NCBI RefSeq assembly: GCF_004348995.1
Contig: NZ_SMKQ01000004.1
Span: 1 to 64,000, forward strand
Source of the DNA: Nonomuraea terrae
Lineage (GTDB): Bacteria > Actinomycetota > Actinomycetes > Streptosporangiales > Streptosporangiaceae
DNA: 64,000 nt
Direction: 5' to 3'
Part shown: positions 1 through 64,000 of the stretch, one piece after another
How the letters are laid out: the number at the start of each line of letters is the position of its first letter
Numbering within the stretch: position 1 is the stretch's first letter
Made by a program: the position numbers and the translations under genes
The notes under the pieces: generated by a model
The model's database searches: none
Told to the model about the DNA's origin: nothing
The model's input: only the letters and a program-made list of their open reading frames with translations

Positions 1-15
1 GTGTATAAGAGACAG
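1..15. other. Sequencing-adaptor remnant (Tn5 mosaic end)
   Basis: The first 15 bases, GTGTATAAGAGACAG, are identical to the 3' part of the 19-bp Tn5 mosaic end used in Nextera libraries (established knowledge). This is untrimmed adaptor at a contig end, so genomic sequence starts at about base 16 and nothing can be inferred about what lies to the left. Confidence 0.9.
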
Positions 16-26
16 CGTTTTCCCTT

Positions 27-1028
27 CTAGGACGAGCCTCGCCGGACGAGGGTCCAGGAGCGGACGATCTCGCGGGCGGGAAGCGGCTCCTCGGCCTGGA
101 GGCGGTCGAAGAGCAGGCCGACGACGTCGGTGTAGTCATGCCGGAGCGGGCCGACGGTGCTGAGCTGGGGCTTGGTGATGAGACCTTCGTCGATGTTGCC
201 GACGCCGACGATCGCGACGTCGCCGGGCACGCTCAGCCCGAGGTCCCTGGCCGCCCAGATCGCGCTGATCGCGGCCCGGTCGGAGGCGGCGAAGATCGCG
301 TCGGGGCGTTCGGGTGAGCTGAGCAGGTCGGTCGCGGTCTGGTACGCCGCCACGCGGTCGTCGGCCCCCGCGGTGACGATCCGCTGGTCCGCGCCGTGCC
401 GCTCCAGGGCGGTGGTGTAGCCGAGCAGGCGTCCCGTGGGCCGGTCGCGGTAGACCTCGTGCCGGTGTCCCATGAACGCGATGCGCCGCCGTCCCCCGGC
501 CAGCAGGTGCTCGACCGCCTCGGCGGACGCCTCCACCTCCGGGGTGCGGACGACGTCGCAGCCTTCGAGCCCGCTGTCGTTGCTCAGCACCACCATCGGC
601 AGCCCGGTGGCGGCCAGCCCGGCGAGCAGGTCGTGGGCGAGGTGGTCGCCGACCACGTTGATCAGCGCGCCGTCGGCGATGCCGCCGCGCAGCACGTCGA
701 TGGCGGCCTTGGCGCGGGCCTCGTTGTAGACGGCGAGCGTGACCACGGAGTAGCCCCGCGCGTCGGCCATCTCGTGCAGGTCGGTGGCCAGCCGCTGGTC
801 GGTGGGGACGCCGCCGAGGGTGCTGAGCACGAGGCCGATCCGCTGGGTACGGCGCTTGCGCAGGCTCCTGGCCGCCTGGTTGGGGGTGTAGCCGAGCTGC
901 CTGGCGGCGTCGAGCACCCGTTTCCTGGTCTCGGCGGCCACCGGACGGTCGCGGCCGCTGAGCACGTAGGAGACGGTCGCCACCGACACGTTCGCCAGTT
1001 CGGCCACTTGTCGCGCTGTTGGTCTCAT
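27..1028 (-). CDS. LacI-family transcriptional regulator
   Basis: A 333-residue DNA-binding repressor of the LacI/GalR family, normally releasing DNA when a sugar binds. Residues 1-50 form the classic N-terminal helix-turn-helix ([20 protein letters not shown]) followed by the hinge region around residues 45-60; residues 60-330 are the periplasmic-binding-protein-like effector domain, including the typical [12 protein letters not shown] segment near residue 270. Length is normal. The ATG at 1028 has no Shine-Dalgarno sequence; a TAGGTT hexamer lies 12 nt upstream, so the mRNA may be leaderless. An 18-bp perfect palindrome at 1140-1157 upstream is a good operator candidate for it. The gene stops 11 bases from the adaptor remnant, so any downstream partner is missing. 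The sugar ligand cannot be told from sequence. Confidence 0.93.
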
Positions 1029-1139
1029 GTTAGTCGAAATAACCTAGCATTCCCTACTGGGATATGGGGTAAATGGCCGGCGTTGATCTCGGCCGGCGAT
1101 CAAGGGTATGGAGGATCTTCACGGCGTCACCCTCGGCGG

Positions 1140-1157
1140 GTGTTAATCGATTAACAC
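1140..1157. promoter_or_regulatory. 18-bp perfect palindrome, candidate LacI operator
   Basis: GTGTTAATCGATTAACAC is a perfect palindrome with a central CG step, the typical form of LacI/GalR-family operators. It sits 112 bp upstream of the lacI-type start at 1028 and 268 bp upstream of the molybdenum hydroxylase start at 1425. The rest of the 1029-1424 gap holds no gene that I can support; reading frames crossing it are shadows of the GC-rich flanks. Confidence 0.55.
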
Positions 1158-1424
1158 ACCATATTTCTCACTTCACGGCGGATCAATAGGTGAGCCGGGC
1201 CCCTTTTCGCCCCCTCCGGCAGGCCCGCCCAGAACGCCGGGCGTAGGCTGTTGTGACCCAATGGATTCACGGGGAGGGGTGGCGATCGGCGGCTGGTTCC
1301 TTCGCCCTCCACCCCCCGACCTGCTCCGGCTGCCGGCGACGCGACCCCGTGGCCGCGGAACGGCGCCCGAGCGGGCACATCAGACGCGGCAGCACCCCGA
1401 GATGTTCGCGGAAAGGGGACCGCG

Positions 1425-1886
1425 ATGACGCGGTTGACTGTCAACGGCACACCCATGGAGGCCGTCTCCGACCCCGGCACGCCGCTGCTCGACGTGCTGC
1501 GCGGCGAGATGGGCCTGACCGGCACCCGCTTCGGGTGCGGGCTGGAGGCGTGCGGGGCCTGTTTCGTGCTGCTCGACGGGCAGCCGGTGGCCTCCTGCAC
1601 CACCCCGCTGTCGGTCGCCGAAGGGCGTGACGTGGTGACGATCGAGGGGCTCGCTCCGGGGGACGAGCTCCATCCGGTGCAGCAGGCGATCCTGGACGAG
1701 CAGGCCGGGCAGTGCGGCTTCTGCCTGTCGGGGATCATGGTCAGCGCCGCCGCCCTGCTGGCCCGCGATCCGCACCCCGACGAGGAGGCCGTGGTGGCCG
1801 CGCTCGACCGCAACCTGTGCCGGTGCGGCGTCCACCGCCGCGTGGTCCGCGCCGTGCTGAAGGCGGCCGGAGAGGTGGCCCGATGA
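1425..1886 (+). CDS. (2Fe-2S)-binding subunit of a molybdenum hydroxylase
   Basis: The 153-residue electron-transfer subunit of a xanthine-oxidase-family hydroxylase. Residues 1-75 are a plant-type ferredoxin domain with cluster ligands Cys38, Cys43, Cys46 and Cys58; residues 80-150 are the helical second 2Fe-2S domain with Cys97, Cys100, Cys132 and Cys134 (motifs CGFC and CRCG). All eight ligands are present and the length is that of isoquinoline-oxidoreductase IorA-like small subunits. The ATG at 1425 follows GAAAGGGGACCGCG, a good ribosome-binding site. It overlaps the molybdopterin subunit by 4 nt (ATGA), so the two are translationally coupled. No FAD subunit is present nearby, which fits the two-subunit IorAB/aldehyde-oxidoreductase type that passes electrons to a cytochrome or other membrane acceptor. 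Confidence 0.93.
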   Translation: MTRLTVNGTPMEAVSDPGTPLLDVLRGEMGLTGTRFGCGLEACGACFVLLDGQPVASCTTPLSVAEGRDVVTIEGLAPGDELHPVQQAILDEQAGQCGFCLSGIMVSAAALLARDPHPDEEAVVAALDRNLCRCGVHRRVVRAVLKAAGEVAR

Positions 1887-3919
1887 ACGAGCAGCTGACG
1901 GAGCGCGTCTCGATCGGTCCCGACGGCGTGATCTGCGTGATCGCCGGCAAGGTGGAGCTCGGCCAGGGGGTGCTCACGGCACTGGCCCAGATCGCCGCCG
2001 ACGCGCTCGGCGCGGACCTGGCGCAGGTGCGGATGGTGGCCGCCCGTACCGACGGCGGGCCCGACGAGGGGCTCACGGCGGGCAGCCTGTCGATCCAGCG
2101 CGCGGGCCCGCCGCTGCGCGAGGCGTGCGCGCGCGTGCGCGCCGCCTGCGCCGCCGAGGCCGCCCGCCGCTGGGGCGTCTCCCCCGGCGAGGTGACGGTA
2201 CGGCGGGGCGAGTTCCGCTCGGGCGACCTGACGGCGACGTACGCCGACCTGGCCAAGGCCGTCGACGTCCCTGTCGAGGAGACGCCCGCCGCGACCGGGA
2301 CCGCGCAGAGCGTGTACGTCGGCACCAGCGTGCCCCGACTGGACCTGCCCGACAAGGTGGCCGGGCGGCCCCGGTTCATCCACGACCTGCACCTGCCCGG
2401 CCAGCTCTACGGCCGGGTCCTGCGCCCGCCCTCCCCCGGCGCGCGGCTGGCCCGGCTGTCGCCGCCGCCGGAGGACCTGCGCGTCGTACGCGACGGCTCC
2501 TTCCTGGGCGTGCTGGGCGAGTCCGAGGCGGCGGCCGACCGGGCGCTCGGGCGGCTGCGCCGGCTGGCCGAATGGGACGAGCACGACACCCTGCCCGACG
2601 AGCGCGAGCTGCGCACGTTCCTGCGGGCGGGCCCGCACGAAACGATCCCGGTGTGTGTCGCGGACGGCGAGCCGCCCGGCGGAGAGGTGATCGAGGCGAC
2701 CTACAGCAGGCCGTTCCTGGCTCACGCCTCGATCGCGCCGAGCTGCGCCGCCGCCCGCTGGAACGCCGACGGCACGCTGGAGGTCTGGACCCACTCCCAG
2801 GGCGTCTTCCTGCTGCGCCGCGCGCTGGCCGAGGTGCTCGGCCTGGACGTTGAGCACGTCGCGGTGCGCCACGTCGAGGGCGCCGGCTGCTACGGCCACA
2901 ACGGCGCCGACGACGTGGCGCTCGACGCCGCCCTGCTGGCCCGCGAGTCCGGCGGCCGGCCGGTGCACGTGCGGTGGAGCCGGGAGGACGAGCTGACCTG
3001 GGCGCCGTTCGGCTCGGCCATGTCGGCGGACGTGTCGGCGGTGGTGGACGAGGCCGGGTCGGTGCGCTCCTGGCGGTACGACGTGTGGAGCCAGGGCCAC
3101 ATCAGCCGCCCGACCTACGGCGGCCGGCCCGGCCTGCTCGCCGGCGCCCACCTGGAGCGGCCGTGGACGTACGGGGCGGCCGGCGACCCGCCCCCGCAGG
3201 CTGGATGGGGGTCGGCGCGCAACGCGGAGCCGATCTACGACTTCCCGCGCGCCCAGGTCACCGGCCACCGCCTGACCGAGACGCCGATCCGGTCGTCGGC
3301 GCTGCGCTCGCTCGGGGCGTTCATGAACGTCTTCGCCATCGAGTCGTTCATGGACGAGCTGGCCCTGGCCGCCGGGCGCGACCCGCTGGAGTACCGGCTG
3401 GACCACCTGAGCGACCCGCGCGCCCGTGAGGTGCTGCGGCGGGCCGCCGACGCGGCCGGCTGGGGGCGGCCGGGGCTCGGCATCGGTTTCGCCCGCTACA
3501 AGGGGTACGGCGCCTACTGCGCCGCCGTCGCGGAGATCGAGGCCGACTACGACGTGCGCGTGCGCCGGCTGACCCTCGCCGTGGACGTCGGCCAGGTCGT
3601 CAACCCCGACGGGGTGCGCAACCAGATCGAGGGCGGCGCCGTGCAGGCGACGAGCTGGACGCTGAAGGAACGCGTGCGCTTCGACCGGCGCGCGATCACC
3701 AGCCGCGACTGGGAGAGCTACCCGATCCTGCGCTTCAGCGAGACGCCGGAGGTCGTGGTGGAGCTGGTCGAGCACCCGGACACGCCGTCGGTGGGCTCGG
3801 GCGAGGCGGCCCAGGGCCCGGTGGCCGCCGCGATCGCCAACGCCGTCGCCGCCTCGATCGAGGTCCGCGTCCGCGACCTGCCCATCACCAGGGACGCCAT
3901 CATCGGCGCCATCGGCTGA
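1883..3919 (+). CDS. Molybdopterin-binding subunit of a xanthine-oxidase-family hydroxylase
   Basis: The 678-residue catalytic subunit, hydroxylating an N-heterocycle or oxidising an aldehyde with water as oxygen donor. The order of domains is that of IorB-type enzymes: a molybdopterin-binding segment first (residues 1-130, with KVELGQG), then the small alpha/beta hammerhead (about 135-220), then the remaining molybdopterin domain. GVFLLRRALAEVLGL and the glycine-rich GAGCYGHNGADD (about residue 333) line the cofactor site. VGSGEAAQGP near residue 635 holds the expected catalytic glutamate. The start at 1883 is chosen because it overlaps the stop of the iron-sulfur subunit; longer upstream frames are shadows. 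The protein has no obvious Tat signal, so it may be cytoplasmic. The substrate is unknown, and no cofactor-maturation gene (MocA, CoxI type) lies beside it. Confidence 0.9.
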   Translation: MNEQLTERVSIGPDGVICVIAGKVELGQGVLTALAQIAADALGADLAQVRMVAARTDGGPDEGLTAGSLSIQRAGPPLREACARVRAACAAEAARRWGVSPGEVTVRRGEFRSGDLTATYADLAKAVDVPVEETPAATGTAQSVYVGTSVPRLDLPDKVAGRPRFIHDLHLPGQLYGRVLRPPSPGARLARLSPPPEDLRVVRDGSFLGVLGESEAAADRALGRLRRLAEWDEHDTLPDERELRTFLRAGPHETIPVCVADGEPPGGEVIEATYSRPFLAHASIAPSCAAARWNADGTLEVWTHSQGVFLLRRALAEVLGLDVEHVAVRHVEGAGCYGHNGADDVALDAALLARESGGRPVHVRWSREDELTWAPFGSAMSADVSAVVDEAGSVRSWRYDVWSQGHISRPTYGGRPGLLAGAHLERPWTYGAAGDPPPQAGWGSARNAEPIYDFPRAQVTGHRLTETPIRSSALRSLGAFMNVFAIESFMDELALAAGRDPLEYRLDHLSDPRAREVLRRAADAAGWGRPGLGIGFARYKGYGAYCAAVAEIEADYDVRVRRLTLAVDVGQVVNPDGVRNQIEGGAVQATSWTLKERVRFDRRAITSRDWESYPILRFSETPEVVVELVEHPDTPSVGSGEAAQGPVAAAIANAVAASIEVRVRDLPITRDAIIGAIG

Positions 3920-3986
3920 CGACCGCGTGGCGTTCTGATCCTTCGATCACTCTCCGTTACCTTGCGGGGGAGATGGGGGATCTGTT

Positions 3987-5627
3987 GTGAATGGTTCGGC
4001 ATGGGGATCGGGCGGGCGTGTCTCCCGCAGGTCGGTCATCGGGATGTTCGCCGCGCTGGGGGCCCCGCCGGTGCTGGGAGGCACGGCGGGCGCCGCGGCG
4101 CGGCCGCGCTGGACGGTGCTGCGGGCGCGGCCCGCGCGCGTCGACCTGGGCCGGCGCACCGTCGCCACCTGGGCCTACGACGACGTCGTGCCCGGCCCGC
4201 TCATCCGTGCCACGGCCGGCGGCACCGTGCGCGCGCGGCTGGTCAACGAGCTGCCCGCGCCGACGACCGTGCACTGGCACGGCATCAGGATCGCGTTCCC
4301 GATGGACGGCGCTCCGGGCGTCAGCCAGGAGGCCACCCGGCCCGGGGAGACGTTCGACTACGAGTTCACCGTGCCGGACGCGGGGACGTACTTCTACCAC
4401 TCGCACGTCGGCATGCAGAACGACCGCGGCCTGTACGGCGCGCTGATCGTGGACGACCCGCACGAGCCGCTCCGCTACGACGAGGAGTACACCGTCGTGC
4501 TGGACGACTGGCTCGACGGCGTCAACGGCACCCCCGACGACGAGCTGCGCAGGCTGAACTCCTCCTCCGAGCACGACGACAGCATCCGCAGCGCCGCGCT
4601 GGGCGGCGTGGCCGGCGAGACGCTCTATCCGTACTACCTGGTCAACGGGCGCAGGCCGAGCGCGCCGGTGACGTTCTCGGCCCGGCCGGGCGCGCGGGCC
4701 AGGTTCAGGGTGATCAACGCGGCCGCCGACACCGCGTTCCGCTTCGCGATCGGCGGCCACCGGCTGACGGTCACCCACACCGACGGGTTCCCGTGCGCGC
4801 CCGTCACCGTGGACACCGTCATGATCGGCATGGGCGAGCGCTACGACTTCCTCGTGACGCTGGAGGACGGGGCGTTCCCGCTGGTGGCGGCGGCGGAGGG
4901 CAAGCGCGCGCGGGCGTTCGCCGTGGTACGCACGTCGCCGCGGCCCGCCGCGCCCAAGCCGGGCGCCCGGGTGCCGCAGCTCAACGGACGGATGCTGACA
5001 TATGGGGATCTGAACGCCCGCCGCGAGGACCAGCTCCCCACCGCGACGAAGAGCGTCCGGGTGAAGCTCGGGATGCGGCCGTCCGGGAGCGAGTGGACAC
5101 TCAACGGCCGCCTCGCGAACGACCCGCTGCGGCTGCGCGTGGACGAGGGCGAGACGATCAGGATCGTCATGGAGAACGAGTCGCCCATGTGGCACCCGAT
5201 GCACCTGCACGGCCACACCTTCCAGGTGCGCGGCCGGACGGGCCGGCGGGGGCCGCGCAAGGACACCGTCAACATCATGCCGCGCGAACGGCTGCGCATC
5301 GACGTGCACGCCGACAACCCCGGCGAGTGGATGTTCCACTGCCACAACCTGTACCACCAGGAGCAGGGCATGATGGGCGTCCTCGGTTACGGCCCCCAGC
5401 GCCGCGACCTCCGCATGCCCCACGGCACGAACGGCGGCACGAGCGGCGGCACGCACTCCGGCGGCCACGGACGTCCCGACCGGCGCACCCAGGACGACCG
5501 GCCCGGCGGGCGCGAGCAGGGCAACGGGCAGGGCAACGGGCAGGGCAACGGGCAGGGCAACGGGCAGGGCAGCCGGCAGGGCAAGGGGCGCAGGGACGAC
5601 CGGAGGTACCGCCTCGGCGGCCACTGA
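3987..5627 (+). CDS. Secreted multicopper oxidase
   Basis: A 546-residue laccase-like oxidase coupling one-electron oxidation of a phenol or metal to reduction of oxygen to water. A twin-arginine signal (SRRSVIGMFAALG, residues 12-25) sends it folded across the membrane. The copper motifs are complete: HWHG (about residue 92), HSHVG (about 135), HPMHLHGH (about 405) and HCHNLYHQEQGM (about 452), the last including the cysteine and both histidines of the T1/T3 site with Met as axial ligand. It is a three-cupredoxin enzyme by length and spacing. The C-terminus (about residues 470-546) is a low-complexity Gly/Asn/Gln/Arg tail encoded by 12-bp repeats. The GTG start follows GGGGGAGATGGGGGATCTGTT. 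It is not clearly in an operon: 67 bp separate it from the upstream gene. Laccase, bilirubin-oxidase-like or metal-oxidase activity cannot be separated here. Confidence 0.93.
   Translation: MNGSAWGSGGRVSRRSVIGMFAALGAPPVLGGTAGAAARPRWTVLRARPARVDLGRRTVATWAYDDVVPGPLIRATAGGTVRARLVNELPAPTTVHWHGIRIAFPMDGAPGVSQEATRPGETFDYEFTVPDAGTYFYHSHVGMQNDRGLYGALIVDDPHEPLRYDEEYTVVLDDWLDGVNGTPDDELRRLNSSSEHDDSIRSAALGGVAGETLYPYYLVNGRRPSAPVTFSARPGARARFRVINAAADTAFRFAIGGHRLTVTHTDGFPCAPVTVDTVMIGMGERYDFLVTLEDGAFPLVAAAEGKRARAFAVVRTSPRPAAPKPGARVPQLNGRMLTYGDLNARREDQLPTATKSVRVKLGMRPSGSEWTLNGRLANDPLRLRVDEGETIRIVMENESPMWHPMHLHGHTFQVRGRTGRRGPRKDTVNIMPRERLRIDVHADNPGEWMFHCHNLYHQEQGMMGVLGYGPQRRDLRMPHGTNGGTSGGTHSGGHGRPDRRTQDDRPGGREQGNGQGNGQGNGQGNGQGSRQGKGRRDDRRYRLGGH
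5516..5581 (+). repeat. 12-bp tandem repeats inside the oxidase tail
   Basis: About five direct copies of a 12-bp unit (GGCAACGGGCAG and variants) encode a Gly-Asn-Gly-Gln repeat in the C-terminal tail of the multicopper oxidase. The last copies are degenerate. The in-frame unit allows length changes by slippage without frameshift. Confidence 0.85.
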
Positions 5628-5646
5628 GCCGCGGGACGTTCATGGG

Positions 5647-5721
5647 TTGACGGGCGCGGGTGCGTCGCTTACGTTTCCGGCGATCGACGAAACTTGTCGT
5701 CACACTGCCGAAATATTTCGG
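5647..5721 (+). promoter_or_regulatory. Promoter with two inverted repeats before the GH30 gene
   Basis: TTGACG (5647-5652), a 17-bp spacer and TACGTT (5670-5675) make a good sigma-70-type promoter. Just downstream lie two symmetric elements: GACGA-N6-TCGTC (5686-5701) and the perfect 14-bp palindrome CCGAAATATTTCGG (5708-5721). The second ends in the Shine-Dalgarno GGAGG (5720-5724) of the GH30 gene, so a bound repressor or an RNA hairpin there could block translation as well as transcription. The regulator is unknown; the LacI protein at 27-1028 is a nearby candidate. Confidence 0.6.
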
Positions 5722-5729
5722 AGGCGCCC

Positions 5730-7055
5730 GTGTTACGTGGAGTTCTCGCCCTCACCCTCCTCGGCCTGCCGGTCGTGCAGCAACCCGCCGGCCCGGCCGC
5801 CATCACCGTGAACGAGCGCGTCAGGCACCAGGAGATCGACGGTTTCGGCATCTCCCAGGCCTTCCGCCGCAACGAGCTGCTCGAGGCGCTGCCGCGCGAG
5901 AAGCAGCGCGAGGTCCTCGATCTCTGGTTCGACCGCGACAAGGGGGCGGGGCTCAGCATCCTGCGCCTCGGCATCGGCTCCTCCCCCGCCGGCAGCCCGT
6001 ACGACCACATGGTCTCGATCCAGCCCGAGGACCCGGGCGGGCCGGACGCGCCGCCGAAGTACGTCTGGGACGGCGACGACAACAGCCAGGTCTGGGTGGC
6101 CAAGGAGGCCCAGCGGTACGGCGTGAAGCGGTTCTTCGCCGACGCCTGGAGCGCCCCCGGTTACATGAAGGACAACGGCGACGACAAGAACGGCGGCACG
6201 CTCAAGCCCGAGTGGCGGCAGGCGTACGCCGACTACCTGGTGGCCTACACGAGGTTCTACGCCAGGGAAGGCATCAAGATCACTGACCTGGGGTTCACGA
6301 ACGAGCCCGACTACACGGCCTCGTACGCCTCGATGCGCTTCACCCCCGAGCAGGCCGCCGAGTTCGTCAAGGTGCTCGGGCCGGTCGCCAAGGGCATGAA
6401 GGTGACCTGCTGCGACTCCTTCGGCTGGAACGAGGCCAAGGCGTACACGGCGGCGATCGAGGCCGACCCGGAGGCGCGCCGCTGGGTGAAGGTGCACACC
6501 GGCCACACGTACGCGAGCCCCGTGGACGGCCCGCTGCCGACGGACAGGAGGACCTGGATGTCGGAGTGGAACCCGCCCGGCACCACCTGGAACGAGGCCT
6601 GGGACGACGGCAGCGGCTACGACGGCTTCACGATCGCGCAGGCGGTGCACGACGCGCTCACGCTGGGCGACGTCAGCGCCTACGTCTACTGGCTGGGCGG
6701 CTCGGCCGGCGCGACGCGAGCGCTGCTGCAGCTCGACGACCAGGCGCGGACGTACCGCGTGTCGAAGCGGCTCTGGGCGCTGGCCGGCTACAGCCGCTTC
6801 ATCCGGCCCGGCGCGGTACGGCTGGAGGCGCGGGCGGCCGACCCGGCGCTGAAGGTCTCGGCGTTCCGCAACCCGGACGGCTCCCGCGTGGTCGTGGCGC
6901 TCAACACCGGCACCGCGCCGATCACCTGGCAGGGCGTGCACGGCCGGGCCACCGCGTACGTCACCGACGAGGCCGGCTCGATGACGCCGTCCCCCGTGAA
7001 GGGACGCACGGCGACGCTGCCCCCGCGCGCGCTCACCACGATCGTCGTCAGATGA
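5730..7055 (+). CDS. Secreted GH30-family glycoside hydrolase
   Basis: A 441-residue retaining glycosidase of clan GH-A, family GH30. Residues 1-23 are a signal peptide (MLRGVLALTLLGLPVVQQPA). The (beta/alpha)8 barrel follows, with the acid/base glutamate in FTNEPDY (Glu192) and the nucleophile in WMSEW (Glu279); residues 340-441 are the side beta-domain typical of the family. DGFGISQAFRR near residue 37 is the usual GH30 entry motif (G-x-G-x-S/A). The GTG at 5730 is preferred over an upstream frame extension because GGAGG lies 5 nt before it and a signal peptide follows directly. Substrates in the family range from glucuronoxylan and beta-1,6-glucan to beta-1,6-galactan; the exact one cannot be read here. 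Two symmetric elements upstream suggest substrate-controlled expression. Confidence 0.88.
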   Translation: MLRGVLALTLLGLPVVQQPAGPAAITVNERVRHQEIDGFGISQAFRRNELLEALPREKQREVLDLWFDRDKGAGLSILRLGIGSSPAGSPYDHMVSIQPEDPGGPDAPPKYVWDGDDNSQVWVAKEAQRYGVKRFFADAWSAPGYMKDNGDDKNGGTLKPEWRQAYADYLVAYTRFYAREGIKITDLGFTNEPDYTASYASMRFTPEQAAEFVKVLGPVAKGMKVTCCDSFGWNEAKAYTAAIEADPEARRWVKVHTGHTYASPVDGPLPTDRRTWMSEWNPPGTTWNEAWDDGSGYDGFTIAQAVHDALTLGDVSAYVYWLGGSAGATRALLQLDDQARTYRVSKRLWALAGYSRFIRPGAVRLEARAADPALKVSAFRNPDGSRVVVALNTGTAPITWQGVHGRATAYVTDEAGSMTPSPVKGRTATLPPRALTTIVVR

Positions 7056-7060
7056 GGGCA

Positions 7061-7091
7061 CCGGGCCGGGACCCGGACGGGCCCGGCCCGG
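7061..7091. terminator. GC-rich hairpin between convergent genes
   Basis: CCGGGCCGGG (7061-7070) pairs perfectly with CCCGGCCCGG (7082-7091) around an 11-nt loop. It fills the 41-bp gap between the stop codons of the GH30 gene and the convergent MetE-like gene and can terminate both. There is no U-tract, as is common in actinomycetes. Confidence 0.65.
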
Positions 7092-7096
7092 CGCCG

Positions 7097-8197
7097 TCAG
7101 CCCCACACCTCGCGGGCGGTCTCGGCGATCAGCGACAGTTTGGCGAACTGCTGGTCCTCGGTGAGCTGGTTGCCCTCGACCGTGGAGGAGAAGCCGCACT
7201 GCGGTGACAGGCAGATCTGGTCGAGGTCGACGTACTTGGCCGCCTCGTCGATGCGCCGCTTCAGCGTGTCCTTCGACTCCAGCTCGCCGCGCTTGGTCGT
7301 GACCAGGCCGAGCACCACCATCTTGCCCTTCGGCACGAACCGCAGCGGCTCGAAGCCGCCCGAGCGCTCGTCGTCGTACTCCAGGAAGAAGCCGTCCACC
7401 TTGAGCTCGTTGAACAGGGCCTCGGCGACGAAGTCGTAGCCGCCGGAGGCGGCCCAGGAGGAGCGGAAGTTGCCGCGGCACATGTGCGTGGTGATCGTCA
7501 TGCCGTCCGGCTTGGCGGCGAGGGCGGCGTTGATCTGCTTGATGTAGCGCAGGTGCATGTGCTCGGCGTCGTCGCCGCGCCCGGCCAGTTCCGCCCGCTG
7601 CGCCGGGTCGTTGAGGTAGGCCAGGCTGGTGTCGTCGAACTGCAGGTACGTGCAGCCCAGCGCGCCGATCCCGCGTACCTGCTCGGCGTAGGCGGCGCTC
7701 AGGTCGTGCCAGAACTCCTCGACGTCGGGGTAGACGTCCGGGTCGATGGAGGCCGGGCCGCCCCGGTAGTGGACCATGCTCGGGGACGGGATGGTCAGCT
7801 TGGGCACGGCCGTGGTGACCGTGTCGCGCAGGAACGCGAAGTCGTCGGCGAAGATCGGCTCGTCCAGGGTGATCCGGTCGTGCACCCGCAGCGCGGCCGG
7901 GGTGAACTCGATGTCGCCCTGCTCGTTGTGGAAGCGCACGGTGATGCGCTCGTCGGCGGCCTGGCCGATGCCGCCGAGCCGGTAGATGAAGTCCATGTGC
8001 CAGGACGCCCGGCGGAACTCACCGTCGGTCGCGCTCTGCAGGCCCACCTCCTCCTGCCGGCGCACCACCTCTCTGATCGCCGCGTCCTCGGCCTCGCGCA
8101 GGGCGTCGCCGGTGAGGGTCTCACGGGCGCGCAGCAGCGTGGACGGGCGGAGGAGGCTGCCGACGTGATCGGCGCGGAAGGGCGGTGACGTACGCAT
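7097..8197 (-). CDS. Cobalamin-independent methionine-synthase-like protein (MetE C-terminal domain family)
   Basis: A 366-residue TIM-barrel protein corresponding to the C-terminal catalytic half of MetE only (full MetE is about 750 residues). Zinc-ligand positions are visible in THMCRGN (His and Cys, about residues 234-236) and SPQCGFSS (Cys, about 335). RADHVGSLLRP at the N-terminus is the family hallmark. Such short proteins use small methyl donors or act on other thiols; not all make methionine. The start at 8197 has GGAGG about 10 nt upstream, inside the end of the acyl-CoA ligase gene, and only 6 nt separate the two genes, so they form one operon with the ligase first. Why a zinc methyltransferase should accompany an acyl-CoA ligase is unclear. 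Confidence 0.88.
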   Translation of the reverse strand: MRTSPPFRADHVGSLLRPSTLLRARETLTGDALREAEDAAIREVVRRQEEVGLQSATDGEFRRASWHMDFIYRLGGIGQAADERITVRFHNEQGDIEFTPAALRVHDRITLDEPIFADDFAFLRDTVTTAVPKLTIPSPSMVHYRGGPASIDPDVYPDVEEFWHDLSAAYAEQVRGIGALGCTYLQFDDTSLAYLNDPAQRAELAGRGDDAEHMHLRYIKQINAALAAKPDGMTITTHMCRGNFRSSWAASGGYDFVAEALFNELKVDGFFLEYDDERSGGFEPLRFVPKGKMVVLGLVTTKRGELESKDTLKRRIDEAAKYVDLDQICLSPQCGFSSTVEGNQLTEDQQFAKLSLIAETAREVWG

Positions 8198-8203
8198 GGA
8201 CGA

Positions 8204-9685
8204 TCATCCTCCGTAGAGCTTTCTGAGCGGGGCCTTGAGCAGCTTGCCCGCCGCGTTCTTGGGCAGTTCCGGGACGAATTCAAGGTATTTGGGGATCTTG
8301 TAGCGGGCCAGGCGGCCGTCCAGGTGCTTGAGCATCTCGTCCGCACCGGCCGCGGCCCCCGGCCTGAGCACCACCAGGGCCTTGCCGACCTCGCCCCACC
8401 GGTCGTCGGGCACGCCGATCACCGCGCACTCGGCGACCCCGGGGTGCTCGTAGAGTGCGCTCTCGACCTCGGCGGGGTAGACGTTCTCACCGCCGGAGAT
8501 GATCACGTCGGTGATCCGGTCGGAGATGCGCACGTAGCCGTCCGCGTCGGCGACGCCGACGTCGCCGGAGCGGAACCAGCCGTCCTCCGACAGCACCTTC
8601 GCGGTCTCCTCCGGGCGTCGCCAGTAGCCGGGCATGACGTTGGGGCCCTGGACGTACACCTCCCCGGGCTCTCCGGGGGCGGCGGGAGAGCCGTCGGGGG
8701 CGACCAGCCGGACGTCGGAGAAGAAGCACGGCACCCCGGCCGTGCCGGCCTTGGCGACCGAGTGCTCGGCCGCGAGGAACAGTGCGCCGGGGGACGTCTC
8801 CGTCATGCCGTACCCCTGCAGGAACGTCAGCCCGCGCTCCTGGTACGTGCGGATCAGCGGCTCCGGCACCGGCGCGCCCCCGCACAGCAGGTGGCGCAGG
8901 CTCGACAGGTCGGCCCCGGCCCAGCGCGGCGACTGCGCCAGGAACGCGAACATCGACGGCACCCCGAACATCACCGTCACGCGCTCGGCCTCGATGAGGT
9001 CGAAGGTGCGCGCCACGCCGAACGACGGCTCCAGGATCACCCGCCCGCCCTTGAGCACGGTCGGGATCAGCGTCTGGGCCAGCGCCGCGATGTGGAACAT
9101 CGGCGCGCTGATCAGCGTCACCTCGTCGTGCGCCAGCGGCACGTCCACCAGCAGGTTGACGGTGTTCCAGGTCAGGTTGCCGTGGGTGAGCATGGCGCCC
9201 TTGGGGCGGCCGGTCGTGCCGGAGGTGTACATGATCAGGCAGACGTCGTCCTGAGCGACGGGCTCGTCGATCGGCTCGGTCGAGCCCGCGGCGATCAGCT
9301 CCTCGTAGCCGGCGGCCGTCACGTGCCGGCCGGGCAGGCCGTCGCCGTCGCGCTCCTCGCCCAGCACGAGCAGCGCCGCCTCGGCGTCGTGGAGGATGAA
9401 GCGCAGCTCGGGCACGGCCAGCCGGGTGTTGAGCGGCACGAACACCGCCCCCAGCAGCCCCGCCGCGAAGAACGTCTCGACCAGCGCGGGCTGGTTCGCA
9501 CCCAGGAACGCGACCCGGTCGCCGCGCCCGACGCCGTGCCCGACGCTGAGCCGGGAGGCCAGCCGGTACACCCGGTCGCGGAACTCACGGTAGGTGTGGT
9601 GCCGCCCGGCGTAGGTGATGGCGATCCGGTCCGGAGTCATGCGCGCCCTGCGTGCCGGCCACGAGCCAATCCCCTGATTCCGCAT
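8204..9685 (-). CDS. Acyl-CoA ligase (AMP-forming)
   Basis: A 493-residue adenylate-forming enzyme activating a carboxylic acid to its CoA thioester via an acyl-AMP. Core motifs: YTSGTTGRPKGAML (A3, about residues 152-165), GYGMTETSPG (A5, about 293), DGWFRSGDVG (A7), RISDRITDVIISGGENVYP (A8), and the catalytic lysine of A10 in NAAGKLLKAPLRK close to the C-terminus. Length fits the medium/long-chain or aryl acid ligases. It is the first gene of a two-gene unit with the MetE-like gene. ATG at 9685 follows AAGGAGCGCCG. Upstream lies a short carboxy-terminal gene fragment and then the catabolic island. An aromatic or branched-chain acid would fit the neighbouring paaX remnant and Liv-type importer, but that is inference. 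Confidence 0.92.
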   Translation of the reverse strand: MRNQGIGSWPARRARMTPDRIAITYAGRHHTYREFRDRVYRLASRLSVGHGVGRGDRVAFLGANQPALVETFFAAGLLGAVFVPLNTRLAVPELRFILHDAEAALLVLGEERDGDGLPGRHVTAAGYEELIAAGSTEPIDEPVAQDDVCLIMYTSGTTGRPKGAMLTHGNLTWNTVNLLVDVPLAHDEVTLISAPMFHIAALAQTLIPTVLKGGRVILEPSFGVARTFDLIEAERVTVMFGVPSMFAFLAQSPRWAGADLSSLRHLLCGGAPVPEPLIRTYQERGLTFLQGYGMTETSPGALFLAAEHSVAKAGTAGVPCFFSDVRLVAPDGSPAAPGEPGEVYVQGPNVMPGYWRRPEETAKVLSEDGWFRSGDVGVADADGYVRISDRITDVIISGGENVYPAEVESALYEHPGVAECAVIGVPDDRWGEVGKALVVLRPGAAAGADEMLKHLDGRLARYKIPKYLEFVPELPKNAAGKLLKAPLRKLYGG

Positions 9686-9725
9686 CGGCGCTCCTTGACG
9701 GTCAGGTCCTCAAGCTAGATCGCGT

Positions 9726-9842
9726 TCACTCTTTCGTCCAGGTTTCATCGGGTACGGCGTCGAGGATCCGCGCCACCACCTCGGCGGCCTCCGGGCGGAA
9801 CCGCTCGTGCAGCGTGTTGCAGACCCGCTGGACCTTCCCCGC
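9726..9842 (-). pseudogene. C-terminal fragment of an unrecognised gene at the island edge
   Basis: On the minus strand a short coding-like stretch reads KVQRVCNTLHERFRPEAAEV and ends in DAVPDETWTKE before a TGA at 9726-9728. It looks like the helical end of a protein whose remaining part is absent; upstream of it the frame loses coding character and the island's terminator hairpin begins. I do not recognise the family. It lies on the same strand as the truncated paaX at 25977-26216 and in the order expected if the island split one gene, but the homology has not been demonstrated. The rest of 9686-9944 holds only the hairpin listed next. Confidence 0.25.
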
Positions 9843-9893
9843 AGCCCGCGCCGCGCCACGACCGGGCTGGAAGCCGCCTGAGGCCCGGGACGA

Positions 9894-9931
9894 CGCTGGG
9901 CGCGAGACCGTGACGGGTCCCGCGCCCAGCG
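9894..9931 (-). terminator. Terminator-like hairpin after the aldehyde dehydrogenase gene
   Basis: An 11-bp GC stem (CGCTGGGCGCG with CGCGCCCAGCG), one A/C mismatch, four more pairs (GACC/GGTC) and a GTGACG loop. It starts 14 nt after the stop codon of the minus-strand aldehyde dehydrogenase gene, a natural end for the minus-strand operon of the island and probably near its left border. Confidence 0.7.
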
Positions 9932-9944
9932 CATCACCGTGGCG

Positions 9945-11393
9945 TCAGCCTTGTGAACCTCCGCGCTGGAGGGACTTCGGAACGAGGTACTCCTCGACGC
10001 CGTAGACGCCGCGCTCACGCCCGTACCCGGAGTGTTTGACGCCGCCGAACGGCGCGTCCCACGCCGTCGGGGCGTCGCTCTGGATCACGCCGCCGACACG
10101 GAGCCGTCGGGCGACGCTCTCGAACCGCGCATCGTCATCGGTCCACACGCGGGCGATGAGGCCGAACCGCGTGCCTTCGGCGAGCTCGATCGCGTGCGCT
10201 TCGTCGTCGGCGGGCTGAATCGCGAGCACGGGCCCGAACACCTCCTCCTGCACGATCGGCGCGCCGGGGTCGTCGGCGACGACCACCGTAGGCGGGGCGT
10301 ACCAGCCGCGTGCGAGGTGGGAGATGTCCTTCGACGCGAGCATGCGCACACCGGGGGTGTCGCCGGCCACGCGGATGTGCTCGAGCACCGTGTTCCGTTG
10401 TCCCTGGTTCGCCAGAGGTCCGACGGTGCTGGCCGGATCGAAGGGGTCGCCCACGACGACCTGCGCCATCACGTTACGGGCTTCGTCCTCGGCCTCTTCG
10501 AGGAGGTGGCGCGCAACGATCAGCCGGGACAGCGCCGCACACGTCTGACCGGCGTTGGCGAAGCAGCTTCCGATCGTATGCCGCACCGCCGCACGCACCT
10601 TGTCGTCGTCGACGACGATCGCGGCGCTCTTTCCGCCCAGTTCGAGCGAGGTGCGCGTCCCCCACCGGGCAGCCGACAAGGCGACCTGGCGCCCGGCTTC
10701 GACGGAGCCCGTGAAGGAGACGAAGTCGGCGCGTGCGTGGCCTGCGATGGCGCTGCCCACGCTTCCGCCGCTTCCGCAGACGACGTTCAGTACGCCACCG
10801 GGGAGCCCGGCCTCAGCGAACGCCTCCGCCAGCAGGAACGTCGTGAGCGGGGCGACGCTCGCCGGCTTGACGACGATGCTGCAGCCGGCGGCGATCGCCG
10901 GCGCCACCTTCAGTGCCGCCTGCATCAGCGGATAGTTCCACGGCGTGATCGCACCGACGACGCCCGCGGGCTCGCGGACGACGTCCGAGTTGCCGATCCT
11001 CTCGCGCTTCGTGATCGCTTCGACAGCCGAGGCCGCCGTGAGACGGATGGCCGCCAGGCCCAGGGCGACCTGCGTTCCGTGGACCTGGCTCGCCACGGTG
11101 CCGACTTCCGCCTGCATCGTGGTGGCGAGGTCATCCGCCATGCCTTCCAGGATGTCCGCGGCCTTCTCGACCACGGCGACGCGATCGGCAGGCGCGACGT
11201 CCGCCCACCGCTGCTGCGCGCGTGCGGCGGAGTCGAATGCGCGGTCGACGTCCTCGGCGGTGGCGGAGCGCACCTTGGCGATCTCCTCGCCGGTGGCGGA
11301 GTCGTCCACCGACGCGTACGACGTCCCCGACGGAACGACCCGGGCGTTGTCCAGCCACAGCGAATCGTCGACGACGCCCCTGGGTGATGCCAT
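9945..11393 (-). CDS. Aldehyde dehydrogenase of the aromatic island
   Basis: A 482-residue NAD(P)-dependent aldehyde dehydrogenase. The catalytic glutamate is in SLELGGKSAA (about residue 247) and the catalytic cysteine in NAGQTCAALSR (about 282); PWNYPLMQA (about residue 140) is the cofactor-site motif. The ATG at 11393 is preferred to one 9 nt upstream because AGAAGG is then correctly spaced; a much longer frame extension is shadow sequence over the decarboxylase gene. It is last in a minus-strand operon behind a ThDP-dependent decarboxylase, so its likely substrate is the decarboxylase product, an arylacetaldehyde such as 4-hydroxyphenylacetaldehyde, giving the arylacetate. Benzaldehyde-type substrates are an alternative if the decarboxylase acts on a benzoylformate. 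Confidence 0.88.
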   Translation of the reverse strand: MASPRGVVDDSLWLDNARVVPSGTSYASVDDSATGEEIAKVRSATAEDVDRAFDSAARAQQRWADVAPADRVAVVEKAADILEGMADDLATTMQAEVGTVASQVHGTQVALGLAAIRLTAASAVEAITKRERIGNSDVVREPAGVVGAITPWNYPLMQAALKVAPAIAAGCSIVVKPASVAPLTTFLLAEAFAEAGLPGGVLNVVCGSGGSVGSAIAGHARADFVSFTGSVEAGRQVALSAARWGTRTSLELGGKSAAIVVDDDKVRAAVRHTIGSCFANAGQTCAALSRLIVARHLLEEAEDEARNVMAQVVVGDPFDPASTVGPLANQGQRNTVLEHIRVAGDTPGVRMLASKDISHLARGWYAPPTVVVADDPGAPIVQEEVFGPVLAIQPADDEAHAIELAEGTRFGLIARVWTDDDARFESVARRLRVGGVIQSDAPTAWDAPFGGVKHSGYGRERGVYGVEEYLVPKSLQRGGSQG

Positions 11394-11470
11394 GAATCTC
11401 ATCCTTCTCAGATCGTGGGTCAGCGGGGCCGCGACGCTCGCGGCCCCACTACGGCTCTTCGCGTCGCCGC

Positions 11471-13081
11471 TCAGCCGATGGACGGTTCCGCCAGGAGCTT
11501 CCACGGGGAGGGAACCTCGCCGAAGGGAACCTCGAGGAGCACCGGTGCGTCCGTCCCGCGGGCGTTGCGGATGGCCTTCTCCAGCGCTTCCGGAGTGGTG
11601 ACCCGCTCGCCCGCGACGCCGAACTCCCTGGCCAGGGCCACGAAGTCGGGGTTCTTGAGGTCGACCCCGATGTTGCGGCCGAACGTCTCGCTCTGGATGC
11701 GCTGGACGTTGCCGAACGCGTCGTTGCTGAACACCACGGTCACGAGCCCGATGCCGTACTTGGCAGCGGTGGACAGCTCCTGCAGCGCCCACCCGAAGCC
11801 ACCGTCACCGTTGATGGAGACGACCTGCCGGCCCTTGGCTCCGACGGCGGCGCCGAGGCCGGTCGGGAAGCCGTAGCCGAGCGTGCCCTGGTATCCGGGC
11901 GTCACGTAGGTTCCCGGCTCGTAGACGGGGAACGCCAGCCGCGCCGCGTAGCCGACCTGCGTGAGCTCTTCGACGAAGATGCCGTCGTCCGGCATGGCCG
12001 CGCGGATCGCCCGGAGCCACTCCAGCTGAGGCTCGATCGCGCTCAGGGCGTCACGTTCCCGCTCGCGGTAGCCGTCGAGCACCGGCGCTGCACGCTTGCC
12101 GCCGGGCAGGGAGTTCGTGATCGCTTCCATCGCGATCCTGGCGTCGGCGATGACCGCGACCTCGAACTCGCGCGGCGCGCGCACGTCGGCCGGGTCCGCG
12201 TTGATCGCGATGAGGCGGTGGCGTCCGGGCCTGACGACCGGCCGCCCGGTCATGGTGATGAAGCGGGTGCCGATGGCGAGCACGACGTCCGCGTTCTCGA
12301 GAACTTCCGCGCCGGCCAGCCGCGACAGGACGAGCGGGTGCCGATCGCTGACGGCGCCCTTACCGTTCCGGCTGGTGATGACGGGCGCGCCCAGGCGCTC
12401 GGCGAGCGCCTGGAGCGCGGCGCTGGCCGCGGCATCGCGCACGCCGCCACCTGCGACGATCACAGGCCGCTCGGCAGCGGCGAGGAGTTCGACGACACGG
12501 CTGACCGAGTCCTCGTCGATCTCACCGGCGCTGTCACCGGAGGGACTCACCGCTCCGGCGGTCGTCTTCCCCTGGAGCACGTCCGGGGGGATCTCGATGC
12601 CGACGGGCCGCGGACGTCCGCTCGTGGCCTGCTTGAACGCTTCGCGGACCAGACCGGGGATCTCCTCGGGCGACTTCGCGATCCCGTTCCACTTGGTGAG
12701 CGCACGGAGAAGGTCCGTCTGCCCCTGAATCTCGTGGAGCATGCCGAGCCCCCGGCCGATGGTCGGCGACGGGATCTGGCCGGCGATGCAGACCACCGGG
12801 CTGTTCGTCGCGAACGCGGTCGACAACGCCGCTCCGGCGTTCAGGAGGCCGGGACCGGGCACGACCATGCAGACGCCGGGCCGGCCCGCCACACGGGCAT
12901 AGCCGTCCGCCATGTACGCGGCCCCCTGCTCGTGCCGCGCCGAGATGAAGTCGATCGACTCCCGGTTCTGGGCAAGACCGTCCATCGCGTAGTCCAGCTG
13001 GATCCCGGGGACGCCGAAGATCGTCTGAACGCCCTCCGCGATCAGCTGTTCGGTGAGGAGTTCTCCACCGGTCTTGGTCAT
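11471..13081 (-). CDS. ThDP-dependent 2-oxoacid decarboxylase (acetolactate-synthase-like fold)
   Basis: A 536-residue thiamin-diphosphate enzyme with the three standard domains: N-terminal pyrimidine-binding domain (conserved Glu51 in RHEQGAAYMADGYARV), central domain (about 190-330) and C-terminal pyrophosphate-binding domain with NGDGGFGW and SND about 26 residues later. It is free-standing: no regulatory small subunit gene and no reductoisomerase nearby, so biosynthetic acetolactate synthase is unlikely. Position between an aromatic-type aminotransferase/transporter and an aldehyde dehydrogenase in one minus-strand operon suggests decarboxylation of an arylpyruvate to the arylacetaldehyde (Ehrlich-type step). 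Benzoylformate decarboxylase is the main alternative. A strong ribosome-binding site (GGAGGAAAGG) precedes the ATG. Confidence 0.85.
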   Translation of the reverse strand: MTKTGGELLTEQLIAEGVQTIFGVPGIQLDYAMDGLAQNRESIDFISARHEQGAAYMADGYARVAGRPGVCMVVPGPGLLNAGAALSTAFATNSPVVCIAGQIPSPTIGRGLGMLHEIQGQTDLLRALTKWNGIAKSPEEIPGLVREAFKQATSGRPRPVGIEIPPDVLQGKTTAGAVSPSGDSAGEIDEDSVSRVVELLAAAERPVIVAGGGVRDAAASAALQALAERLGAPVITSRNGKGAVSDRHPLVLSRLAGAEVLENADVVLAIGTRFITMTGRPVVRPGRHRLIAINADPADVRAPREFEVAVIADARIAMEAITNSLPGGKRAAPVLDGYRERERDALSAIEPQLEWLRAIRAAMPDDGIFVEELTQVGYAARLAFPVYEPGTYVTPGYQGTLGYGFPTGLGAAVGAKGRQVVSINGDGGFGWALQELSTAAKYGIGLVTVVFSNDAFGNVQRIQSETFGRNIGVDLKNPDFVALAREFGVAGERVTTPEALEKAIRNARGTDAPVLLEVPFGEVPSPWKLLAEPSIG

Positions 13082-13179
13082 GGGCTTACCTTTCCTCCGC
13101 TCCTGTTCGGGTGTGCTGCAGGGCTGCTGTTCCGTATCCGGTGGTCACCGTAGGGCCGCCGCGTGAGTGCCTCGAACGG

Positions 13180-14502
13180 CTAGATGGCACTGAGGTCCCG
13201 CGTCCGGCTCTCTGCTGCGATCAGGATCCCCACGAGGCAGACGGCGAGCACTCCCATCCACGCCCAGCCCAGTACGGCGATTCCGCCACCGGCGGCGACC
13301 AGGGAGGTCGCGATGAGCGGCGTGAAGCCCGAGCCGAGCGCCGAAGCGGTCTGGAAGCACAGCGAGGCACCGGTGAAACGGAGGCGCGTGGGGAACAGCT
13401 CCGCCAGGAACGCGGCGAGCGGGCCGAGGATGAAGCCCTGGATGAACTGACCGATGATGACGGCGGTGGCGAAGCCTCCCTCGGTTCCCGTCTGGATCAG
13501 GTTGAGCATCGGGAAGACGAAGATCAGCGCTGCGACGATTCCGACGATGAGAGGGAGACGCCGCCCCAAGCGGTCGCTCAACCGGGCGCTGATGATGGCC
13601 GCGATGAGGAGAGCGACCGAGCCGAGGATCTTCAGGTTCAGGATGGCCGTGCGGTCGGCACCGAGCTCGACGACGTGGTTGACCGCCCAGGAGGTGGCGA
13701 TACCGTCGATCGTCAGCTGGCTGATCGCGACGATGATGCCGAGCCCGGCCTGCATCGGGTAGCGGCGCAGCACCTCCAGGATCGGCACCTTCCGCTTCTC
13801 CGCTTCCTGGTCCAGCGCCTGGAACAGCGGGCTCTCGCTGACCTTCAGACGGATGACCATTCCGACCAGGACGAGCAGGAAGCTGAGCAGGAAGGGAATG
13901 CGCCAACCCCACGAGAGGAACTGGTCCTCCGGGAGCATGGAGGTGAGGGAGATGGATCCCGTGGCGAGCATCGCGCCGGCGGGTGCGCCGAGGCTCGCGA
14001 ACGAGGCCGCGAAACCGCGCTTCCCGCCGGGGGCGTTCTCGAGGGCGATGAGCATCGCGCCGCCCCACTCGCCGCCGACGGCGACACCCTGCACGACCCG
14101 GCAAGTGATGAGGAGGATCGGCGCCATGACACCGATGAGCTCGTTGGAGGGAAGGAGCCCGATCGCCATGGTCGAGATGCCCATGAGGAGCATCGTGGTG
14201 ACGAGCACGCCCTTGCGGCCGAGCTTGTCGCCGAAGTGGCCGAAGATCACGCCTCCGAGCGGTCGTCCGACGTACCCGACGGCGAGCGTGACGAAGGACG
14301 AGATGGTCGCCATGGTCGGCGAAAGGTTGCTGAAGAAGACGTGCGGGAAGACGACCGCGGCCGCCATGACGTACAGGACGAAGTCGTAGAATTCGATCAC
14401 GCTTCCGCTGAAGCTGGACAGCAGAATGCGTCGCATGGGGCCGTGCCACAGTGAGTCGGAGCCGCCCTGCGGCATGACTGTGCTGTTCTCGGTGGTTGTC
14501 AT
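13180..14502 (-). CDS. MFS transporter, metabolite:H+ symporter (MHS) type, copy 1
   Basis: A 440-residue, 12-helix major-facilitator protein of the MHS subfamily (ShiA/ProP/KgtP-like), importing carboxylates or aromatic acids with protons. The signature loop PLGGVIFGHFGDKLGRKGVL lies between helices 2 and 3 and GVAVGGEWGGAMLIALE in helix 4; helix 10-11 carries FLAELFPTRLRFTGASL. It is closely similar along its length to the second MHS transporter at 16899-18227 in the divergent operon, so the two are paralogues, probably with different but related substrates (for example an aromatic amino or keto acid versus an arylacetate). It sits between the aminotransferase and the decarboxylase genes. 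Confidence 0.9.
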   Translation of the reverse strand: MTTTENSTVMPQGGSDSLWHGPMRRILLSSFSGSVIEFYDFVLYVMAAAVVFPHVFFSNLSPTMATISSFVTLAVGYVGRPLGGVIFGHFGDKLGRKGVLVTTMLLMGISTMAIGLLPSNELIGVMAPILLITCRVVQGVAVGGEWGGAMLIALENAPGGKRGFAASFASLGAPAGAMLATGSISLTSMLPEDQFLSWGWRIPFLLSFLLVLVGMVIRLKVSESPLFQALDQEAEKRKVPILEVLRRYPMQAGLGIIVAISQLTIDGIATSWAVNHVVELGADRTAILNLKILGSVALLIAAIISARLSDRLGRRLPLIVGIVAALIFVFPMLNLIQTGTEGGFATAVIIGQFIQGFILGPLAAFLAELFPTRLRFTGASLCFQTASALGSGFTPLIATSLVAAGGGIAVLGWAWMGVLAVCLVGILIAAESRTRDLSAI

Positions 14503-14535
14503 GGGGGGACTTTCAGATATGACCGTGACGGGGGG

Positions 14536-15606
14536 TCAGCAGGGTTCGTTGGAGAGGGCGGGGAGAGCGTTGAGGAGGTGATCGGTGTCCTCGGCGGAGC
14601 CGACGGTCACGCGGATGCCGCCGCCGATGGGGCGTACGAGCACGCCGTTGGCCTCGCATGCGCCGGCGACGCTCGTGGTCGATTCGCCCAGCGGAAGGAA
14701 GACGAAGTTCGCGGCGGATTCGACGACATTCCATCCGCGGGAGCGGAGGGCCGCGGTGAGGGCTGCGCGCTCCTTCACGATCGATGCGATGCGAAGCTCG
14801 GACTCGGCCACCTGTTCCGGCTGAAGCGCGGCCAGCGCACCCGCGACGGCGACGCTGTCGATGCGGAACGGGACTCCCAGCCGCGACACGTAGCTCATCA
14901 CTTCGCTGTCACCGATCGCGTAGCCGATGCGCAGGCCTGCCAGACCATGCGCCTTGCTGAGCGTTCGGACGACGATCAGGTTCGGGTGCTCCTCCATGAG
15001 CTCCAGGCCGTCGACGTCCGTCGCGAACTCGACGTACGCCTCGTCGAGGATGACGGCGATGTCCCCCGGTACGCGCGCCAGGAACTTCTTGAGTTCCGCG
15101 TTGGTGTGTGCTGTGCCCGTGGGGTTGTTCGGGTTGCAGATGATGATCACTCGGGTGCGGGGCGTGATGGCGCCGTGCATGGCTTCGAGGTCGTGCGCGT
15201 GCGAGACCAGTGGAACGGCTACCGGCACCGCCGAGTTGGCGATGGCGGCGGTCCGGTAGTACGGAAAGCTCGGCTGGGCGAAGATCACTTCGGAGCCGGC
15301 TTCGACGAGCACCCCGACGATGTCACGCAGCAGCGCGGTGGATCCGTTCGCGACGGCGATGCGGTCGGACGGCTGACCGGTGTGCGCCGCGATGGCGTCG
15401 CGGAGCTCGGTGTACTGCATGTCCGGGTACCGGTGCGCGTCCTCGAGCGCGGCCTTCATCGCGTCCACGATCGCCGCCTGCGGAGGCCATGGGACCTCGT
15501 TGGACGCGAGGCGCGCCTGCCTGCGCGTTTCTCCGCCTTGGGGACGCCGGCCGGGAACGTACGGAGGCAAACCCTCGAGCCGGTGGGCGATCCTCAGTGA
15601 TCCCAC
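14536..15606 (-). CDS. Aromatic-type aminotransferase (HisC/Pat family)
   Basis: A 356-residue class I/II PLP aminotransferase. The PLP lysine is Lys218 in RTLSKAHGLAGLRIGY; CNPNNPTGT (residues 157-165) and DEAYVEF (188-194) are the PLP-binding motifs. It resembles histidinol-phosphate aminotransferase, but no other his gene is near, and actinobacterial members of this branch (Pat) work on phenylalanine and tyrosine. In the island it would convert the amino acid to the arylpyruvate for the neighbouring decarboxylase. Translation starts at a GTG (15604-15606) preceded by GAAGGAG. It is the first structural gene of the minus-strand operon, transcribed away from nothing but the lysR end. Confidence 0.85.
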   Translation of the reverse strand: MGSLRIAHRLEGLPPYVPGRRPQGGETRRQARLASNEVPWPPQAAIVDAMKAALEDAHRYPDMQYTELRDAIAAHTGQPSDRIAVANGSTALLRDIVGVLVEAGSEVIFAQPSFPYYRTAAIANSAVPVAVPLVSHAHDLEAMHGAITPRTRVIIICNPNNPTGTAHTNAELKKFLARVPGDIAVILDEAYVEFATDVDGLELMEEHPNLIVVRTLSKAHGLAGLRIGYAIGDSEVMSYVSRLGVPFRIDSVAVAGALAALQPEQVAESELRIASIVKERAALTAALRSRGWNVVESAANFVFLPLGESTTSVAGACEANGVLVRPIGGGIRVTVGSAEDTDHLLNALPALSNEPC

Positions 15607-15810
15607 GATTCTCCTTCCGTGAGCGTTCGTCGAACGCGTGATGCATAGCCACGCGACCGGTTGGACTACCTTGCGCCCACCAGTGGGATTACGGCAATCA
15701 CAAATATTGGGCGAAACAGTTCAAGGATTCTAAACATCTATCCCCCGTGGCGTCGCGCAGGGTGGATGACCCCTTCGCGATCAGGGCGAGAGGGGCCTGC
15801 CATCGGACCC

Positions 15811-16767
15811 TCAGAGCATGCCGGTCTTGCTCACGGGCGTGCCGTCACGTGAGGTGAAATGCTTGGCGACCGCTTCGCGGCAGTACGCCCGCAGCGCTTC
15901 CATCCGGGCAGTGCGCCGCGCACCGGGCGCCGTGGCGAGCACGACGTGGTTGGCGGGGAGTTCGTCCGCGATCGGGCGGTACACGATCGGCTTCCCGTCG
16001 TACGTCAGGTCACCATGGGGACGGCCCATGATGATCGTGTAGCCGAGGCCGCGCGCGACGAGCGAGCGGATCGTCTCGACGTTCGCACTCCGCCAGCGCA
16101 CTCGAGGTGTGATGCCGGCGTTGCGCAGGATCTCCTCGACGTGGTCGGTGGCCGGGCGCATGGCAAGGAGAACGGCGTACTCGTCACGCAGGGCGCTGAG
16201 CGAGACCATGTCCTGGCCGGCCAGCGGATGATTCGGCGAGACGGCGAGCTGCAACCGGACAGGGGCCAGCCGCTGGACTTCGACCTCGGAGACGATGTGG
16301 TTCTCGTACAGCAGGGCCGCGTCCAGCCTTCCCTCGACCAGGAGGGTCTGCAGCGCCGCCGACGGTCCTTCCTCCAGTTCGAGATCGATCGCGGGATGAT
16401 GCGTCGCGAAGTGCTCCGCCATCTGCGGGAACAACCACGGCGACAGAGTCGTGAAGATCCCGACCCGCAGCGGGCCCCTCAGCTCTCCGCGGATGGTTCC
16501 GGCCAGGTCCTGGATGTCGTCGACGTACCGGGCGATCAGCCGCGCGGTCTCGTAGACGCTTCGCCCGGCATCGGTGATCTCCACGCCTTTGCCGCGGGTG
16601 CGCAGCGTGAGCTGGACGTCGAGGAGCTCCTCGAGTTGCGTGATGGCGAGCGAGACCCCGCCGGCGGACACGTGGAGTCTCCTCGCCGCCTCGGTGACCG
16701 ACCCGCTCTCGACGACGGCGCAGAAATACTGCAACTGCCTGAGGGAGAGCGCCGACGCTCCATTCAA
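15811..16767 (-). CDS. LysR-family regulator of the aromatic island
   Basis: A 318-residue LysR-type regulator. Residues 1-65 hold the winged helix (SLRQLQYFCAVVESGSVTEA, then the recognition helix in SAGGVSLAITQLEELL); residues 90-300 are the effector-binding domain. It lies between the two halves of the island, diverging from the transport/ring-cleavage operon and upstream of the aminotransferase operon on the same strand, the usual place for a regulator controlling both. An 8-bp inverted repeat at 16781-16800, 14 bp upstream of its start, is the best operator candidate. The start codon follows TTAAGGAGATTGAATTGA. Likely co-inducers are the amino acid, the arylacetate or homoprotocatechuate. 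Confidence 0.92.
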   Translation of the reverse strand: MNGASALSLRQLQYFCAVVESGSVTEAARRLHVSAGGVSLAITQLEELLDVQLTLRTRGKGVEITDAGRSVYETARLIARYVDDIQDLAGTIRGELRGPLRVGIFTTLSPWLFPQMAEHFATHHPAIDLELEEGPSAALQTLLVEGRLDAALLYENHIVSEVEVQRLAPVRLQLAVSPNHPLAGQDMVSLSALRDEYAVLLAMRPATDHVEEILRNAGITPRVRWRSANVETIRSLVARGLGYTIIMGRPHGDLTYDGKPIVYRPIADELPANHVVLATAPGARRTARMEALRAYCREAVAKHFTSRDGTPVSKTGML

Positions 16768-16780
16768 TTCAATCTCCTTA

Positions 16781-16800
16781 AACTATCAATCATGATAGTT
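16781..16800. promoter_or_regulatory. Inverted repeat between lysR and the ring-cleavage operon
   Basis: AACTATCAATCATGATAGTT contains perfect 8-bp arms (AACTATCA/TGATAGTT) with a 4-nt spacer. It is AT-rich against a GC-rich background and lies in the 131-bp divergent gap between lysR and the plus-strand MHS transporter gene, 14 bp from the lysR start and 98 bp from the transporter start. It is a candidate LysR binding site overlapping the lysR promoter or leader. Confidence 0.55.
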
Positions 16801-16898
16801 GTCATTGCCTGATTTAGCCAGTGCACGCACACTCGACGTGTTCCATCAACCGAGGGTCCGTCACAGAGCGTCCAGATCCCGTTACCAGGAATGCGACG

Positions 16899-18227
16899 AT
16901 GAGCAGCAATCCCAAGACCGCGCCTCACGCCGAGGCGGCCTCAGAAGAGACTCTACGTACACCGCAGATGCGACGGATTCTCGCGTCGAGCTTCCTCGGC
17001 AGTGCGATCGAGTTCTACGACTTCATGCTTTACGCGAGCGCGTCCGCGCTTGTCTTCGCGCCTGTCTTCTTCGCCTCGCTCGACCCCGCCATCGCCACGA
17101 TCGCGTCGTTCGGAACCCTCGCCGCGGGATACCTCGCGCGCCCGCTCGGCGGCATCATCTTCGGGCACTTCGGCGACAAGCTCGGACGCAAGCGCGTCCT
17201 CGTCATCACGATGCTGATGATGGGCATCGCCACCACTCTCATCGGCATGCTTCCCACGTACGACCAGATCGGCGTCGCCGCTCCGTTGACCCTCGTCGCA
17301 CTCCGGGTGATCCAGGGCTTCTCCGTCGGCGGCGAATGGGGCGGAGCCATGCTGATCGCACTGGAACACGCCCCCGGCGGCAAGCGTGGCTTCGCGGCGT
17401 CCTTCGCCAACCTCGGCGCGCCTGCCGGCTCGATCCTGTCCGCCGGGATCCTCGGTCTGTTCTCCCTCATGCCAGAGGACCAGTTCTTGGCGTGGGGCTG
17501 GCGCGTTCCCTTTCTGCTGAGCTTCGTCCTCGTGCTCATCGGCATGATCGTCCGCCTCAAGGTCGTCGAAAGCCCGCTCTTCCTCGGCTTCGACCGCGAA
17601 GCTGAAAAGCGCCGTGTCCCGCTCCTCGATGTCCTCACGAAGTCACCGAAGGTCCTCGTTCTCGGCACGCTCGTCGCGATGACCCAGCTGACGATCTCCG
17701 GCATGGCGAGCGTATGGGGACTCAGCCACGCGACCGCTCAGGGAGTCGACCAGACCTTCGCGCTCAACGCGAAGGTGGTCTCCGCGGTCGCCTTGTTCCT
17801 GACCACCATTGTCGCCGCCCGGCTGAGCGACCGGTTCGGACGTCGTCCGATCACCGCCGTCGGGATCATCGCGGCCATCATCTTCGCCTACCCGCTTCTA
17901 CTCCTGGTGGACTCGGGCAGCGACATGTCTTTCGCGATCGCCGTCACCGTGGGACAGGCCATCCAGGGGATCATCCTCGGCCCGCTCGCGGGCTTCCTCG
18001 CCGAGCTCTTCCCCACGCGGGTGCGCTTCACCGGCTCGTCTCTCGCGTTCCAGGGAGCGTCGGCGATCGGCGCGGGGCTCACTCCGATCATCGCCGGATC
18101 CCTCGCCGCCTCGGCCGGAGGGCTTCCCCTGCTCGGCGGCGTGTGGATCGCCGTCCTCATCGTCTGCGCCATTGCGCTGTTCCTCACCCCAGAAAGCAAC
18201 AAGCGCGATCTCGCCGCGATCCGCTGA
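16899..18227 (+). CDS. MFS transporter, MHS type, copy 2
   Basis: A 442-residue, 12-helix MHS symporter, first gene of the plus-strand operon. It has the same signature loop (PLGGIIFGHFGDKLGRKRVL), the same GGEWGGAMLIALEHAPGGKRGF segment and the same C-terminal end (PESNKRDLAAIR against ESRTRDLSAI) as the transporter at 13180-14502. The ATG at 16899 (MSSNPKTAPHAEAA) is chosen because CCAGGA lies 8 nt upstream and the MHS fold then starts at residue 25 as in the paralogue; a 26-residue upstream extension has no such support. Only 20 bp separate it from the hydroxylase gene, suggesting it imports the hydroxylase substrate or its precursor. Confidence 0.9.
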   Translation: MSSNPKTAPHAEAASEETLRTPQMRRILASSFLGSAIEFYDFMLYASASALVFAPVFFASLDPAIATIASFGTLAAGYLARPLGGIIFGHFGDKLGRKRVLVITMLMMGIATTLIGMLPTYDQIGVAAPLTLVALRVIQGFSVGGEWGGAMLIALEHAPGGKRGFAASFANLGAPAGSILSAGILGLFSLMPEDQFLAWGWRVPFLLSFVLVLIGMIVRLKVVESPLFLGFDREAEKRRVPLLDVLTKSPKVLVLGTLVAMTQLTISGMASVWGLSHATAQGVDQTFALNAKVVSAVALFLTTIVAARLSDRFGRRPITAVGIIAAIIFAYPLLLLVDSGSDMSFAIAVTVGQAIQGIILGPLAGFLAELFPTRVRFTGSSLAFQGASAIGAGLTPIIAGSLAASAGGLPLLGGVWIAVLIVCAIALFLTPESNKRDLAAIR

Positions 18228-18247
18228 CCCATAGGAGTCTTCGTAAA

Positions 18248-19942
18248 GTGACCAATTCTGCCACCTTCGACGCCGATGTCATCATCGTCGGCGGAGGACC
18301 TGTCGGCCTGCTCGCCGCGATGGAACTGGACTCGCACGGAGTCTCGTCGATCGTCATCGAAGAGAATCCCTTTCTCGACCCCCCGAACGTCAAGTGCAAC
18401 CATGTGTCCGCTCGCACGATGGAGGCGTTCCGCCGCTTCGGGCTGGCCGACAAGGTTCGCTCGGCCGGCCTGCCCTCCGACCACCCTCAGGACATCGCCT
18501 TCCGCACCTCGGTGACGGGCGTGGAGTTCGGGCGCATCCCCATCCCGTCCGCTTCCGCACGCCGCGACGGAACCGGAGTGGGCCCCGACACCGCCTGGGC
18601 GGCCGCCGAGCTGGCACACCGCGTGAACCAGCAGTACCTTGAGCCCATTCTCGAGGAGCACGTGGCTTCCCTCGAGAACGTGAGTCTTCGCAACGAGGTC
18701 AAGGCCGTCGCCGTCGCTCAGGACGAGGACGGCGTGACGGTGGAGATCGTCCCGGTGGGCACCGAGGAGAAGACGATCCTTCGCGGCCGTTATCTCATCG
18801 GCGCCGACGGCGGCCGTTCGCTCGTTCGGAAGACCATCGGGTCCGCGTTCCACGGTGACCCCGTGCTCCAGCATGTCCAGTCGACGTGCATCAGGATGCC
18901 AGACCTGTACGAGCACATGTCGGCGGGGAAGGCGTGGGGCTACTACATCTACAACGACCGCCGGAACGGTCATGTCTACACCATCGACGGCATCGAGACG
19001 TTCCTGATCCACACGTACCTGAGCCCCGGGGAAGCCGAGCGCGAGGAGGTCGACCGCGACCGTGCGATCCGCGACATCCTCGGACTCTCCGACGACCAGT
19101 CCTACGAGCTCATCTCCCGTGAAGACTGGATCGCCCGCCGGCTCGTGGCGGACAAGTTCCGCGAAGGCCGCATGTTCATCGCCGGTGACGCCGCCCACCT
19201 CTGGGTGCCTTACGGCGGATACGGCATGAACGCGGGCATCGCCGACGGTCTCAATCTGGCGTGGCTGCTGAGCACTGTGATCGCCGGCTGGGCGGACGAG
19301 TCGATCCTGGACGCCTACGAGGCCGAACGTCAGCCAATCACCGACCAGGTGTCCCGCTTCGCGATGTCCCACCTGCGGAAGATCTCCGCCACGGACGTGC
19401 CCGCCGACCTCGAGGCCGAGGGCCCCGATGGTGACGCGGCCCGCGAGGCCTTCGGGAAGCTCGCGTACGACCTGAACGTCCAGCAGTTCGCGGCCGCGGG
19501 CCTCAACTTCGGGTACAGCTACGCCAACAGCCCCATCATCGTCGCGGACGGCCCGGCCCCGGAGTACACGATGGGCACGTACACGCCCTCGACGGTGCCC
19601 GGTTGCCGCCTCCCCCACCTGTGGCTCGCGAACGGTTCCTCGCTCTATGACCTCCTCGGTCCCTGGTACACGCTCGTGGCGCTCGATCATTTCGACGCCG
19701 CGGAGAGCTGGGCGCAGGAGGCACGCGCCGCCGGCCTGCCCGTCACCGTGGTGAGGCTTCCCGAAGCCGCCGAGAACCCCGCGTACACGACGCCCTTCCT
19801 GATCGCTCGCCGCGATCAGCACGTGGCCTGGCGAGGAACGACACTGCCTTCGGACGTCGCCGCCTTCGCCACTCGTCTCGGTGCCGGGACCCGTACGCGC
19901 AACGAGCAGGAAACCGACGTTCTCGCCACCTCCACCGAATGA
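18248..19942 (+). CDS. Class A flavoprotein aromatic hydroxylase
   Basis: A 564-residue FAD-dependent, NAD(P)H-using single-component monooxygenase of the MhpA/PheA type. FAD motifs: VIIVGGGPVGLLAAMELDSHG (residues 11-31), the DG motif GADGGRSLVRK (about 192) and the GD motif FIAGDAAHLWVPYGGYGMN (about 310-330); the C-terminal thioredoxin-like domain (about 415-560) is typical of phenol-hydroxylase-like members. The GTG start has GGAG 10 nt upstream. Followed directly by homoprotocatechuate-pathway genes, it probably hydroxylates 4-hydroxyphenylacetate (or 3-hydroxyphenylacetate) to 3,4-dihydroxyphenylacetate, the job normally done by two-component HpaBC, which is absent. 3-(3-hydroxyphenyl)propionate is less likely because the downstream genes are hpa and not mhp type. 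Its stop overlaps or abuts the next start (ATGA). Confidence 0.85.
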   Translation: MTNSATFDADVIIVGGGPVGLLAAMELDSHGVSSIVIEENPFLDPPNVKCNHVSARTMEAFRRFGLADKVRSAGLPSDHPQDIAFRTSVTGVEFGRIPIPSASARRDGTGVGPDTAWAAAELAHRVNQQYLEPILEEHVASLENVSLRNEVKAVAVAQDEDGVTVEIVPVGTEEKTILRGRYLIGADGGRSLVRKTIGSAFHGDPVLQHVQSTCIRMPDLYEHMSAGKAWGYYIYNDRRNGHVYTIDGIETFLIHTYLSPGEAEREEVDRDRAIRDILGLSDDQSYELISREDWIARRLVADKFREGRMFIAGDAAHLWVPYGGYGMNAGIADGLNLAWLLSTVIAGWADESILDAYEAERQPITDQVSRFAMSHLRKISATDVPADLEAEGPDGDAAREAFGKLAYDLNVQQFAAAGLNFGYSYANSPIIVADGPAPEYTMGTYTPSTVPGCRLPHLWLANGSSLYDLLGPWYTLVALDHFDAAESWAQEARAAGLPVTVVRLPEAAENPAYTTPFLIARRDQHVAWRGTTLPSDVAAFATRLGAGTRTRNEQETDVLATSTE

Positions 19943-19950
19943 GATCCACC

Positions 19951-21429
19951 ATGAGCACCGCACCCGGCTCCCTTCCCGTCACCCCGGGGAAGATCATCGC
20001 CGTCCACATCAGCTACGAGTCGCGCGCAGCGCAGCGCGGCCGCCGCCCTGCCGCACCTTCGTACTTCCTCAAGCCGTCGAGCTCCCTGGCCGCCTCGGGC
20101 GACGCGGTCGAGCGTCCCGAGGGCACGGAGCTGCTCGCCTTCGAGGGCGAGATCGCCCTCGTCATCGGCTCACCCGCGCGAAGCGTCTCCCCCGCCGAGG
20201 CCTGGAGTCACGTGGCCTGGGTGACGGCGGCCAACGACTGGGGCCTGTACGACCTGCGCGCCAACGACAAGGGGTCGAACGTGCGCAACAAGGGACGCGA
20301 CGGCTACACCCCCGTCGGCCCGCGGCTCATCGACGCGCGTGCGGTCGAGCCCACAGCGCTGCGCGTGCGGACGTGGCTCAACGGCGAGCTCGTGCAGGAG
20401 GGCGAAACCGGCGGCCTCATCTTCCCGCTCTCCCAGATCATCGCCGACCTCTCCCAGCACCTCACCCTCGAGACCGGCGACCTCATCCTCACCGGCACAC
20501 CGGCCGGCGCGTCCGTGGCCGGCCCAGGAGACATCGTCGAGGTCGAAGTCGACGCGCCGCACACGCCCGGTGCACCGAGCTCGGGCAGGCTGACGAGTCG
20601 CGTGATCGACGGTCCCGGCGACTTCGATCCCGTCATCGGTTCGCTCCCCTCGGTCGACGACCTCCAGCGCGAGGAGGCGTGGGGCTCCCGCGAGGCGGCA
20701 GGGCTCCCGGCTGCCCCCACCGCCCCGGCCATGTCCCCCGAGCTGCGTGACAAGCTGCTCAAGACACCCGTCGCCGGGCTGTCGCAGCAACTTCGCAAGC
20801 GCGGCCTCGACAACGTCTCCATCGACGGCGTGCACGCGACCCGGCCGGGCACGAAGCTCGTCGGCGTCGCGAAGACACTGCGCTTCGTCCCGAACCGCGA
20901 AGACCTCTTCCGAAGCCACGGCGGCGGCTACAACGCGCAGAAACGCGCGTTCGACGCCGTACGGGAGGGCGAGGTCATCGTCATCGAGGCGCGCGGCGAG
21001 CGCGGCTCCGGCACCCTCGGCGACGTGCTCGCCCTGCGCGCCCTCGCCCGCGGCGCGGCGGGTGTCGTCACGGACGGCGGCGTGCGCGACCACGCGACGG
21101 TCGCCGGCATCGACCTCCCCGTCTTCAGCCAGGGGCCGCACCCCGCCGTACTCGGCCGCAAGCACGTGCCGTGGGACACCGACCTCACGATCGCCTGCGG
21201 CGGCGCCACGGTCCAGCCCGGCGACATCATCGTGGGCGACGACGACGGCGTCATCGTGATCCCCCCGGCGATCGCCGAGGAGGTGGCCGACGCCGCACTC
21301 GCTCAGGAGACCGAGGACGCGTGGATAGCCGAGCAGGTCGCGGCCGGTCACCCCGTCGACGGTCTGTTCCCCATGAACGCGGAGTGGCGCGCCAAGTACG
21401 AGGCGGCCACCGAGGCGGAGACCCGATGA
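19951..21429 (+). CDS. Fumarylacetoacetate-hydrolase/RraA-like fusion, probable homoprotocatechuate-pathway decarboxylase-isomerase
   Basis: A 492-residue protein with two unlike domains. Residues 10-240 are a FAH domain, with family motifs in EGEIALVIG and ILTGTPAGASVAGPGDIVEVEV; HpaG-type FAH proteins decarboxylate 5-oxopent-3-ene-1,2,5-tricarboxylate and isomerise the product. Residues 262-492 are an RraA-like (class II pyruvate aldolase/HMG-aldolase-like) domain with the metal-site pattern GDVLALRALARGAAGVVTDG followed by GVRD. Canonical HpaG carries two FAH domains instead. Its place before hpaE fits the decarboxylation step; the RraA domain may supply decarboxylase, isomerase or aldolase activity, which is not known. 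Start: an ATG at 19939 overlaps the hydroxylase stop; the ATG at 19951 is also possible and is used here. The gene has strikingly many CTC and GCC codons. Confidence 0.82.
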   Translation: MSTAPGSLPVTPGKIIAVHISYESRAAQRGRRPAAPSYFLKPSSSLAASGDAVERPEGTELLAFEGEIALVIGSPARSVSPAEAWSHVAWVTAANDWGLYDLRANDKGSNVRNKGRDGYTPVGPRLIDARAVEPTALRVRTWLNGELVQEGETGGLIFPLSQIIADLSQHLTLETGDLILTGTPAGASVAGPGDIVEVEVDAPHTPGAPSSGRLTSRVIDGPGDFDPVIGSLPSVDDLQREEAWGSREAAGLPAAPTAPAMSPELRDKLLKTPVAGLSQQLRKRGLDNVSIDGVHATRPGTKLVGVAKTLRFVPNREDLFRSHGGGYNAQKRAFDAVREGEVIVIEARGERGSGTLGDVLALRALARGAAGVVTDGGVRDHATVAGIDLPVFSQGPHPAVLGRKHVPWDTDLTIACGGATVQPGDIIVGDDDGVIVIPPAIAEEVADAALAQETEDAWIAEQVAAGHPVDGLFPMNAEWRAKYEAATEAETR

Positions 21430-21485
21430 CCGCAGGGGCCCCCTCCACCGACCGATCCCAGCTCACCTCCGAACGGGAAGACCAG

Positions 21486-22994
21486 ATGACCGACACCGCG
21501 ACCTCCGCCCGGCACGTCCCCGCCGACCTGCCCGCGCGCATCCAGCACTACATCGACGGCGAGTTCGTCGACTCGCTCGACGGTGACACGTTCGACGTGC
21601 TCGAACCCGTCTCCAACGAGGTGTACGTGCAGGCCGCGGCCGGCAGGAAGGCCGACATCGACCGCGCCGTCGTCGCGGCCCGTCGCGCGTTCAGGGAGGG
21701 CCCGTGGCCCCGCATGCTGCCGCGCGAGCGCTCGCGCGTGCTGCACCGCATCGCCGACATCGTCGAGTCCCGCGACGCCCGCCTCGCCGAGCTGGAGTCG
21801 TTCGACTCGGGCCTGCCGATCACGCAGGCGCTCGGCCAGGCACGCCGCGCGGCCGAGAACTTCCGGTTCTTCGCCGACCTGATCGTCGCCCAGGCCGACG
21901 ACACCTTCAAGGTCCCCGGCCGCCAGATCAACTACGTCAACCGCAAGCCGATCGGCGTCGCGGGACTCATCACGCCGTGGAACACGCCCTTCATGCTCGA
22001 GAGCTGGAAGCTCGGCCCCGCCCTCGCGACGGGCAACACCGTCGTGCTCAAGCCGGCCGAGTTCACCCCGTTGTCGGCGTCGCTGTGGGCGGGGATCTTC
22101 GAGGAGGCGGGGCTGCCCCAGGGCGTCTTCAACCTCGTCAACGGCCTCGGAGAGGACGCCGGCGACGCGCTCGTCAAGCACCCCGACGTGCCGCTCATCT
22201 CGTTCACGGGCGAGAGCCGCACGGGTCAGATCATCTTCGCCAACGCCGCCCCGTACCTCAAGGGCCTGTCGATGGAGCTCGGCGGCAAGTCCCCCGCCAT
22301 CGTCTTCGCCGACGCCGACCTCGACGCCGCGATCGACGCGACCATCTTCGGTGTCTTCTCGCTCAACGGCGAGCGCTGCACGGCCGGTAGCCGCCTCCTC
22401 GTCCAGCGCGACGTGTACGACGAGTTCGTCGAGCGGTATGCCGCGCAGGCGATGCGCGTGAAGGTCGGCTATCCGCACGATCCCGCCACCGAGGTCGGCG
22501 CGCTCGTGCACCCCGAGCACTTCGAGAAGGTCATGAGCTACGTCGAGATCGGCAAGGGCGAGGGCCGCCTCGTGGCGGGAGGCGGCCGCCCCGAGGGCTT
22601 CGACTTCGGCAACTTCGTGGCCCCGACCGTGTTCGCCGACGTCGCCCCCGACGCCCGCATCTTCCAGGAGGAGATCTTCGGCCCCGTCGTCGCGATCACG
22701 CCCTTCGACACGGACGAGGAGGCACTCGCGCTGGCGAACGATACGAAATACGGTCTCGCCGCCTACGTCTGGACGAACGACCTCAAGCGCGCCCACAACT
22801 TCGCGCAGGCCATCGAGGCGGGCATGGTGTGGCTCAACTCCAACAACGTCCGCGACCTGCGCACACCCTTCGGTGGCGTCAAGGCGTCGGGCCTCGGACA
22901 CGAGGGCGGCTACCGCTCGATCGACTTCTACACCGACCAGCAGGCCGTGCACATCACGCTCGGCAAGGTCCACAACCCCACGTTCGGCAAGTAG
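21486..22994 (+). CDS. hpaE: 5-carboxymethyl-2-hydroxymuconate semialdehyde dehydrogenase
   Basis: A 502-residue aldehyde dehydrogenase oxidising the homoprotocatechuate ring-cleavage product to 5-carboxymethyl-2-hydroxymuconate with NAD. The catalytic glutamate lies in SMELGGKSPAIV (about residue 266) and the catalytic cysteine in NGERCTAGSRLL (about 300); TPWNTPFMLESWK is the coenzyme-site motif. HYIDGEFVDSLDG at the start and NNVRDLRTPFGGVKASGLG near the end are typical of the HpaE/BadH group. The start at 21486 has GGGAAG upstream; an ATG at 21426 overlapping the previous stop (ATGA) would add 20 residues and cannot be excluded. It lies between the FAH-RraA gene and hpaD, so the assignment rests on both family and context. 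Confidence 0.88.
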   Translation: MTDTATSARHVPADLPARIQHYIDGEFVDSLDGDTFDVLEPVSNEVYVQAAAGRKADIDRAVVAARRAFREGPWPRMLPRERSRVLHRIADIVESRDARLAELESFDSGLPITQALGQARRAAENFRFFADLIVAQADDTFKVPGRQINYVNRKPIGVAGLITPWNTPFMLESWKLGPALATGNTVVLKPAEFTPLSASLWAGIFEEAGLPQGVFNLVNGLGEDAGDALVKHPDVPLISFTGESRTGQIIFANAAPYLKGLSMELGGKSPAIVFADADLDAAIDATIFGVFSLNGERCTAGSRLLVQRDVYDEFVERYAAQAMRVKVGYPHDPATEVGALVHPEHFEKVMSYVEIGKGEGRLVAGGGRPEGFDFGNFVAPTVFADVAPDARIFQEEIFGPVVAITPFDTDEEALALANDTKYGLAAYVWTNDLKRAHNFAQAIEAGMVWLNSNNVRDLRTPFGGVKASGLGHEGGYRSIDFYTDQQAVHITLGKVHNPTFGK

Positions 22995-23057
22995 AAGCAC
23001 CACGACGCCACCGACCCCCGACACGTTCTCACCCATCACGAAAGCAAGGACGCTGAC

Positions 23058-24218
23058 ATGCCCGCCCACGACCGCACTCCGACCTCCTCCGGCTTCTACG
23101 TCACCGAGGAGGCGCCCATCCACGCGGAGAACCCCGTCCCCACGCCCTCCTCGCCCGCGCCCGACATCCTGCGTTGCGCCTACATGGAGCTCGTCGTCAC
23201 CGACCTCGCCGCCTCCCGCGAGTTCTACGTCGACGTCCTTGGCCTGACCGTCACCGAGGAGGACGACGAGACGATCTACCTCCGCTCGCTCGAGGAGTTC
23301 ATCCACCACAACCTCGTGCTGCGCAAGGGGCCCATCGCCGCCGTCGCGGCGTTCTCGTACCGGGTCCGCACTCCCGAGGACCTCGACAAGGCCGTCGCCT
23401 TCTACACGGAGCTGGGATGCCGCGTCGAGCGCCGGAAGGACGGCTTCGTCAAGGGCATCGGTGACTCCGTGCGCGTGGAGGACCCGCTCGGCTTCCCGTA
23501 CGAGTTCTTCTACGCCGTCGAGCACGTCGAGCGCCTCGCCTGGCGTTACGACCTCTACACGCCCGGCGCCCTCGTGCGCCTCGACCACTTCAACCAGGTC
23601 ACGCCGGACGTGCCCAAGGCCGTCCGCCACTACCAGGACCTCGGGTTCCGCGTCACGGAGGACATCCAGGACTCCGACGGCGTCGTCTACGCCGCGTGGA
23701 TGCGCCGCAAGCCCACCGTCCACGACACCGCGGCCACGGGCGGCGACGGTCCCCGCATGCACCACGTCGCGTTCTCCACGCACGAGAAGCACAACATTCT
23801 CGCCATCTGCGACAAGCTCGGTGCGCTGCGCCGCTCCGACGCCATCGAGCGCGGCCCCGGCCGGCACGGCGTCTCGAACGCGTTCTACCTCTACCTGCGC
23901 GACCCCGACGGCCACCGCGTCGAGATCTACACCCAGGACTACTACACGGGCGACCCCGACAACCCCGTCATCACCTGGGACGTGCACGACAACCAGCGCC
24001 GCGACTGGTGGGGCAATCCCGTCGTGCCCAGCTGGTACACCGACGCCTCACTGGTGCTCGACCTCGACGGCAACCCGCAGCCCGTCGTCGCCCGCACCGA
24101 CGCGAGCGAGATGGCGGTCACGATCGGCGCCGACGGCTTCTCCTACACCCGCAAGGACGACGCCGAAGGGCTGCCCGAGTACAAGCAGGGCGAGTACAAG
24201 CTGGGCCACCAGCTCTAA
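23058..24218 (+). CDS. hpaD: 3,4-dihydroxyphenylacetate 2,3-dioxygenase
   Basis: A 386-residue extradiol ring-cleavage dioxygenase of the type I (vicinal oxygen chelate) class, opening homoprotocatechuate between C2 and C3. It has an N-terminal VOC domain (about 35-165) and a catalytic C-terminal one (about 175-310). The metal triad is seen as the histidine of RLDHFNQVTP (about 178), the histidine of MHHVAFSTH (about 237) and the glutamate of HRVEIYTQDYY (about 290). Length and the long C-terminal tail (to residue 386) match the manganese/iron enzymes of Arthrobacter and Brevibacterium. AAGGA precedes the ATG. It directly follows hpaE and precedes hpaH. Confidence 0.92.
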   Translation: MPAHDRTPTSSGFYVTEEAPIHAENPVPTPSSPAPDILRCAYMELVVTDLAASREFYVDVLGLTVTEEDDETIYLRSLEEFIHHNLVLRKGPIAAVAAFSYRVRTPEDLDKAVAFYTELGCRVERRKDGFVKGIGDSVRVEDPLGFPYEFFYAVEHVERLAWRYDLYTPGALVRLDHFNQVTPDVPKAVRHYQDLGFRVTEDIQDSDGVVYAAWMRRKPTVHDTAATGGDGPRMHHVAFSTHEKHNILAICDKLGALRRSDAIERGPGRHGVSNAFYLYLRDPDGHRVEIYTQDYYTGDPDNPVITWDVHDNQRRDWWGNPVVPSWYTDASLVLDLDGNPQPVVARTDASEMAVTIGADGFSYTRKDDAEGLPEYKQGEYKLGHQL

Positions 24219-24254
24219 GAGGTTCCCGCACCGACTTCTCACGGAAGAGTCATC

Positions 24255-25040
24255 ATGCTTGCCAAAGACACCATCACGTCCCTCGCGGAGGAACTGGCGC
24301 AGGCGGAGCGGACGCACGAGCTCATGCCCCGCATCACCGCGCGGTTCCCCGAGGCCACGGTCGAGGACTCCTACGCCATCCAGGCGGTGTGGAAAGAGAA
24401 GAGCCTCGCAGCCGGGCGTCGCCTCGTCGGCCGCAAGATCGGGCTCACCTCGCGTGCCATGCAGGCCGCGACCGGCATCACGGAGCCCGACTACGGCGTC
24501 ATGTTCGACGACACCGTGTGGGAGAACGGCGCCCACATCCCGCATGACCGGTTCTCCAACGTGCGCATCGAGGTCGAGCTGGCCTTCGTCCTGAAGGAGC
24601 CGCTCGAGGGCCCGTACTGCACGCTGTTCGACGTCATGCGCGCCACGGAATACGTCACGCCCGCCCTCGAGGTGCTCAATTCCCGCATCGAGCTCGAAGG
24701 CCGCACGATCGTCGACACCATCTCCGACAACGCCGCCTACGGCGGGCTCGTGCTCGGAGGCAACCCGACGAGCCCCGACGCGATCGACCTGCGGTGGGTG
24801 TCGGCTCTCCTCTACCGCAACGAGACGATCGAGGAGACGGGCGTCGCCGCCGGGGTCCTGAACCACCCCGCGTCGGGCGTCGCGTGGCTGGCGAACAAGA
24901 CGCACCGGCACGGCGATCGCCTGGAAGCCGGCGAGATCATCCTCGCCGGGTCGTTCACCCGTCCCGTGTGGATCGAGAAGGGCGACACCGTGCTGGCCGA
25001 CTACGGACCGATGGGGACCATCTCATGCCGCTTCATCTGA
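24255..25040 (+). CDS. hpaH: 2-oxo-hept-3-ene-1,7-dioate hydratase
   Basis: A 261-residue hydratase of the HpaH/MhpD/DmpE family, adding water to 2-oxohept-3-enedioate to give 4-hydroxy-2-oxoheptanedioate with a divalent metal. Family motifs: [12 protein letters not shown] (about 58-69), PDYGVMFDD (about 78), and [13 protein letters not shown] (about 107) with the metal-binding glutamates, then GLVLGG and the C-terminal [13 protein letters not shown]. Length is normal for the family. It ends 16 nt inside the hpaI gene, so translation of the last two steps is coupled. Confidence 0.92.
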
Positions 25041-25828
25041 ACCCGACCCTCCGCGACCGGCTCGCCGCAGCCGAGCGTCCGCTGTTCGGCGGATGGGTCT
25101 GCTCCGGCTCCCCCGTCATGGCCGAGATCATGGCGGGCTCGGGCCTCGACTGGGTGCTCATCGACATGGAGCATGCCCCCAACGGCCTCGAGTCCACGCT
25201 CGCGCAGTTGTACGCCGTCTCGGCCTACCCGGTCACGCCGGTCGTCCGCGTCCCCGCCGCCGACCCCGTGACCATCAAGCGGGTCCTCGACCTCGGCGCC
25301 CAGACGATCCTCGTGCCGATGATCTCGACACCCGACGAGGCCCGAGCCGTCGCGGAGGCCGCGATGTACCCGCCCGCGGGCCGTCGCGGCGTCGGGAGCG
25401 CCCTCGCCCGCTCCGCCCGCTGGAACCGCGTGGACGGCTACCTCCGCAACGCCGACGACCACGTCTCCGTGTTCGTGCAGATCGAGACGGCCGAGGGGGC
25501 GGCATCCGCGGAGGCGATCGCGGCGACCCCCGGCATCGACGGCGTCTTCGTCGGTCCGAGCGACCTCGCCGCCTCCATGGGCGTCTTGGGAGAACAGACG
25601 CACCCCGACGTCGTCGCCGCCGTGCACCGCGCCTTCGACGGCGTCGCCGCCGCGGGCAAGCCCGTCGGCGTCAACGCCTTCGACCCGCGAGTGGCACGCG
25701 CCTACGCGGACGCCGGGGCCCGCTTCGTGCTCGTCGGCGCCGACGTCGCCTTGGTCGCACGCGCTTCCGAGGCCCTCGCGGCGACCTTCATCCACGAGAA
25801 GGGCGACGCGGCACGCGCCTCGTACTGA
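25025..25828 (+). CDS. hpaI: 4-hydroxy-2-oxoheptanedioate aldolase
   Basis: A 267-residue class II (metal-dependent) aldolase of the HpcH/HpaI family, cleaving 4-hydroxy-2-oxoheptanedioate to pyruvate and succinate semialdehyde. Motifs: FGGWVCSGSPVMAEI at the N-terminus, DWVLIDMEHAPN (about 40, active-site His after the acidic stretch), VQIETAEG (about 150, metal-binding Glu) and GPSDLAASMG (about 178, metal-binding Asp). The ATG at 25025 lies inside the end of hpaH; longer frames upstream are shadows. It is the last gene of the plus-strand operon and completes the pathway to central metabolites; a hairpin follows at 25848-25863. Confidence 0.93.
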   Translation: MPLHLNPTLRDRLAAAERPLFGGWVCSGSPVMAEIMAGSGLDWVLIDMEHAPNGLESTLAQLYAVSAYPVTPVVRVPAADPVTIKRVLDLGAQTILVPMISTPDEARAVAEAAMYPPAGRRGVGSALARSARWNRVDGYLRNADDHVSVFVQIETAEGAASAEAIAATPGIDGVFVGPSDLAASMGVLGEQTHPDVVAAVHRAFDGVAAAGKPVGVNAFDPRVARAYADAGARFVLVGADVALVARASEALAATFIHEKGDAARASY

Positions 25829-25847
25829 CCACAAGGACAGAGGCCGC

Positions 25848-25863
25848 ACGGGGGTGACCCCGT
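25848..25863 (+). terminator. Short hairpin after hpaI
   Basis: ACGGGG and CCCCGT form a 6-bp GC stem around GTGA, 20 nt after the hpaI stop. There is no U-tract. It probably ends the plus-strand operon and marks the approach to the island's right border; from here to 25976 I see no gene. Confidence 0.45.
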
Positions 25864-25976
25864 CGGCGACACCGTGACCCCGCGGGTGGGGACGCGTCGG
25901 GCAGGACCGGCACGCGATGGATGGGCCGTGGCGGCTCACGACTCACCCACCCGCGGTCGTCGATTCTGTGGGCCGG

Positions 25977-26216
25977 GCGCTCGCCGTCCCTGAGCACCTC
26001 GGTGCTGGCCGGGGTGGGGCCGAAGTACATGCGGCGGCCGGCTCGCGTGCGGCGCAGCAGCCCGCGCCGGACCATGCGGGTCAGCGCCGAGCGGGTGGCC
26101 TCCTCCGAGATCCCCACCCGGGCGAACGCGTCGATGAACGTCCGCGACGACACACAGATGTCGCGGCCGTATACGTGGTCGCCGAGGAAGGTCAGAATCA
26201 CCGATTGGGGCCGCAC
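25977..26216 (-). pseudogene. PaaX-family regulator, 3'-truncated
   Basis: The N-terminal 80 residues of a PaaX-type repressor: RPQSVILTFLGDHV is the family start, followed by the winged helix (SEEATRSALTRMVRRGLLRR) and GRRMYFGPTPASTEVLRDGE. The GTG at 26216 is preceded by GGGGAGGAGGGCCGC, an excellent ribosome-binding site. Intact PaaX proteins have about 250-300 residues with an effector domain; here family resemblance stops at about 25977 and the frame runs on into unrelated sequence, giving at most a 143-residue product. It diverges from the Liv importer operon, so it probably once controlled that operon. The loss coincides with the right edge of the aromatic island. Confidence 0.75.
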
Positions 26217-26247
26217 GCGGCCCTCCTCCCCGAGGTTGGGCAGAGTA

Positions 26248-26276
26248 TTGACAGCCGTGATGTACCTGCCTACATT
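26248..26276 (+). promoter_or_regulatory. Strong sigma-70-type promoter for the Liv importer operon
   Basis: TTGACA (26248-26253), exactly 17 bp, then TACATT (26271-26276). The -35 box is a perfect match. It drives the importer genes from 26395 and lies in the divergent gap with the truncated paaX gene; a PaaX-type repressor would be expected to bind here. Confidence 0.7.
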
Positions 26277-26394
26277 CGGGGGGCCACGCGAGGGAGCCGC
26301 CGCCACCTGAGGACCGAGCGACCGGAGTGACCAGGGAAAGCGGCGGATCCTCAAGCGACCGAGCCGCATCACGCGGTGACTCCAGGAGGTCCTG

Positions 26395-27588
26395 ATGCGC
26401 AGGCTTCTTCCGTCCCTCGCCGCTCTCCTGGTGGCGCTGACCGCGTGCGCCGGTGACGGCGGCGGTGGCGGATCCGGCGCGCAGGATCCGATCAGGGTGG
26501 GCCTCATCGTCTCGCTGACCGGCAACTACACGCCGCTCGGCAGCGAGGACAAGAAGGCCGTCGAGCTGGCCGTCGAGCAGGTCAACGCGCAGGGCGGGCT
26601 GCTCGGCCGCAGGGTGGAGCTCATCACGCGCGACGACAAGACGGCCCCCGACCAGGGCATCGTGGCCTACAACCAGATCAAGGGCGAGATCGACGCGCTG
26701 ATCGGGCCGGTGTTCTCCAACGCGGCGCTGGCGGTCGAGCCGCTGGCGCAGCGGGACCGGATGCCGTACCTGTCGCTGGCCCCGGCGCAGGAGCAGGTCG
26801 AGCCGATCAAGTCGTACATCTTCGTCACGCCCGCTCTGTCCAGCATGTACGCCGAGCGCTACCTGCAGTACATCCAGGCCGAGGGCATCAGGACGATCGC
26901 GGTGGCGTGGGACTCCAAGAGCGCCTACTCGGTCTCCGGGCACGAGTCGATGGTCGAGCTCGCCGCCGAGTACGGCGTGACGATCGCCGTGGACGAGCCG
27001 TACGAGACGACCACCTCCGACTTCAGCGCGCTGTTCCAGCACGTGCGCGACTCCCAGGCCGAGGCGCTGGTGTTCTGGGGCTCGGGCGCGCCCGGGGTGA
27101 CGGCGGCCAAGCAGTACGTGGCCTCCGGGCTGGAGACGCCGCTGTTCCTGACCGGCTCTCAGGCCAGCACGCTGTGGCTGGAGCCGATGGGCAAGGACGC
27201 CGAGGGCATGATCGTGCAGAGCGCGATCGGCGTGGTCGGCGAGCACCTGCCGGCGGGCCGGCAGAAGGAGGTCATCGAGCAGATGGCCGCGCCGTTCGAG
27301 CAGAAGCACGGCTACCCGCCGCCGCAGTTCGCCCAGGACGGCTACAGCGCGAGCCTGCTGCTGTTCGAGGCGATCAGGAAGGCCGGCAGCACCGACAAGA
27401 CGAAGATCCAGCAGGCGTTGGAGACCATGGACCTGATCACGCCGAACGGCCGCTTCCGCTACTCCCCCACCGACCACTCCGGCCTGTCCCCCGAGTACAT
27501 CTCGATCAACACCGTGCGGAACGGCGCGTTCGTGCCCACCGAGTGGGCCAAGGAGCAGCTGGCGAAGACCGTCGCCGAGGCAGGGTGA
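26395..27588 (+). CDS. ABC transporter substrate-binding lipoprotein (LivJ/UrtA type)
   Basis: A 397-residue type I periplasmic-binding protein. MRRLLPSLAALLVALTACAG is a lipoprotein signal with the lipobox LTAC (Cys18 or so), followed by a Gly/Ser linker. IRVGLIVSLTGNYTPLG and DDKTAPDQGI are typical of the branched-chain-amino-acid receptor family, which in soil bacteria also binds aromatic acids, amides and urea. It heads a five-gene importer operon (26395-30819), with LivG, LivF, LivH and LivM following in that order. With a paaX-type regulator diverging from it and an acyl-CoA ligase nearby before the island insertion, an aromatic or phenylacetate-like ligand is a reasonable inference. 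Confidence 0.93.
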   Translation: MRRLLPSLAALLVALTACAGDGGGGGSGAQDPIRVGLIVSLTGNYTPLGSEDKKAVELAVEQVNAQGGLLGRRVELITRDDKTAPDQGIVAYNQIKGEIDALIGPVFSNAALAVEPLAQRDRMPYLSLAPAQEQVEPIKSYIFVTPALSSMYAERYLQYIQAEGIRTIAVAWDSKSAYSVSGHESMVELAAEYGVTIAVDEPYETTTSDFSALFQHVRDSQAEALVFWGSGAPGVTAAKQYVASGLETPLFLTGSQASTLWLEPMGKDAEGMIVQSAIGVVGEHLPAGRQKEVIEQMAAPFEQKHGYPPPQFAQDGYSASLLLFEAIRKAGSTDKTKIQQALETMDLITPNGRFRYSPTDHSGLSPEYISINTVRNGAFVPTEWAKEQLAKTVAEAG

Positions 27589-27591
27589 GGC

Positions 27592-28347
27592 GTGCTGACG
27601 GTCACCGGGGTCTCCCGTTCCTTCGGCGGCGTCTACGCCGTCCGTGACGTGTCGCTGTCGGTCGCGGACGGCGAGGTCTGCGGTGTCATCGGCCCGAACG
27701 GCGCCGGCAAGTCCACCCTGTTCAACCTCATCACCGGTCACCTGGCGGCCGACCGCGGCGAGATCTCCTTCCTCGGCCGGCGGGTCGACCGGCTCGCCCC
27801 CCACCGGCGGGCCAGGCTCGGCATGTCGATCGTCTTCCAGGCGGCCCGGGTGTTCCGCGGCATGACCGTCCGCGAGAACGTCATGGTCGGCATGCACGGG
27901 CGCACGAACGCCGGGTTCGTCTCGGCGGCGCTGCGGCTGCCGCGGCACCGGCGCGACGAGCGCGAGATCGCCGCCGAGGCCGAGCGCGCCCTCGGCCGCG
28001 TCGGCCTGAGCGAGTGGGCCGACCGGCCCGCCGACCGGCTGCCGATCGGCCAGCAGCGGGCGTTGCAGCTGGCCCGCGCCCTGTGCGCGCGCCCCCGGCT
28101 GCTGCTGCTCGACGAGCCCGCCTCGGGGCTGCGGGGCGAGGAACGCGAACGGCTCGCGGCGCTGGTCGAGGAGCTGCGCGCCGGCGGGCTGACGATCCTG
28201 CTCATCGAGCACGACGTGGCCTTCGTGACCCGCCTGGCCGACCGCGTCGTGGTGCTCGACCTCGGCCAGGTCATCGCCGACGGCCCGCCCGCCGAGGTGC
28301 GCGCCGACCCGCTGGTGCTCGCCGCCTACCTCGGGCAGGCGTCATGA
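27592..28347 (+). CDS. ABC transporter ATP-binding protein (LivG)
   Basis: A 251-residue ATPase of a branched-chain-type importer. Walker A is GPNGAGKST (about residues 36-44), the signature region is the LivG-type LPIGQQRALQLARAL instead of LSGGQ, and Walker B is RLLLLDEPASGL. The C-terminal RADPLVLAAYLG is typical of LivG. Starts at GTG 27592, only 3 nt after the receptor gene, and overlaps livF by 4 nt (ATGA). Confidence 0.93.
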   Translation: MLTVTGVSRSFGGVYAVRDVSLSVADGEVCGVIGPNGAGKSTLFNLITGHLAADRGEISFLGRRVDRLAPHRRARLGMSIVFQAARVFRGMTVRENVMVGMHGRTNAGFVSAALRLPRHRRDEREIAAEAERALGRVGLSEWADRPADRLPIGQQRALQLARALCARPRLLLLDEPASGLRGEERERLAALVEELRAGGLTILLIEHDVAFVTRLADRVVVLDLGQVIADGPPAEVRADPLVLAAYLGQAS

Positions 28348-29003
28348 TCGACGTCCAGGACCTGGTGGTCTCGTACGGCACCGCGACCGCGCTGGAGCAC
28401 ATCACGCTCGCGGTCGCCGAGGGCGAGATGGTCGCCCTGCTCGGCCCGAACGGAGCCGGCAAGTCCACGCTCGCGAACACCCTGGCCGGGCTGCTCAAGC
28501 CCGCGTCGGGCACGGTGCGGATCGGCGGCCGGCCGGCGCTCATCCCCGAGGGCCGCCAGCTCTTCCCCGACCTGTCGGTGGCCGACAACCTGGCGCTCGG
28601 CGGCTGGCGCTCCGGCCGCCGCGACCCCTCGACCGTCTACGACCTGCTGCCCCGTCTGGCCGAGCTGGCCGGGCGCAAGGCGGGCGTGCTGTCAGGCGGC
28701 GAGCAGCAGATGGTGGCCTTCGGGCGGGCGATGATGTCCGAGCCCGACGCGCTCGTGGTCGACGAGCTCTCCCTCGGCCTGGCCCCCACCGTGACCGCCG
28801 ACCTGGCCGCCCACCTGGCCGGGCTGAACCGGTCACGCGGCCTGACCGTGCTGCTCATCGAGCAGAACGCGCGGCTGGCGTTCGACCTGTGCGACCGGGC
28901 GTACGTGCTGGAGTCCGGGCGGCTGGTGACCGAGGGGCCGTGCTCTGAGCTGGCCGGCGACCCCCGGGTGGCCAGCGCGTACCTGGGAGGCGCGATCTCG
29001 TGA
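28344..29003 (+). CDS. ABC transporter ATP-binding protein (LivF)
   Basis: A 219-residue second ATPase. Walker A GPNGAGKST (about 36-44), Q-loop region PEGRQLFPDLSV, signature LSGGEQQMVAFGRAMMS and Walker B ALVVDELSLGLAPT. The ATG at 28344 overlaps the livG stop; longer frames upstream are shadows. It is about 15 residues shorter than usual LivF because the loop before the signature is trimmed. It overlaps livH by 4 nt. Confidence 0.93.
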   Translation: MIDVQDLVVSYGTATALEHITLAVAEGEMVALLGPNGAGKSTLANTLAGLLKPASGTVRIGGRPALIPEGRQLFPDLSVADNLALGGWRSGRRDPSTVYDLLPRLAELAGRKAGVLSGGEQQMVAFGRAMMSEPDALVVDELSLGLAPTVTADLAAHLAGLNRSRGLTVLLIEQNARLAFDLCDRAYVLESGRLVTEGPCSELAGDPRVASAYLGGAIS

Positions 29004-29860
29004 GCGCGTTCCTGACGTATCTGCTCAACGGGCTGGCGGTAGGGTGCGCGATCGCGCTGGTCGCCAGCGGCCTGGTCGTCATCCACCGCGTCACCGGCGT
29101 GGTCAACTTCGCCCAGGGCACCTTCGCCGTGGTCGCCGGGCTCTGCGTGTCGTCGCTGCTCGGGCTCGGGATCCCGCACGGTGTGAGCGAACTGGCCGCC
29201 GTCGCGGTGGCGGCGTTCGCGGGGCTGCTGGCCGGGGTGGCCGCCATCGGCAGACGCGACACCACGCCGCTGTCGTCGCTCATCGTGACCCTGGGCGTGG
29301 GCGTGCTCGCGTACGCCGTCGAGATCGTGCTGTGGGGCGACCAGCCGCGGTCGGCGCCCGGGCTCGCCGGCTCGGTGACGCTGGCGGGGGCGCGCATCCA
29401 GACCCAGCACCTGCTGGTGATCGGGGTGACGGCGGCCACGTTCGTGCTGCTCGCGCTCTTCTTCGGGCGCACCTACCTGGGCAAGGCGCTGACCGCCTGC
29501 GCCTCCAACCCGTACGCCGCCCGCGTCGTCGGCATCGACGTGCGGCGGATGGGGCTGCTGGCGTTCGCGCTCGGCGGGCTGCTCGGCGGCCTGGCCGGGG
29601 TGCTGGTGACACCGCTGCGGCCCATCTCGTTCGACACCGACGTCACGCTCATCGTCAACGGCTTCGCCGCGGCGGTCTTCGGGGCGCTCACCCGGCCCGT
29701 GGTCACGCTCGTCGGCGCGCTGCTGCTGGGCGTGGCCGAGACCATGGCGGCGGGCTACGGCTACGGGTCCCATCAGCTGGAGGTGGCGCTCGGCCTCATG
29801 ATCGTCGTCATGATCGTCCAGGCGAGCCGCCGCTCGACGCTCTCCCAGGAGGTCACGTGA
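29000..29860 (+). CDS. ABC transporter permease (LivH)
   Basis: A 286-residue inner-membrane permease with eight or so hydrophobic segments. VVIHRVTGVVNFAQGTFAVV near residue 27 is the LivH hallmark (N-F-A-Q/H-G), and ASNPYAARVVGIDVRRM is the cytoplasmic coupling region. The GTG start overlaps the livF stop (GTGA), and its own stop overlaps livM in the same way. Confidence 0.92.
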   Translation: MSAFLTYLLNGLAVGCAIALVASGLVVIHRVTGVVNFAQGTFAVVAGLCVSSLLGLGIPHGVSELAAVAVAAFAGLLAGVAAIGRRDTTPLSSLIVTLGVGVLAYAVEIVLWGDQPRSAPGLAGSVTLAGARIQTQHLLVIGVTAATFVLLALFFGRTYLGKALTACASNPYAARVVGIDVRRMGLLAFALGGLLGGLAGVLVTPLRPISFDTDVTLIVNGFAAAVFGALTRPVVTLVGALLLGVAETMAAGYGYGSHQLEVALGLMIVVMIVQASRRSTLSQEVT

Positions 29861-30819
29861 TCGGGCGGGTCGCGGTGCCGGTCGTGGCCGTCGTGACGCT
29901 CGCGCTGCCCGCGGTGCTCGACGACAGCGCGCTGGCCGTCTACATCCTGCTGGGCCTGGCCGCGATGGTCACCGTCGGGGTGTCGCTGCTCATGGGGTAC
30001 GCGGGGCAGGTCTCCCTGGGGCAGGGCGCCTTCTACGGCATCGGCGCGTACACGGCCGCGCTGCTCACGCTCGGCGGGGTGCCGCCGCTGGCCGGGCTGG
30101 TCGCCGCGCCCGTGGTCGCCGCCGCGTCCGCGCTGGTCGTCGGTACGCCGCTGCTGCGGCTGCGCGGTCACCATCTGGCGTTCGCGACCCTGGCCATGCA
30201 GCTCATCCTGCTGTCGGTGGCGGGGCAGTTGGAGTTCACCGGCGGCGACATCGGGCTGCAGGGCATCCCGCAGTTCGGCGTCGGCTCGTGGGAGGCGGGC
30301 GGCGCGGCGGCGTACGCGTACCTGACGTGGGCTGGGCTCGCGCTGGTGATGCTGGTGACGCGGAACGTCATCACCTCCCGGCCCGGCCGGGCCCTGCGCG
30401 CGCTGGCCACCAGCGAGACCGCCGCCGCCTCCTCCGGCATCCCCGTGGGGCGCTACAAGCTCGTGGTGTTCGCGCTGTCGGCGGCGTTCGCCGGGCTGGC
30501 CGGCGGCATCTACTGCTACTACACCGGTTACGTCGCACCCGGCTCCTTCCCCGTGCTCATCTCGATCCAGTACATCGTCATGGCGGTGGTGGGCGGGCTC
30601 GGCACGATCTGGGGCGCCGTCGTCGGGGCCACCGCCATCACGCTGCTGGTGCAGGGGCTGGACGGCCTGGCCACGCTGCCGGGCATGCCGTCGTACGCGC
30701 CGACCGTGCTGTCGTACGCCGTGTACGCGCTCGTGCTGATCGGGATGGTGCTCTTCATGCCCAGGGGCCTCGTGCCCGCCCTCAGCCGCAGACGGAAGAG
30801 CCTGAGCGAACGCGTGTGA
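29857..30819 (+). CDS. ABC transporter permease (LivM)
   Basis: A 320-residue permease, partner of LivH. GYAGQVSLGQGAFYGIGAYT (about 47-66) is the LivM signature and GLAGGIYCYYTGYVAPGSF and GGLGTIWGAVVGA are typical of the last helices. The GTG start at 29857 overlaps the livH stop. It ends the importer operon; 161 bp follow before the polysaccharide locus. Confidence 0.92.
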   Translation: MIGRVAVPVVAVVTLALPAVLDDSALAVYILLGLAAMVTVGVSLLMGYAGQVSLGQGAFYGIGAYTAALLTLGGVPPLAGLVAAPVVAAASALVVGTPLLRLRGHHLAFATLAMQLILLSVAGQLEFTGGDIGLQGIPQFGVGSWEAGGAAAYAYLTWAGLALVMLVTRNVITSRPGRALRALATSETAAASSGIPVGRYKLVVFALSAAFAGLAGGIYCYYTGYVAPGSFPVLISIQYIVMAVVGGLGTIWGAVVGATAITLLVQGLDGLATLPGMPSYAPTVLSYAVYALVLIGMVLFMPRGLVPALSRRRKSLSERV

Positions 30820-30934
30820 TCGCCGGTCGTCACCCCGCCGGGTCCTCCAGCGTGGGGACCACCCGTGGTACTCGAACACGGGCCCCAGGCTGACGCTGAT
30901 CCGATTGTTCCCTTGAGCCGTTTGTGATTCAGTT

Positions 30935-30952
30935 CCGATCATTTTCGATCGG
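30935..30952. promoter_or_regulatory. Operator-like inverted repeat before the lyase-regulator operon
   Basis: CCGATC-N6-GATCGG lies 29 bp upstream of the heparinase-like gene start. The 16-mer CGATCATTTTCGATCG inside it matches CGATCAATTTCGGTCA at 35948-35963 in 13 of 16 positions, so the two probably bind the same regulator, most simply the DeoR-LacI hybrid encoded at 32852-33949. Confidence 0.55.
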
Positions 30953-30980
30953 TACGATGAGATGTCGTCGAGGGAGGACC

Positions 30981-32855
30981 ATGCCGAACACCGCCACCGG
31001 CTCTCCGCTGCTCTCCCCCTGGGGGGCGGCGGCGACCCCGGAAGGGCTGATGCGCGCCCTGCTGCCGCCCGAGAAGTCATTGCCGCCCATCGGTCAGGCC
31101 CCGCCCGGGGCGCTGGCCGAGGTGCGTGAGCAGGCGGTGACCGAGCTGGGCACGCCGTGGCCGCAGCCGCTGGCCTCGCAGTTCGCCCGGTTCTTCCGCG
31201 ACGGCGACCGCACCGGCTACGAGGACCGCGTGTTCGGCAGGCAGGACCGGCTGACCCGGGCCGTCCTCATGGCCCTGGACGACGCCGATCAGGGGTGGCT
31301 GGACGAGGCCTCCGACGGCATCGTCCAGCTGTGCGAGCAGAGCTCGTGGTGCTGGCCGGCGCACGAGAGCGGCTGCCTCGAGCGCGGCACGGTGCTGCCC
31401 GATCCCGCCGCTCCGTACCTCGACCTGGGCGCCGCCGACGTGGCCGCCCAGCTCGCCTGGGCCGACCACGCGCTCGGCGGGCGGCTGGACGACCGGTTCC
31501 CCGGGCTGCGGGAGCGGGTGCGGGCCGAGGTGCGGGCGCGGGTGCTGGAGCCGTTCACCCGGCGGCGCGACTGGCACTGGCTGGGGCTCGACGGCGACGT
31601 GCACAACTGGTGCCCGTGGATCTGCGGCAACGTGCTCGTGGCGGCCCTGCGCCTGGCCGAGCCCGGCGAGGAGCGGGCGCGGCAGGTCGCGTGGGCGGTG
31701 GCCGGGATCGACCGCTACCTCGCCGCGCTGCCCGCCGACGGCTCCGTGGACGAGGGCTACGAATACTGGTGGAACGGCGCGTGCCGGGCCCTGGAGGCGC
31801 TCGACCTCCTGGAGCACGCCACCGCCGGGGCGTTGAGCGCGGCGGACGTCCCGGTCGTGCGGGAGACGGTCGCGTTCCCGCACCGCATGCATCTCGGCGG
31901 CCCGTGGTACGTCAACTTCGCCGACGCCCGGGCGCTGCCGCCGTCCGACCAGCCGTGGCACGTCCCGTACCGCTGGGCCCGCCGCACCGGCGACACCGAC
32001 GCCGCCCGCCACGCCCTCGACGCCCGCCGAGCCGTGCCGGCCTCCGCCGAGCTCGGTCGAGCGCTGGCCGAGCTCGCCGATCACGCCTGGCCGGCGGCAC
32101 GAACGGAGCAGGCCGCGGCGCCGTTGGTGGCCGACGTGTGGTTGCCGGGGACGCAGGTGGGGCTGGCGCGGGCGGCCGCCGGCAGCGCGCTCGGGCTGAC
32201 GCTCGCCGTCAAGGGCGGCCACAACGGGGAGCATCACAACCACAACGACGCCGGCTCCGTGGTGGTGGCCGTGGACGGCGTGCCGGTGGTCGTGGACGCG
32301 GGCCGGCCCACGTACACGGCGCAGACCTTCGGGCCGGATCGGTACGCGATCTGGACGATGCAGAGCAGCTGGCACAACGTGCCCGAGGTGCGGGGGACGC
32401 CGCAGGCTCAGGGCCGGGAGTTCGGCGTGCGCGACGTCGCGGTGACGCGGTCGCGGGAGCTGTTCGAGGTGCGGATGGACCTCGCGGGCGCCTACCCGGT
32501 GCCCGGCCTGGCGGGGTGGCTGCGCACGGCCCGGCTCGACCGGCACGCCGGCCGGGTGACGGTCGCCGACCGCTGGAGCTTCACCGCCGAGGGCGGCCCC
32601 AGCGCGCTGCACTTCCTGCTCGCCGGCCACGTCGAGCTGCTCGCGCCCGGCAGGCTGGCCGCCCGGCCACCCGGAGGCGGGCGCGGCGTGCTGATCTTCT
32701 GGGAACCGGAGCGCGCCGCCGCCGCGCTGACCGTCCGTACGCTGGAGGACCCCATGCTGCGCGGCGTCTGGGGCGACCGGCTGACCAGGCTCGAACTGAC
32801 CACGCCCGCCACGGCGCACGGTGAGCTCGAGGTCCACGTGGAGGTGCGCGCATGA
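30981..32855 (+). CDS. Heparinase II/III-family polysaccharide lyase
   Basis: A 624-residue protein with an (alpha/alpha) toroid N-terminal part (about 60-370, including DWHWLGLDGDVHNWCPWICG and DEGYEYWWNGACRALEALD) and a beta-sandwich C-terminal heparinase II/III domain whose hallmark GGHNGEHHNHNDAGSVVVAV occurs about residue 413. His and Asn/Asp residues there form the metal and active sites of lyases that split uronate-containing chains (alginate, heparin, ulvan) by beta-elimination. No signal peptide, so it probably acts inside the cell on imported oligomers. The ATG at 30981 follows AGGGAGG. It overlaps the regulator gene by 4 nt. The exact substrate is unknown. Confidence 0.87.
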   Translation: MPNTATGSPLLSPWGAAATPEGLMRALLPPEKSLPPIGQAPPGALAEVREQAVTELGTPWPQPLASQFARFFRDGDRTGYEDRVFGRQDRLTRAVLMALDDADQGWLDEASDGIVQLCEQSSWCWPAHESGCLERGTVLPDPAAPYLDLGAADVAAQLAWADHALGGRLDDRFPGLRERVRAEVRARVLEPFTRRRDWHWLGLDGDVHNWCPWICGNVLVAALRLAEPGEERARQVAWAVAGIDRYLAALPADGSVDEGYEYWWNGACRALEALDLLEHATAGALSAADVPVVRETVAFPHRMHLGGPWYVNFADARALPPSDQPWHVPYRWARRTGDTDAARHALDARRAVPASAELGRALAELADHAWPAARTEQAAAPLVADVWLPGTQVGLARAAAGSALGLTLAVKGGHNGEHHNHNDAGSVVVAVDGVPVVVDAGRPTYTAQTFGPDRYAIWTMQSSWHNVPEVRGTPQAQGREFGVRDVAVTRSRELFEVRMDLAGAYPVPGLAGWLRTARLDRHAGRVTVADRWSFTAEGGPSALHFLLAGHVELLAPGRLAARPPGGGRGVLIFWEPERAAAALTVRTLEDPMLRGVWGDRLTRLELTTPATAHGELEVHVEVRA

Positions 32856-33949
32856 CGGTCTCGGACTCGACGGCCCCGCTGCCCGAGGAGCGGCGGGCCC
32901 ACGTCGTGGAGCTGCTGCGCAGGCGCGGTGTGGTGCGGGTGTCCGACCTGGCCGCCGAGCTGGACGTCTCGGTGATCACCGTGCGCCGGGACATCGCGCT
33001 GCTGTCGTCCCAGGGCCTCGTGCGCCGGGTGCGCGGCGGGGCCGTGCTGCACGGCGAGGCGGCCCCCGCCGAACGGGGAGCGGCCGAGGCGCCGACGGAG
33101 CAGCGGCTCACGATCGGCATGGTGGTGCCGTCGCTCCACTACTACTGGCCCGACGTGATCCGCGGCGTACGGGAGGCGGCCGACGCGGCCGGCGCGCGGA
33201 TCGTGCTGCGCGGCGCCAGCTACCACGCCGCCGACGAGAGCCGCCAGCTCGCCCGGCTGGTCGAGTCCGGCGGCGTGGACGGGCTCCTGGTGGCACCCAC
33301 CACCACGGGCGATGACGGCGAGGCGCTGGTGCGGTGGCTGCAGGACGCGGGCGTGCCCGTCGTGCTCATCGAACGCGCGGCGACCGTGGGCCCGTACCAG
33401 GAGGCGATGGAGTCGGTGATGAGCGACCACGCGCTGGGCGCCTCCATGGCGGTACGGCACCTGGCCTCGCTCGGCCACCGGCGGATCGGCGTGATCACCA
33501 CGCGGCAGAGCCCGACGTCGCCGCACGTGCGCCGTGGGTGGCGGCGGGCGTGCGAGGAGCTGGGGCTCGACGGCGCGCCCGACGCCGACACCGTCGACGT
33601 GCGCGACCCCGAGTGGGCCGGCGTGCTGGAGGACCTGCTCGACGCCTGCGTCTCCTCGGGCACCACCGCGCTGCTCGTGCACTCCGACCCGGAGGCGATC
33701 GGCCTGGTGCAGCGCTGCCAGGAGCGCGGCGTCCGCGTCCCCGAGGACATGGCCGTGGTCACCTACGACGACGAGCTGGCCGAGCTCTGCGACCCGCCGC
33801 TGACGGCGGTCCGCCCGCCCAAGGGCGCCATCGGCCGCGCGGCCTTCGAGCTGCTCGCGGCCCGCCTGGCCGACCCCGACCCGGAGCGTCCCGCGCACCG
33901 GGTCGTGGTGGAGCCGCGGCTCATCGTCCGTGCCTCCTCCCGGCCCTGA
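32852..33949 (+). CDS. DeoR-type HTH fused to a LacI-type sensor domain
   Basis: A 365-residue regulator. Residues 12-70 are a DeoR winged helix (EERRAHVVELLRRRGVVRVS, then LDVSVITVRRDIALL and GLVRRVRGGAVL). Residues 85-360 are a periplasmic-binding-protein-like sugar sensor as in LacI proteins (TIGMVVPSLHYYWPDVI, GHRRIGVIT, VPEDMAVVTYDDE). This hybrid architecture is known in actinobacteria but is less common than the pure forms. It is co-transcribed with the lyase and is the natural controller of the two related operators at 30935 and 35948. Its stop abuts the stop of the convergent DUF2264 gene. Confidence 0.9.
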   Translation: MTVSDSTAPLPEERRAHVVELLRRRGVVRVSDLAAELDVSVITVRRDIALLSSQGLVRRVRGGAVLHGEAAPAERGAAEAPTEQRLTIGMVVPSLHYYWPDVIRGVREAADAAGARIVLRGASYHAADESRQLARLVESGGVDGLLVAPTTTGDDGEALVRWLQDAGVPVVLIERAATVGPYQEAMESVMSDHALGASMAVRHLASLGHRRIGVITTRQSPTSPHVRRGWRRACEELGLDGAPDADTVDVRDPEWAGVLEDLLDACVSSGTTALLVHSDPEAIGLVQRCQERGVRVPEDMAVVTYDDELAELCDPPLTAVRPPKGAIGRAAFELLAARLADPDPERPAHRVVVEPRLIVRASSRP

Positions 33950-33956
33950 TCAGGGC
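33943..33956. other. Palindrome formed by two abutting stop codons
   Basis: GCCCTGATCAGGGC is a perfect 14-bp palindrome. TGA (33947-33949) ends the regulator gene and TCA (33950-33952) is the complement of the stop of the DUF2264 gene, so the genes converge with zero spacing. The stem is short and has no U-tract; it may serve as a weak bidirectional terminator. Confidence 0.6.
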
Positions 33957-35863
33957 GCGGGCAGGGCGTCCACGGTGGTGTCGGGCCAGGTGACGACGGC
34001 GGTGACGCCGGTCCAGGAGACGGTGGGCGGCGCGGCGGGAGCCTCGCCGCCGAGGTAGAGGGCGGCGTCGTACCAGGCGCCTGGGTCGGCGGGGCCGTCC
34101 GTCCCGCAGTACGGGACGAGCGTCCAGGGCGCCAGCGGCGTGGCGTCCTCGGCCGACAGGACGCCCGGCCCGGCGAGCCCGGGGCCGGCGACCAGGCGGG
34201 AGTGCAGCGTGCGCCCGCCCGTGGCGGCCCGCACGGTGAGCTCTCCCGAGGGTTCGAGGGCGGGCAGGGGCCAGCCGTGCAGGCGCAGCGGCCCGGACGG
34301 GATCAGCGGACTGGTCGTGACGCGCACGAGCCGGACCTCCCAGCCGCCGCGGACGGCCGACACCACGTCGATCCACGGGCCGAGCCGCACCCGTCCCGGC
34401 AGGCCGTGACCGTGGTCGGGGCCCTCCTCCGGCCGCACCCAGTGGGCCTGCCAGCGGGACGCGCCCACCAGCGTGCCCGAGGGCAGCCGCTCCAGCAGGA
34501 GCGTCTCGAAGCCGGTCCGGTGCGCGGCGGCCCCGTCCTCGTCGAGGACCGTCACCGACTGGTCCGAAGGCTGCCCGGCGAAGCCGCCCGCCAGGATCGG
34601 CGAGGTCGCGGTCGAGTAGCCGAGTCGGGCGTACAGGGCGGGCTCGGAGCGGTGCGCGCCCGGCCGGGCGTGGTCCGTCCCGTGGTTCACCACCCGGACG
34701 ACGCCGTCGGAACGGGTCCCCGCGACCAGCCAGCCGGGCGCGCGCACGGCGAGCTGGAAGTCGCCCGACTCGACCGGCAGCGGCTCCTCGACCGCCGTCC
34801 ACACCGGGTGGTCCGCGGGCAGGGCCAGCCCGAACAGGCCCTTGGCCGCCCAGTACGGCGACCCTGGCCCCGAGTACGACTGCGCGATCGGCCGCCACGG
34901 CCCGTGCCAGCCGAGCGTGAGGATCCCGTCCTCGTCCGGCGCCCCGCGCTCGGCGAAGTGGCGGACGATGCCGGAGGCCGTCCGGCGCAGCAGCCCGGGA
35001 TCGCCGACGCCGGCCCGGGCGCCCATCCAGAACGGCGCCGCCGCCGCGAACCGGTAGGTGAGGCTGCGCCCCTGCACGAGCGGCGAGCCGTCGCCCCCGA
35101 CCAGGTGGACGGCGTCCCGCAGATACCGTTCGAGTCGCAGCAGGTAGCCGGGGCGCCGGGCGTCCGCCGCGGGGTCGGCGGGGCCGGCCATCTCGCACCA
35201 CAGCAGCGGGTAGAAGTGCAGCGCCCAGCCCACGTAGTGGTCGTAGGCCCGTTCGGCGCCGTCGGCGTACCAGCCGTCCTCGCGGACGAACCCGTCGGTG
35301 AGCGCGAGCCCGGCCGGGATGTCCGGGCACGGCCCTCCGACCGAGGCCAGGAACTGCTCGACCACGAGCTGGAACCAGACCCAGTTGATCGGCGGGTACG
35401 CCGAGCCGACGGCCGGGGCGAGGTAGTCGACGACCTGCTCGCGCACCACGGGATCGAGCCTGTCCCACAACCACGGCCTGGTCAGGTGGAGCACCAGCGC
35501 GATCGAGGCGGCCTCGACCTTGGCCTGGTCGTGCTCGTCCACACGCACCCAGCGGTCCGGCGACTTCGGGTCGACGCCGGCGGCGAGCCCGCGGGCGTAC
35601 CAGTCCATCAGGCCCAGCGGGTCGCGCCCGTCCTCGCCCGCCACCCGGAACCCGGCCGCGAGGAACGTGCGGGCGAAGCCCTCCAGCCCGTCCACGTCGG
35701 GGCCGTAGCCTCCCGGCGGCCCGGGGAAGGAGACGCGCGCGTTGGACGGCGACGCGTGGCGGCGCGCGGTGAGCAGGAGGTGGTCCGCGAGCGCCGCCCA
35801 GTGGTCCCGGGTCCACCCGGTGTACGGCGAGAGCGTCCAGTCGTCGAACTCCCGCAACCGCAT
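33950..35863 (-). CDS. DUF2264 family protein
   Basis: A 637-residue protein of the DUF2264 family (established name; function not settled). Residues 1-360 form the conserved part (HWAALADHLLLTARRHASPS, GFARTFLAAGFRVAG, WLWDRLDPVVREQVVDYLAP, PINWVWFQLVVEQFL, DGWYADGAERAYDHYVGWAL), rich in Trp and helices like an (alpha/alpha) toroid; the rest is probably beta-sandwich. Members sit in loci for rhamnogalacturonan and other uronate-rich glycans, and the fold suggests a glycoside hydrolase or lyase. No signal peptide. The ATG at 35863 has GGAGG 7 nt upstream; a 26-residue extension is possible but unsupported. It diverges from the hydroxyacid dehydrogenase operon. Confidence 0.87.
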   Translation of the reverse strand: MRLREFDDWTLSPYTGWTRDHWAALADHLLLTARRHASPSNARVSFPGPPGGYGPDVDGLEGFARTFLAAGFRVAGEDGRDPLGLMDWYARGLAAGVDPKSPDRWVRVDEHDQAKVEAASIALVLHLTRPWLWDRLDPVVREQVVDYLAPAVGSAYPPINWVWFQLVVEQFLASVGGPCPDIPAGLALTDGFVREDGWYADGAERAYDHYVGWALHFYPLLWCEMAGPADPAADARRPGYLLRLERYLRDAVHLVGGDGSPLVQGRSLTYRFAAAAPFWMGARAGVGDPGLLRRTASGIVRHFAERGAPDEDGILTLGWHGPWRPIAQSYSGPGSPYWAAKGLFGLALPADHPVWTAVEEPLPVESGDFQLAVRAPGWLVAGTRSDGVVRVVNHGTDHARPGAHRSEPALYARLGYSTATSPILAGGFAGQPSDQSVTVLDEDGAAAHRTGFETLLLERLPSGTLVGASRWQAHWVRPEEGPDHGHGLPGRVRLGPWIDVVSAVRGGWEVRLVRVTTSPLIPSGPLRLHGWPLPALEPSGELTVRAATGGRTLHSRLVAGPGLAGPGVLSAEDATPLAPWTLVPYCGTDGPADPGAWYDAALYLGGEAPAAPPTVSWTGVTAVVTWPDTTVDALPAP

Positions 35864-35947
35864 GGGCGCCTCCAGTGATCGCCAGATGGTCGTCCAGGAG
35901 TTAACGCGAGCGCTTCGGGCCACGTCAAGCCCACAAAGCACCCCTAA

Positions 35948-36022
35948 CGATCAATTTCGGTCAAACTACCTGATCGTTGTGATTAATCAGCTCTTGACGT
36001 GATCGTAACGATCGGACATGCT
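35948..36022 (+). promoter_or_regulatory. Divergent control region with several operators
   Basis: Between the DUF2264 gene and the 36073 operon lie CGATCAATTTCGGTCA (35948-35963, sister of the element at 30935), CTGAT-N11-ATCAG (35970-35990) and the palindrome GATCGTAACGATC (36001-36013). The last sits inside the spacer of a promoter TTGACG (35994-35999), 17 bp, CATGCT (36017-36022), a repression position. LacI-like AGCGCT palindromes also occur at 35909-35914 and 36044-36049. Confidence 0.55.
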
Positions 36023-36072
36023 CGGGCGAACCGAACCCCGGTAAGCGCTTGCCCAGCGTGGAGAGGACACAG

Positions 36073-37089
36073 GTGGCAGACGGACGACGGCCGCAGGCCC
36101 TGCTCGTCATGGATTCCGCGAGTTTCGGCGTGCAGTTCCACGACGAGCAGTTGCGTCGGCTGCGCGGACTCGCCGAGCTGGGCGAGCCCGTCATGACCGA
36201 GGAGCTGGACACGCCGGCCGTCCGCCGCCGCCTGCGCGAGGTCGAGGTGCTGCTGACCTCGTGGGGCTGCCCGGAGCTGACCGCCGAGCGGCTGGCGGAC
36301 GCGCCACGCCTGCGCGCGATCTTCCACTGCGCGGGGTCGGTGCGCTTCTTCGTCACCGACGAGGTGTGGCGTCGCGGCATCCTGGTCACCACCGCCGCCG
36401 ACGAGAACGCGATCCCGGTCGCCGAGTTCACCCTCGCCGCGGTCATCTTCGCCGGCAAGAAGGCCCCGTTCCTGGCCCAGGACGCGCGCAGGCACCGCGA
36501 CGACTGGTCCTACGCCACCCGCCGGGGAGAGCTGTCCAACCGCCGCCGCACCATCGGGGTCGTCGGCTTCTCCCGCGTGGGACGCCGGGTCGTGGAGCGG
36601 CTGCGCGACCTCGAGATGGACGTCCTGGTCGCCGACCCGTACGCGGGCCGGGACGAGGTGAGGGCGGCGGGCGGCGAGCTCGTCCCGCTCACCGACCTGC
36701 TGTCACGCTGCGACGTGCTCACCCTGCACGTCCCCGCGCTGCCGGCCACCCGCCACCTCATCGGGGCCGCCGAACTGGCCCTGCTGCGTGACGGGGCCAC
36801 CGTCATCAACACCGCACGCGGCGCCGTGCTGGACACCGCCGCCCTGGAGCGCGAGTGCGTCGCCGGACGGCTCGACGCGATCCTCGACGTCACCGAGCCG
36901 GAGCCGCTGCCGGCCGGCTCGCCCCTCTACGACCTGCCCAACGTCATGATCACCCCCCACATCGCCGGGTCGCTCGGATCGGAGACCCGGCGGATGAGCG
37001 AGAGCGCGCTCGACGAACTCGAACGCCACCTGTCGGGCCGCCCGCCCCGCGCGGCCGTGACGGCCGACGAGTTCCCGGTGAGCGCCTGA
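36073..37089 (+). CDS. D-isomer-specific 2-hydroxyacid dehydrogenase
   Basis: A 338-residue NAD-dependent oxidoreductase of the phosphoglycerate-dehydrogenase-like family. The Rossmann domain (about 120-300) has GVVGFSRVGRRVVERL, a variant of GxGxxG, and VADPY as the NAD-ribose acidic site. NTARGAVLD carries the catalytic arginine region and ITPHIAGSLGSE the catalytic histidine. The GTG at 36073 with GAGAGGA 5 nt upstream is preferred to a TTG at 36049. It begins the sugar ABC operon, 20 bp before the receptor gene, and may reduce a keto-acid formed from an unsaturated uronate, which is inference from context. Confidence 0.87.
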   Translation: MADGRRPQALLVMDSASFGVQFHDEQLRRLRGLAELGEPVMTEELDTPAVRRRLREVEVLLTSWGCPELTAERLADAPRLRAIFHCAGSVRFFVTDEVWRRGILVTTAADENAIPVAEFTLAAVIFAGKKAPFLAQDARRHRDDWSYATRRGELSNRRRTIGVVGFSRVGRRVVERLRDLEMDVLVADPYAGRDEVRAAGGELVPLTDLLSRCDVLTLHVPALPATRHLIGAAELALLRDGATVINTARGAVLDTAALERECVAGRLDAILDVTEPEPLPAGSPLYDLPNVMITPHIAGSLGSETRRMSESALDELERHLSGRPPRAAVTADEFPVSA

Positions 37090-37109
37090 GCCTCGAGGAG
37101 ACCGAGCCC

Positions 37110-38387
37110 ATGACCACTTCGACCAGACATCTCACCAAGGGCCTGGCGGCCACGGCCGCGCTCGCGCTCGCGCTGACCGCCTGCGGGTCGGGCGGCGGCG
37201 AACCCGCCGCGGACGGCACCACCACGCTGACCGTCACTGTCTGGAACCTGGCCAAGACACCCGAGTTCAAGGCCCTGTTCGACGCCTTCCAGAAGGCCAA
37301 CCCGGGCGTCAAGATCCAGCCGGTCGACATCCTCGCGGACGACTATCCCGAGAAGGTCACCACGATGCTGGCCGGCGGCGACAAGACCGACGTGATCACG
37401 ATGAAGAACGTCACGGACTACTCGCGCTACTCCAGCCGCGGGCAGCTCGCCGACCTCACCGACCTGGTCAAGTCGGCCGACACCAGCAAGCTGGCCGGGC
37501 TCGACGCGTTCGACGTGAGCGGGAAGTACTTCGCGCTGCCGTACCGGCAGGACTTCTGGCTGCTCTACTACAACAAGAAGCTCTTCGACGAGGCCGGGAC
37601 GGAGTATCCCGACGGCCTCACCTGGGACGAGTACGCCGAGCTGGCCAAGAAGCTGACCAAGGGCGAGGGCTCCGAGAAGGTCTACGGCACCTACCACCAC
37701 ACCTGGCGCTCGGTCGTGCAGGCCGTCTCGGCGGCGCAGACCGGCGGCGACCAGCTCGGCGGCGACTACGCGTTCTTCACCGACCAGTACACGATGGCGG
37801 TCGGGCTGCAACAGGCCGGCGCGGCGATCGACTTCGGTACCGCGACCTCGCAGAAGTCGGACTACCGGACGATGTTCGAGACCGCGAAAACCGCCATGAT
37901 GCCCATGGGCACCTGGTACATCTCCGGCATCCTGGAGGCCAAGGCGGGCGGCGCCACGGACGTCGAGTGGGGGCTCGCGCCGATGCCGCAGCGCCCGGGG
38001 GCGACCGAGGTGACGACGTTCGGCTCGCCGACGGCGTTCGCGGTCAACAACCGGGCCGAGCACGCCGACCTGGCCAGGAAGTTCGTGCAGTTCGCGGCGA
38101 GCCAGGCGGGCGCCGAGGCGATCACCAAGGTGGGCGTGGTGCCGGCGTTGCAGAGCCCGGAGATCACCGAGGCGTACTTCGCCCTCGACGGCATGCCGAC
38201 GGACGAGCTGTCGAAGAAGGCGTTCGAGCCGGACAAGGTCGTGCTGGAGATGCCCGTCAGCGAGCACACCTCCGACGTCGACACCATCCTCAACGAGGAG
38301 CACCAGCTGATCATGGTCGGCGACAAGACGGCGGCCGAGGGCATCCAATCCATGAACGACCGCGTGAAGAGCGAAGTGCTCGACTAG
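37110..38387 (+). CDS. Sugar ABC transporter substrate-binding lipoprotein
   Basis: A 425-residue type I (family 1 extracellular) binding protein. The signal ends in the lipobox ALTACGSGGG, lipidated on that cysteine. TVTVWNLAKTPEFKALFDAFQKANPGVKI is the usual start, and aromatic-rich segments (YRQDFWLLYYNKKLFDEAG) line the sugar site as in maltose/oligosaccharide binders. ATG at 37110 follows GAGGAG. Two permease genes follow directly; no ATPase gene is present, so a shared MsiK-like ATPase elsewhere is likely, as in other actinomycetes. Ligand probably the oligouronide cleaved by the lyase at 30981. Confidence 0.92.
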   Translation: MTTSTRHLTKGLAATAALALALTACGSGGGEPAADGTTTLTVTVWNLAKTPEFKALFDAFQKANPGVKIQPVDILADDYPEKVTTMLAGGDKTDVITMKNVTDYSRYSSRGQLADLTDLVKSADTSKLAGLDAFDVSGKYFALPYRQDFWLLYYNKKLFDEAGTEYPDGLTWDEYAELAKKLTKGEGSEKVYGTYHHTWRSVVQAVSAAQTGGDQLGGDYAFFTDQYTMAVGLQQAGAAIDFGTATSQKSDYRTMFETAKTAMMPMGTWYISGILEAKAGGATDVEWGLAPMPQRPGATEVTTFGSPTAFAVNNRAEHADLARKFVQFAASQAGAEAITKVGVVPALQSPEITEAYFALDGMPTDELSKKAFEPDKVVLEMPVSEHTSDVDTILNEEHQLIMVGDKTAAEGIQSMNDRVKSEVLD

Positions 38388-38397
38388 GGGTCACGGA

Positions 38398-39306
38398 ATG
38401 GCTCAGGCAACGGCGCCGGGACCCGCCCGCGTGCGGCGGTCCCGGCGGGCCATCCTCGTCGGGTGGAGCTTCATCCTCCCGAACTTCCTCGGCTTCGCGC
38501 TGTTCACGCTGGTGCCCATGGCGGCGGCGTTCGCGCTGGCGTTCCTCGACTGGGACTCCTACGGGACGCCCGAGTGGGTCGGGCTGGAGAACTTCGAGCA
38601 GCTGATCGGCGACGAGAACTTCCACGTCGCGCTGCGCAACACGCTCTACTACGCGGCCGGGCACATCCCGCTGACCCTGGTGGCGGCGCTGGCGCTGGCG
38701 ATCGTGCTGAACAGGAAGCTGCGCGGGGTGAACTTCTTCCGCACCGCGGCGTTCTTCCCGTACATCACGTCGCTGGTGGCGGTCGCGGCGGTGTGGAACA
38801 TGTTGTTCAACCCGACCGCCGGGCCGGTCAACCAGGTGCTGGAGGCCCTGGGCGTCGCCGAGCCGCCGCGCTGGACGGCCAGCACGGACTGGGCGATGCC
38901 GGCGGTGATCGTCACCAGCGTCTGGCGCGACATGGGCTACTACATGGTGCTCTACCTGGCCGGCCTGCAGACGATCCCGCGCGAGTACTACGAGGCCGCC
39001 CGGGTCGACGGCGCGGGCGCCTGGCAGCGGTTCTGGAACATCACGCTGCCGTGCCTGCGGCCCACCACGTTCTTCGTGCTGGTCATGCTGACGATCCAGA
39101 GCTTCAAGGTGCTCGACCTGATCGTCGTCATGACCGACGGCGGCCCCGGCCGCAGCACGCTCGTGCTGGCGCAGCTCGTCTACCGCGAGGGCATCACCGA
39201 GGGCCGGTTCGGCTACTCCTCGGCCATCGCGCTGGTGCTCTTCGTCATCGTGCTGACGGTCACCGTCGCCCAGTTCCGGCTCAACGAGCGGAGGAACACC
39301 CCATGA
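38398..39306 (+). CDS. Sugar ABC transporter permease (MalF type)
   Basis: A 302-residue permease with six membrane segments; the EAA loop is EYYEAARVDGAGAWQRFWNITLP. It starts 10 nt after the receptor gene and overlaps the second permease by 4 nt (ATGA). Confidence 0.93.
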   Translation: MAQATAPGPARVRRSRRAILVGWSFILPNFLGFALFTLVPMAAAFALAFLDWDSYGTPEWVGLENFEQLIGDENFHVALRNTLYYAAGHIPLTLVAALALAIVLNRKLRGVNFFRTAAFFPYITSLVAVAAVWNMLFNPTAGPVNQVLEALGVAEPPRWTASTDWAMPAVIVTSVWRDMGYYMVLYLAGLQTIPREYYEAARVDGAGAWQRFWNITLPCLRPTTFFVLVMLTIQSFKVLDLIVVMTDGGPGRSTLVLAQLVYREGITEGRFGYSSAIALVLFVIVLTVTVAQFRLNERRNTP

Positions 39307-40190
39307 CCACCCTGCAGGACGCTCCCCAGACCGTCGCTCCCCCTGAGCCGTCCCCCGGCGCCCGGCCTGGAGCCGGGGTGGCGCGCACGGTGCTGGCCTA
39401 CGCCGCGCTCGGCGCCGCCACGCTGCTCGTGCTGCTGCCGCTGGTGTGGATGGTCTCGTCCGCGCTCAAACGGGACAACGAGGTCTTCGCCATCCCGGTC
39501 GAGTGGATCCCGCGGGAGTTCCGCTGGTCGAACTTCGTGGAGATCTGGGACCGTGTCCCGCTGCTCACGTATCTCGGCAACTCGGCGTTCCTGTCGGTCA
39601 CCATCGCCTTCCTGCAGGTGCTGACGGGCAGCTTCGCCGCGTACGGGTTCGCCAAGGTGCGCTTCCCCGGCAGGGACGCGTTGTTCCTGGCCTACATCGC
39701 CACGATCGCGGTGCCGTGGCAGGCGTACATGGTGCCGCAGTACATCATGATGCAGCGGGCCGAGCTGACGAACACCTTCTGGTCGATCATCCTGCTGCAG
39801 GCGTTCGGCGCGTTCGGGGTCTTCCTGATGCGGCAGTACTACATGTCGATCCCCGACGACCTGTGCGAGGCCGCGCGCATCGACGGTCTCAGCGAGTACG
39901 GCATCTACCGGCGCATCATGCTGCCGCTGTCCAAACCGGCGCTCGCCAGCCTCGCCCTGCTCACGTTCGTCAGCACGTGGAACGACTACATGGGCCCGTT
40001 CATCTATCTGACCAGCAACGAGCTGTGGACGGTCCAGCTCGGCCTGCGCTCCTTCGTCGGCCAGTACGAGGCCGAGTACGCCATGATCATGACCGGTGCC
40101 GTGCTGTCGGTGCTGCCGATCCTGGTGATCTTCCTGTTCGGCCAGCGGTACTTCATCCGCGGCATCGCCACCAGCGGGCTGAAGGGGTGA
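39303..40190 (+). CDS. Sugar ABC transporter permease (MalG type)
   Basis: A 295-residue permease, partner of the preceding gene. The EAA loop is DLCEAARIDGLSEYGIYRRIMLP; the N-terminal 30 residues are a Pro-rich cytoplasmic leader. The ATG overlaps the upstream stop. Ends 5 nt before the YesL-like gene. Confidence 0.93.
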   Translation: MTTLQDAPQTVAPPEPSPGARPGAGVARTVLAYAALGAATLLVLLPLVWMVSSALKRDNEVFAIPVEWIPREFRWSNFVEIWDRVPLLTYLGNSAFLSVTIAFLQVLTGSFAAYGFAKVRFPGRDALFLAYIATIAVPWQAYMVPQYIMMQRAELTNTFWSIILLQAFGAFGVFLMRQYYMSIPDDLCEAARIDGLSEYGIYRRIMLPLSKPALASLALLTFVSTWNDYMGPFIYLTSNELWTVQLGLRSFVGQYEAEYAMIMTGAVLSVLPILVIFLFGQRYFIRGIATSGLKG

Positions 40191-40195
40191 GCCGG

Positions 40196-40861
40196 ATGAG
40201 GGTGCTGCGCCCGGCCCGGCAGGAGACGTACGAGCGGGTGTTCTCCACCGTCTACGTCGGCCTCATGACGAACGTGCTGCTCGCCGTCGCGTGCGCGCCG
40301 CTGCTGGCGGCGCTGGCGATGGTGCGCGACCCGCTCGCTTCGTGGCCGTTCTTCGCCGTGTTGTCGCTGGTGTGCGCGCCGGCGCTGGCCGGGGCGTTCG
40401 GCTGCTTCGCGGCGCTCGGCGCGGGCTCCACGGACGTGCTGCGCGCGTTCTGGGGCGGCTACCGGCGGGCCGCGGGACGGTCGCTGCTGATCTGGGCGGC
40501 CGGCGTCGCGGCGGTGACCGTGCTGGTCCTGGACGCGGCCGTGCTGTGGCCGACGGCCTGGGGGCCGGCGCTGGTGCCGTTCTTCTGCACGGCCGCCGGG
40601 CTGGTGGTGGCGGTGGCGTTCGCGCTGCTCACGCTCGCCGCCGAGACGTCCGTACGCCTGCGCGCCCTGGTGCGGCCGTGCCTGTACCTGGTGGCCAGGC
40701 GGTGGTACCTGGCCGTGGCCGACGTCGTGGTGCTCGGTCTCGCGGTGGCCGCCGTCCTGACCCGGCCGGTGCTCGGCGTGCTCGTGCTCTGCTCGCCGCT
40801 GCTCTACGCCGCCTGGGCCACCACCCGGTACGTCGTCGCGCCGCTGCTCCGGAATCGGTGA
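40196..40861 (+). CDS. YesL-like (DUF624) membrane protein
   Basis: A 221-residue protein with five or six hydrophobic segments. The N-terminal FSTVYVGLMTNVLLAVACAP and the FWGGYRR segment between helices are those of the YesL/DUF624 family, which accompanies rhamnogalacturonan and oligosaccharide ABC importers (yesLMNOPQ of Bacillus subtilis). Its role in transport is not established. It ends the operon, and its stop codon lies inside the operator-like element at 40856-40870. Confidence 0.85.
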   Translation: MRVLRPARQETYERVFSTVYVGLMTNVLLAVACAPLLAALAMVRDPLASWPFFAVLSLVCAPALAGAFGCFAALGAGSTDVLRAFWGGYRRAAGRSLLIWAAGVAAVTVLVLDAAVLWPTAWGPALVPFFCTAAGLVVAVAFALLTLAAETSVRLRALVRPCLYLVARRWYLAVADVVVLGLAVAAVLTRPVLGVLVLCSPLLYAAWATTRYVVAPLLRNR

Positions 40862-40870
40862 AATCACCGG
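40856..40870. promoter_or_regulatory. Operator-like element shared with the cutinase gene, copy 1
   Basis: CGGTGAAATCACCGG (reverse complement CCGGTGATTTCACCG) contains the inverted repeat CGGTGA-AA-TCACCG. It is centred 59 bp upstream of the LAL regulator start. A copy differing in one base stands at 43684-43698 before the cutinase gene. A TAACAC hexamer (40908-40913) close to the GTG start suggests a very short or absent leader on the regulator mRNA. Confidence 0.6.
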
Positions 40871-40921
40871 CTTCACAAGGGGCCCTTTCAGTCATGACAT
40901 CGGCGGGTAACACTGGACGGC

Positions 40922-43675
40922 GTGTCCCCTGTCGATCGCGTACCCGTGCTGCGCGGCCGCGGCGAGGAGGAGCGCGCCCTGCGGCGCCTGCTCGACGGCG
41001 CCACGACCGGCTCCGGCGGTGCTCTGGTGCTGGCGGGCCCGCCCGGCATGGGGAAGACGGCCCTGCTCGACCTGGCCGCCGCCCACGCCTCACCCGGTTT
41101 CCGCGTCCTGCGGGTGTCGGGCGTGGAGCCGGAGTCGCGACTGCGGTACTCGGGGCTGCACGCCCTGCTGCACCCGATCGCGGCGGCCGCACGGCTGCCC
41201 GACGCGCAGGCCGGCGCCCTTGCCGCCGCGCTGGAGTCCGGCGCCGCCGGCGGTGGGCTGGCGCTGCCCGCCGCCGTGCTCGGCCTGTTGTCGGCGGTGG
41301 CCGCCGAACGGCCGGTCCTGGCCTGCGTCGACGACGCCGACCTGCTCGATCCGGCCAGCCGCGAGGTGCTGTCGTTCGCGGCCCGGCGGCTGTCGGGCGC
41401 GCCGGTGGTGCTGCTGTTCGCGGCCCGGTCGCCCGGCCGTGACCTGGCGGGGCTGCCGGTCCGCGTGCTGGAGGGGCTGGACGCGGCGGCCGTCCGTGAG
41501 GTGGCCGGCGACCTCGCGCCCGGCAAGGTCGCCGAGGACCTGCTGGCGGCGGTGGACCAGATCGCCCGCGGCAACCCCCTCGCGCTGGCCGAGCTGATCG
41601 GCGCGCTCACCCCTGACCAGCTGGCCGGCCTGGCCGCCCCGCCCGTCGCGCCGCCCAGGGACGGCCGGCTGTGGCGGGCGCACGCCGACCGCCTGGCCGC
41701 GTTACCCGCGCGGGCCCGGCGGCTCCTGCTGCTCGTCGCCGCCGACCCCGGCGTGGAGGCCGAGACCCTGATCCGCGCGGCCCGCCCGGCCTGCGCCCTC
41801 GCCGCCCTGGAGCCGGCCGAACACGCCGGCCTGCTGCGCTGCGCCGACGACCGCTACGACTTCCCCGACCCGGCCGTACGCGCCGTCGCCTACCACAGCG
41901 CCTCCCTCCTCCACCGCCGTCAGGCCCACCGCCTGCTCGCCCACCTCCTGGAGAGCCGAGGTCGCGACGGGCGAACAGGGCGGCGGTTGCGGTGGGCGTG
42001 GCATCGGGCCTGGGCGCGCGACGGAGACCCCGCGCGGCTGGCCGGCGAGCTGGCCGAGGCGGCGCTCGGGGCGCGGCAGGCGGGTGGCCATCCGGAGCCG
42101 TACCTGGCGTTGGCGAAGGCCGCCGAGTTGACGCCGCACGACGACCCGGCCAAGGCCGAGCGGCTGGCCGCCGCCGCGCGGCACGCGTGGGTGGCGGGCC
42201 GGCCGCAGGCGGCCCGTTCGCTGCTGGCCGGGCTGCGTTCGCTGACCACCGCGCCCGACGGGCTGCGCGGCCGGGTCCAGCTCCTGCACGGCAGCCTGGA
42301 ACTGCTCGGCGGCGAGACCCGCAGCGCCCGCGAGGAGCTGCTGTCGGCCGCGGCCTGGCTGCTGGAAAGTCACCGCATGCTGGGCGTACGCGCGCTCGTC
42401 CGGGCCGCCGACGCCAGCTACCGCGCCGGTGACAACCGGGCGTTCCTCGCCATCGCCCGGCAGGCCGCGGCGCTGCGCCGCCCCGACGAGACGGTGGCGA
42501 CGCAGCTGATGTTCGAGTACCTGGCCGGGATGGCCTTCACCTTCAGCGGCTCCCACCGGGAGGCGGCCGGCCCGCTGCGCCGGGTCGTCGAGCTGGCCGG
42601 CAGCATACGCGACCCCGCCGTGCTGGTGTGGGCGTGCGTGGCCAGCATGCTGCTCGGCGAGGACGACACCGCCCACCGGCTGTCGGCCCGCGCCGTCGAG
42701 GCCGCCCGCCTGCGCGGCGCCGCCTCCGCCGTGCCGCAGCTGCTGGAGTACACGATCTACCCGGAGATCTGGATGGGCCGCTACCCGTCCGTGGCGGCGA
42801 CCGCGGCCCAGGGCCTGAGCCTGGCCAGGGAGACCGGCCAGCTCAACACGGCGGCCCAGCACCTGGCCTGGCTGGCGATCACCGCGGCCGTCGAGGGCGA
42901 CCAGGAGACGTGCCGCATCCGCGCCGACGCCGCCATCGACCTGGCCGAGGCCCACGGCCTCGGCGTCGCGGGAGCGGTCGCCACCTGGGCGCTGTCCTAT
43001 CTCGACCTGGCCGCCGGACGTCCCGCCGACGCCGCCAACCGGTTGCGCGCCGAGCGGCGTACCAGCAGTCACGTGGTCATCCGGGTCATGTCGACGCCGC
43101 ACTTCATCGAGGCGTGCGCGCGTACGGGCGACCGGGTGCGGGCGGCGTCGGCGCTCCGGGTGCTCGAACGCTGGGTGGGCAGCACCAGCAGCCCCGGCCT
43201 GCGCGCGCTGGTGGCCCGCTGCCGGGCGCTGCTGGCCCCGCCGGGGGAGGCGGAGGAGCTGTTCCAGGAGGCGCTCGACCTGCACGGGCAGGCCGCGTAC
43301 GAGTTCGAGGCGGCCCGCACCCGCCTGCTCTACGGCAGTGCCCTGCGCCGCGAGCGCCGCCCCGGCGCGGCGAGGACTCACCTGCACGCCGCCCTGGAGA
43401 CCTTCGAGCGGTACGGCGCCCGCCTGTGGACCGAGCAGGCCAGGGCCGAGCTGCGCGCCTCCGGCGAGCCGGTCCGCCCTGCGCCGGAGGCGGCCGCCGG
43501 GGAGCTCACGGCGCAGCAGCTGCAGATCGCCCGCATGGTCGCCGAGGGCGCCACCAACAAGGAGGTGGCCGAGCAGCTCTTCCTGAGCCGCCGCACGGTC
43601 GAGCACCACCTGAGGAACGTCTTCAGCCGCCTCGGCATCCGCTCCCGCGTCGAACTGGTACGCCTCATGTCCTGA
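40922..43675 (+). CDS. LuxR-family regulator with AAA ATPase domain (LAL type)
   Basis: A 917-residue large ATP-binding LuxR regulator. Residues 8-200 are the P-loop domain: Walker [12 protein letters not shown] (about 38-48) and Walker [14 protein letters not shown]. Residues 350-840 are helical, TPR-like repeats. Residues 855-915 are the LuxR DNA-binding domain ([20 protein letters not shown], recognition helix [17 protein letters not shown]). Such regulators (MalT-like) activate carbohydrate or secondary-metabolism genes when ATP and an inducer bind. GTG start at 40922 with only a weak GGA upstream. The same 15-bp element precedes it and the cutinase gene, so it probably controls both, including itself. 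Confidence 0.93.
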
Positions 43676-43683
43676 CCGCGAGA

Positions 43684-43698
43684 CCGGTGATTTCGCCG
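43684..43698. promoter_or_regulatory. Operator-like element shared with the LAL gene, copy 2
   Basis: CCGGTGATTTCGCCG matches the reverse complement of 40856-40870 at 14 of 15 positions. It is centred 83 bp upstream of the cutinase start, directly after the LAL gene. Conservation at two promoters only 2.8 kb apart suggests binding by the LAL regulator encoded between them. Confidence 0.6.
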
Positions 43699-43773
43699 AT
43701 GCACGGCCGGCCGCGCCTTCCAACAATGGCGGCAGACAGCAGTCACCCCCCGACGAGCAGGGAGTATGACGAC

Positions 43774-44670
43774 GTGCAGCTCACCCCCCGAACCGGCGCG
43801 CGAACGTTCACCAGGCTCCTGACCGGGCTCCTCACCGGTCTCGCCCTCACCGCCGGCGCCCTGGCCGCCCCCGCCCAGGCCCACGCCGCGAGTCCGTACG
43901 AGCGCGGCCCCGACCCCACCGACGCCCTCCTGGAGGCGAGCCGCGGCCCGTTCTCGGTCGCGACGCAGAGCGTCTCCTCGCTGGTGCTCGGCTTCGGCGG
44001 CGGCGAGATCTACTACCCGACCGACACCAGCCAGGGCACGTTCGGCGCCATCGCCATCTCACCCGGGTACACGGCCAGGTGGTCCAGCCTCGACTGGCTC
44101 GGCCCGAGGATCGCCTCGCACGGCTTCGTCGTGATCGGCATCGAGACCAACACGCTCTACGACCAGCCCGCGAGCCGGGGCCGGCAGTTGCTCGCGGCTC
44201 TCGACTACCTGGTCGAGGACAGCTCGCTCACCATCCGCAGCCGCATCGACCCGGACCGGCTCGCGGTGGCCGGGCACTCGATGGGCGGCGGCGGCTCGCT
44301 GGAGGCGGCCGACGACCGGCCGTCGCTGCAGGCGGCCGTGCCGATCGCGCCCTGGAACTCCGACAAGTCGTGGCCGGCCGTCCAGGTGCCCACGATGATC
44401 ACCGGTGGTGAGAGCGACAGCATCGCCCCGGTCTCCACCCACGCGCAGCTCTTCTACGAGAGCATCCCGTCGTCGGCCGAGAAGGCGTACCTGGAGCTGA
44501 ACGGCGCCAGCCACTTCTTCCCGCAGACCACCAACACCACCATGGCCAAGTCGATGGTGGCCTGGCTCAAGCGGTTCGTGGACGACGACACCCGTTACGA
44601 GCAGTTCCTCTGCCCGCCGCCCGGCGGGCTCGCGATCGAGGAGTACCGCCACACCTGCCCCAGCTCCTGA
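43774..44670 (+). CDS. Secreted cutinase / polyester hydrolase (PET-hydrolase type)
   Basis: A 298-residue serine hydrolase of the actinobacterial cutinase group that includes Thermobifida Cut1/Cut2 and the leaf-compost cutinase; such enzymes cleave cutin-like polyesters and often poly(ethylene terephthalate). Residues 1-38 are a signal peptide ending APAQAHAA; the mature start [16 protein letters not shown] is diagnostic. Catalytic triad: Ser169 in GHSMGGGG, Asp215 in ESDSIAP, His247 in GASHFF. Tyr99 (SPGYT) supplies the oxyanion hole, Trp194 (APWN) the aromatic clamp, and Cys280-Cys295 the C-terminal disulfide. GTG at 43774 has GGGAG 9 nt upstream; longer frames are shadows over the LAL gene. 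Length and all key residues are intact. Whether it acts on PET is not shown by sequence. Confidence 0.93.
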
Positions 44671-44682
44671 CCGTATCGATCG

Positions 44683-44710
44683 GCCCGGCCCCGCACGTCG
44701 CGGGCCGGGC
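44683..44710. terminator. Hairpin after the cutinase gene
   Basis: GCCCGGCCC..GC pairs with GCGGGCCGGGC (one bulged C) around ACGTC. It follows the cutinase stop by 12 nt and lies 20 nt before the convergent methyltransferase stop, so it can end both transcripts. No U-tract. Confidence 0.65.
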
Positions 44711-44730
44711 TCCGGCCGGGGCTCGCCGTC

Positions 44731-45459
44731 TCAGGGGGACGGCGGGTCGCCGGCCCGCACGCATCTCATGACGAGGAACACGGGGAAGCGGGCGGCCTCG
44801 GGGCGCCTGGCCGCCCAGTCGGGGGCCGGCTCCGGCTCGGCCAGCTCGTCCACCCACAGGCCGTGGCGGCGCAGCGTGTCGACGTACGTGGCGAGCGTGC
44901 GGTGGTTGGCGCCCACGCGGCGGCGCAGCGACGACTGCTCACCGTCCGCCCGCCACCAGCCCTCGTCGCGGTAGTCGCCCTCGGACGGCCACGAACCCGA
45001 CACGCCCGGCCCGCCGGGGAAGCACGGGTGCAGCAGCGAGCAGACGAACACCCCGCCGGGCCGCAGCGCCGCGGCGGCGTTCGCCACCGCCCCATCGAGG
45101 TCGTCGATGTCCGACAGCCCGAAACTGCACGCCACCGCGTCGAACAGCCCGAGGCCGGCCAGCGCGGCCGGGCCTGTGACGTCGGTGTGGAGGTAGCGGA
45201 TGCCCAGGGGCGTCTCGCGTTCGGCGGCCTCCGCCTTGGCGATCAGGGCGGCCGCGAGGTCGGCGGCCACGACGTGGGCGCCCCGGCGGGCGAGCTCGCG
45301 GCTGATGCGGCCATGGCCGCAGGCGAGCTCCAGCACCCGGCGGCCCGCCACCGGCCCGAGCAGGGCGAGCAGGCGGACGGAGGCCGGGTCGTCGATGACG
45401 TCGCCCCACCCGGACGCGTAGAAGTCGGCGATCTCGTCGTAGCGCGCTTCCCCGGCCAT
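44731..45459 (-). CDS. Class I SAM-dependent methyltransferase
   Basis: A 242-residue Rossmann-fold methyltransferase. Motif I is VLELACGHGRISRELA (about 43-58, SAM-binding), motif II VVAADLA, and ALRPGGVFVCSLLHPCFPGG the post-motif region. The ATG at 45459 (MAGEARYDEIADFYASGW) is where family similarity begins. Substrate unknown; members of this group include ubiquinone/menaquinone-type and small-molecule methyltransferases. Confidence 0.85.
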   Translation of the reverse strand: MAGEARYDEIADFYASGWGDVIDDPASVRLLALLGPVAGRRVLELACGHGRISRELARRGAHVVAADLAAALIAKAEAAERETPLGIRYLHTDVTGPAALAGLGLFDAVACSFGLSDIDDLDGAVANAAAALRPGGVFVCSLLHPCFPGGPGVSGSWPSEGDYRDEGWWRADGEQSSLRRRVGANHRTLATYVDTLRRHGLWVDELAEPEPAPDWAARRPEAARFPVFLVMRCVRAGDPPSP

Positions 45460-45787
45460 GCCCACGACCCTACGGCGCACACCGTCCGCGGACGCGGCCT
45501 GTTCGTCCACCGCTGAACAGCGACATGCCGGAAATCTCGCCACATCAGCGGTTCGATGTCGGATTCCCGCGACAGCGGGGGCGTTGGCCGGCCGGTGGAC
45601 ACCGCCCTCGTCCTGCGCCGGGTCAAGGCCCTCACCTACGAACGTCCGCCCCGGTGACGGCCGCGCGGCAAAGAGTGCGCCATGGGCGCGTCTGGTTGTG
45701 GTGGTGAGGGCGCCGCGGGGGCCGGGGCGCGGAGGAGGATCTCCCCGGGTCGAGCAGGCACGCGACGTTCAGGCGGGGGTTACGAAC

Positions 45788-46930
45788 ATGGGCAGGCCCG
45801 GGATCGCGGCGGTCGTCGCGCTCGCCGTACTGAGCGGGACGGGCGCGAGCGCGGCCGCACCCTCGGAGCTGCGGATCACCGCCTCCGTATCCCCCGAGCC
45901 GATGGTGGCCGGCGCGCAGGCCGTGTACGCGCTGACCGTCACCAACGCCGGGGGCCGGGACGCCGGCGAGGTCGCCGTCACCGCGACCCTCGACCGCAAT
46001 GTCGTGCCCGGCCCCCTCCCCGCCGATTGCGGGCTCGCCGCCCGCACCGTCACCTGCGCGGGCCCGGCCGTCCCCGCGGGCCGCGCCGTCACCTACGAGA
46101 TCCCGTTCACGACCGACCCGGGCCTGGCGGACGGCACGGTGGTCACCCACCAGGCGCAGGTCGCGGGCGGCGACGCCGTCCCGCTGTCCGCCCGGGTCCG
46201 CAGCGCGGCCGACGTCGGGATCGTCAAGACCGCCCGGCTCGCGGCGGGCGGGGACCGCGCCACGTACACGGTGACCGTGACCAACCGCGGGCCGTCGCGG
46301 GCGGTGGACGTCACCGTGCGGGACTCCGCCGGCGCCGAGCGGGCCACCGTCGTCGACCGCCCGGCCGAGTGCCCGGGCGCCGGGCCGGACCTGGACTGCC
46401 CGCTCGGCGCGCTGGTCCCGGAGGAGAGCCGTACGTTCCGCTACACCGTGGCGGCGGACACCGCCGGCCCGGTCGGGAGCTGCGCCACCGTGCGGGCCGG
46501 CGGTCAGGACGACAACCCCGCGAACGACCGGTCCTGCGCTGAGACGATGATCGAGCCCGCCCGGTCGCCGAGCACCCTCCCCAGCCCGGCGGTAACCCCG
46601 ACGCCGGACGCCCAGGCACCCGAGCCCGCCGAGCAGCCCGCACGCGCGGCCGGTGCGGGTCCCGGCGAACGAGACGACCGGAAGGTGAAGAACGACCAGG
46701 CGCCGCCCGCGGAGGAGGTCGCCGGGCGCGACCGTGAGGAGCCCGGCGTGTCCCGGCCTCGTGACGTCGCGAAGGGCGACGCGGTGCGCCCCGCCGACCA
46801 CGGGCGTCAGGCACTGCCGCTGACCGGCACGTCGCTGTGGATGCTCGGCCTCGGCGTCGCGGTGCTGCTGGCGATCGGCCTGCTGGTCTCCTGTCTCTCC
46901 CGCCGCGACGAGGCCGACCGGGCGCGCTGA
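45788..46930 (+). CDS. Sortase-anchored DUF11 surface protein
   Basis: A 380-residue secreted protein. Residues 1-23 are a signal peptide (MGRPGIAAVVALAVLSGTGA). Two Ig-like DUF11 repeats follow (about 28-130 and 137-255; LRITASVSPEPMVAGAQAVY and VGIVKTARLAAGGDRATYTV), then a Pro/Glu/Arg/Lys-rich linker (about 256-335). The C-terminus has LPLTG (about residue 341), a hydrophobic helix WMLGLGVAVLLAIGLLVSCL and RRDEADR: a standard LPxTG sorting signal. It would be covalently linked to the wall by a class of sortase not encoded in this window. Start at ATG 45788 after GGCGGGGGTTACGAAC. Adhesion or wall-structural role is a guess. Confidence 0.85.
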   Translation: MGRPGIAAVVALAVLSGTGASAAAPSELRITASVSPEPMVAGAQAVYALTVTNAGGRDAGEVAVTATLDRNVVPGPLPADCGLAARTVTCAGPAVPAGRAVTYEIPFTTDPGLADGTVVTHQAQVAGGDAVPLSARVRSAADVGIVKTARLAAGGDRATYTVTVTNRGPSRAVDVTVRDSAGAERATVVDRPAECPGAGPDLDCPLGALVPEESRTFRYTVAADTAGPVGSCATVRAGGQDDNPANDRSCAETMIEPARSPSTLPSPAVTPTPDAQAPEPAEQPARAAGAGPGERDDRKVKNDQAPPAEEVAGRDREEPGVSRPRDVAKGDAVRPADHGRQALPLTGTSLWMLGLGVAVLLAIGLLVSCLSRRDEADRAR

Positions 46931-46934
46931 GCCG

Positions 46935-47396
46935 TCAGCGCGGCAGCGGCGGGACGGGTGTCTCGCGGGTCCACGACCCGAGCACGAGGTGCGTCTTGGT
47001 GCCGGTCACGTCGCCGGCCCGGCGCAGCCGGTCGATCACCTGCTGGAGGTGGCCGAGGTCGCGCACCCGTACGTGGATGAGCGCGTCCGGGTCTCCGGCG
47101 ATCGTGAACACCGCCTGCACCTCGGGCACGTCGGTGGCGGTGCGGACGATCTCGCTGACCGGCGTCGTGCCGGGGTATCTGAGCTCGGTGAACGCCTCGA
47201 TGCCCCACCCGAGCTTGGCGTAGTCGATCTGCACGCTGAACCCGGTGATCACGCCGATCTCGCGCAGCCGGTCCACACGCCGCTTGACCGCCGCCACCGA
47301 CAGCCCGATCTGCTCGGCCATCTCGGAGAACGTCCTGCGTCCGTCCTCGCGCAGCAGTCTTAACACCTTGTGATCGATCTCGTCCACGTCAGGCAC
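46935..47396 (-). CDS. Lrp/AsnC-family regulator
   Basis: A 153-residue feast/famine regulator. Residues 4-60 form the winged helix (DEIDHKVLRLLREDGRRTFS, IGLSVAAVKRRVDRLREIG); residues 70-145 are the RAM ligand-binding domain (GIEAFTELRYPGTTPVSEIV, IAGDPDALIHVRVRDLGHLQ). The GTG at 47396 is preferred over in-frame alternatives further upstream by spacing to GGGGG. It diverges from the indolepyruvate ferredoxin oxidoreductase gene across 173 bp and very probably regulates it in response to an amino acid. Confidence 0.92.
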   Translation of the reverse strand: MPDVDEIDHKVLRLLREDGRRTFSEMAEQIGLSVAAVKRRVDRLREIGVITGFSVQIDYAKLGWGIEAFTELRYPGTTPVSEIVRTATDVPEVQAVFTIAGDPDALIHVRVRDLGHLQQVIDRLRRAGDVTGTKTHLVLGSWTRETPVPPLPR

Positions 47397-47569
47397 GGAG
47401 AACGCCCCCTTCAGGCGCAAATAACATCAGCCACGAAGCCCGCGAACCCATATAGTTTGCGTCTTCCGCCTGCTTTCTCGTCTAATACTTGCGCATATCG
47501 TGCCCGCGTTGCTGTGCTGGGAATCTCACGTACGAGACCAAGCACGTACGAAGCCAGGAGGTCGTGAGC

Positions 47570-50500
47570 GTGAGCGAGACTCCCGCACCTGTGTCGCTCG
47601 ACGACAAGTACACCGCGGCCGACGGCCGGGTGCTCATCTCCGGGATCCAGGCCCTGGTGCGCCTGACCCTGGAGCAGCGCCGCCTGGACGAGGAGCGCGG
47701 CCTCGACACGCGTGCCTTCGTCACCGGTTACCAGGGCTCGCCGCTGGGCGGGCTGGACCTGGAGATGGGTCGGGCCGGGCGGTTCCTTGACCAGGCGGGC
47801 GTGGTGTTCCAGCCGGGGCTGAACGAGGAGCTCGCCGCCACGGCGGTGGCCGGCACCCAGCTCCTGGAGCAGGTCCCCGGCCGGCGGCACGCCGGGGTGA
47901 CCGGCTACTGGTACGGCAAGAACCCCGGCCTCGACCGGGCCGCCGACGCCATCCGGCACGCCAACGCCTCCGGCACCTCGGCGCTCGGCGGCGCGGTGGC
48001 CTGGATCGGTGACGACCCCGGCTGCAAGTCCTCGACCCTGCCGAGCTCGTGCGAGCCGATGTGCCAGAGCCTGTCGATGCCGCTGTTCGCGCCCAGCACG
48101 GTCGCCGAGATCATCGAGTACGGCCTGCACGCGGTGGCCATGTCGCGGGCGACCGGCCTGTGGGCGGCCATGAAGATCGTCGCGGACCTGGCCGACGCCT
48201 CGGCCACCGTGGACCTCGGCCCGCCGCGCGAGGACATCCCCGTCCCCGGCGGCGTTTCGCGCGGCCCGGCGCCCGTCCTGCTCGGCGCCGCCGCCCTGGA
48301 CGCCGAGTACGACATGCTGACCAACCGGCTGGAGGCGGCGCGCGCCTACGCCCGCGCCCACGGCCTGAACCGGATCGTCTCCGGGGCCCGCAACACCGCG
48401 CTCGGCATCCTCGCCTCTGGCGTCACGTACGCGGTGGTCGAGCGGGCGCTGTCCGATCTCGGCCTGGACGAGGTGGCCAGGGACGAGCTGGGGCTGCGGC
48501 TGATCAAGATCGGCATGCCGTTCCCGCTCGCGTACGACGACCTGGCGGAGATGACCCGCGACCTGGAGCGGGTGCTGGTGGTCGAGGACAAGGTGCCGTT
48601 CCTGGAGGGCCACCTCAAGCAGGCGCTGTACGGCCGCGACCGCGTCCCCGCGGTGGTGGGCCGGGAGCTGCTGACCGCCCGGGGCACGCTCAGCGCCGAG
48701 GACGTCGCCAAGGCCGTGGCCGCCTGCGTCGGCGAGGACCGGCTGCCCCGCCCGCTCGTCAGGGCCCGGCCCGCGCGCCGCATGCTGCCGCTGGTGGCCG
48801 CGCGCACGCCGTACTTCTGCTCGGGCTGCCCGCACAACACCTCGACCCGCGCCTCCGACGGCACGCTGGTCGGCGTGGGCATCGGCTGCCACGCGATGAT
48901 CGCGCTGGACGGGCACGGGCGCGGCACCCAGGTCGGCATCACCCAGATGGGCGGCGAGGGCGCCCAGTGGATCGGGCTCACGCCGTTCACCGACGACCGG
49001 CACTTCGTGCAGAACCTCGGCGACGGCACCTTCCACCACTCCGGCTCGCTGGCGATCAGGGCGGCCGTGGCGGCCGGGGTGACGATGACGTACAAGCTGC
49101 TCTACAACGACGCCGTCGCCATGACCGGCGGGCAGCGCGCGGAGGGCCGGCTCGACGTGCCGGCGATCACCCACGAGCTGGCGGTGGAGGGCGTCAGGAA
49201 GATCGTGATCACCACGCCGGAGCCCGAGCGGTATCGGGGCGTGCGCCTGGCGCCGATCGCGTCCGTACGGCACCGCGACGACCTGCCCGAGGTCGAGAAG
49301 GAGCTGGCCGCGCTGGACGGCGTGACCGTGCTCGTGCACGACGACCGGTGCGCCGCGGAGGAACGGCGGCTGCGCAAGCGCGGCAAGCTGCCCGCGGCGG
49401 AGAAGAAGGTCCTGATCAACGAGCGGGTCTGCGAGGGTTGCGGCGACTGCGGCGAGGCGTCGACGTGCCTGTCCGTGCAGCCGGTCGAGACCGAGTACGG
49501 CCGCAAGACGCGCATCCACCAGGCCTCCTGCAACACCGACCTGAGCTGCCTGAAGGGCGACTGCCCGTCGTTCCTGCTGGTCGAGCCGGGCACCCGCGAG
49601 CCCAGGAAGGCCCCGCCGCCGCCGGCGAACCCGCCGCACCCCGACTCCAGGGTCGGCGACGAGGTGCTGATCAGGATGCCCGGCATCGGCGGCACCGGCG
49701 TGGTGACCGTCTCGCAGATCCTGCAGATGGCCGCTCACCTCGACGGCCTGCACGCCGCCGGGCTGGAGCAGACCGGGCTCGCGCAGAAGGGCGGCCCCGT
49801 GGTGAGCGACGTGCGGATCTCCAAGCAGCCGCCCGCGGGGTCGCTGCGCGCCTCGAACGGCGGCGCCGACGTGCTCATCGGGTTCGACGTGCTGGGCGCG
49901 GCGGCCGACACCACCCTGGCCGTGGCCTCGCCGGAGCGCACGGTGGCGGTGCTGAACACCTCCGTGGTGCCGACGGCCGCCATGGTGACCGGCCGCGCGC
50001 CGGTGCCGGGGCACGCGGACGCGGTCACCAGGGTCGAGTCGGTCACCCGCGAGCGGTTCTGCCTCGACGCGCACGCGCTGGCGGAGGCCCTGTTCGGCGA
50101 CCACATGCCGGCCAACCTGCTGCTGCTCGGCGCCGCGTACCAGTACGGCTGCCTGCCCGTCGGCGCCGACTCGATCGAGCAGGCCATCCGGCTCAACCGG
50201 GCCGCCGTCGAGCAGAACCTGGCCGCCTTCCGCTGGGGCCGCGCCGCCGTGGCCGACCCCGAGGCCGTGCGCAGGGCCGTGCTGCCCGCCGAGCCGCCCG
50301 AACCGTCCGGGCTGGAGGAGGTCGTGGCCACCCGGGTCGCCGACCTGACCGGCTACCAGAACGCCGCCTACGCCCGTACGTACGCCGAGGACGTGCGGCG
50401 CGTGGCCGCCCGCGCGACCGAGCGGGCGGGCGCGGAGGCCGGCACGGCGATCGCCCTCGCCTACGCCCGCGGCCTGCACAAGGTCATGGCCTACAAGGAC

Positions 50501-50947
50501 GAGTACGAGGTCGCCCGCCTGCACCTCGACCCCGTCGAGCGGGAGCGCCGGGAGCGGGAGTTCGGCCGCGACGCGCGGGTGTCGGTGCTGCTGCACCCGC
50601 CGGTGCTGCGCGCGATGGGCATGAAGCGCAAGATAGAGGTACGCCGCTCGGCCGGGGTGCTGTTCCGCGGCCTGCGCGCGGCGCGGGTGCTGCGCGGCAC
50701 GGCGCTCGACGTGTTCGGCCGGGCCGAGGTGCGCCGCGTCGAGCGCGCGCTCGTCGGCGAGTACCGCGCTCTCGTGCGCGCCGCGCTCGACCGGCTCACC
50801 CCGTACACCGCGGCGACCGTCGAGGAGATCGCCGGCCTGCCCGACGTGATCCGTGGGTACGAGGACATCAAGCTCGCCCGGGTCGCCGAGTTCCGCGACC
50901 GCGCCAAGGCCGCCCTCGGCCGCCTGACCGAGTCCACCCCTCACTAG
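47570..50947 (+). CDS. Indolepyruvate ferredoxin oxidoreductase, fused alpha-beta type
   Basis: A 1125-residue ThDP and iron-sulfur enzyme oxidising arylpyruvates (from Trp, Tyr, Phe) to aryl-acetyl-CoA with reduction of ferredoxin. The N-terminal two-thirds carry the IorA-like ThDP halves (FVTGYQGSPLGGLDLEMGRA; YFCSGCPHNTST; GVGIGCHAMIALDG; ITQMGGEGAQWIGL). Around residues 620-690 is a cysteine-rich segment (CEGCGDCGEASTC, CNTDLSCLKGDCPSF). The C-terminal third is the IorB/gamma domain (MPGIGGTGVVTVSQILQMAA). The fused form is typical of aerobic actinobacteria and proteobacteria. AGGAGG is 8 nt before the GTG at 47570; a GTG at 47564 is also possible. Followed by an acyl-CoA dehydrogenase gene after 10 nt. 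Confidence 0.92.
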   Translation: MSETPAPVSLDDKYTAADGRVLISGIQALVRLTLEQRRLDEERGLDTRAFVTGYQGSPLGGLDLEMGRAGRFLDQAGVVFQPGLNEELAATAVAGTQLLEQVPGRRHAGVTGYWYGKNPGLDRAADAIRHANASGTSALGGAVAWIGDDPGCKSSTLPSSCEPMCQSLSMPLFAPSTVAEIIEYGLHAVAMSRATGLWAAMKIVADLADASATVDLGPPREDIPVPGGVSRGPAPVLLGAAALDAEYDMLTNRLEAARAYARAHGLNRIVSGARNTALGILASGVTYAVVERALSDLGLDEVARDELGLRLIKIGMPFPLAYDDLAEMTRDLERVLVVEDKVPFLEGHLKQALYGRDRVPAVVGRELLTARGTLSAEDVAKAVAACVGEDRLPRPLVRARPARRMLPLVAARTPYFCSGCPHNTSTRASDGTLVGVGIGCHAMIALDGHGRGTQVGITQMGGEGAQWIGLTPFTDDRHFVQNLGDGTFHHSGSLAIRAAVAAGVTMTYKLLYNDAVAMTGGQRAEGRLDVPAITHELAVEGVRKIVITTPEPERYRGVRLAPIASVRHRDDLPEVEKELAALDGVTVLVHDDRCAAEERRLRKRGKLPAAEKKVLINERVCEGCGDCGEASTCLSVQPVETEYGRKTRIHQASCNTDLSCLKGDCPSFLLVEPGTREPRKAPPPPANPPHPDSRVGDEVLIRMPGIGGTGVVTVSQILQMAAHLDGLHAAGLEQTGLAQKGGPVVSDVRISKQPPAGSLRASNGGADVLIGFDVLGAAADTTLAVASPERTVAVLNTSVVPTAAMVTGRAPVPGHADAVTRVESVTRERFCLDAHALAEALFGDHMPANLLLLGAAYQYGCLPVGADSIEQAIRLNRAAVEQNLAAFRWGRAAVADPEAVRRAVLPAEPPEPSGLEEVVATRVADLTGYQNAAYARTYAEDVRRVAARATERAGAEAGTAIALAYARGLHKVMAYKDEYEVARLHLDPVERERREREFGRDARVSVLLHPPVLRAMGMKRKIEVRRSAGVLFRGLRAARVLRGTALDVFGRAEVRRVERALVGEYRALVRAALDRLTPYTAATVEEIAGLPDVIRGYEDIKLARVAEFRDRAKAALGRLTESTPH

Positions 50948-50957
50948 GAGTTCAACC

Positions 50958-52097
50958 GTGACCGTCGACCGTCTGCTGCCCGACCAGGACGCCAGGGACC
51001 TGATCGACCTGACCAGGGAGATCGCCGACAAGGAGCTGGCGCGCCGGGTGGACGAGCATGAGCGCGCGGAGACGTACCCGGAGGGGTTGTTCGCCACGCT
51101 GGGCGCCGCCGGGCTGCTCGGCCTGCCCTACCCCGAGGAGTACGGCGGCGGCGGACAGCCGTACGAGGTGTACCTGCAGGTGATCGAGGAGCTGGCGATG
51201 CGCTGGGCGGCCGTCGCGGTGGCCACCAGCGTGCACACGCTCTCGTGCTTCCCCGTGTTCGCGTACGGCACGCGGGAGCAGCGGGAGCGGTGGCTGCCCG
51301 ACATGCTGGCCGGGCGCCTGATCGGCGGCTACAGCCTGTCCGAGCCGCAGGCCGGCTCCGACGCCGGCGCCCTCGCCTGCAAGGCGGAGCGGGTCGAGAC
51401 CGGTTACCGGATCACCGGCACCAAGGCGTGGATCACCCACGGCGGCCTCGCCGACTTCTACGCCCTGTTCGCCCGCACGGGCTCGGGCTCGCGGGGCGTG
51501 TCGTGCTTCCTCGCGCCCGGGTCGGCCGACGGGCTGACGTTCGGGCGGCCCGAGGAGAAGATGGGCCTGCACGCGGTGCCCACCACCACCGCCCACTGGG
51601 ACGGCGCGGTCCTCGCGGCCGACCGGCTGATCGGCGAGGAGGGGCAGGGGCTGCAGATCGCCTTCAACGCCCTCGACTCCGGCCGCCTCGGCATCGCCGC
51701 CTGCGCCACCGGCCTGGCCCAGGCCGCGCTCGACGAGGCCGTGGCGTACGCGCGGCAGCGCGAGACGTTCGGCAAGAAGATCATCGACCACCAGGGGCTC
51801 GCGTTCCTGCTGGCCGACATGGCGGCGGGGGTGGACAGCGCGCGGGCGACGTACTTGGACGCGGCGCGGCGCAGGGACGCGGGGCTCGACTACAGCCGCC
51901 AGGCGAGCGTGGCCAAACTGGTCGCCACGGACACGGCGATGAAGGTGACGACGGACGCGGTGCAGGTGCTCGGCGGCTACGGGTACACCCGCGAGTTCCG
52001 CGTCGAACGCTTCATGCGCGAAGCCAAGATCATGCAGATCTTCGAAGGCACCAACCAGATCCAACGCCTGGTGATCAGCAGGCATTTGGCCAAGTAG
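50958..52097 (+). CDS. Acyl-CoA dehydrogenase
   Basis: A 379-residue FAD enzyme making an alpha,beta-double bond in an acyl-CoA. Family motifs: YSLSEPQAGSDAGALACKAE (about 118-137), WITHGG, QRETFGKKIIDHQGLAFLLADM (about 262-283) and, at the end, the catalytic glutamate in IFEGTNQIQRLVISRHL. It forms an operon with the indolepyruvate ferredoxin oxidoreductase (10-nt gap), so a CoA ester formed from an amino-acid-derived ketoacid is a likely substrate. A strong terminator follows. Confidence 0.93.
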   Translation: MTVDRLLPDQDARDLIDLTREIADKELARRVDEHERAETYPEGLFATLGAAGLLGLPYPEEYGGGGQPYEVYLQVIEELAMRWAAVAVATSVHTLSCFPVFAYGTREQRERWLPDMLAGRLIGGYSLSEPQAGSDAGALACKAERVETGYRITGTKAWITHGGLADFYALFARTGSGSRGVSCFLAPGSADGLTFGRPEEKMGLHAVPTTTAHWDGAVLAADRLIGEEGQGLQIAFNALDSGRLGIAACATGLAQAALDEAVAYARQRETFGKKIIDHQGLAFLLADMAAGVDSARATYLDAARRRDAGLDYSRQASVAKLVATDTAMKVTTDAVQVLGGYGYTREFRVERFMREAKIMQIFEGTNQIQRLVISRHLAK

Positions 52098-52110
52098 CCC
52101 CTGACATGCG

Positions 52111-52152
52111 AGAACCCCGCTCCCCTGTGCTGGGAGGCGGGGTTCTTTTTCT
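52111..52152 (+). terminator. Rho-independent terminator
   Basis: AGAACCCCGC-TCCC pairs with GGGA-G-GCGGGGTTCT (one bulged G) around CTGTGCT, followed by TTTTTCTT. A textbook intrinsic terminator 13 nt after the acyl-CoA dehydrogenase stop. Confidence 0.92.
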
Positions 52153-52172
52153 TGGGACCGGGCCCTAGATGA

Positions 52173-52731
52173 TCATTGTTCCGTCCCTGTTCCGTAAGAA
52201 ACCTCGCGCGGACGGAACAGCCGGTCGTCGATGGCCTTGCGGGCGCGGTCGTGTGAGCCGGGCATCATGTAGGCGTAGACGCGGAGGGTGAACCCCGGAT
52301 CGGCGTGGCCGAGGTACTCCGCGAGTTCCCTGACCGAGACGCCGCCAGGCCGCCCAGTCGGGAAGCGGGACGACCCGTTCACGGTCGTTCTTCGGCAGGG
52401 CGTAGGCGTGATCGCTGCCCAGCTTCTTGATCTGCCGGCGCACGGGGAGCACATGACCCTCGAAGTCGATGTCCTCCAGGGCGAGGCCGAACAGTTCACC
52501 CTGCCGCAGCCCGCAGGCGGCTCCGATCATCGGGAGCAGGCGGAACAGCGGAGGATGAGCGTCGATTACGGCGCTGACTCTCTCGTCCGACCAGGCGGTG
52601 ATCTCCTCGGCAGTACGCTTGGGCACCTGGACGACCGGTGACTTGGCGGGACTGCGTTTGATCACCTCGTCGGCGACGGCCAGGTGGCCATCCGATTTCC
52701 CTTCGGAACTTGGCTCAGCGATTCGAGTCAC
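52173..52731 (-). pseudogene. Tyrosine-recombinase integrase relic 1
   Basis: Remains of a phage/AICE-type integrase. In one frame (about 52680-52375) runs AWSDERVSAVIDAHPPLFRL then GAACGLRQGELFGLALEDID, with the first catalytic arginine, ending at VVPLPDWAAW. The sequence then jumps to another frame (about 52345-52173): ELAEYLGHADPGFTLRVYAY, with the final histidine and the nucleophilic tyrosine. About 100 residues, including the H-x-x-R box, are deleted and the frame is shifted; the N-terminal arm-binding domain is also missing. It lies next to a tRNA-Arg 3' fragment (52852-52902), the expected integration site. Confidence 0.85.
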
Positions 52732-52851
52732 GTGTCGTCAGATGACGGGCGCAGTCAGGCGCCAGCGGGACAGGCGCGAGATGATCAGGGGTGGCGAGCG
52801 ACTTTGAGATCGAGTTTCTGCAGGTCAACCTCCCCTATGGGGAAGTCGCAG

Positions 52852-52902
52852 TCCGCGCTCTCCTGAAGCGGGTGCCGCAGGTTCGAATCCTGCCGGGGGC
52901 AC
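52852..52902 (+). other. tRNA-Arg(CCU) 3' fragment, att-site scar
   Basis: The segment holds an anticodon arm with loop CTCCTGA (anticodon CCT), variable loop, T-arm GCAGG-TTCGAAT-CCTGC and the 3' acceptor strand CGGGGGCA. No matching 5' acceptor (GCCCCCG) or D-arm lies in the 80 bases upstream, so this is not a complete tRNA gene. Integrases of actinomycete elements recombine exactly in the anticodon-to-3'-end part of tRNA genes; with an integrase relic 120 bp away this is best read as an attachment site. A tRNA-type terminator follows at 52930. Confidence 0.75.
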
Positions 52903-52929
52903 TCTGTTCGACCAGGCTTCTCGCGCGCT

Positions 52930-52959
52930 GACCTGCGCTTTCTCGACCGCAGGTCTTTT
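52930..52959 (+). terminator. Intrinsic terminator downstream of the tRNA fragment
   Basis: GACCTGCG pairs perfectly with CGCAGGTC around a 10-nt loop and is followed by TTTT. It stands 28 nt after the tRNA 3' end, as expected for the original chromosomal tRNA gene, indicating that the right side of the att scar is chromosomal. Confidence 0.8.
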
Positions 52960-53334
52960 GCTTTCCGGGCCCTGGATAGGCCGCCGAGAGCCGCCGGATG
53001 CAGCCGTAGGAAATTGATCACGGGACATGCGCGGAATGATCTTGACGCGTTTCCCCAGCTCACTACGGCTGCTACAACGCCTGAAGCATCCAGTGGGATG
53101 CATTCGACAGTTCGCGTCGCGCCGATGCAGGCCAATACCGGCGATTCGGCTGCTGCGGCAGGGGCGTGAGATCCAATGCCCCCGAAATTTGCGCCGGCGG
53201 TCCAGCATCAGCCCCCGCAGGTACAACCCGCCGGTGGAACGCTGCTCACGCCGCGCAAAGGAGGTGAACACGTCGGCTTCCGGCGGGCAGGCTCGATCAC
53301 GCGCGCCCGCCGGCGCCCTAGGCGTTCGGCCGGT
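52960..53334. other. No recognisable gene
   Basis: Mixed-composition sequence between the tRNA scar and the secreted-protein gene. Open frames here on both strands have no family resemblance or ribosome-binding sites; those reading QDSNLRHPL or AGFEPAAPA are antisense tRNA translations. Nothing else seen. Confidence 0.6.
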
Positions 53335-54258
53335 TTACGCGCCGCCGGCCACAGCGGCGTACACCTCGAAGGTGGTGGCAGCGTCGGCTGGGTCGACATC
53401 CGCCAACGTGGGGTCCGGGACGTAGAAGGTGCCGTCCGCGAGCACCGGGCTGGTCACGTCCCGGGCGACCTGCACGTCGAAACCGCGGGGGGCGTAGTGC
53501 GCGCCCGGCTCGAGCACGACGTCCGGCGTCTTGCACGACGCGTAGATTTCGCCCGCCACATCTTCCGTTGTGCAGCCCGCGGGCTTCCTGGTGAAGATGG
53601 TGCCGGTCGGCAGGTGGATCGAGTAGGTGAGGGCTCCCTTGAAGGGGAGGCTGCCGTAGTTGTAGATCGCCAAGTCGAGGGGGGCGGAGTGGCCCGGCTT
53701 GATCGAGGGCAGGTCGGTCTCGCCGGCGTCGTCGCCGTCGAGCACGGGCTTGGAGTGCCCGTCCTGGGCCCAGGCGACGAGGTCGTAGCCCGCCTCCCTG
53801 ACGATGACCGGCACGGCGGCGCTGTTGTCGTACTCGGGGTCGGAAGGCGCGCTCACCTTCACCGACACCGTGCCGGCCGTGCCCTCCACACCACGGCTGT
53901 ACAGCGGAGCTCCGAATGACTGGGTGGTGCCGCTCGGCATGTCGGGCAGCCGGCAGGTGTAGCCGCCGGCGTTCGCCGTGCAGCCGTCAGGAACGACGTA
54001 GCCGACGCGCGTCTTGTCGAGGTCGTCGACGCCGACGGTGACGGTGATGCCCTTGGCGTCCGCGCCGTCGTTGCGAAGCAGGATCTGGAACGGCTTGGCG
54101 TGGGCCTGGGCGACGTTGTTCGCCAGGCTCACGCTGTTGAACATGACGGAGATGGACGGCTCGTCCGCGGCGTACGCCGGGGCCGAGGCGACCGCGAACC
54201 CGGCGGCGGCGGTGAGCAGGGCCGCAGTGCCAGTGCGGGCGAAGTTACGGATATGCAT
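53335..54258 (-). CDS. Secreted protein of unknown function
   Basis: A 307-residue exported protein. Residues 1-31 are a signal peptide (MHIRNFARTGTAALLTAAAG to AYA). The mature part is rich in beta-strand patterns and looks like two or three Ig/DUF11-like modules (FQILLRNDGADAKGITVTVG; YDNSAAVPVIVREAGYDLVA; LDLAIYNYGSLPFKGALTYS). Cysteine pairs occur in DGCTANAGGYTC and AGCTTEDVAGEIYASC, likely disulfides outside the cell. It has no membrane anchor or sorting signal. GGGGGATAA precedes the ATG. No recognised partner nearby; function unknown. Confidence 0.8.
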   Translation of the reverse strand: MHIRNFARTGTAALLTAAAGFAVASAPAYAADEPSISVMFNSVSLANNVAQAHAKPFQILLRNDGADAKGITVTVGVDDLDKTRVGYVVPDGCTANAGGYTCRLPDMPSGTTQSFGAPLYSRGVEGTAGTVSVKVSAPSDPEYDNSAAVPVIVREAGYDLVAWAQDGHSKPVLDGDDAGETDLPSIKPGHSAPLDLAIYNYGSLPFKGALTYSIHLPTGTIFTRKPAGCTTEDVAGEIYASCKTPDVVLEPGAHYAPRGFDVQVARDVTSPVLADGTFYVPDPTLADVDPADAATTFEVYAAVAGGA

Positions 54259-54488
54259 TTATCCCCCGATGAAGATGCCTAAGTGCTGTGTGGGAGATTA
54301 ACGAGTGATCGCCCACTTATGCGGTGTAAGCGTCATTTATGCGTTTTTCTTGCAGAAAGGCGCGCCGAACGTGCAACGGCCCGGCCGTCTCAACCGGCTA
54401 CCCCTGATCGGCCACGCGGGTCGCCCTCGGTAGTCTCACGACCGGCCGCGTTCGCCTCTGGCGGGGCGCGTGATCTTGATGATGAGGA

Positions 54489-54758
54489 GTGGCAGGGGAC
54501 AAGCCGGCGAAGCCGCCGGCTGCGCCGCCGTTCGGGCGGATGTTGCATTGCCCGCCGCTGATGTCGGGGCAGGACGTCCGCTTGTGGCAGACGCAGATGG
54601 CGGAGCGCGGCTGGGGGATTGGCGTGGACGGCGTGTTCGGGCCGGAGTCGCAAGGGGTGGCGTTGTCGTTCCAGCGGGAGAAAGGACATGCAGCGTCGCA
54701 CTACAGACCGAGCGCCACGGCTGTCTGCTATCACCCTCCTGAGCGATATCCGCGCTGA
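54489..54758 (+). pseudogene. Peptidoglycan-binding domain remnant
   Basis: Frame of 89 codons. Residues 15-65 match the PG_binding_1 domain (SGQDVRLWQTQMAERGWGIG, VDGVFGPESQGVALSFQREKG); the second half of the repeat (normally VDGxVGPxTW) is replaced by unrelated sequence and an early stop. In actinomycetes this domain is found at the end of phage- or element-borne endolysins, so it is likely a leftover of the same mobile DNA as its neighbours. No catalytic domain is present. Confidence 0.55.
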
Positions 54759-54775
54759 ACACGACCAACTACCGG

Positions 54776-55018
54776 ATGCATTACGGAGAAGCGTTTGGTT
54801 TCGGCCCGCCCCACCCCGCTGCGCACGATGCGATGAATGACTATCTTCGCCGGGCCCACATGGAGGCTTCATCGACCGTGATCCACCTGCGTGATGTTGT
54901 CCGGCCCAAATTCCTTGAGGTCGGCCTCGAATGGCGTCTGGACGATGACCTGAAACAGCTCGATCAGGCTGTCACTCTCACGGACCTCCAATGCCCCCGC
55001 CGTACTGCAGCTGTTTGA
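54776..55018 (+). CDS. Possible small protein or gene fragment
   Basis: An 80-codon frame that I do not recognise. Residues 20-65 look helical and protein-like (DYLRRAHMEASSTVIHLRDV, KFLEVGLEWRLDDDLKQLDQ). There is no clear ribosome-binding site, and neighbours on both sides are decayed, so it may equally be part of a broken gene. The stretch 55019-55167 after it holds nothing I can name. Confidence 0.25.
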   Translation: MHYGEAFGFGPPHPAAHDAMNDYLRRAHMEASSTVIHLRDVVRPKFLEVGLEWRLDDDLKQLDQAVTLTDLQCPRRTAAV

Positions 55019-55167
55019 TCAAGCTCCAGAGGCTACGCGGCTCCATCATCGTGTTCATCGACGCGGCACGCGCTGCCCTCTCGGAGCCCAGCCTGAGGAG
55101 CTGACGCGACACTAGAAGCGCACTGAAGATGTTGCTGGTGGAGGGGGTCTCGGAGCCGGGATGCCCC

Positions 55168-55424
55168 TCATCGCCATGCGATGGAAGGGCTGATCACCCA
55201 GGTGCCGTTGGTGCGGGTCAGTCCGAGACCGATCAGGGTGCGGAGGTTGAGGGCGGCGGCGCGGGTGTGGAGCCAGGCATCGTTTTGATGGTGCCGAGGT
55301 AGCGCAGGCGGCGGCTGCCGCGAGCCACGACCCAGGCCATGCCACGTTCGACCGGTGGCCGCCAGCGACGGTAGTCGGCTCGCCAGACCTCATCGGTGAC
55401 GGCCTGGCGGCGGGCGGCGGCCAT
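55168..55424 (-). pseudogene. C-terminal remnant of an IS1182-like transposase
   Basis: Reads WRADYRRWRPPVERGMAWVV then ARGSRRLRYLGTIK in one frame, then continues after a shift as NDAWLHTRAAALNLRTLIGL and TNGTWVISPSIAWR before TGA at 55168. Both parts belong to the C-terminal end of IS1182/IS5-like DDE transposases; the frameshift and lack of the catalytic core make it dead. No terminal repeats visible. Confidence 0.6.
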
Positions 55425-55587
55425 CAGTCAGCGGCGGTCGTGGTGGAGCACACGGCTGCGATTTCGCCCCGTCCGGATATAGGTGATTCCTGGCCGGACA
55501 AAGGCGGCGCCGCACGCCGATCGGTGGGCAGCATGAAAGTCGGACACACGGTCCACAGCCGACACACTTCCCGGAAAATCAGAGATC

Positions 55588-55914
55588 ATGCCAGAGGTCA
55601 TCGCGGGGTTGGAGGTTCCTGAGACAGCGGTGGTCGCCGAAGCGACCAGGCTCATCCAGGAGACGACCAGCCCCCTCATCTACCACCGCTCCCGGCGGGT
55701 CTTCTTCTTCAGCCTGATTCACGCGCACCAGCTCGGCGTGAAACCGGATCCGGAGCTGCTCTACGTGGCGGCCATGTTCCACGACACCGGCCTCCTGACT
55801 CCCTTTTCCGACGTCGAGCAGCGCTTCGAAGTCGATGGCGCCGACCACGCGCGCAAGTTCCTCCTGGACCGGGGTTTCTCGACGGCCGCCGCCGAGACCG
55901 TCTGGACGGCATAA
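55588..55914 (+). pseudogene. HD-domain protein, 3'-truncated
   Basis: 108 residues of an HD-superfamily metal-dependent phosphohydrolase-like protein: YHRSRRVFFFSLIHAHQLGV supplies the first His, AAMFHDTGLLTPFSDVEQRF holds the HD pair, and FEVDGADHARKFL the next His. Family members are around 200-220 residues; the part after ETVWTA, with the final Asp, is missing. The stop (TAA 55912-55914) shares one base with the start of the AraC gene (TAATG), so the break fused two loci. Probably inactive. Confidence 0.7.
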
Positions 55915-56801
55915 TGGGGGTCGCGAGGATGGGGGAGCTGGGTCTAGGCGATACGTGCGGCATACTCCGGCAGCCTTGGATCACCTCCCGGCGCAACAGT
56001 TCAGGTCTCGGGTGGGAGCATCTGTACGTCTCCACCCAACAGGAACGGCCGTACCGCGCCGAGTTCGCCCCCGCCGCCACCCACCTGCTGATCCTGCACC
56101 TCGACGGCCCTGTCACCGTGAGCCGCGGCCAGGGCAGAGCCCGGCGTTCCCGTCAGGTTCCGCCCGGAGGGTTCTTCCTCCACCCGGCCCGCCGCGGTCT
56201 GGCGGTGGAGCTCGGCGGCCGGCTCGACACGGTGCACGCGTACCTCACCGATGAGGCACTACGCGAGGCCAACGACGGCCGAACGGTGGAACTGTCCGAA
56301 GAACTGGGCGCCACCGACCCCCTGGTCGAACAGCTCATGCTGACCCTGCAAGGCGTCATTCAACGCTGGGAACCTGCCGCACGCACCTACGTGGACCACC
56401 TCACCGGGATGCTCGCCGCCCAGCTGGCGCACTGGCATCGTGCCGACCGTGAGCGCACCCCGTACAAAACCCCGAGGGGGCTTTCGCCGCGGCAGCTTTC
56501 CTGCGTGCGGGAGTTGATGGAGCAGCGGCTCGCCGAGCCGCTGCCGATCTCCGACCTCGCCGCCGCGGCTTCACTGAGCGTCAGCCAGTTCACCCGGCAG
56601 TTCAGAGCGAGCACGGGCAAGTCGCCGCACCAGTACCTGTTGCGGTTGCGCCTGGAGCAGGCATGCCGCCTCCTGCGTACCGGGACCGCCTCCATCGGGG
56701 AGGTGGCGGTCAGCTGTGGCTTCTCCCACCAGGAACACCTCACCCGGGTGATGCGCGCCCGGCTGGGCACGACCCCTGCCGCCGTCCGCCGCGCGGGTTG
56801 A
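55914..56801 (+). CDS. AraC-family transcriptional regulator
   Basis: A 295-residue regulator. Residues 20-170 are a cupin-like AraC_binding_2-type sensor; residues 190-292 contain the two helix-turn-helix units (PLPISDLAAAASLSVSQFTR and IGEVAVSCGFSHQEHLTRVM followed by the typical LGTTPAAVRR end). The start at 55914 overlaps the truncated HD gene; an ATG at 55929 is equally plausible. AraC/HD pairs occur next to isonitrile- or glutathione-related enzymes, but no target gene is left here. Confidence 0.88.
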   Translation: MGVARMGELGLGDTCGILRQPWITSRRNSSGLGWEHLYVSTQQERPYRAEFAPAATHLLILHLDGPVTVSRGQGRARRSRQVPPGGFFLHPARRGLAVELGGRLDTVHAYLTDEALREANDGRTVELSEELGATDPLVEQLMLTLQGVIQRWEPAARTYVDHLTGMLAAQLAHWHRADRERTPYKTPRGLSPRQLSCVRELMEQRLAEPLPISDLAAAASLSVSQFTRQFRASTGKSPHQYLLRLRLEQACRLLRTGTASIGEVAVSCGFSHQEHLTRVMRARLGTTPAAVRRAG

Positions 56802-56870
56802 CCTCCCCAATCCGCCGCCATCGCGCATCCTGTGGTGCGTTTTTCGCGCAGCGAGCGCCGGTCGTTGCAA

Positions 56871-57288
56871 CCACGGGCTCAGCGTCATTCTGGATCGACC
56901 ACTGAGGGCATCAGTGATCTTCCCATTGGTGCGGTGCTGCCGTCCTTCCATGCACTTGGCGTAGACACGGTGCAGCACGTCAACACTGTGCCCGGCCCGC
57001 TTGGCAACCTCGGTGGCCGGGACACCCGCGTTCAGCCAGAGCGATACGGCGGCGTGGCGCAGGTCGTACGGTCGGGCCGCCAGCGGGGAGGTGACTTGTT
57101 CAGGGGCGAGGGACAGCCGTCGCGCCTCCTGCCAGACGGCCGAATACGCCGAGGAGGAGAACGGACGGCCCTTGCTCGTCTTGAAGAGCCGGCCGTCGTC
57201 GGCCGTGCCGTACCGGGTGATGTGCTCTCGGAGTGCGGTGACGAGGGCCGGAGGGATCGGGATGTCGCGCGTATCGTTCCGGGTGCCG
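56871..57288 (-). pseudogene. Tyrosine-recombinase integrase relic 2
   Basis: Minus-strand reading frame with the C-terminal catalytic half of an actinomycete integrase: RDIPIPPALVTALREHITRY, then YDLRHAAVSLWLNAGVPATE (H-x-x-R box), RAGHSVDVLHRVYAKC (His and the nucleophilic Tyr). The start of the gene is missing: an insertion sequence begins at 57295, directly upstream, and the sequence beyond it shows no integrase resemblance. No stop of its own is seen before the antisense of the AraC gene. Different from relic 1 in sequence, so a second element. Confidence 0.85.
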
Positions 57289-57294
57289 ATTAAT

Positions 57295-57327
57295 CATCCG
57301 TCCAGGTCAAGCCGCATGCTGGTACTC
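57295..57327. repeat. IS inverted repeat, left
   Basis: 33 bp beginning CATCCGTCCAGG and ending TGGTACTC; perfect reverse complement of 58342-58374. Confidence 0.95.
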
Positions 57328-58236
57328 CCTGAGGACACCGCCGAGTCGATCATTTCGGCGGATGTCGAGTCGCGCGATCAGGGCTTGGTCGCTGATCGGA
57401 TCGGGGAGCAGACGGCGCGGGGCTGCCTGTCCAAGAGCCCGGTGCGGTCGGTGTTCGTTGTAGAACGTCTCGAACTCGCGCAGCGTGTGCAGAAGGTGGC
57501 GCTGGTTCCAGATCAAGGTGCGGTCCAGCAACTCGCGTCGGCAGGTCTGGATCCAGCGCTCCATGATTGAGTTCATCCGAGGTATCCGGATACCGGTCTT
57601 GACCACCTGCACTCCGGCATCGGCCAGGACGGCGTCGAAGGCCGCGATGAACTTGGCGTCCCGGTCACGTATCAAGAACCTGGCTTGCTGCCCGCGTCCT
57701 GCAGGTCCATGACGAGATTACGGCCGAGCTGAGTGACCCACTGCCCGGTGGGGCGCACGGTAACGCCGAGAATCCGAACGCGGCGGGTGGCGTGCTCGAT
57801 GACTGCCAGGACGTACAGTCGCGCCCCGGTGAGCGTGCGGATCTCGAAAAAGTCACAGGCCAGCAGCGCCCCGGCCTGGCTGCGCAGGAAATCGGCCCAG
57901 CTGGTGTGCTCGCGTTCAGGCGACGGGGCAATGCCGTGGACTTTCAGGATCTCCCAGACGGTGGAGGCGGCGACCTTGATACCGAGCGCGGCCGACTCGC
58001 CGGCGGACCAGCAACGTGAGGTGCCGGAGCTTGCCCATCGACAGATGGTGGAGCAGCCATGAGAGGAGAAACCGGTCATCCGGCGTGAACACGGGCTTGG
58101 CCACCTGCCGCTGCAAGACCGTCAACTGATGCCGGAGCCCCAGGATCTCGATCTCTTTGTCGCGATCGCTTCTGGGTAGCAGCCGGATGAATGAGAAGGT
58201 GTTCGTCACCGTGAGGTAGGCCAAGCGCAGCAGCAC
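57307..58236 (-). pseudogene. Disrupted DDE (rve) transposase of the IS
   Basis: Pieces in three frames add up to an IS3/IS481-superfamily transposase with integrase core. N-terminal part from GTG 58236: DKEIEILGLRHQLTVLQRQV and LSWLLHHLSMGKLRHLTLLV. An internal deletion of about 50 residues with a frame change follows near 58010. Middle part: AALGIKVAASTVWEILKVHG, LLACDFFEIRTLTGARLYVL (first Asp). Near 57680 a single missing base shifts the frame at QDAGSK before RFLIRDRDAKF (second Asp). End: MNSIMERWIQTCRRELLDRT and FYNEHRPHRALGQ with the catalytic Glu. Not able to make an active protein without frameshifting and the missing segment. Confidence 0.85.
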
Positions 58237-58341
58237 GACAGATCATCATGCCGTTTCTGGTGCAGCCCTCGCGACTACCAGACCGAAGCACGCGATCGCC
58301 ATCACCCCTGCGACCTGCTCGAATGATTTTCGGCACCCGCA

Positions 58342-58374
58342 GAGTACCAGCATGCGGCTTGACCTGGACGGATG
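58342..58374. repeat. IS inverted repeat, right
   Basis: 33 bp beginning GAGTACCAG and ending GGACGGATG; perfect reverse complement of 57295-57327. The 58381-58576 stretch after it holds no recognisable gene. Confidence 0.95.
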
Positions 58375-58576
58375 ATTAATCGGCGCCCACACTGTCCGGG
58401 GAAACTTCTGAGTTTGCAATCCAGCCTCTCGTGGTTCGGGTTCCTCTGCCACACGACATCGGCGCCTGGCCCCCACATCAGACCTCAGAGCGAGGACCTG
58501 GAAACACAGCGCGGGAGGACCTCACCACTTGGCGCCCGCAGATCAAGGATGCGGTCTTCATCTGCGAGCGCCCGAG

Positions 58577-59536
58577 TCACCGCGCGTCGGCCATGAGGGG
58601 GAGGACGTTGGCCGGCGTCTCGCCACGCGCGTAATCGCGCAGCTGACGCAGGATGAAGTCCAGCGACGTACGGGTGAAGGCGTGGGTGAACGCTCCGATG
58701 TGGGGTGTGATCATGACACCGGGCAGGTCCCACAGCGGGTGGTCGGGGGGCAGGGGTTCTGGTGCGGTCACGTCCAAGGCGGCGCGCAGCCGCCCGTGCT
58801 CCACCTCTCGTACGAGTGCCTGCGCGTCGACCAGTTCCCCTCTGCCCACGTTGACCAGAACGGCTCCATCCTTCATCAGGGCCAGCCGGGAGGCGTTCAT
58901 CAGATCGCGTGTGTCATCCGTCAGCGGTACGCACAGCACCACGGCGTCCGCGCCGGGGAGAAGTTCGTGCAGTTCCGCGACGGCGTGCACGCGGCCGTCC
59001 ATGCCGTCGCGAGCCGTCCGCGCCACCCGCACGACACGGCAGCCGAACGGGGCGAGCCTGGCCGCCACCGCCGTTCCCACCGCTCCCTGACCGACGACCA
59101 GGACGTTGCTGCCGGACAATGTGGGGAACCTGCGGGGTTGCCACTGTCGTGCCGACTGCCGGCGGAAGAAGTGGTCGAGGCCGCGTGTCGCCGCCAGGAG
59201 CAGGGTCGCCGCGAGTTCGGCCGTGTTCTCGCTGTGCACCCCGCGCGCCGTGGCGACACGGGCGCCGGGAGGCAGCAATCCGAGGTACGGCTCCAGGGCG
59301 TCGTGCCCGGAGCTGAGCACCTGGAGCACCTCCAGCCGCTCGATACGGGGCAACAACCGGTCCAGGATCTTCTGCTCTTCGCCAGGCACCGGCGGCAGCA
59401 CCAGGAACCGCACGTCCTCCGGATCGGATGGGAAGTCAGCAACGCCGTCCCAGTAGTAATACGTCAGCTCCGCAGGGAGCCGGCCGGGGAAGTCCTCGGG
59501 GAGATAGGGAAGCCACACTGTGCGGCTGTCAGTCAT
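58577..59536 (-). CDS. D-isomer-specific 2-hydroxyacid dehydrogenase
   Basis: A 319-residue NAD(P)-dependent dehydrogenase. NVLVVGQGAVGTAVAARL (about 144-161) is the GxGxxG nucleotide-binding motif, with VVRVARTARDG after it hinting at NADP preference. NVGRGELVDAQAL carries the catalytic-arginine region; TAPEPLPPDHPLWDLPG the glutamate and MITPHIGAFT the histidine. It is intact although its surroundings are decayed and is unrelated in detail to the paralogue at 36073. Substrate unknown (glyoxylate/hydroxypyruvate reductase group is the closest). Confidence 0.88.
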   Translation of the reverse strand: MTDSRTVWLPYLPEDFPGRLPAELTYYYWDGVADFPSDPEDVRFLVLPPVPGEEQKILDRLLPRIERLEVLQVLSSGHDALEPYLGLLPPGARVATARGVHSENTAELAATLLLAATRGLDHFFRRQSARQWQPRRFPTLSGSNVLVVGQGAVGTAVAARLAPFGCRVVRVARTARDGMDGRVHAVAELHELLPGADAVVLCVPLTDDTRDLMNASRLALMKDGAVLVNVGRGELVDAQALVREVEHGRLRAALDVTAPEPLPPDHPLWDLPGVMITPHIGAFTHAFTRTSLDFILRQLRDYARGETPANVLPLMADAR

Positions 59537-59817
59537 CGTGTCCTTCGCTTTTCTCCGGATCGCTGCAGGGCGGGCTGCTCTCCATGCGGAGGTTCCCCGG
59601 AGCGGTCGGCGTGACAGGCAGCACCCAGGCGGATGTGATGGACCGCCCCGGCGACGGCCCGGCTCCGCCCTCGCGATTCCTAATACGCCATTACCGTATC
59701 AATTGCCACTTTTGCACCATTGTTTCTGTTTCCTGTCGCCGCCCCTGGGCGGGCGGAGAGGACCTCCTGGTGCGGGTGGGAGAACTGATCGGCTACGCCA
59801 GACGTTCGACGTCCTGA

Positions 59818-60045
59818 TCAGGCCAGGTTGCCAGCCGGGATCCGTGTCGGAGCGAACCACTTGTGAATCCAGTTCGGGTAGGCGATAGGCGACCGGCTGA
59901 CCTCGTCGAGTTCGGCGAGATCCTGTTCGGTGAGGGTTAGGTCGCTGGCGGCGATGTTGTCCGTGAGCTGTTCCAGCTTGCGAGGGCCGACGATGACGCT
60001 GGTGACGGCGCGCTGGGCGAGCAGCCGCGAAGTGGGCGAGGCGGG
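59818..60045 (-). pseudogene. C-terminal remnant of an aldo/keto reductase
   Basis: About 70 residues on the minus strand reading LLAQRAVTSVIVGPRKLEQL then TDNIAASDLTLTEQDLAELD and ending PNWIHKWFAPTRIPAGNLA. This is the typical last part of an aldo/keto reductase barrel (VTSxIVGxRxxEQLxDN). Upstream, the frame is unrelated sequence; the catalytic tetrad and most of the barrel are gone. Confidence 0.75.
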
Positions 60046-60198
60046 AGACATCGGTCTGCACGACCAGTCGGCCGTCCAGCAGCGCGCTTCACGACGATTA
60101 CGTCGCCCGCCGCAGCCGAACCCGCGCCACCGACACGTCGCCGGGCCCCCGCTCCGGCGACCGTGAGGATCCACGTCAGGGCAGCTGACCAGCGGCTC

Positions 60199-60822
60199 TC
60201 AGCCGGTCTCCCCCAGCGTCTCGAAGGTCGCCTGAGCCTGCTGCCGCATGGCCGCCAGGACCGGCTCGGGAATCGGGGGCAGCGCGAGCGCGACCTCCTC
60301 CGGAGTGCCCACCCGGTCGAAGAACCCGACCAGCAGGTGCGCTGCCAGGGTCGGCGACGTCTCAATCACCTTCTTGGAGAAATCCGCCCAGGCCTCCGGG
60401 GACACTTGATCACGCAAGACGGGGAAGAGCAGCGGTTCCTCGTCTTCCAGGTGGTGGAGAACCAGGTCGCGCACGACGGTCGCGGCCTCCCGGAGAACAG
60501 CCCGGTCGGCGCCGTCCGCCACTGCCGCCTCGCCAAGGGCTTCAAGGGCGGCATCGAGCTGGTGGTGTTCGACGCTGAGCGCGGCGAGTCCCTCGGCAGC
60601 TTGGGGAGCGACGGCGACGATCATCGGCCACAGGTCGTCGTCTTCGCTCTCGTGATGGTGATGCAGGTGCGCGACCAGGAAGTCGCGCAGCTCGGCCAGC
60701 GCGGCGGCGGGTACCGAGGGCCGCCCGGCGGCCTCGACCAGCAAGGTGGTCGCCTGCCGGTGCACGTTGTGCACGAGACGGGTTTCCAGAACGGCTATGG
60801 GTTCAGCAGGCATGTTCATCAC
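60199..60822 (-). CDS. Hemerythrin HHE-domain protein
   Basis: A 207-residue four-helix-bundle protein of the hemerythrin-like HHE family, binding a di-iron centre. Ligand candidates occur in HNVHRQATTL (about 18), HLHHHHESEDDDLWPM (about 52), VEHHQLDAALEAL (about 84) and LHHLEDEEPLLFPVL (about 118). Roles in the family include oxygen or nitric-oxide sensing and stress protection. It diverges from a TetR regulator across 75 bp, so the regulator probably controls it. Several ATGs near 60822 are possible starts; none has a clear ribosome-binding site. Confidence 0.85.
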   Translation of the reverse strand: MMNMPAEPIAVLETRLVHNVHRQATTLLVEAAGRPSVPAAALAELRDFLVAHLHHHHESEDDDLWPMIVAVAPQAAEGLAALSVEHHQLDAALEALGEAAVADGADRAVLREAATVVRDLVLHHLEDEEPLLFPVLRDQVSPEAWADFSKKVIETSPTLAAHLLVGFFDRVGTPEEVALALPPIPEPVLAAMRQQAQATFETLGETG

Positions 60823-60897
60823 GATTGAGGACGCTAGTCAATAGAGATGCCTCTGGTCAATGTGGGCATCCCCACAGAAAAATGGGATAATGCTGAT

Positions 60898-61518
60898 ATG
60901 AGCAGGTATTACTCTCCCCGTCGCATGGACGCGGCCGCAGACACCCGGACGGCGATCATGCAGAGTGCGCGGGAGTTGTTCCTCGCCCGTGGCTACCCGG
61001 ACGTGACGGTCGCCCAGATCGCGGCGGCGGCCCGAGTGGCGGTGCAGACGGTCTACAGCAGCACGGGAGGCAAAACGGCGATCCTGGCCGCGCTCCTGGC
61101 TTCCGCCATGAACGACACCGCCGTGACGGAGAGCCTCGAAGCGGTGGCGACGTGCACCGATCCGGGGGCGATCATCGACATCACCGCCGAGGGCACTCGC
61201 CGCGCCCATGAGCGGCACTGGGACGTTCTGTACGGCCTGCTCCACGATGGTCTCGGAGACAACGGCGCCACGGAGGTCCACAACGAAGGAATCACCGCGT
61301 ACCTCAAGGCCCTGACCACGGTGGCCGATCGCCTGGTCGCCCTGGATGCGCTCCGCCCGGAGCTGGATCACGCGCTGGCCGTCGACCTGCTCTGGTTCTT
61401 CCTGGGCCAGCGCGCCTGGTTCCTGCTCATCGGGGAGCGAGGCTGGAGCTTCGACCGCGCTCAGGAGTGGATGGCGGACTCGGCCCGCCAGGCGCTGCTG
61501 CGGTCATCTGGGCACTGA
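60898..61518 (+). CDS. TetR-family transcriptional regulator
   Basis: A 206-residue regulator. Residues 10-60 are the TetR N-terminal domain (TRTAIMQSARELFLARGYPD, VTVAQIAAAARVAVQTVY); the remainder is the helical ligand/dimer domain. The ATG at 60898 is preferred because family similarity begins 10 residues later; an upstream ATG at 60847 would add 17 residues. It is divergent from the hemerythrin gene. The gap contains GTCAAT twice (about 60836 and 60857) and AGAG-N4-CTCT between them, a possible operator. Confidence 0.88.
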   Translation: MSRYYSPRRMDAAADTRTAIMQSARELFLARGYPDVTVAQIAAAARVAVQTVYSSTGGKTAILAALLASAMNDTAVTESLEAVATCTDPGAIIDITAEGTRRAHERHWDVLYGLLHDGLGDNGATEVHNEGITAYLKALTTVADRLVALDALRPELDHALAVDLLWFFLGQRAWFLLIGERGWSFDRAQEWMADSARQALLRSSGH

Positions 61519-61684
61519 CAACGAACTCCCCGCGTTCAGCCATATGGAGAGCGGGCGTATCCAGAGTCAAGATGCTTGAGCCTTGGCGGCCTCGTGCTCT
61601 TGGTCGGCTTACCATCGAATGACCTGATGACCGACTCGGTGAGTGCGGGACATGTGCGGGATGACCAAGCTTCACATGGCAGCG

Positions 61685-62431
61685 TCACAGCCGGGATCTC
61701 AGCACGTCGATCTCACAGCCCGGCGCGAACGGGTCGAAGCCGTGCTCGACCAACCAGCGAACCCCCAGCAGGCTTCGCAACGACCACCACGCGCGGATCA
61801 CGTCGAGGTCGACGTCGGTGCCATAGCCGGCGACGACGTCGCCGAGGTGCTCCTCGTGTCCGAGCGTCAAGGTGGCGAGGTCGAACAGGGCATCGCCTTG
61901 GCCCGCCTCGGACCAGTCGATGATGCCCGTGATCCCGTCGCCGTCGACGAACACGTGAGCGATCTGCAGGTCGCCGTGCGTGAACACCGGAGCCCACGGC
62001 CGGAGCGCGGCCTCGGCGACCTGGCGGTTGCGGGTGACCAGGTCGGCGGGCAGGACGCCGTTCGTCACGAGCCACTCGCACTCGCCATCGAGATCCGCCG
62101 CCAACTCGTCGGGGCCCCGGCCGGCCCGGCCGGGCCTGGGCGGCAACGGCGCGTCGTGCAACCTCCGGATGGTGGCGCCCGCCGCGGCCCACGCCGCCGG
62201 GGACGCGGTCGACGGCTCGCCGAGGCGGCCGAGCGCCCTCCCCGGGACTGCGGCGATCGCGAGCACCGGCGGCTTGTGCCACAGGACCTTCGGGGTCGGG
62301 ACCGGCGCCAGGGCCATCGCCTCGACCTCGACGTCGATGCGCGCCTGATCGGCGTCCACCTTCAGGAACACGTCGCCGACGCGCAGGGTCGCGCGCTCGG
62401 AATGGGCGACGACCATTTCGACCTCATCCAT
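61685..62431 (-). CDS. Aminoglycoside-phosphotransferase-fold protein
   Basis: A 248-residue kinase-like protein (APH family). The catalytic loop is FTHGDLQIAHVFVDG (about 149-163; HGD for the usual HxD) and IDWSEAGQGDALFDLATL provides the metal-binding Asp. VFLKVDAD at the N-terminus carries the ATP-site lysine. Family members phosphorylate antibiotics or small metabolites; there is no evidence here for resistance. 61519-61684 upstream of its stop has no gene. Confidence 0.85.
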   Translation of the reverse strand: MDEVEMVVAHSERATLRVGDVFLKVDADQARIDVEVEAMALAPVPTPKVLWHKPPVLAIAAVPGRALGRLGEPSTASPAAWAAAGATIRRLHDAPLPPRPGRAGRGPDELAADLDGECEWLVTNGVLPADLVTRNRQVAEAALRPWAPVFTHGDLQIAHVFVDGDGITGIIDWSEAGQGDALFDLATLTLGHEEHLGDVVAGYGTDVDLDVIRAWWSLRSLLGVRWLVEHGFDPFAPGCEIDVLRSRL

Positions 62432-62683
62432 GGGCGACCAGTATCCCGGGGATGATCGTCGACGTCACCGGGTTTATCGCGGGTGATTGCGCGGCTCACC
62501 GCGTCCCGCTACCAAGCGGCCTCGTACGCGACACCGACCGCTGACCAGGTCAAGTCCACCACTTTGGGCAGGAGCCCTTAGGAGGCGCTCAACCAGATCC
62601 ACCGGCGGCAAGCCACGGCTGATTGGAGTTGATCGAACAAGCCGCACCCCGTAGCCCCAGTCTGTCCCCGCGAACTGGATCTC

Positions 62684-63149
62684 CTACCCACCATCAGAGC
62701 GACTGATGTCATACTCGGCGACAAGCTCCTCCATAAGGACCAGGCATGGGTTTGGGCCAGGCGTCCAATATTGGCCTCCTTTGACAACAACTACTTCCCA
62801 CGTTATTTCCGGGCACGGAAAAGCCGATCTTCGAACATCCCGAGATCCGGATCCTCCGACTCGCCGGCGCGGCGACATCCTTGAACTTCATCAGGGCCAA
62901 ACTTCGACAGAAGTGGGATCTGCTTTCTCAACTTCTGTTCGCATGCCAGGATCGCGATCGTCTCGATAAAGCTCCGACGTAATCCTTTCCGCGAACTGTC
63001 TTGCCCGGCGCGTATCCTCTTCGATCCACTACCGCACTGAAAAGCTTGAACCTGCTGCCCGAACATGCCTGCAGAAGAATGCCGCCTACCGCAGCGACGC
63101 CGGTTATGACAGCCGCAATGGAGGTCCACTCGTTGTGGGTGAACCTCAC
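62684..63149 (-). pseudogene. Possible decayed small membrane-protein gene
   Basis: A GTG at 63149 with AGAGGG 9 nt upstream begins RFTHNEWTSIAAVITGVAAV, a plausible membrane helix. Protein-like stretches then continue in other frames (ETIAILACEQKLRKQIPLLS and PDLGMFEDRLF; then WEVVVVKGGQYWTPGPNPCL and EYDISRSDGG before a TAG near 62684). This looks like one hypothetical gene broken by frameshifts, but could be chance. I do not recognise a family. Composition is less GC-rich than the rest of the window. The stretch 62432-62683 is empty as far as I can see. Confidence 0.2.
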
Positions 63150-63377
63150 GAGTACAAACCCTCTGCGAGACGCGGCTCTTGTGGACCACCACCAGGACTG
63201 AGCGGATCACCAGGCACGCGCGACTCCGTTGCCGGACCTGAGCCTCCGGGACCTGAACCCGAACGCGCCCTGTTCGTCGCCGACTGTTGGATTTGATCTG
63301 TCTGACAAGGTGACGCCGATGGGTGTTCGATAGAGGATGAAGGGGTCGCGCCACCGATCGAAGGCTGGGAACCGGAC

Positions 63378-64000
63378 ATGCCAGAATCCGGAAGGGAAGA
63401 GTCCAGTGCATCCCGTAAGGACGGTCTACGCGAGTCCGCTGATCGACCAGGCCGGGACGACGGTGCGCCACAGAATTCCACGCGCCCCGATCCCACCGGG
63501 CCACCCCCTCACCGCCAAAAGGAGGGGAAAGTCCTCGCCGACGCAGGAGAAGCTACCGAGCCACCTCGCCCCGGTGGCGCCTCTGCCGGGAGTCGGCGGC
63601 GCACCTCCTGGCGCCTGTTGTTGGGCCGGAACGCGGGTGAACGTGCGGGGGTCATCGCCGCAATCACCGGCGTGCTGGCACTCGTGGTGGGCGTGCTGGC
63701 ATGGCTTCTCCCCCAGAGTGATGGCAAGAGCAGCGATGTGCCGGAGGGATACCTCGGCACTTGGAGAGGTCAAGTGACGATGACCTTCCCCGACCCCTTA
63801 GGGGAGGGAAGAGGGACGGGGATTGACGAGATAACGATAGAGCAGGGCAGTATCGGCGACACCGTCGTAGCTCAACGTGCCGTTGACTGGGGTCAGAACA
63901 GTGGCTGCTCACGTAGCTGGCAGCTCGCCGAGGTCAAGAGCGACCACATCATATTGAAGGCTGGCACCACCGACACCCCGGATGACTTGCCCTCGGGAAA
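63378..64000 (+). CDS. Membrane-anchored protein with extracytoplasmic domain, cut by the window edge
   Basis: An open frame from ATG 63378 that runs off the right edge (207 codons seen). Residues 1-75 are a polar, Pro/Gly/Ser/Arg-rich, probably disordered cytoplasmic part (MPESGREESSASRKDG and so on). A single membrane helix follows (AGVIAAITGVLALVVGVLAW, about 93-112). The outer part begins VPEGYLGTWRGQVTM and continues with WGQNSGCSRSWQL. The GTWRGxV start resembles the outer sensor domain attached to actinomycete serine/threonine kinases, but no kinase domain is present. Function unknown. Confidence 0.55.
   Translation, partial: MPESGREESSASRKDGLRESADRPGRDDGAPQNSTRPDPTGPPPHRQKEGKVLADAGEATEPPRPGGASAGSRRRTSWRLLLGRNAGERAGVIAAITGVLALVVGVLAWLLPQSDGKSSDVPEGYLGTWRGQVTMTFPDPLGEGRGTGIDEITIEQGSIGDTVVAQRAVDWGQNSGCSRSWQLAEVKSDHIILKAGTTDTPDDLPSG

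Follow-up and report, generated by a model that had tools for sequence, protein, structure and literature searches.

A palindromic element shared by a LAL regulator gene and a predicted PETase-family cutinase gene in Nonomuraea terrae is a candidate operator of a proposed LipR-type activator

The PET hydrolases and cutinases of actinobacteria have been intensively engineered, whereas we came across little about how their expression is turned on. MalT is a large ATP-binding regulator with a GerE helix-turn-helix (HTH), and the MalT boxes are short sites, mostly arranged as direct repeats. PimM and CfaR, of the small PAS-LuxR proteins (152–243 aa), are also of the GerE type and bind the palindrome GGGAWWTCCC at or just upstream of the −35 region. 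LipR of Streptomyces is reported to activate lipAR directly through conserved sequences upstream of the −35 (PMC12134079), and SCO0712 (941 aa) is listed without an ATP motif (PMC3282765). An earlier note on the DNA analyzed here had called the regulation of this enzyme group little described; LipR/lipA is a direct precedent, and that description was not supported. No paper on the operator described below was found in our literature search, which did not reach subscription papers, and a LipR paper from 1999 may show it.

In the window, by which we mean the whole 64-kb stretch of N. terrae DNA analyzed, a LAL regulator gene (40922–43675, plus strand) is followed on the same strand by a cutinase gene (43774–44670) encoding 298 aa with a signal-peptide-like N-terminus. 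The regulator has the features of the LAL class, with a length of 917 aa, an AAA_16 ATPase domain (1e-17) with the Walker A/P-loop motif GPPGMGKT (41036–41059, plus strand), and a C-terminal GerE (LuxR) HTH (PF00196, 1.1e-17; 43505–43666 with the recognition helix, plus strand). It also contains one TTA codon (Leu261, 41702–41704, plus strand) at a position that is not conserved, against a background of 55 in 94420 codons, which is a weak signal regarding bldA dependence. The cutinase matches the PF12740 profile over the full domain (profile positions 2–263 of 263, 2.5e-122), and by this family profile it is predicted to be a PETase-family polyester hydrolase. Its relatives in the PDB include 7ykq, 4wfi and 1jfr, the last of which we take to be the lipase of S. 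exfoliatus, a PETase-family relative.

The earlier note had claimed that a 15-bp element is shared by the two genes in opposite orientation, and this was borne out: the minus strand at 40856–40870 reads CCGGTGATTTCACCG and the plus strand at 43684–43698 reads CCGGTGATTTCGCCG, identical at 14 of 15 bases. The distances given there, ~59 bp to the LAL start (GTG, 40922) and ~83 bp to the cutinase start (GTG, 43774), were also confirmed, with the centre of the element as reference point. At the core stands the palindrome CGGTGA-TT-TCACCG, and the two elements continue to match beyond the 15-mer, to CCGGTGATTTC(A/G)CCGAT. Orientation was read from the flanks, the core being close to a perfect palindrome. 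At up to 3 mismatches the 15-mer gave 17 matches in the 64-kb window as compared to 5.9 (sd 2.4) expected, the only exact ones being these two, and the match between the two elements is not chance. The LAL-side element (CCGGTGATTTCACCGAT, 40854–40870, minus strand, palindromic core 40856–40869) overlaps the stop of the upstream ORF, and the second element, with the palindrome CGGTGATTTCGCCG (43685–43698, plus strand), lies 8 bp after the LAL gene. The two elements resemble binding sites for the regulator whose gene separates them.

At up to 1 mismatch the short core CGGYGAWWTCRCCG is not rare in the own genome, with 142 sites as compared to 10 for the reversed control; among the matches listed, the 1-mismatch sites were mostly GC-richer variants. 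Its exact sites there number 5, two of them being these elements. The extended 20-mer ACYGGTGATTTCACCGATGC, at up to 3 mismatches, gave 3 sites in the 9.69-Mb draft genome and none for its reversed control, and the two elements were the best of the three (1 and 2 mismatches). A search of 54 genomes of the genus, counting the own one, found 35 matches to CCGGTGATTTCACCGAT with no more than 1 mismatch, spread over 21 genomes (1 for the control); 33 of the 35 lay at the LAL or the cutinase of this locus. For the extended element, the refutation check named in the earlier note, a motif present at many unrelated sites genome-wide, thus did not go against the regulatory link, either in the own genome or in the 54.

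On the cutinase side, the palindrome is followed by a conserved gene-side flank, ATGC (43699–43702, plus strand), predicted to lie within the −35 region, and by the predicted −10 hexamer AACAAT (43722–43727, plus strand), with a predicted transcription start at ~43734. After one minus-oriented site was removed from 59 and near-duplicates from the remaining 58, a NANNNT hexamer was present 20–22 nt after the ATG in all 45 non-redundant sites, as compared to 5/45 and 9/45 at control offsets and 3 of 49 hand-picked chance sites from outside the actinobacteria. By this spacing the palindrome is centred at about −42.5, the position expected of a class II activator. With a site that abuts the −35 region (centre ~−42.5), the LAL would be expected to activate cutinase transcription in class II geometry. 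It is unlikely that the LAL binds the element and instead represses the cutinase, or its own gene, since the cutinase-side palindrome lies upstream of, and not over, the predicted −35/−10, at a fixed −42.5 to −43.5, and LipR is described as an activator. Repression would fit better with the LAL-side site, whose distance from the conserved LAL promoter next to it varies and which lacks activator spacing.

At the LAL gene itself, the predicted −10 TAACACT (40908–40914, plus strand) has the GTG a few nt downstream, predicting a near-leaderless transcript, and T(A/G)ACACT precedes this gene in the 14 loci inspected within the genus. This −10 sits 38 nt after the palindrome at the own locus. Activator spacing from the LAL-side site to a −10 was found in 0/14 loci of this genus inward and 2/14 outward, and a class II −10 for that site was rejected in this genus. 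In other genera the LAL-side −10 was at class II spacing outward in 7/18 (a 19th row, L234, indexed one base off, is not counted), and in relatives the LAL-side element, where present, mostly points away from the LAL. The survey comprised 22 LAL-side sites, with those of G242 and G272 assigned by position or analogy only. Post hoc, 11 hand-listed spacings on the LAL side also showed helical phasing, with Rayleigh p values of 0.0014 (10.5 bp), 0.015 (11 bp) and 0.049 (10 bp); the remaining two of the five periods tried, 9.5 and 11.5 bp, were not significant. The two elements acting alike was not supported, as the cutinase-side element lies in a fixed activator-like promoter and the LAL-side element in this genus does not. 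The reversed palindrome ~57 bp upstream of the predicted LAL start would most likely serve autoregulation, whether positive or negative.

The palindrome and the ATG(C) on its gene side turn up again ahead of PF12740 cutinases of other genera, across several actinobacterial families, and most of the examined related cutinase genes that adjoin such a LAL are preceded by an equivalent site at the equivalent promoter place. Of 120 upstream regions, the counts use the 98 whose loci had been selected by homology to the cutinase; the remaining 22, mainly fetched for motif or LAL, were not counted. L375, a weak match, L062, in fragments, and L063, matched only in part, had been removed beforehand. The 40 family loci from 29 genera were picked by hand from 174 genomes with a match; the 34 loci of other families were likewise hand-picked, from a different search, with G049 taken from yet another. 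A site within 3 mismatches of CGGTGATTTCACCGATG was present at 42 of 54 cutinase loci with a LAL in the locus and at 17 of 44 without. When the pattern was afterwards broadened to the variants seen, with the −10 required as well, the counts were 48/54 (the combined element missing from 6) and 20/44, as compared to 43 of 9366 random windows. The association between the site and a linked LAL reached significance over all loci, and not within genus alone (Fisher 0.21) or family alone (0.16). The element is found in three arrangements, with the LAL ahead of the cutinase, with the cutinase ahead of the LAL, and with the two genes divergent; in several genera LAL and cutinase are unlinked, and in Herbidospora both genes carry the site. 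We give next to no credence to the idea that the elements are alike by chance, or that they represent a mobile repeat or a terminator of transcription close to where the two genes end. Both do lie at gene ends and the short core at 1 mismatch is common in a GC-rich genome, but the arms are only 2 bp apart with no T run, and this idea was rejected as contradicted by the genus-wide sites (33/35 at this locus), by recurrence ahead of cutinases with no preceding LAL, and by the fixed −10.

In a tree limited to LAL reading frames >700 aa, the cutinase- or site-linked LALs, including cutinase-then-LAL pairs of presumed Streptomyces, grouped apart from 13 sampled paralogs (local support 0.994). The linked LALs have HHLR- or YHLR-type recognition helices, not YHLYK-like ones. 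Where the site occurred with no linked LAL, the best hit elsewhere was an HHLR-type LAL in 13 of 16 genomes, as compared to 6 of 22 genomes without a canonical site; of the other three, two carried GHLRN helices, and the third had a paralog as its best hit, with LAL fragments split over contigs. These 16 were drawn from 17 site-bearing genomes, G220 (which has a 59% LAL) being left out, and the comparison set was 21 of 27 site-less genomes plus G393. Variants in the right half of the operator run with LAL lineages. We had predicted in advance that N as opposed to G/A in the position following HHLR would go with ACCG as opposed to ACGG. In that form the prediction failed: 9 of 16 genomes fitted and 6 contradicted it (G115, G184, G160, G204, G081 and G162), G093 not being covered and the sites of G196 and G204 having been seen before. 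Post hoc only, an Arg after the following F goes with ACGG in 13/15.

A different transcription factor could bind the element and control LAL and cutinase as a shared lipid/polyester regulon, the LAL being merely a target. The 20 of 44 loci with a site and no nearby LAL would agree with this, as would the failed helix prediction and G085, where a LAL with a different helix (HHLRG) adjoins a canonical site. We nevertheless regard it as quite improbable, given the LAL of matching type in 13 of the 16 genomes, the gene order reshuffled around a constant LAL–cutinase pair, the half-site variants that track LAL lineages, and the fact that palindromes of this kind are bound by GerE-type factors.

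Taken together, the LAL (40922–43675) is very likely a LipR-type transcription factor and activator, whose C-terminal GerE domain would bind CGGTGA-TT-TCRCCG, probably as a dimer, for class II activation of the cutinase and likely autoregulation. As regards the regulatory circuit claimed in the earlier note, comparative genomics lends strong support to the link from LAL to cutinase by way of the shared element. The MalT-like, ATP-dependent sensor of a cutin or polyester monomer is not supported: the P-loop GPPGMGKT is present here, and no match to a P-loop pattern was seen in 12 of the 34 relatives that are linked or bear the site, nor in any of the 10 presumed Streptomyces relatives in the tree.

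Other exact sites lie ahead of further secreted esterases and, in three genera, ahead of a Liv-type ABC gene. The esterases behind the site are of the Abhydrolase_10, class 2 lipase and PF01083 cutinase types; of the proteins behind 9 other-hydrolase sites, 6 were scanned for their family (L116, L198, L199, L200, L207, L213), and for L209, L211 and L212 the assignment came from sequence similarity. One examination of stretches covered 80 of 119. A wider reading, which we put forward tentatively and at somewhat less than even chances, is that this LAL group reads a dedicated operator before PETase-family cutinases, these secreted esterases and, in some genera, the Liv-type ABC importer, as a regulon for polyester/lipid scavenging in several actinobacterial families; the regulator would perhaps sense an imported hydrolysis product, and the operator would co-evolve with the recognition helix. 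A little-studied switch for PET-hydrolase-family cutinases is now directly testable: candidate operator, promoter geometry and cognate regulator allow direct tests for the inducer, genes behind a matching operator may mark further polyester-active enzymes, and operator and regulator may provide a handle for expression strains.

The closest likeness is to LipR–lipA of S. exfoliatus and S. coelicolor, where a large LuxR-type regulator lies beside an extracellular lipase gene. Here the LAL likewise adjoins a PETase-family secreted cutinase gene, the cis-element lies just upstream of the −35 of a predicted promoter, and the LAL groups with those of presumed-Streptomyces cutinase–LAL pairs (0.994; SCO0712 itself stands outside the tree). 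In those loci, for which the genus name is inferred, the cutinase comes before the LAL, the LAL falls in the group described here, and a variant of the element is mostly present. The systems differ in that lipA precedes lipR in one operon whereas here the LAL precedes the cutinase and has an upstream element of its own, and its P-loop is intact, whereas SCO0712 is listed without an ATP motif. With PimM/CfaR our LAL shares the GerE-type HTH and a putative palindromic site with A/T in its middle, located at −35 or slightly upstream of it, but its Pfam hits include no PAS domain, and the PimM box CTVGGGAWWTCCCBAG is not matched, the half-sites being GGTGA and not GGGA. Like MalT, the LAL is large, of ATP-binding type and equipped with a GerE HTH; its putative site is a palindrome, in contrast to the mostly direct repeats of MalT.

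The LAL regulator gene (40922-43675, forward strand) encodes a 917-aa protein with AAA_16 and GerE domains, and 3' of it lies a PETase-family cutinase gene (43774-44670, forward strand; PF12740, 2.5e-122), whose product has a signal-peptide-like N-terminus and is related to solved structures, 7ykq, 4wfi and 1jfr among others. The draft genome comprises 469 contigs (9.69 Mb), and the window belongs to contig C411. A Pfam scan of the ORF upstream of the LAL gene (40196-40861) gave no match. A divergent gene pair at 46935-50947 consists of a small AsnC/Lrp-like regulator and a 1152-aa ORF that by eye resembles an indolepyruvate ferredoxin oxidoreductase.

Re-reading the sequence confirmed that the two 15-mers paired in the earlier note, before the LAL gene (40856-40870, reverse strand) and the cutinase gene (43684-43698, forward strand), match as claimed. 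Their core, CGGTGA-TT-TCRCCG, is palindromic around two central base pairs and by this symmetry looks like a candidate dimer operator. The genome-wide scan proposed in the same note gave a divided answer. The extended element ACYGGTGATTTCACCGATGC was rare, with three sites at ≤3 mismatches, the LAL and cutinase sites ranking best and the reversed control giving 0. The short core was not: it had 142 matches at ≤1 mismatch vs 10 for the reversed pattern, and five exact copies including these two. Across the genus, 21 of 54 genomes carried the element, at 35 sites in total (1 for the control), and 33 of these were at the LAL or cutinase gene of this locus; the exceptions lay ahead of the gene for a secreted Abhydrolase_10 protein (L116) and within an ORF (L125).

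The element is conserved ahead of cutinases, as 81 of 120 loci had a match to CGGTGATTTCACCGATG (≤3 mismatches) upstream of the cutinase, vs a mean of 0.05 over 60 control patterns. Because some of these loci had been fetched for the motif, counts of site against LAL were restricted to the 98 picked by cutinase homology. Here the CGGTGATTTCACCGATG site was present in 42 of 54 LAL-bearing loci vs 17 of 44 without a LAL (Fisher 1.5e-4; genus 0.21, family 0.16, other families 6e-4). With a broadened pattern set post hoc from the variants seen (CYGGTGATNNNRCSGATG, ≤2 mismatches, plus NANNNT at 20 or 21 nt) the counts were 48 of 54 vs 20 of 44 (Fisher 5e-6), although related genomes are not independent, and 43 of 9366 random windows matched. 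By subset, loci with and without a LAL scored 20/23 and 0/1 in the genus, 15/15 and 18/25 in the family (40 loci, 29 genera) and 13/16 and 2/18 in other families; the six LAL-linked loci of the 54 lacking the pattern were L118-L120, L349, L353 and L367. Gene order was LAL then cutinase in Streptosporangiaceae, cutinase then LAL in presumed Streptomyces and in genome G497, and divergent in L361 and L367. For the enzyme of L347 (presumed Streptomyces, the genus name being inferred) the closest solved structure was 1jfr, a lipase of S. exfoliatus.

The spacing to a predicted -10 hexamer is regular. NANNNT occurred 20-22 nt past the conserved ATG in all 45 non-redundant cutinase sites, 44 of them at 20 or 21, compared with 5 and 9 of the 45 in control ranges of seven offsets, and with 3 of 49 at 20 or 21 among chance controls (hand-picked non-actinobacterial sites from the all-genome scan). 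Taking NANNNT as the -10, the palindrome would be centred at -42.5 or -43.5 with ATGC within the -35 region; the rule predicts AACAAT (43722-43727) in the window. On the LAL side, the palindrome was conserved in the 14 Nonomuraea loci listed and the ATGC and outward -10 mostly were not. There it lies 29-41 nt (38 in the window) ahead of the conserved predicted LAL -10, T(A/G)ACACT, and 59-102 nt ahead of the LAL -10 in the 12 loci listed from other genera. These spacings cluster post hoc on one helical face, and we read the site as one of putative autoregulation, activating or repressing.

A FastTree phylogeny of 64 LALs (the window's, 34 cutinase- or site-linked, 10 presumed Streptomyces, six unlinked intermediates and 13 paralogs) separated all non-paralogs from the paralogs with 0.994 support. 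Recognition helices were of HHLR or YHLR type in the non-paralogs and YHLYK-like in 13/13 paralogs. The P-loop pattern was present in the window LAL, 22 of the 34 linked LALs, 6/6 intermediates and 13/13 paralogs; it was missing from 12 of the 34 and from all 10 presumed-Streptomyces LALs (loci among L342-L353 and L371), and repeated loss of the ATPase switch is therefore possible. Of 16 genomes that carry a site with no LAL linked to it, 13 had an HHLR-type LAL as their best match elsewhere (the exceptions being two with GHLRN and one with LAL fragments on separate contigs), vs 6 of 22 genomes lacking a canonical site (Fisher 0.0025). Five of these six had the HHLRG form, and a variant operator ending in ACGG with its own -10 was found in L155, L158 and L161 and not in L152 or L160. 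A prior prediction that the residue after HHLR goes with the operator type failed in 6 of the 16 genomes used to check it. Even so, 13 of the 16, and four further genomes, had an ACGG-type operator with its -10 ahead of the cutinase, and operator type thus differs between lineages. A Nonomuraea lineage (L118, L119, L120, L054, L056) has TIDHHL/TVDHHL helices and a shifted operator, ACCGGYGATTCACSCGATGC.

Family-wide, 55 of 297 genomes contained exact YGGTGATTTCACCGATG, with 63 sites in all, and the reversed control gave none. By coordinates and fetched loci, 26 were assigned to PETase-family cutinases, 22 to positions beside a LAL, four each to Abhydrolase_10 and class 2 lipase genes and one to a PF01083 cutinase; NANNNT stood at 20-21 nt in eight of these nine other-hydrolase sites, the PF01083 site being without it. 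The remaining six comprised one in a P450-like ORF, three of unclear assignment, and L208 (genome G276) and L215 (G256), where exact operators persist without a cutinase match in the genome and adjoin genes that flank the cutinase/LAL locus in relatives. In L214 (5064-5929) an exact site and a TAGCGT hexamer at 21 nt precede a gene for a 262-aa protein with no match in Pfam, a possible further regulon member. A LivG-like ABC gene is divergent across the LAL-side site in Herbidospora (L201), Planobispora (L149, L206) and Planomonospora (L154), in 4/4 with a predicted -10 on its side, as also in L202, where the gene is a truncated ORF only. In 13 Nonomuraea loci (among them L047-L052, L113-L115, L122 and L124) a LivG-like gene ~47% identical to that of L206 is upstream of and co-directional with the LAL. 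The LivG-like ABC is a candidate importer of hydrolysis products. Around the window's LAL no LivG-like gene was found; sugar-type ABC permease ORFs lie upstream by eye.

In the GTDB species collection, 80 of at least 119 stretches matching YGGTGATTTCACCGATGC were examined. Among the matches listed, cutinase promoters were hit in at least three Glycomyces, three Micromonospora and two Microbispora, in Streptomyces huasconensis and in several Streptosporangiaceae. In Amycolatopsis acidicola the match was flanked by a LAL and by a regulator-like gene in divergent orientation, no gene was called next to the matches of Micromonospora globbae and Nocardia paucivorans, and many non-actinobacterial matches of the 80 were within ORFs.

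Taken together, these sequence comparisons, in which counts across related genomes are not independent, make it quite probable that a LipR-type LAL is the binder of the palindrome and activates the cutinase. According to a 2025 review, the LipR proteins of S. exfoliatus and S. coelicolor, whose gene lies beside the lipase gene lipA, directly activate lipAR by binding conserved sequences upstream of the -35 (PMC12134079). SCO0712 is listed with a length of 941 aa and no ATP motif (PMC3282765). The palindromes bound by PimM and CfaR are CTVGGGAWWTCCCBAG-like and located at the -35 or above it (PMC4380410, PMC9774167). By analogy with LipR and PimM/CfaR, the proposed mechanism is of a known kind. 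As far as literature searches show, what is new is the explicit operator, the promoter geometry, the spread and the further targets, part of which the original LipR papers may contain.
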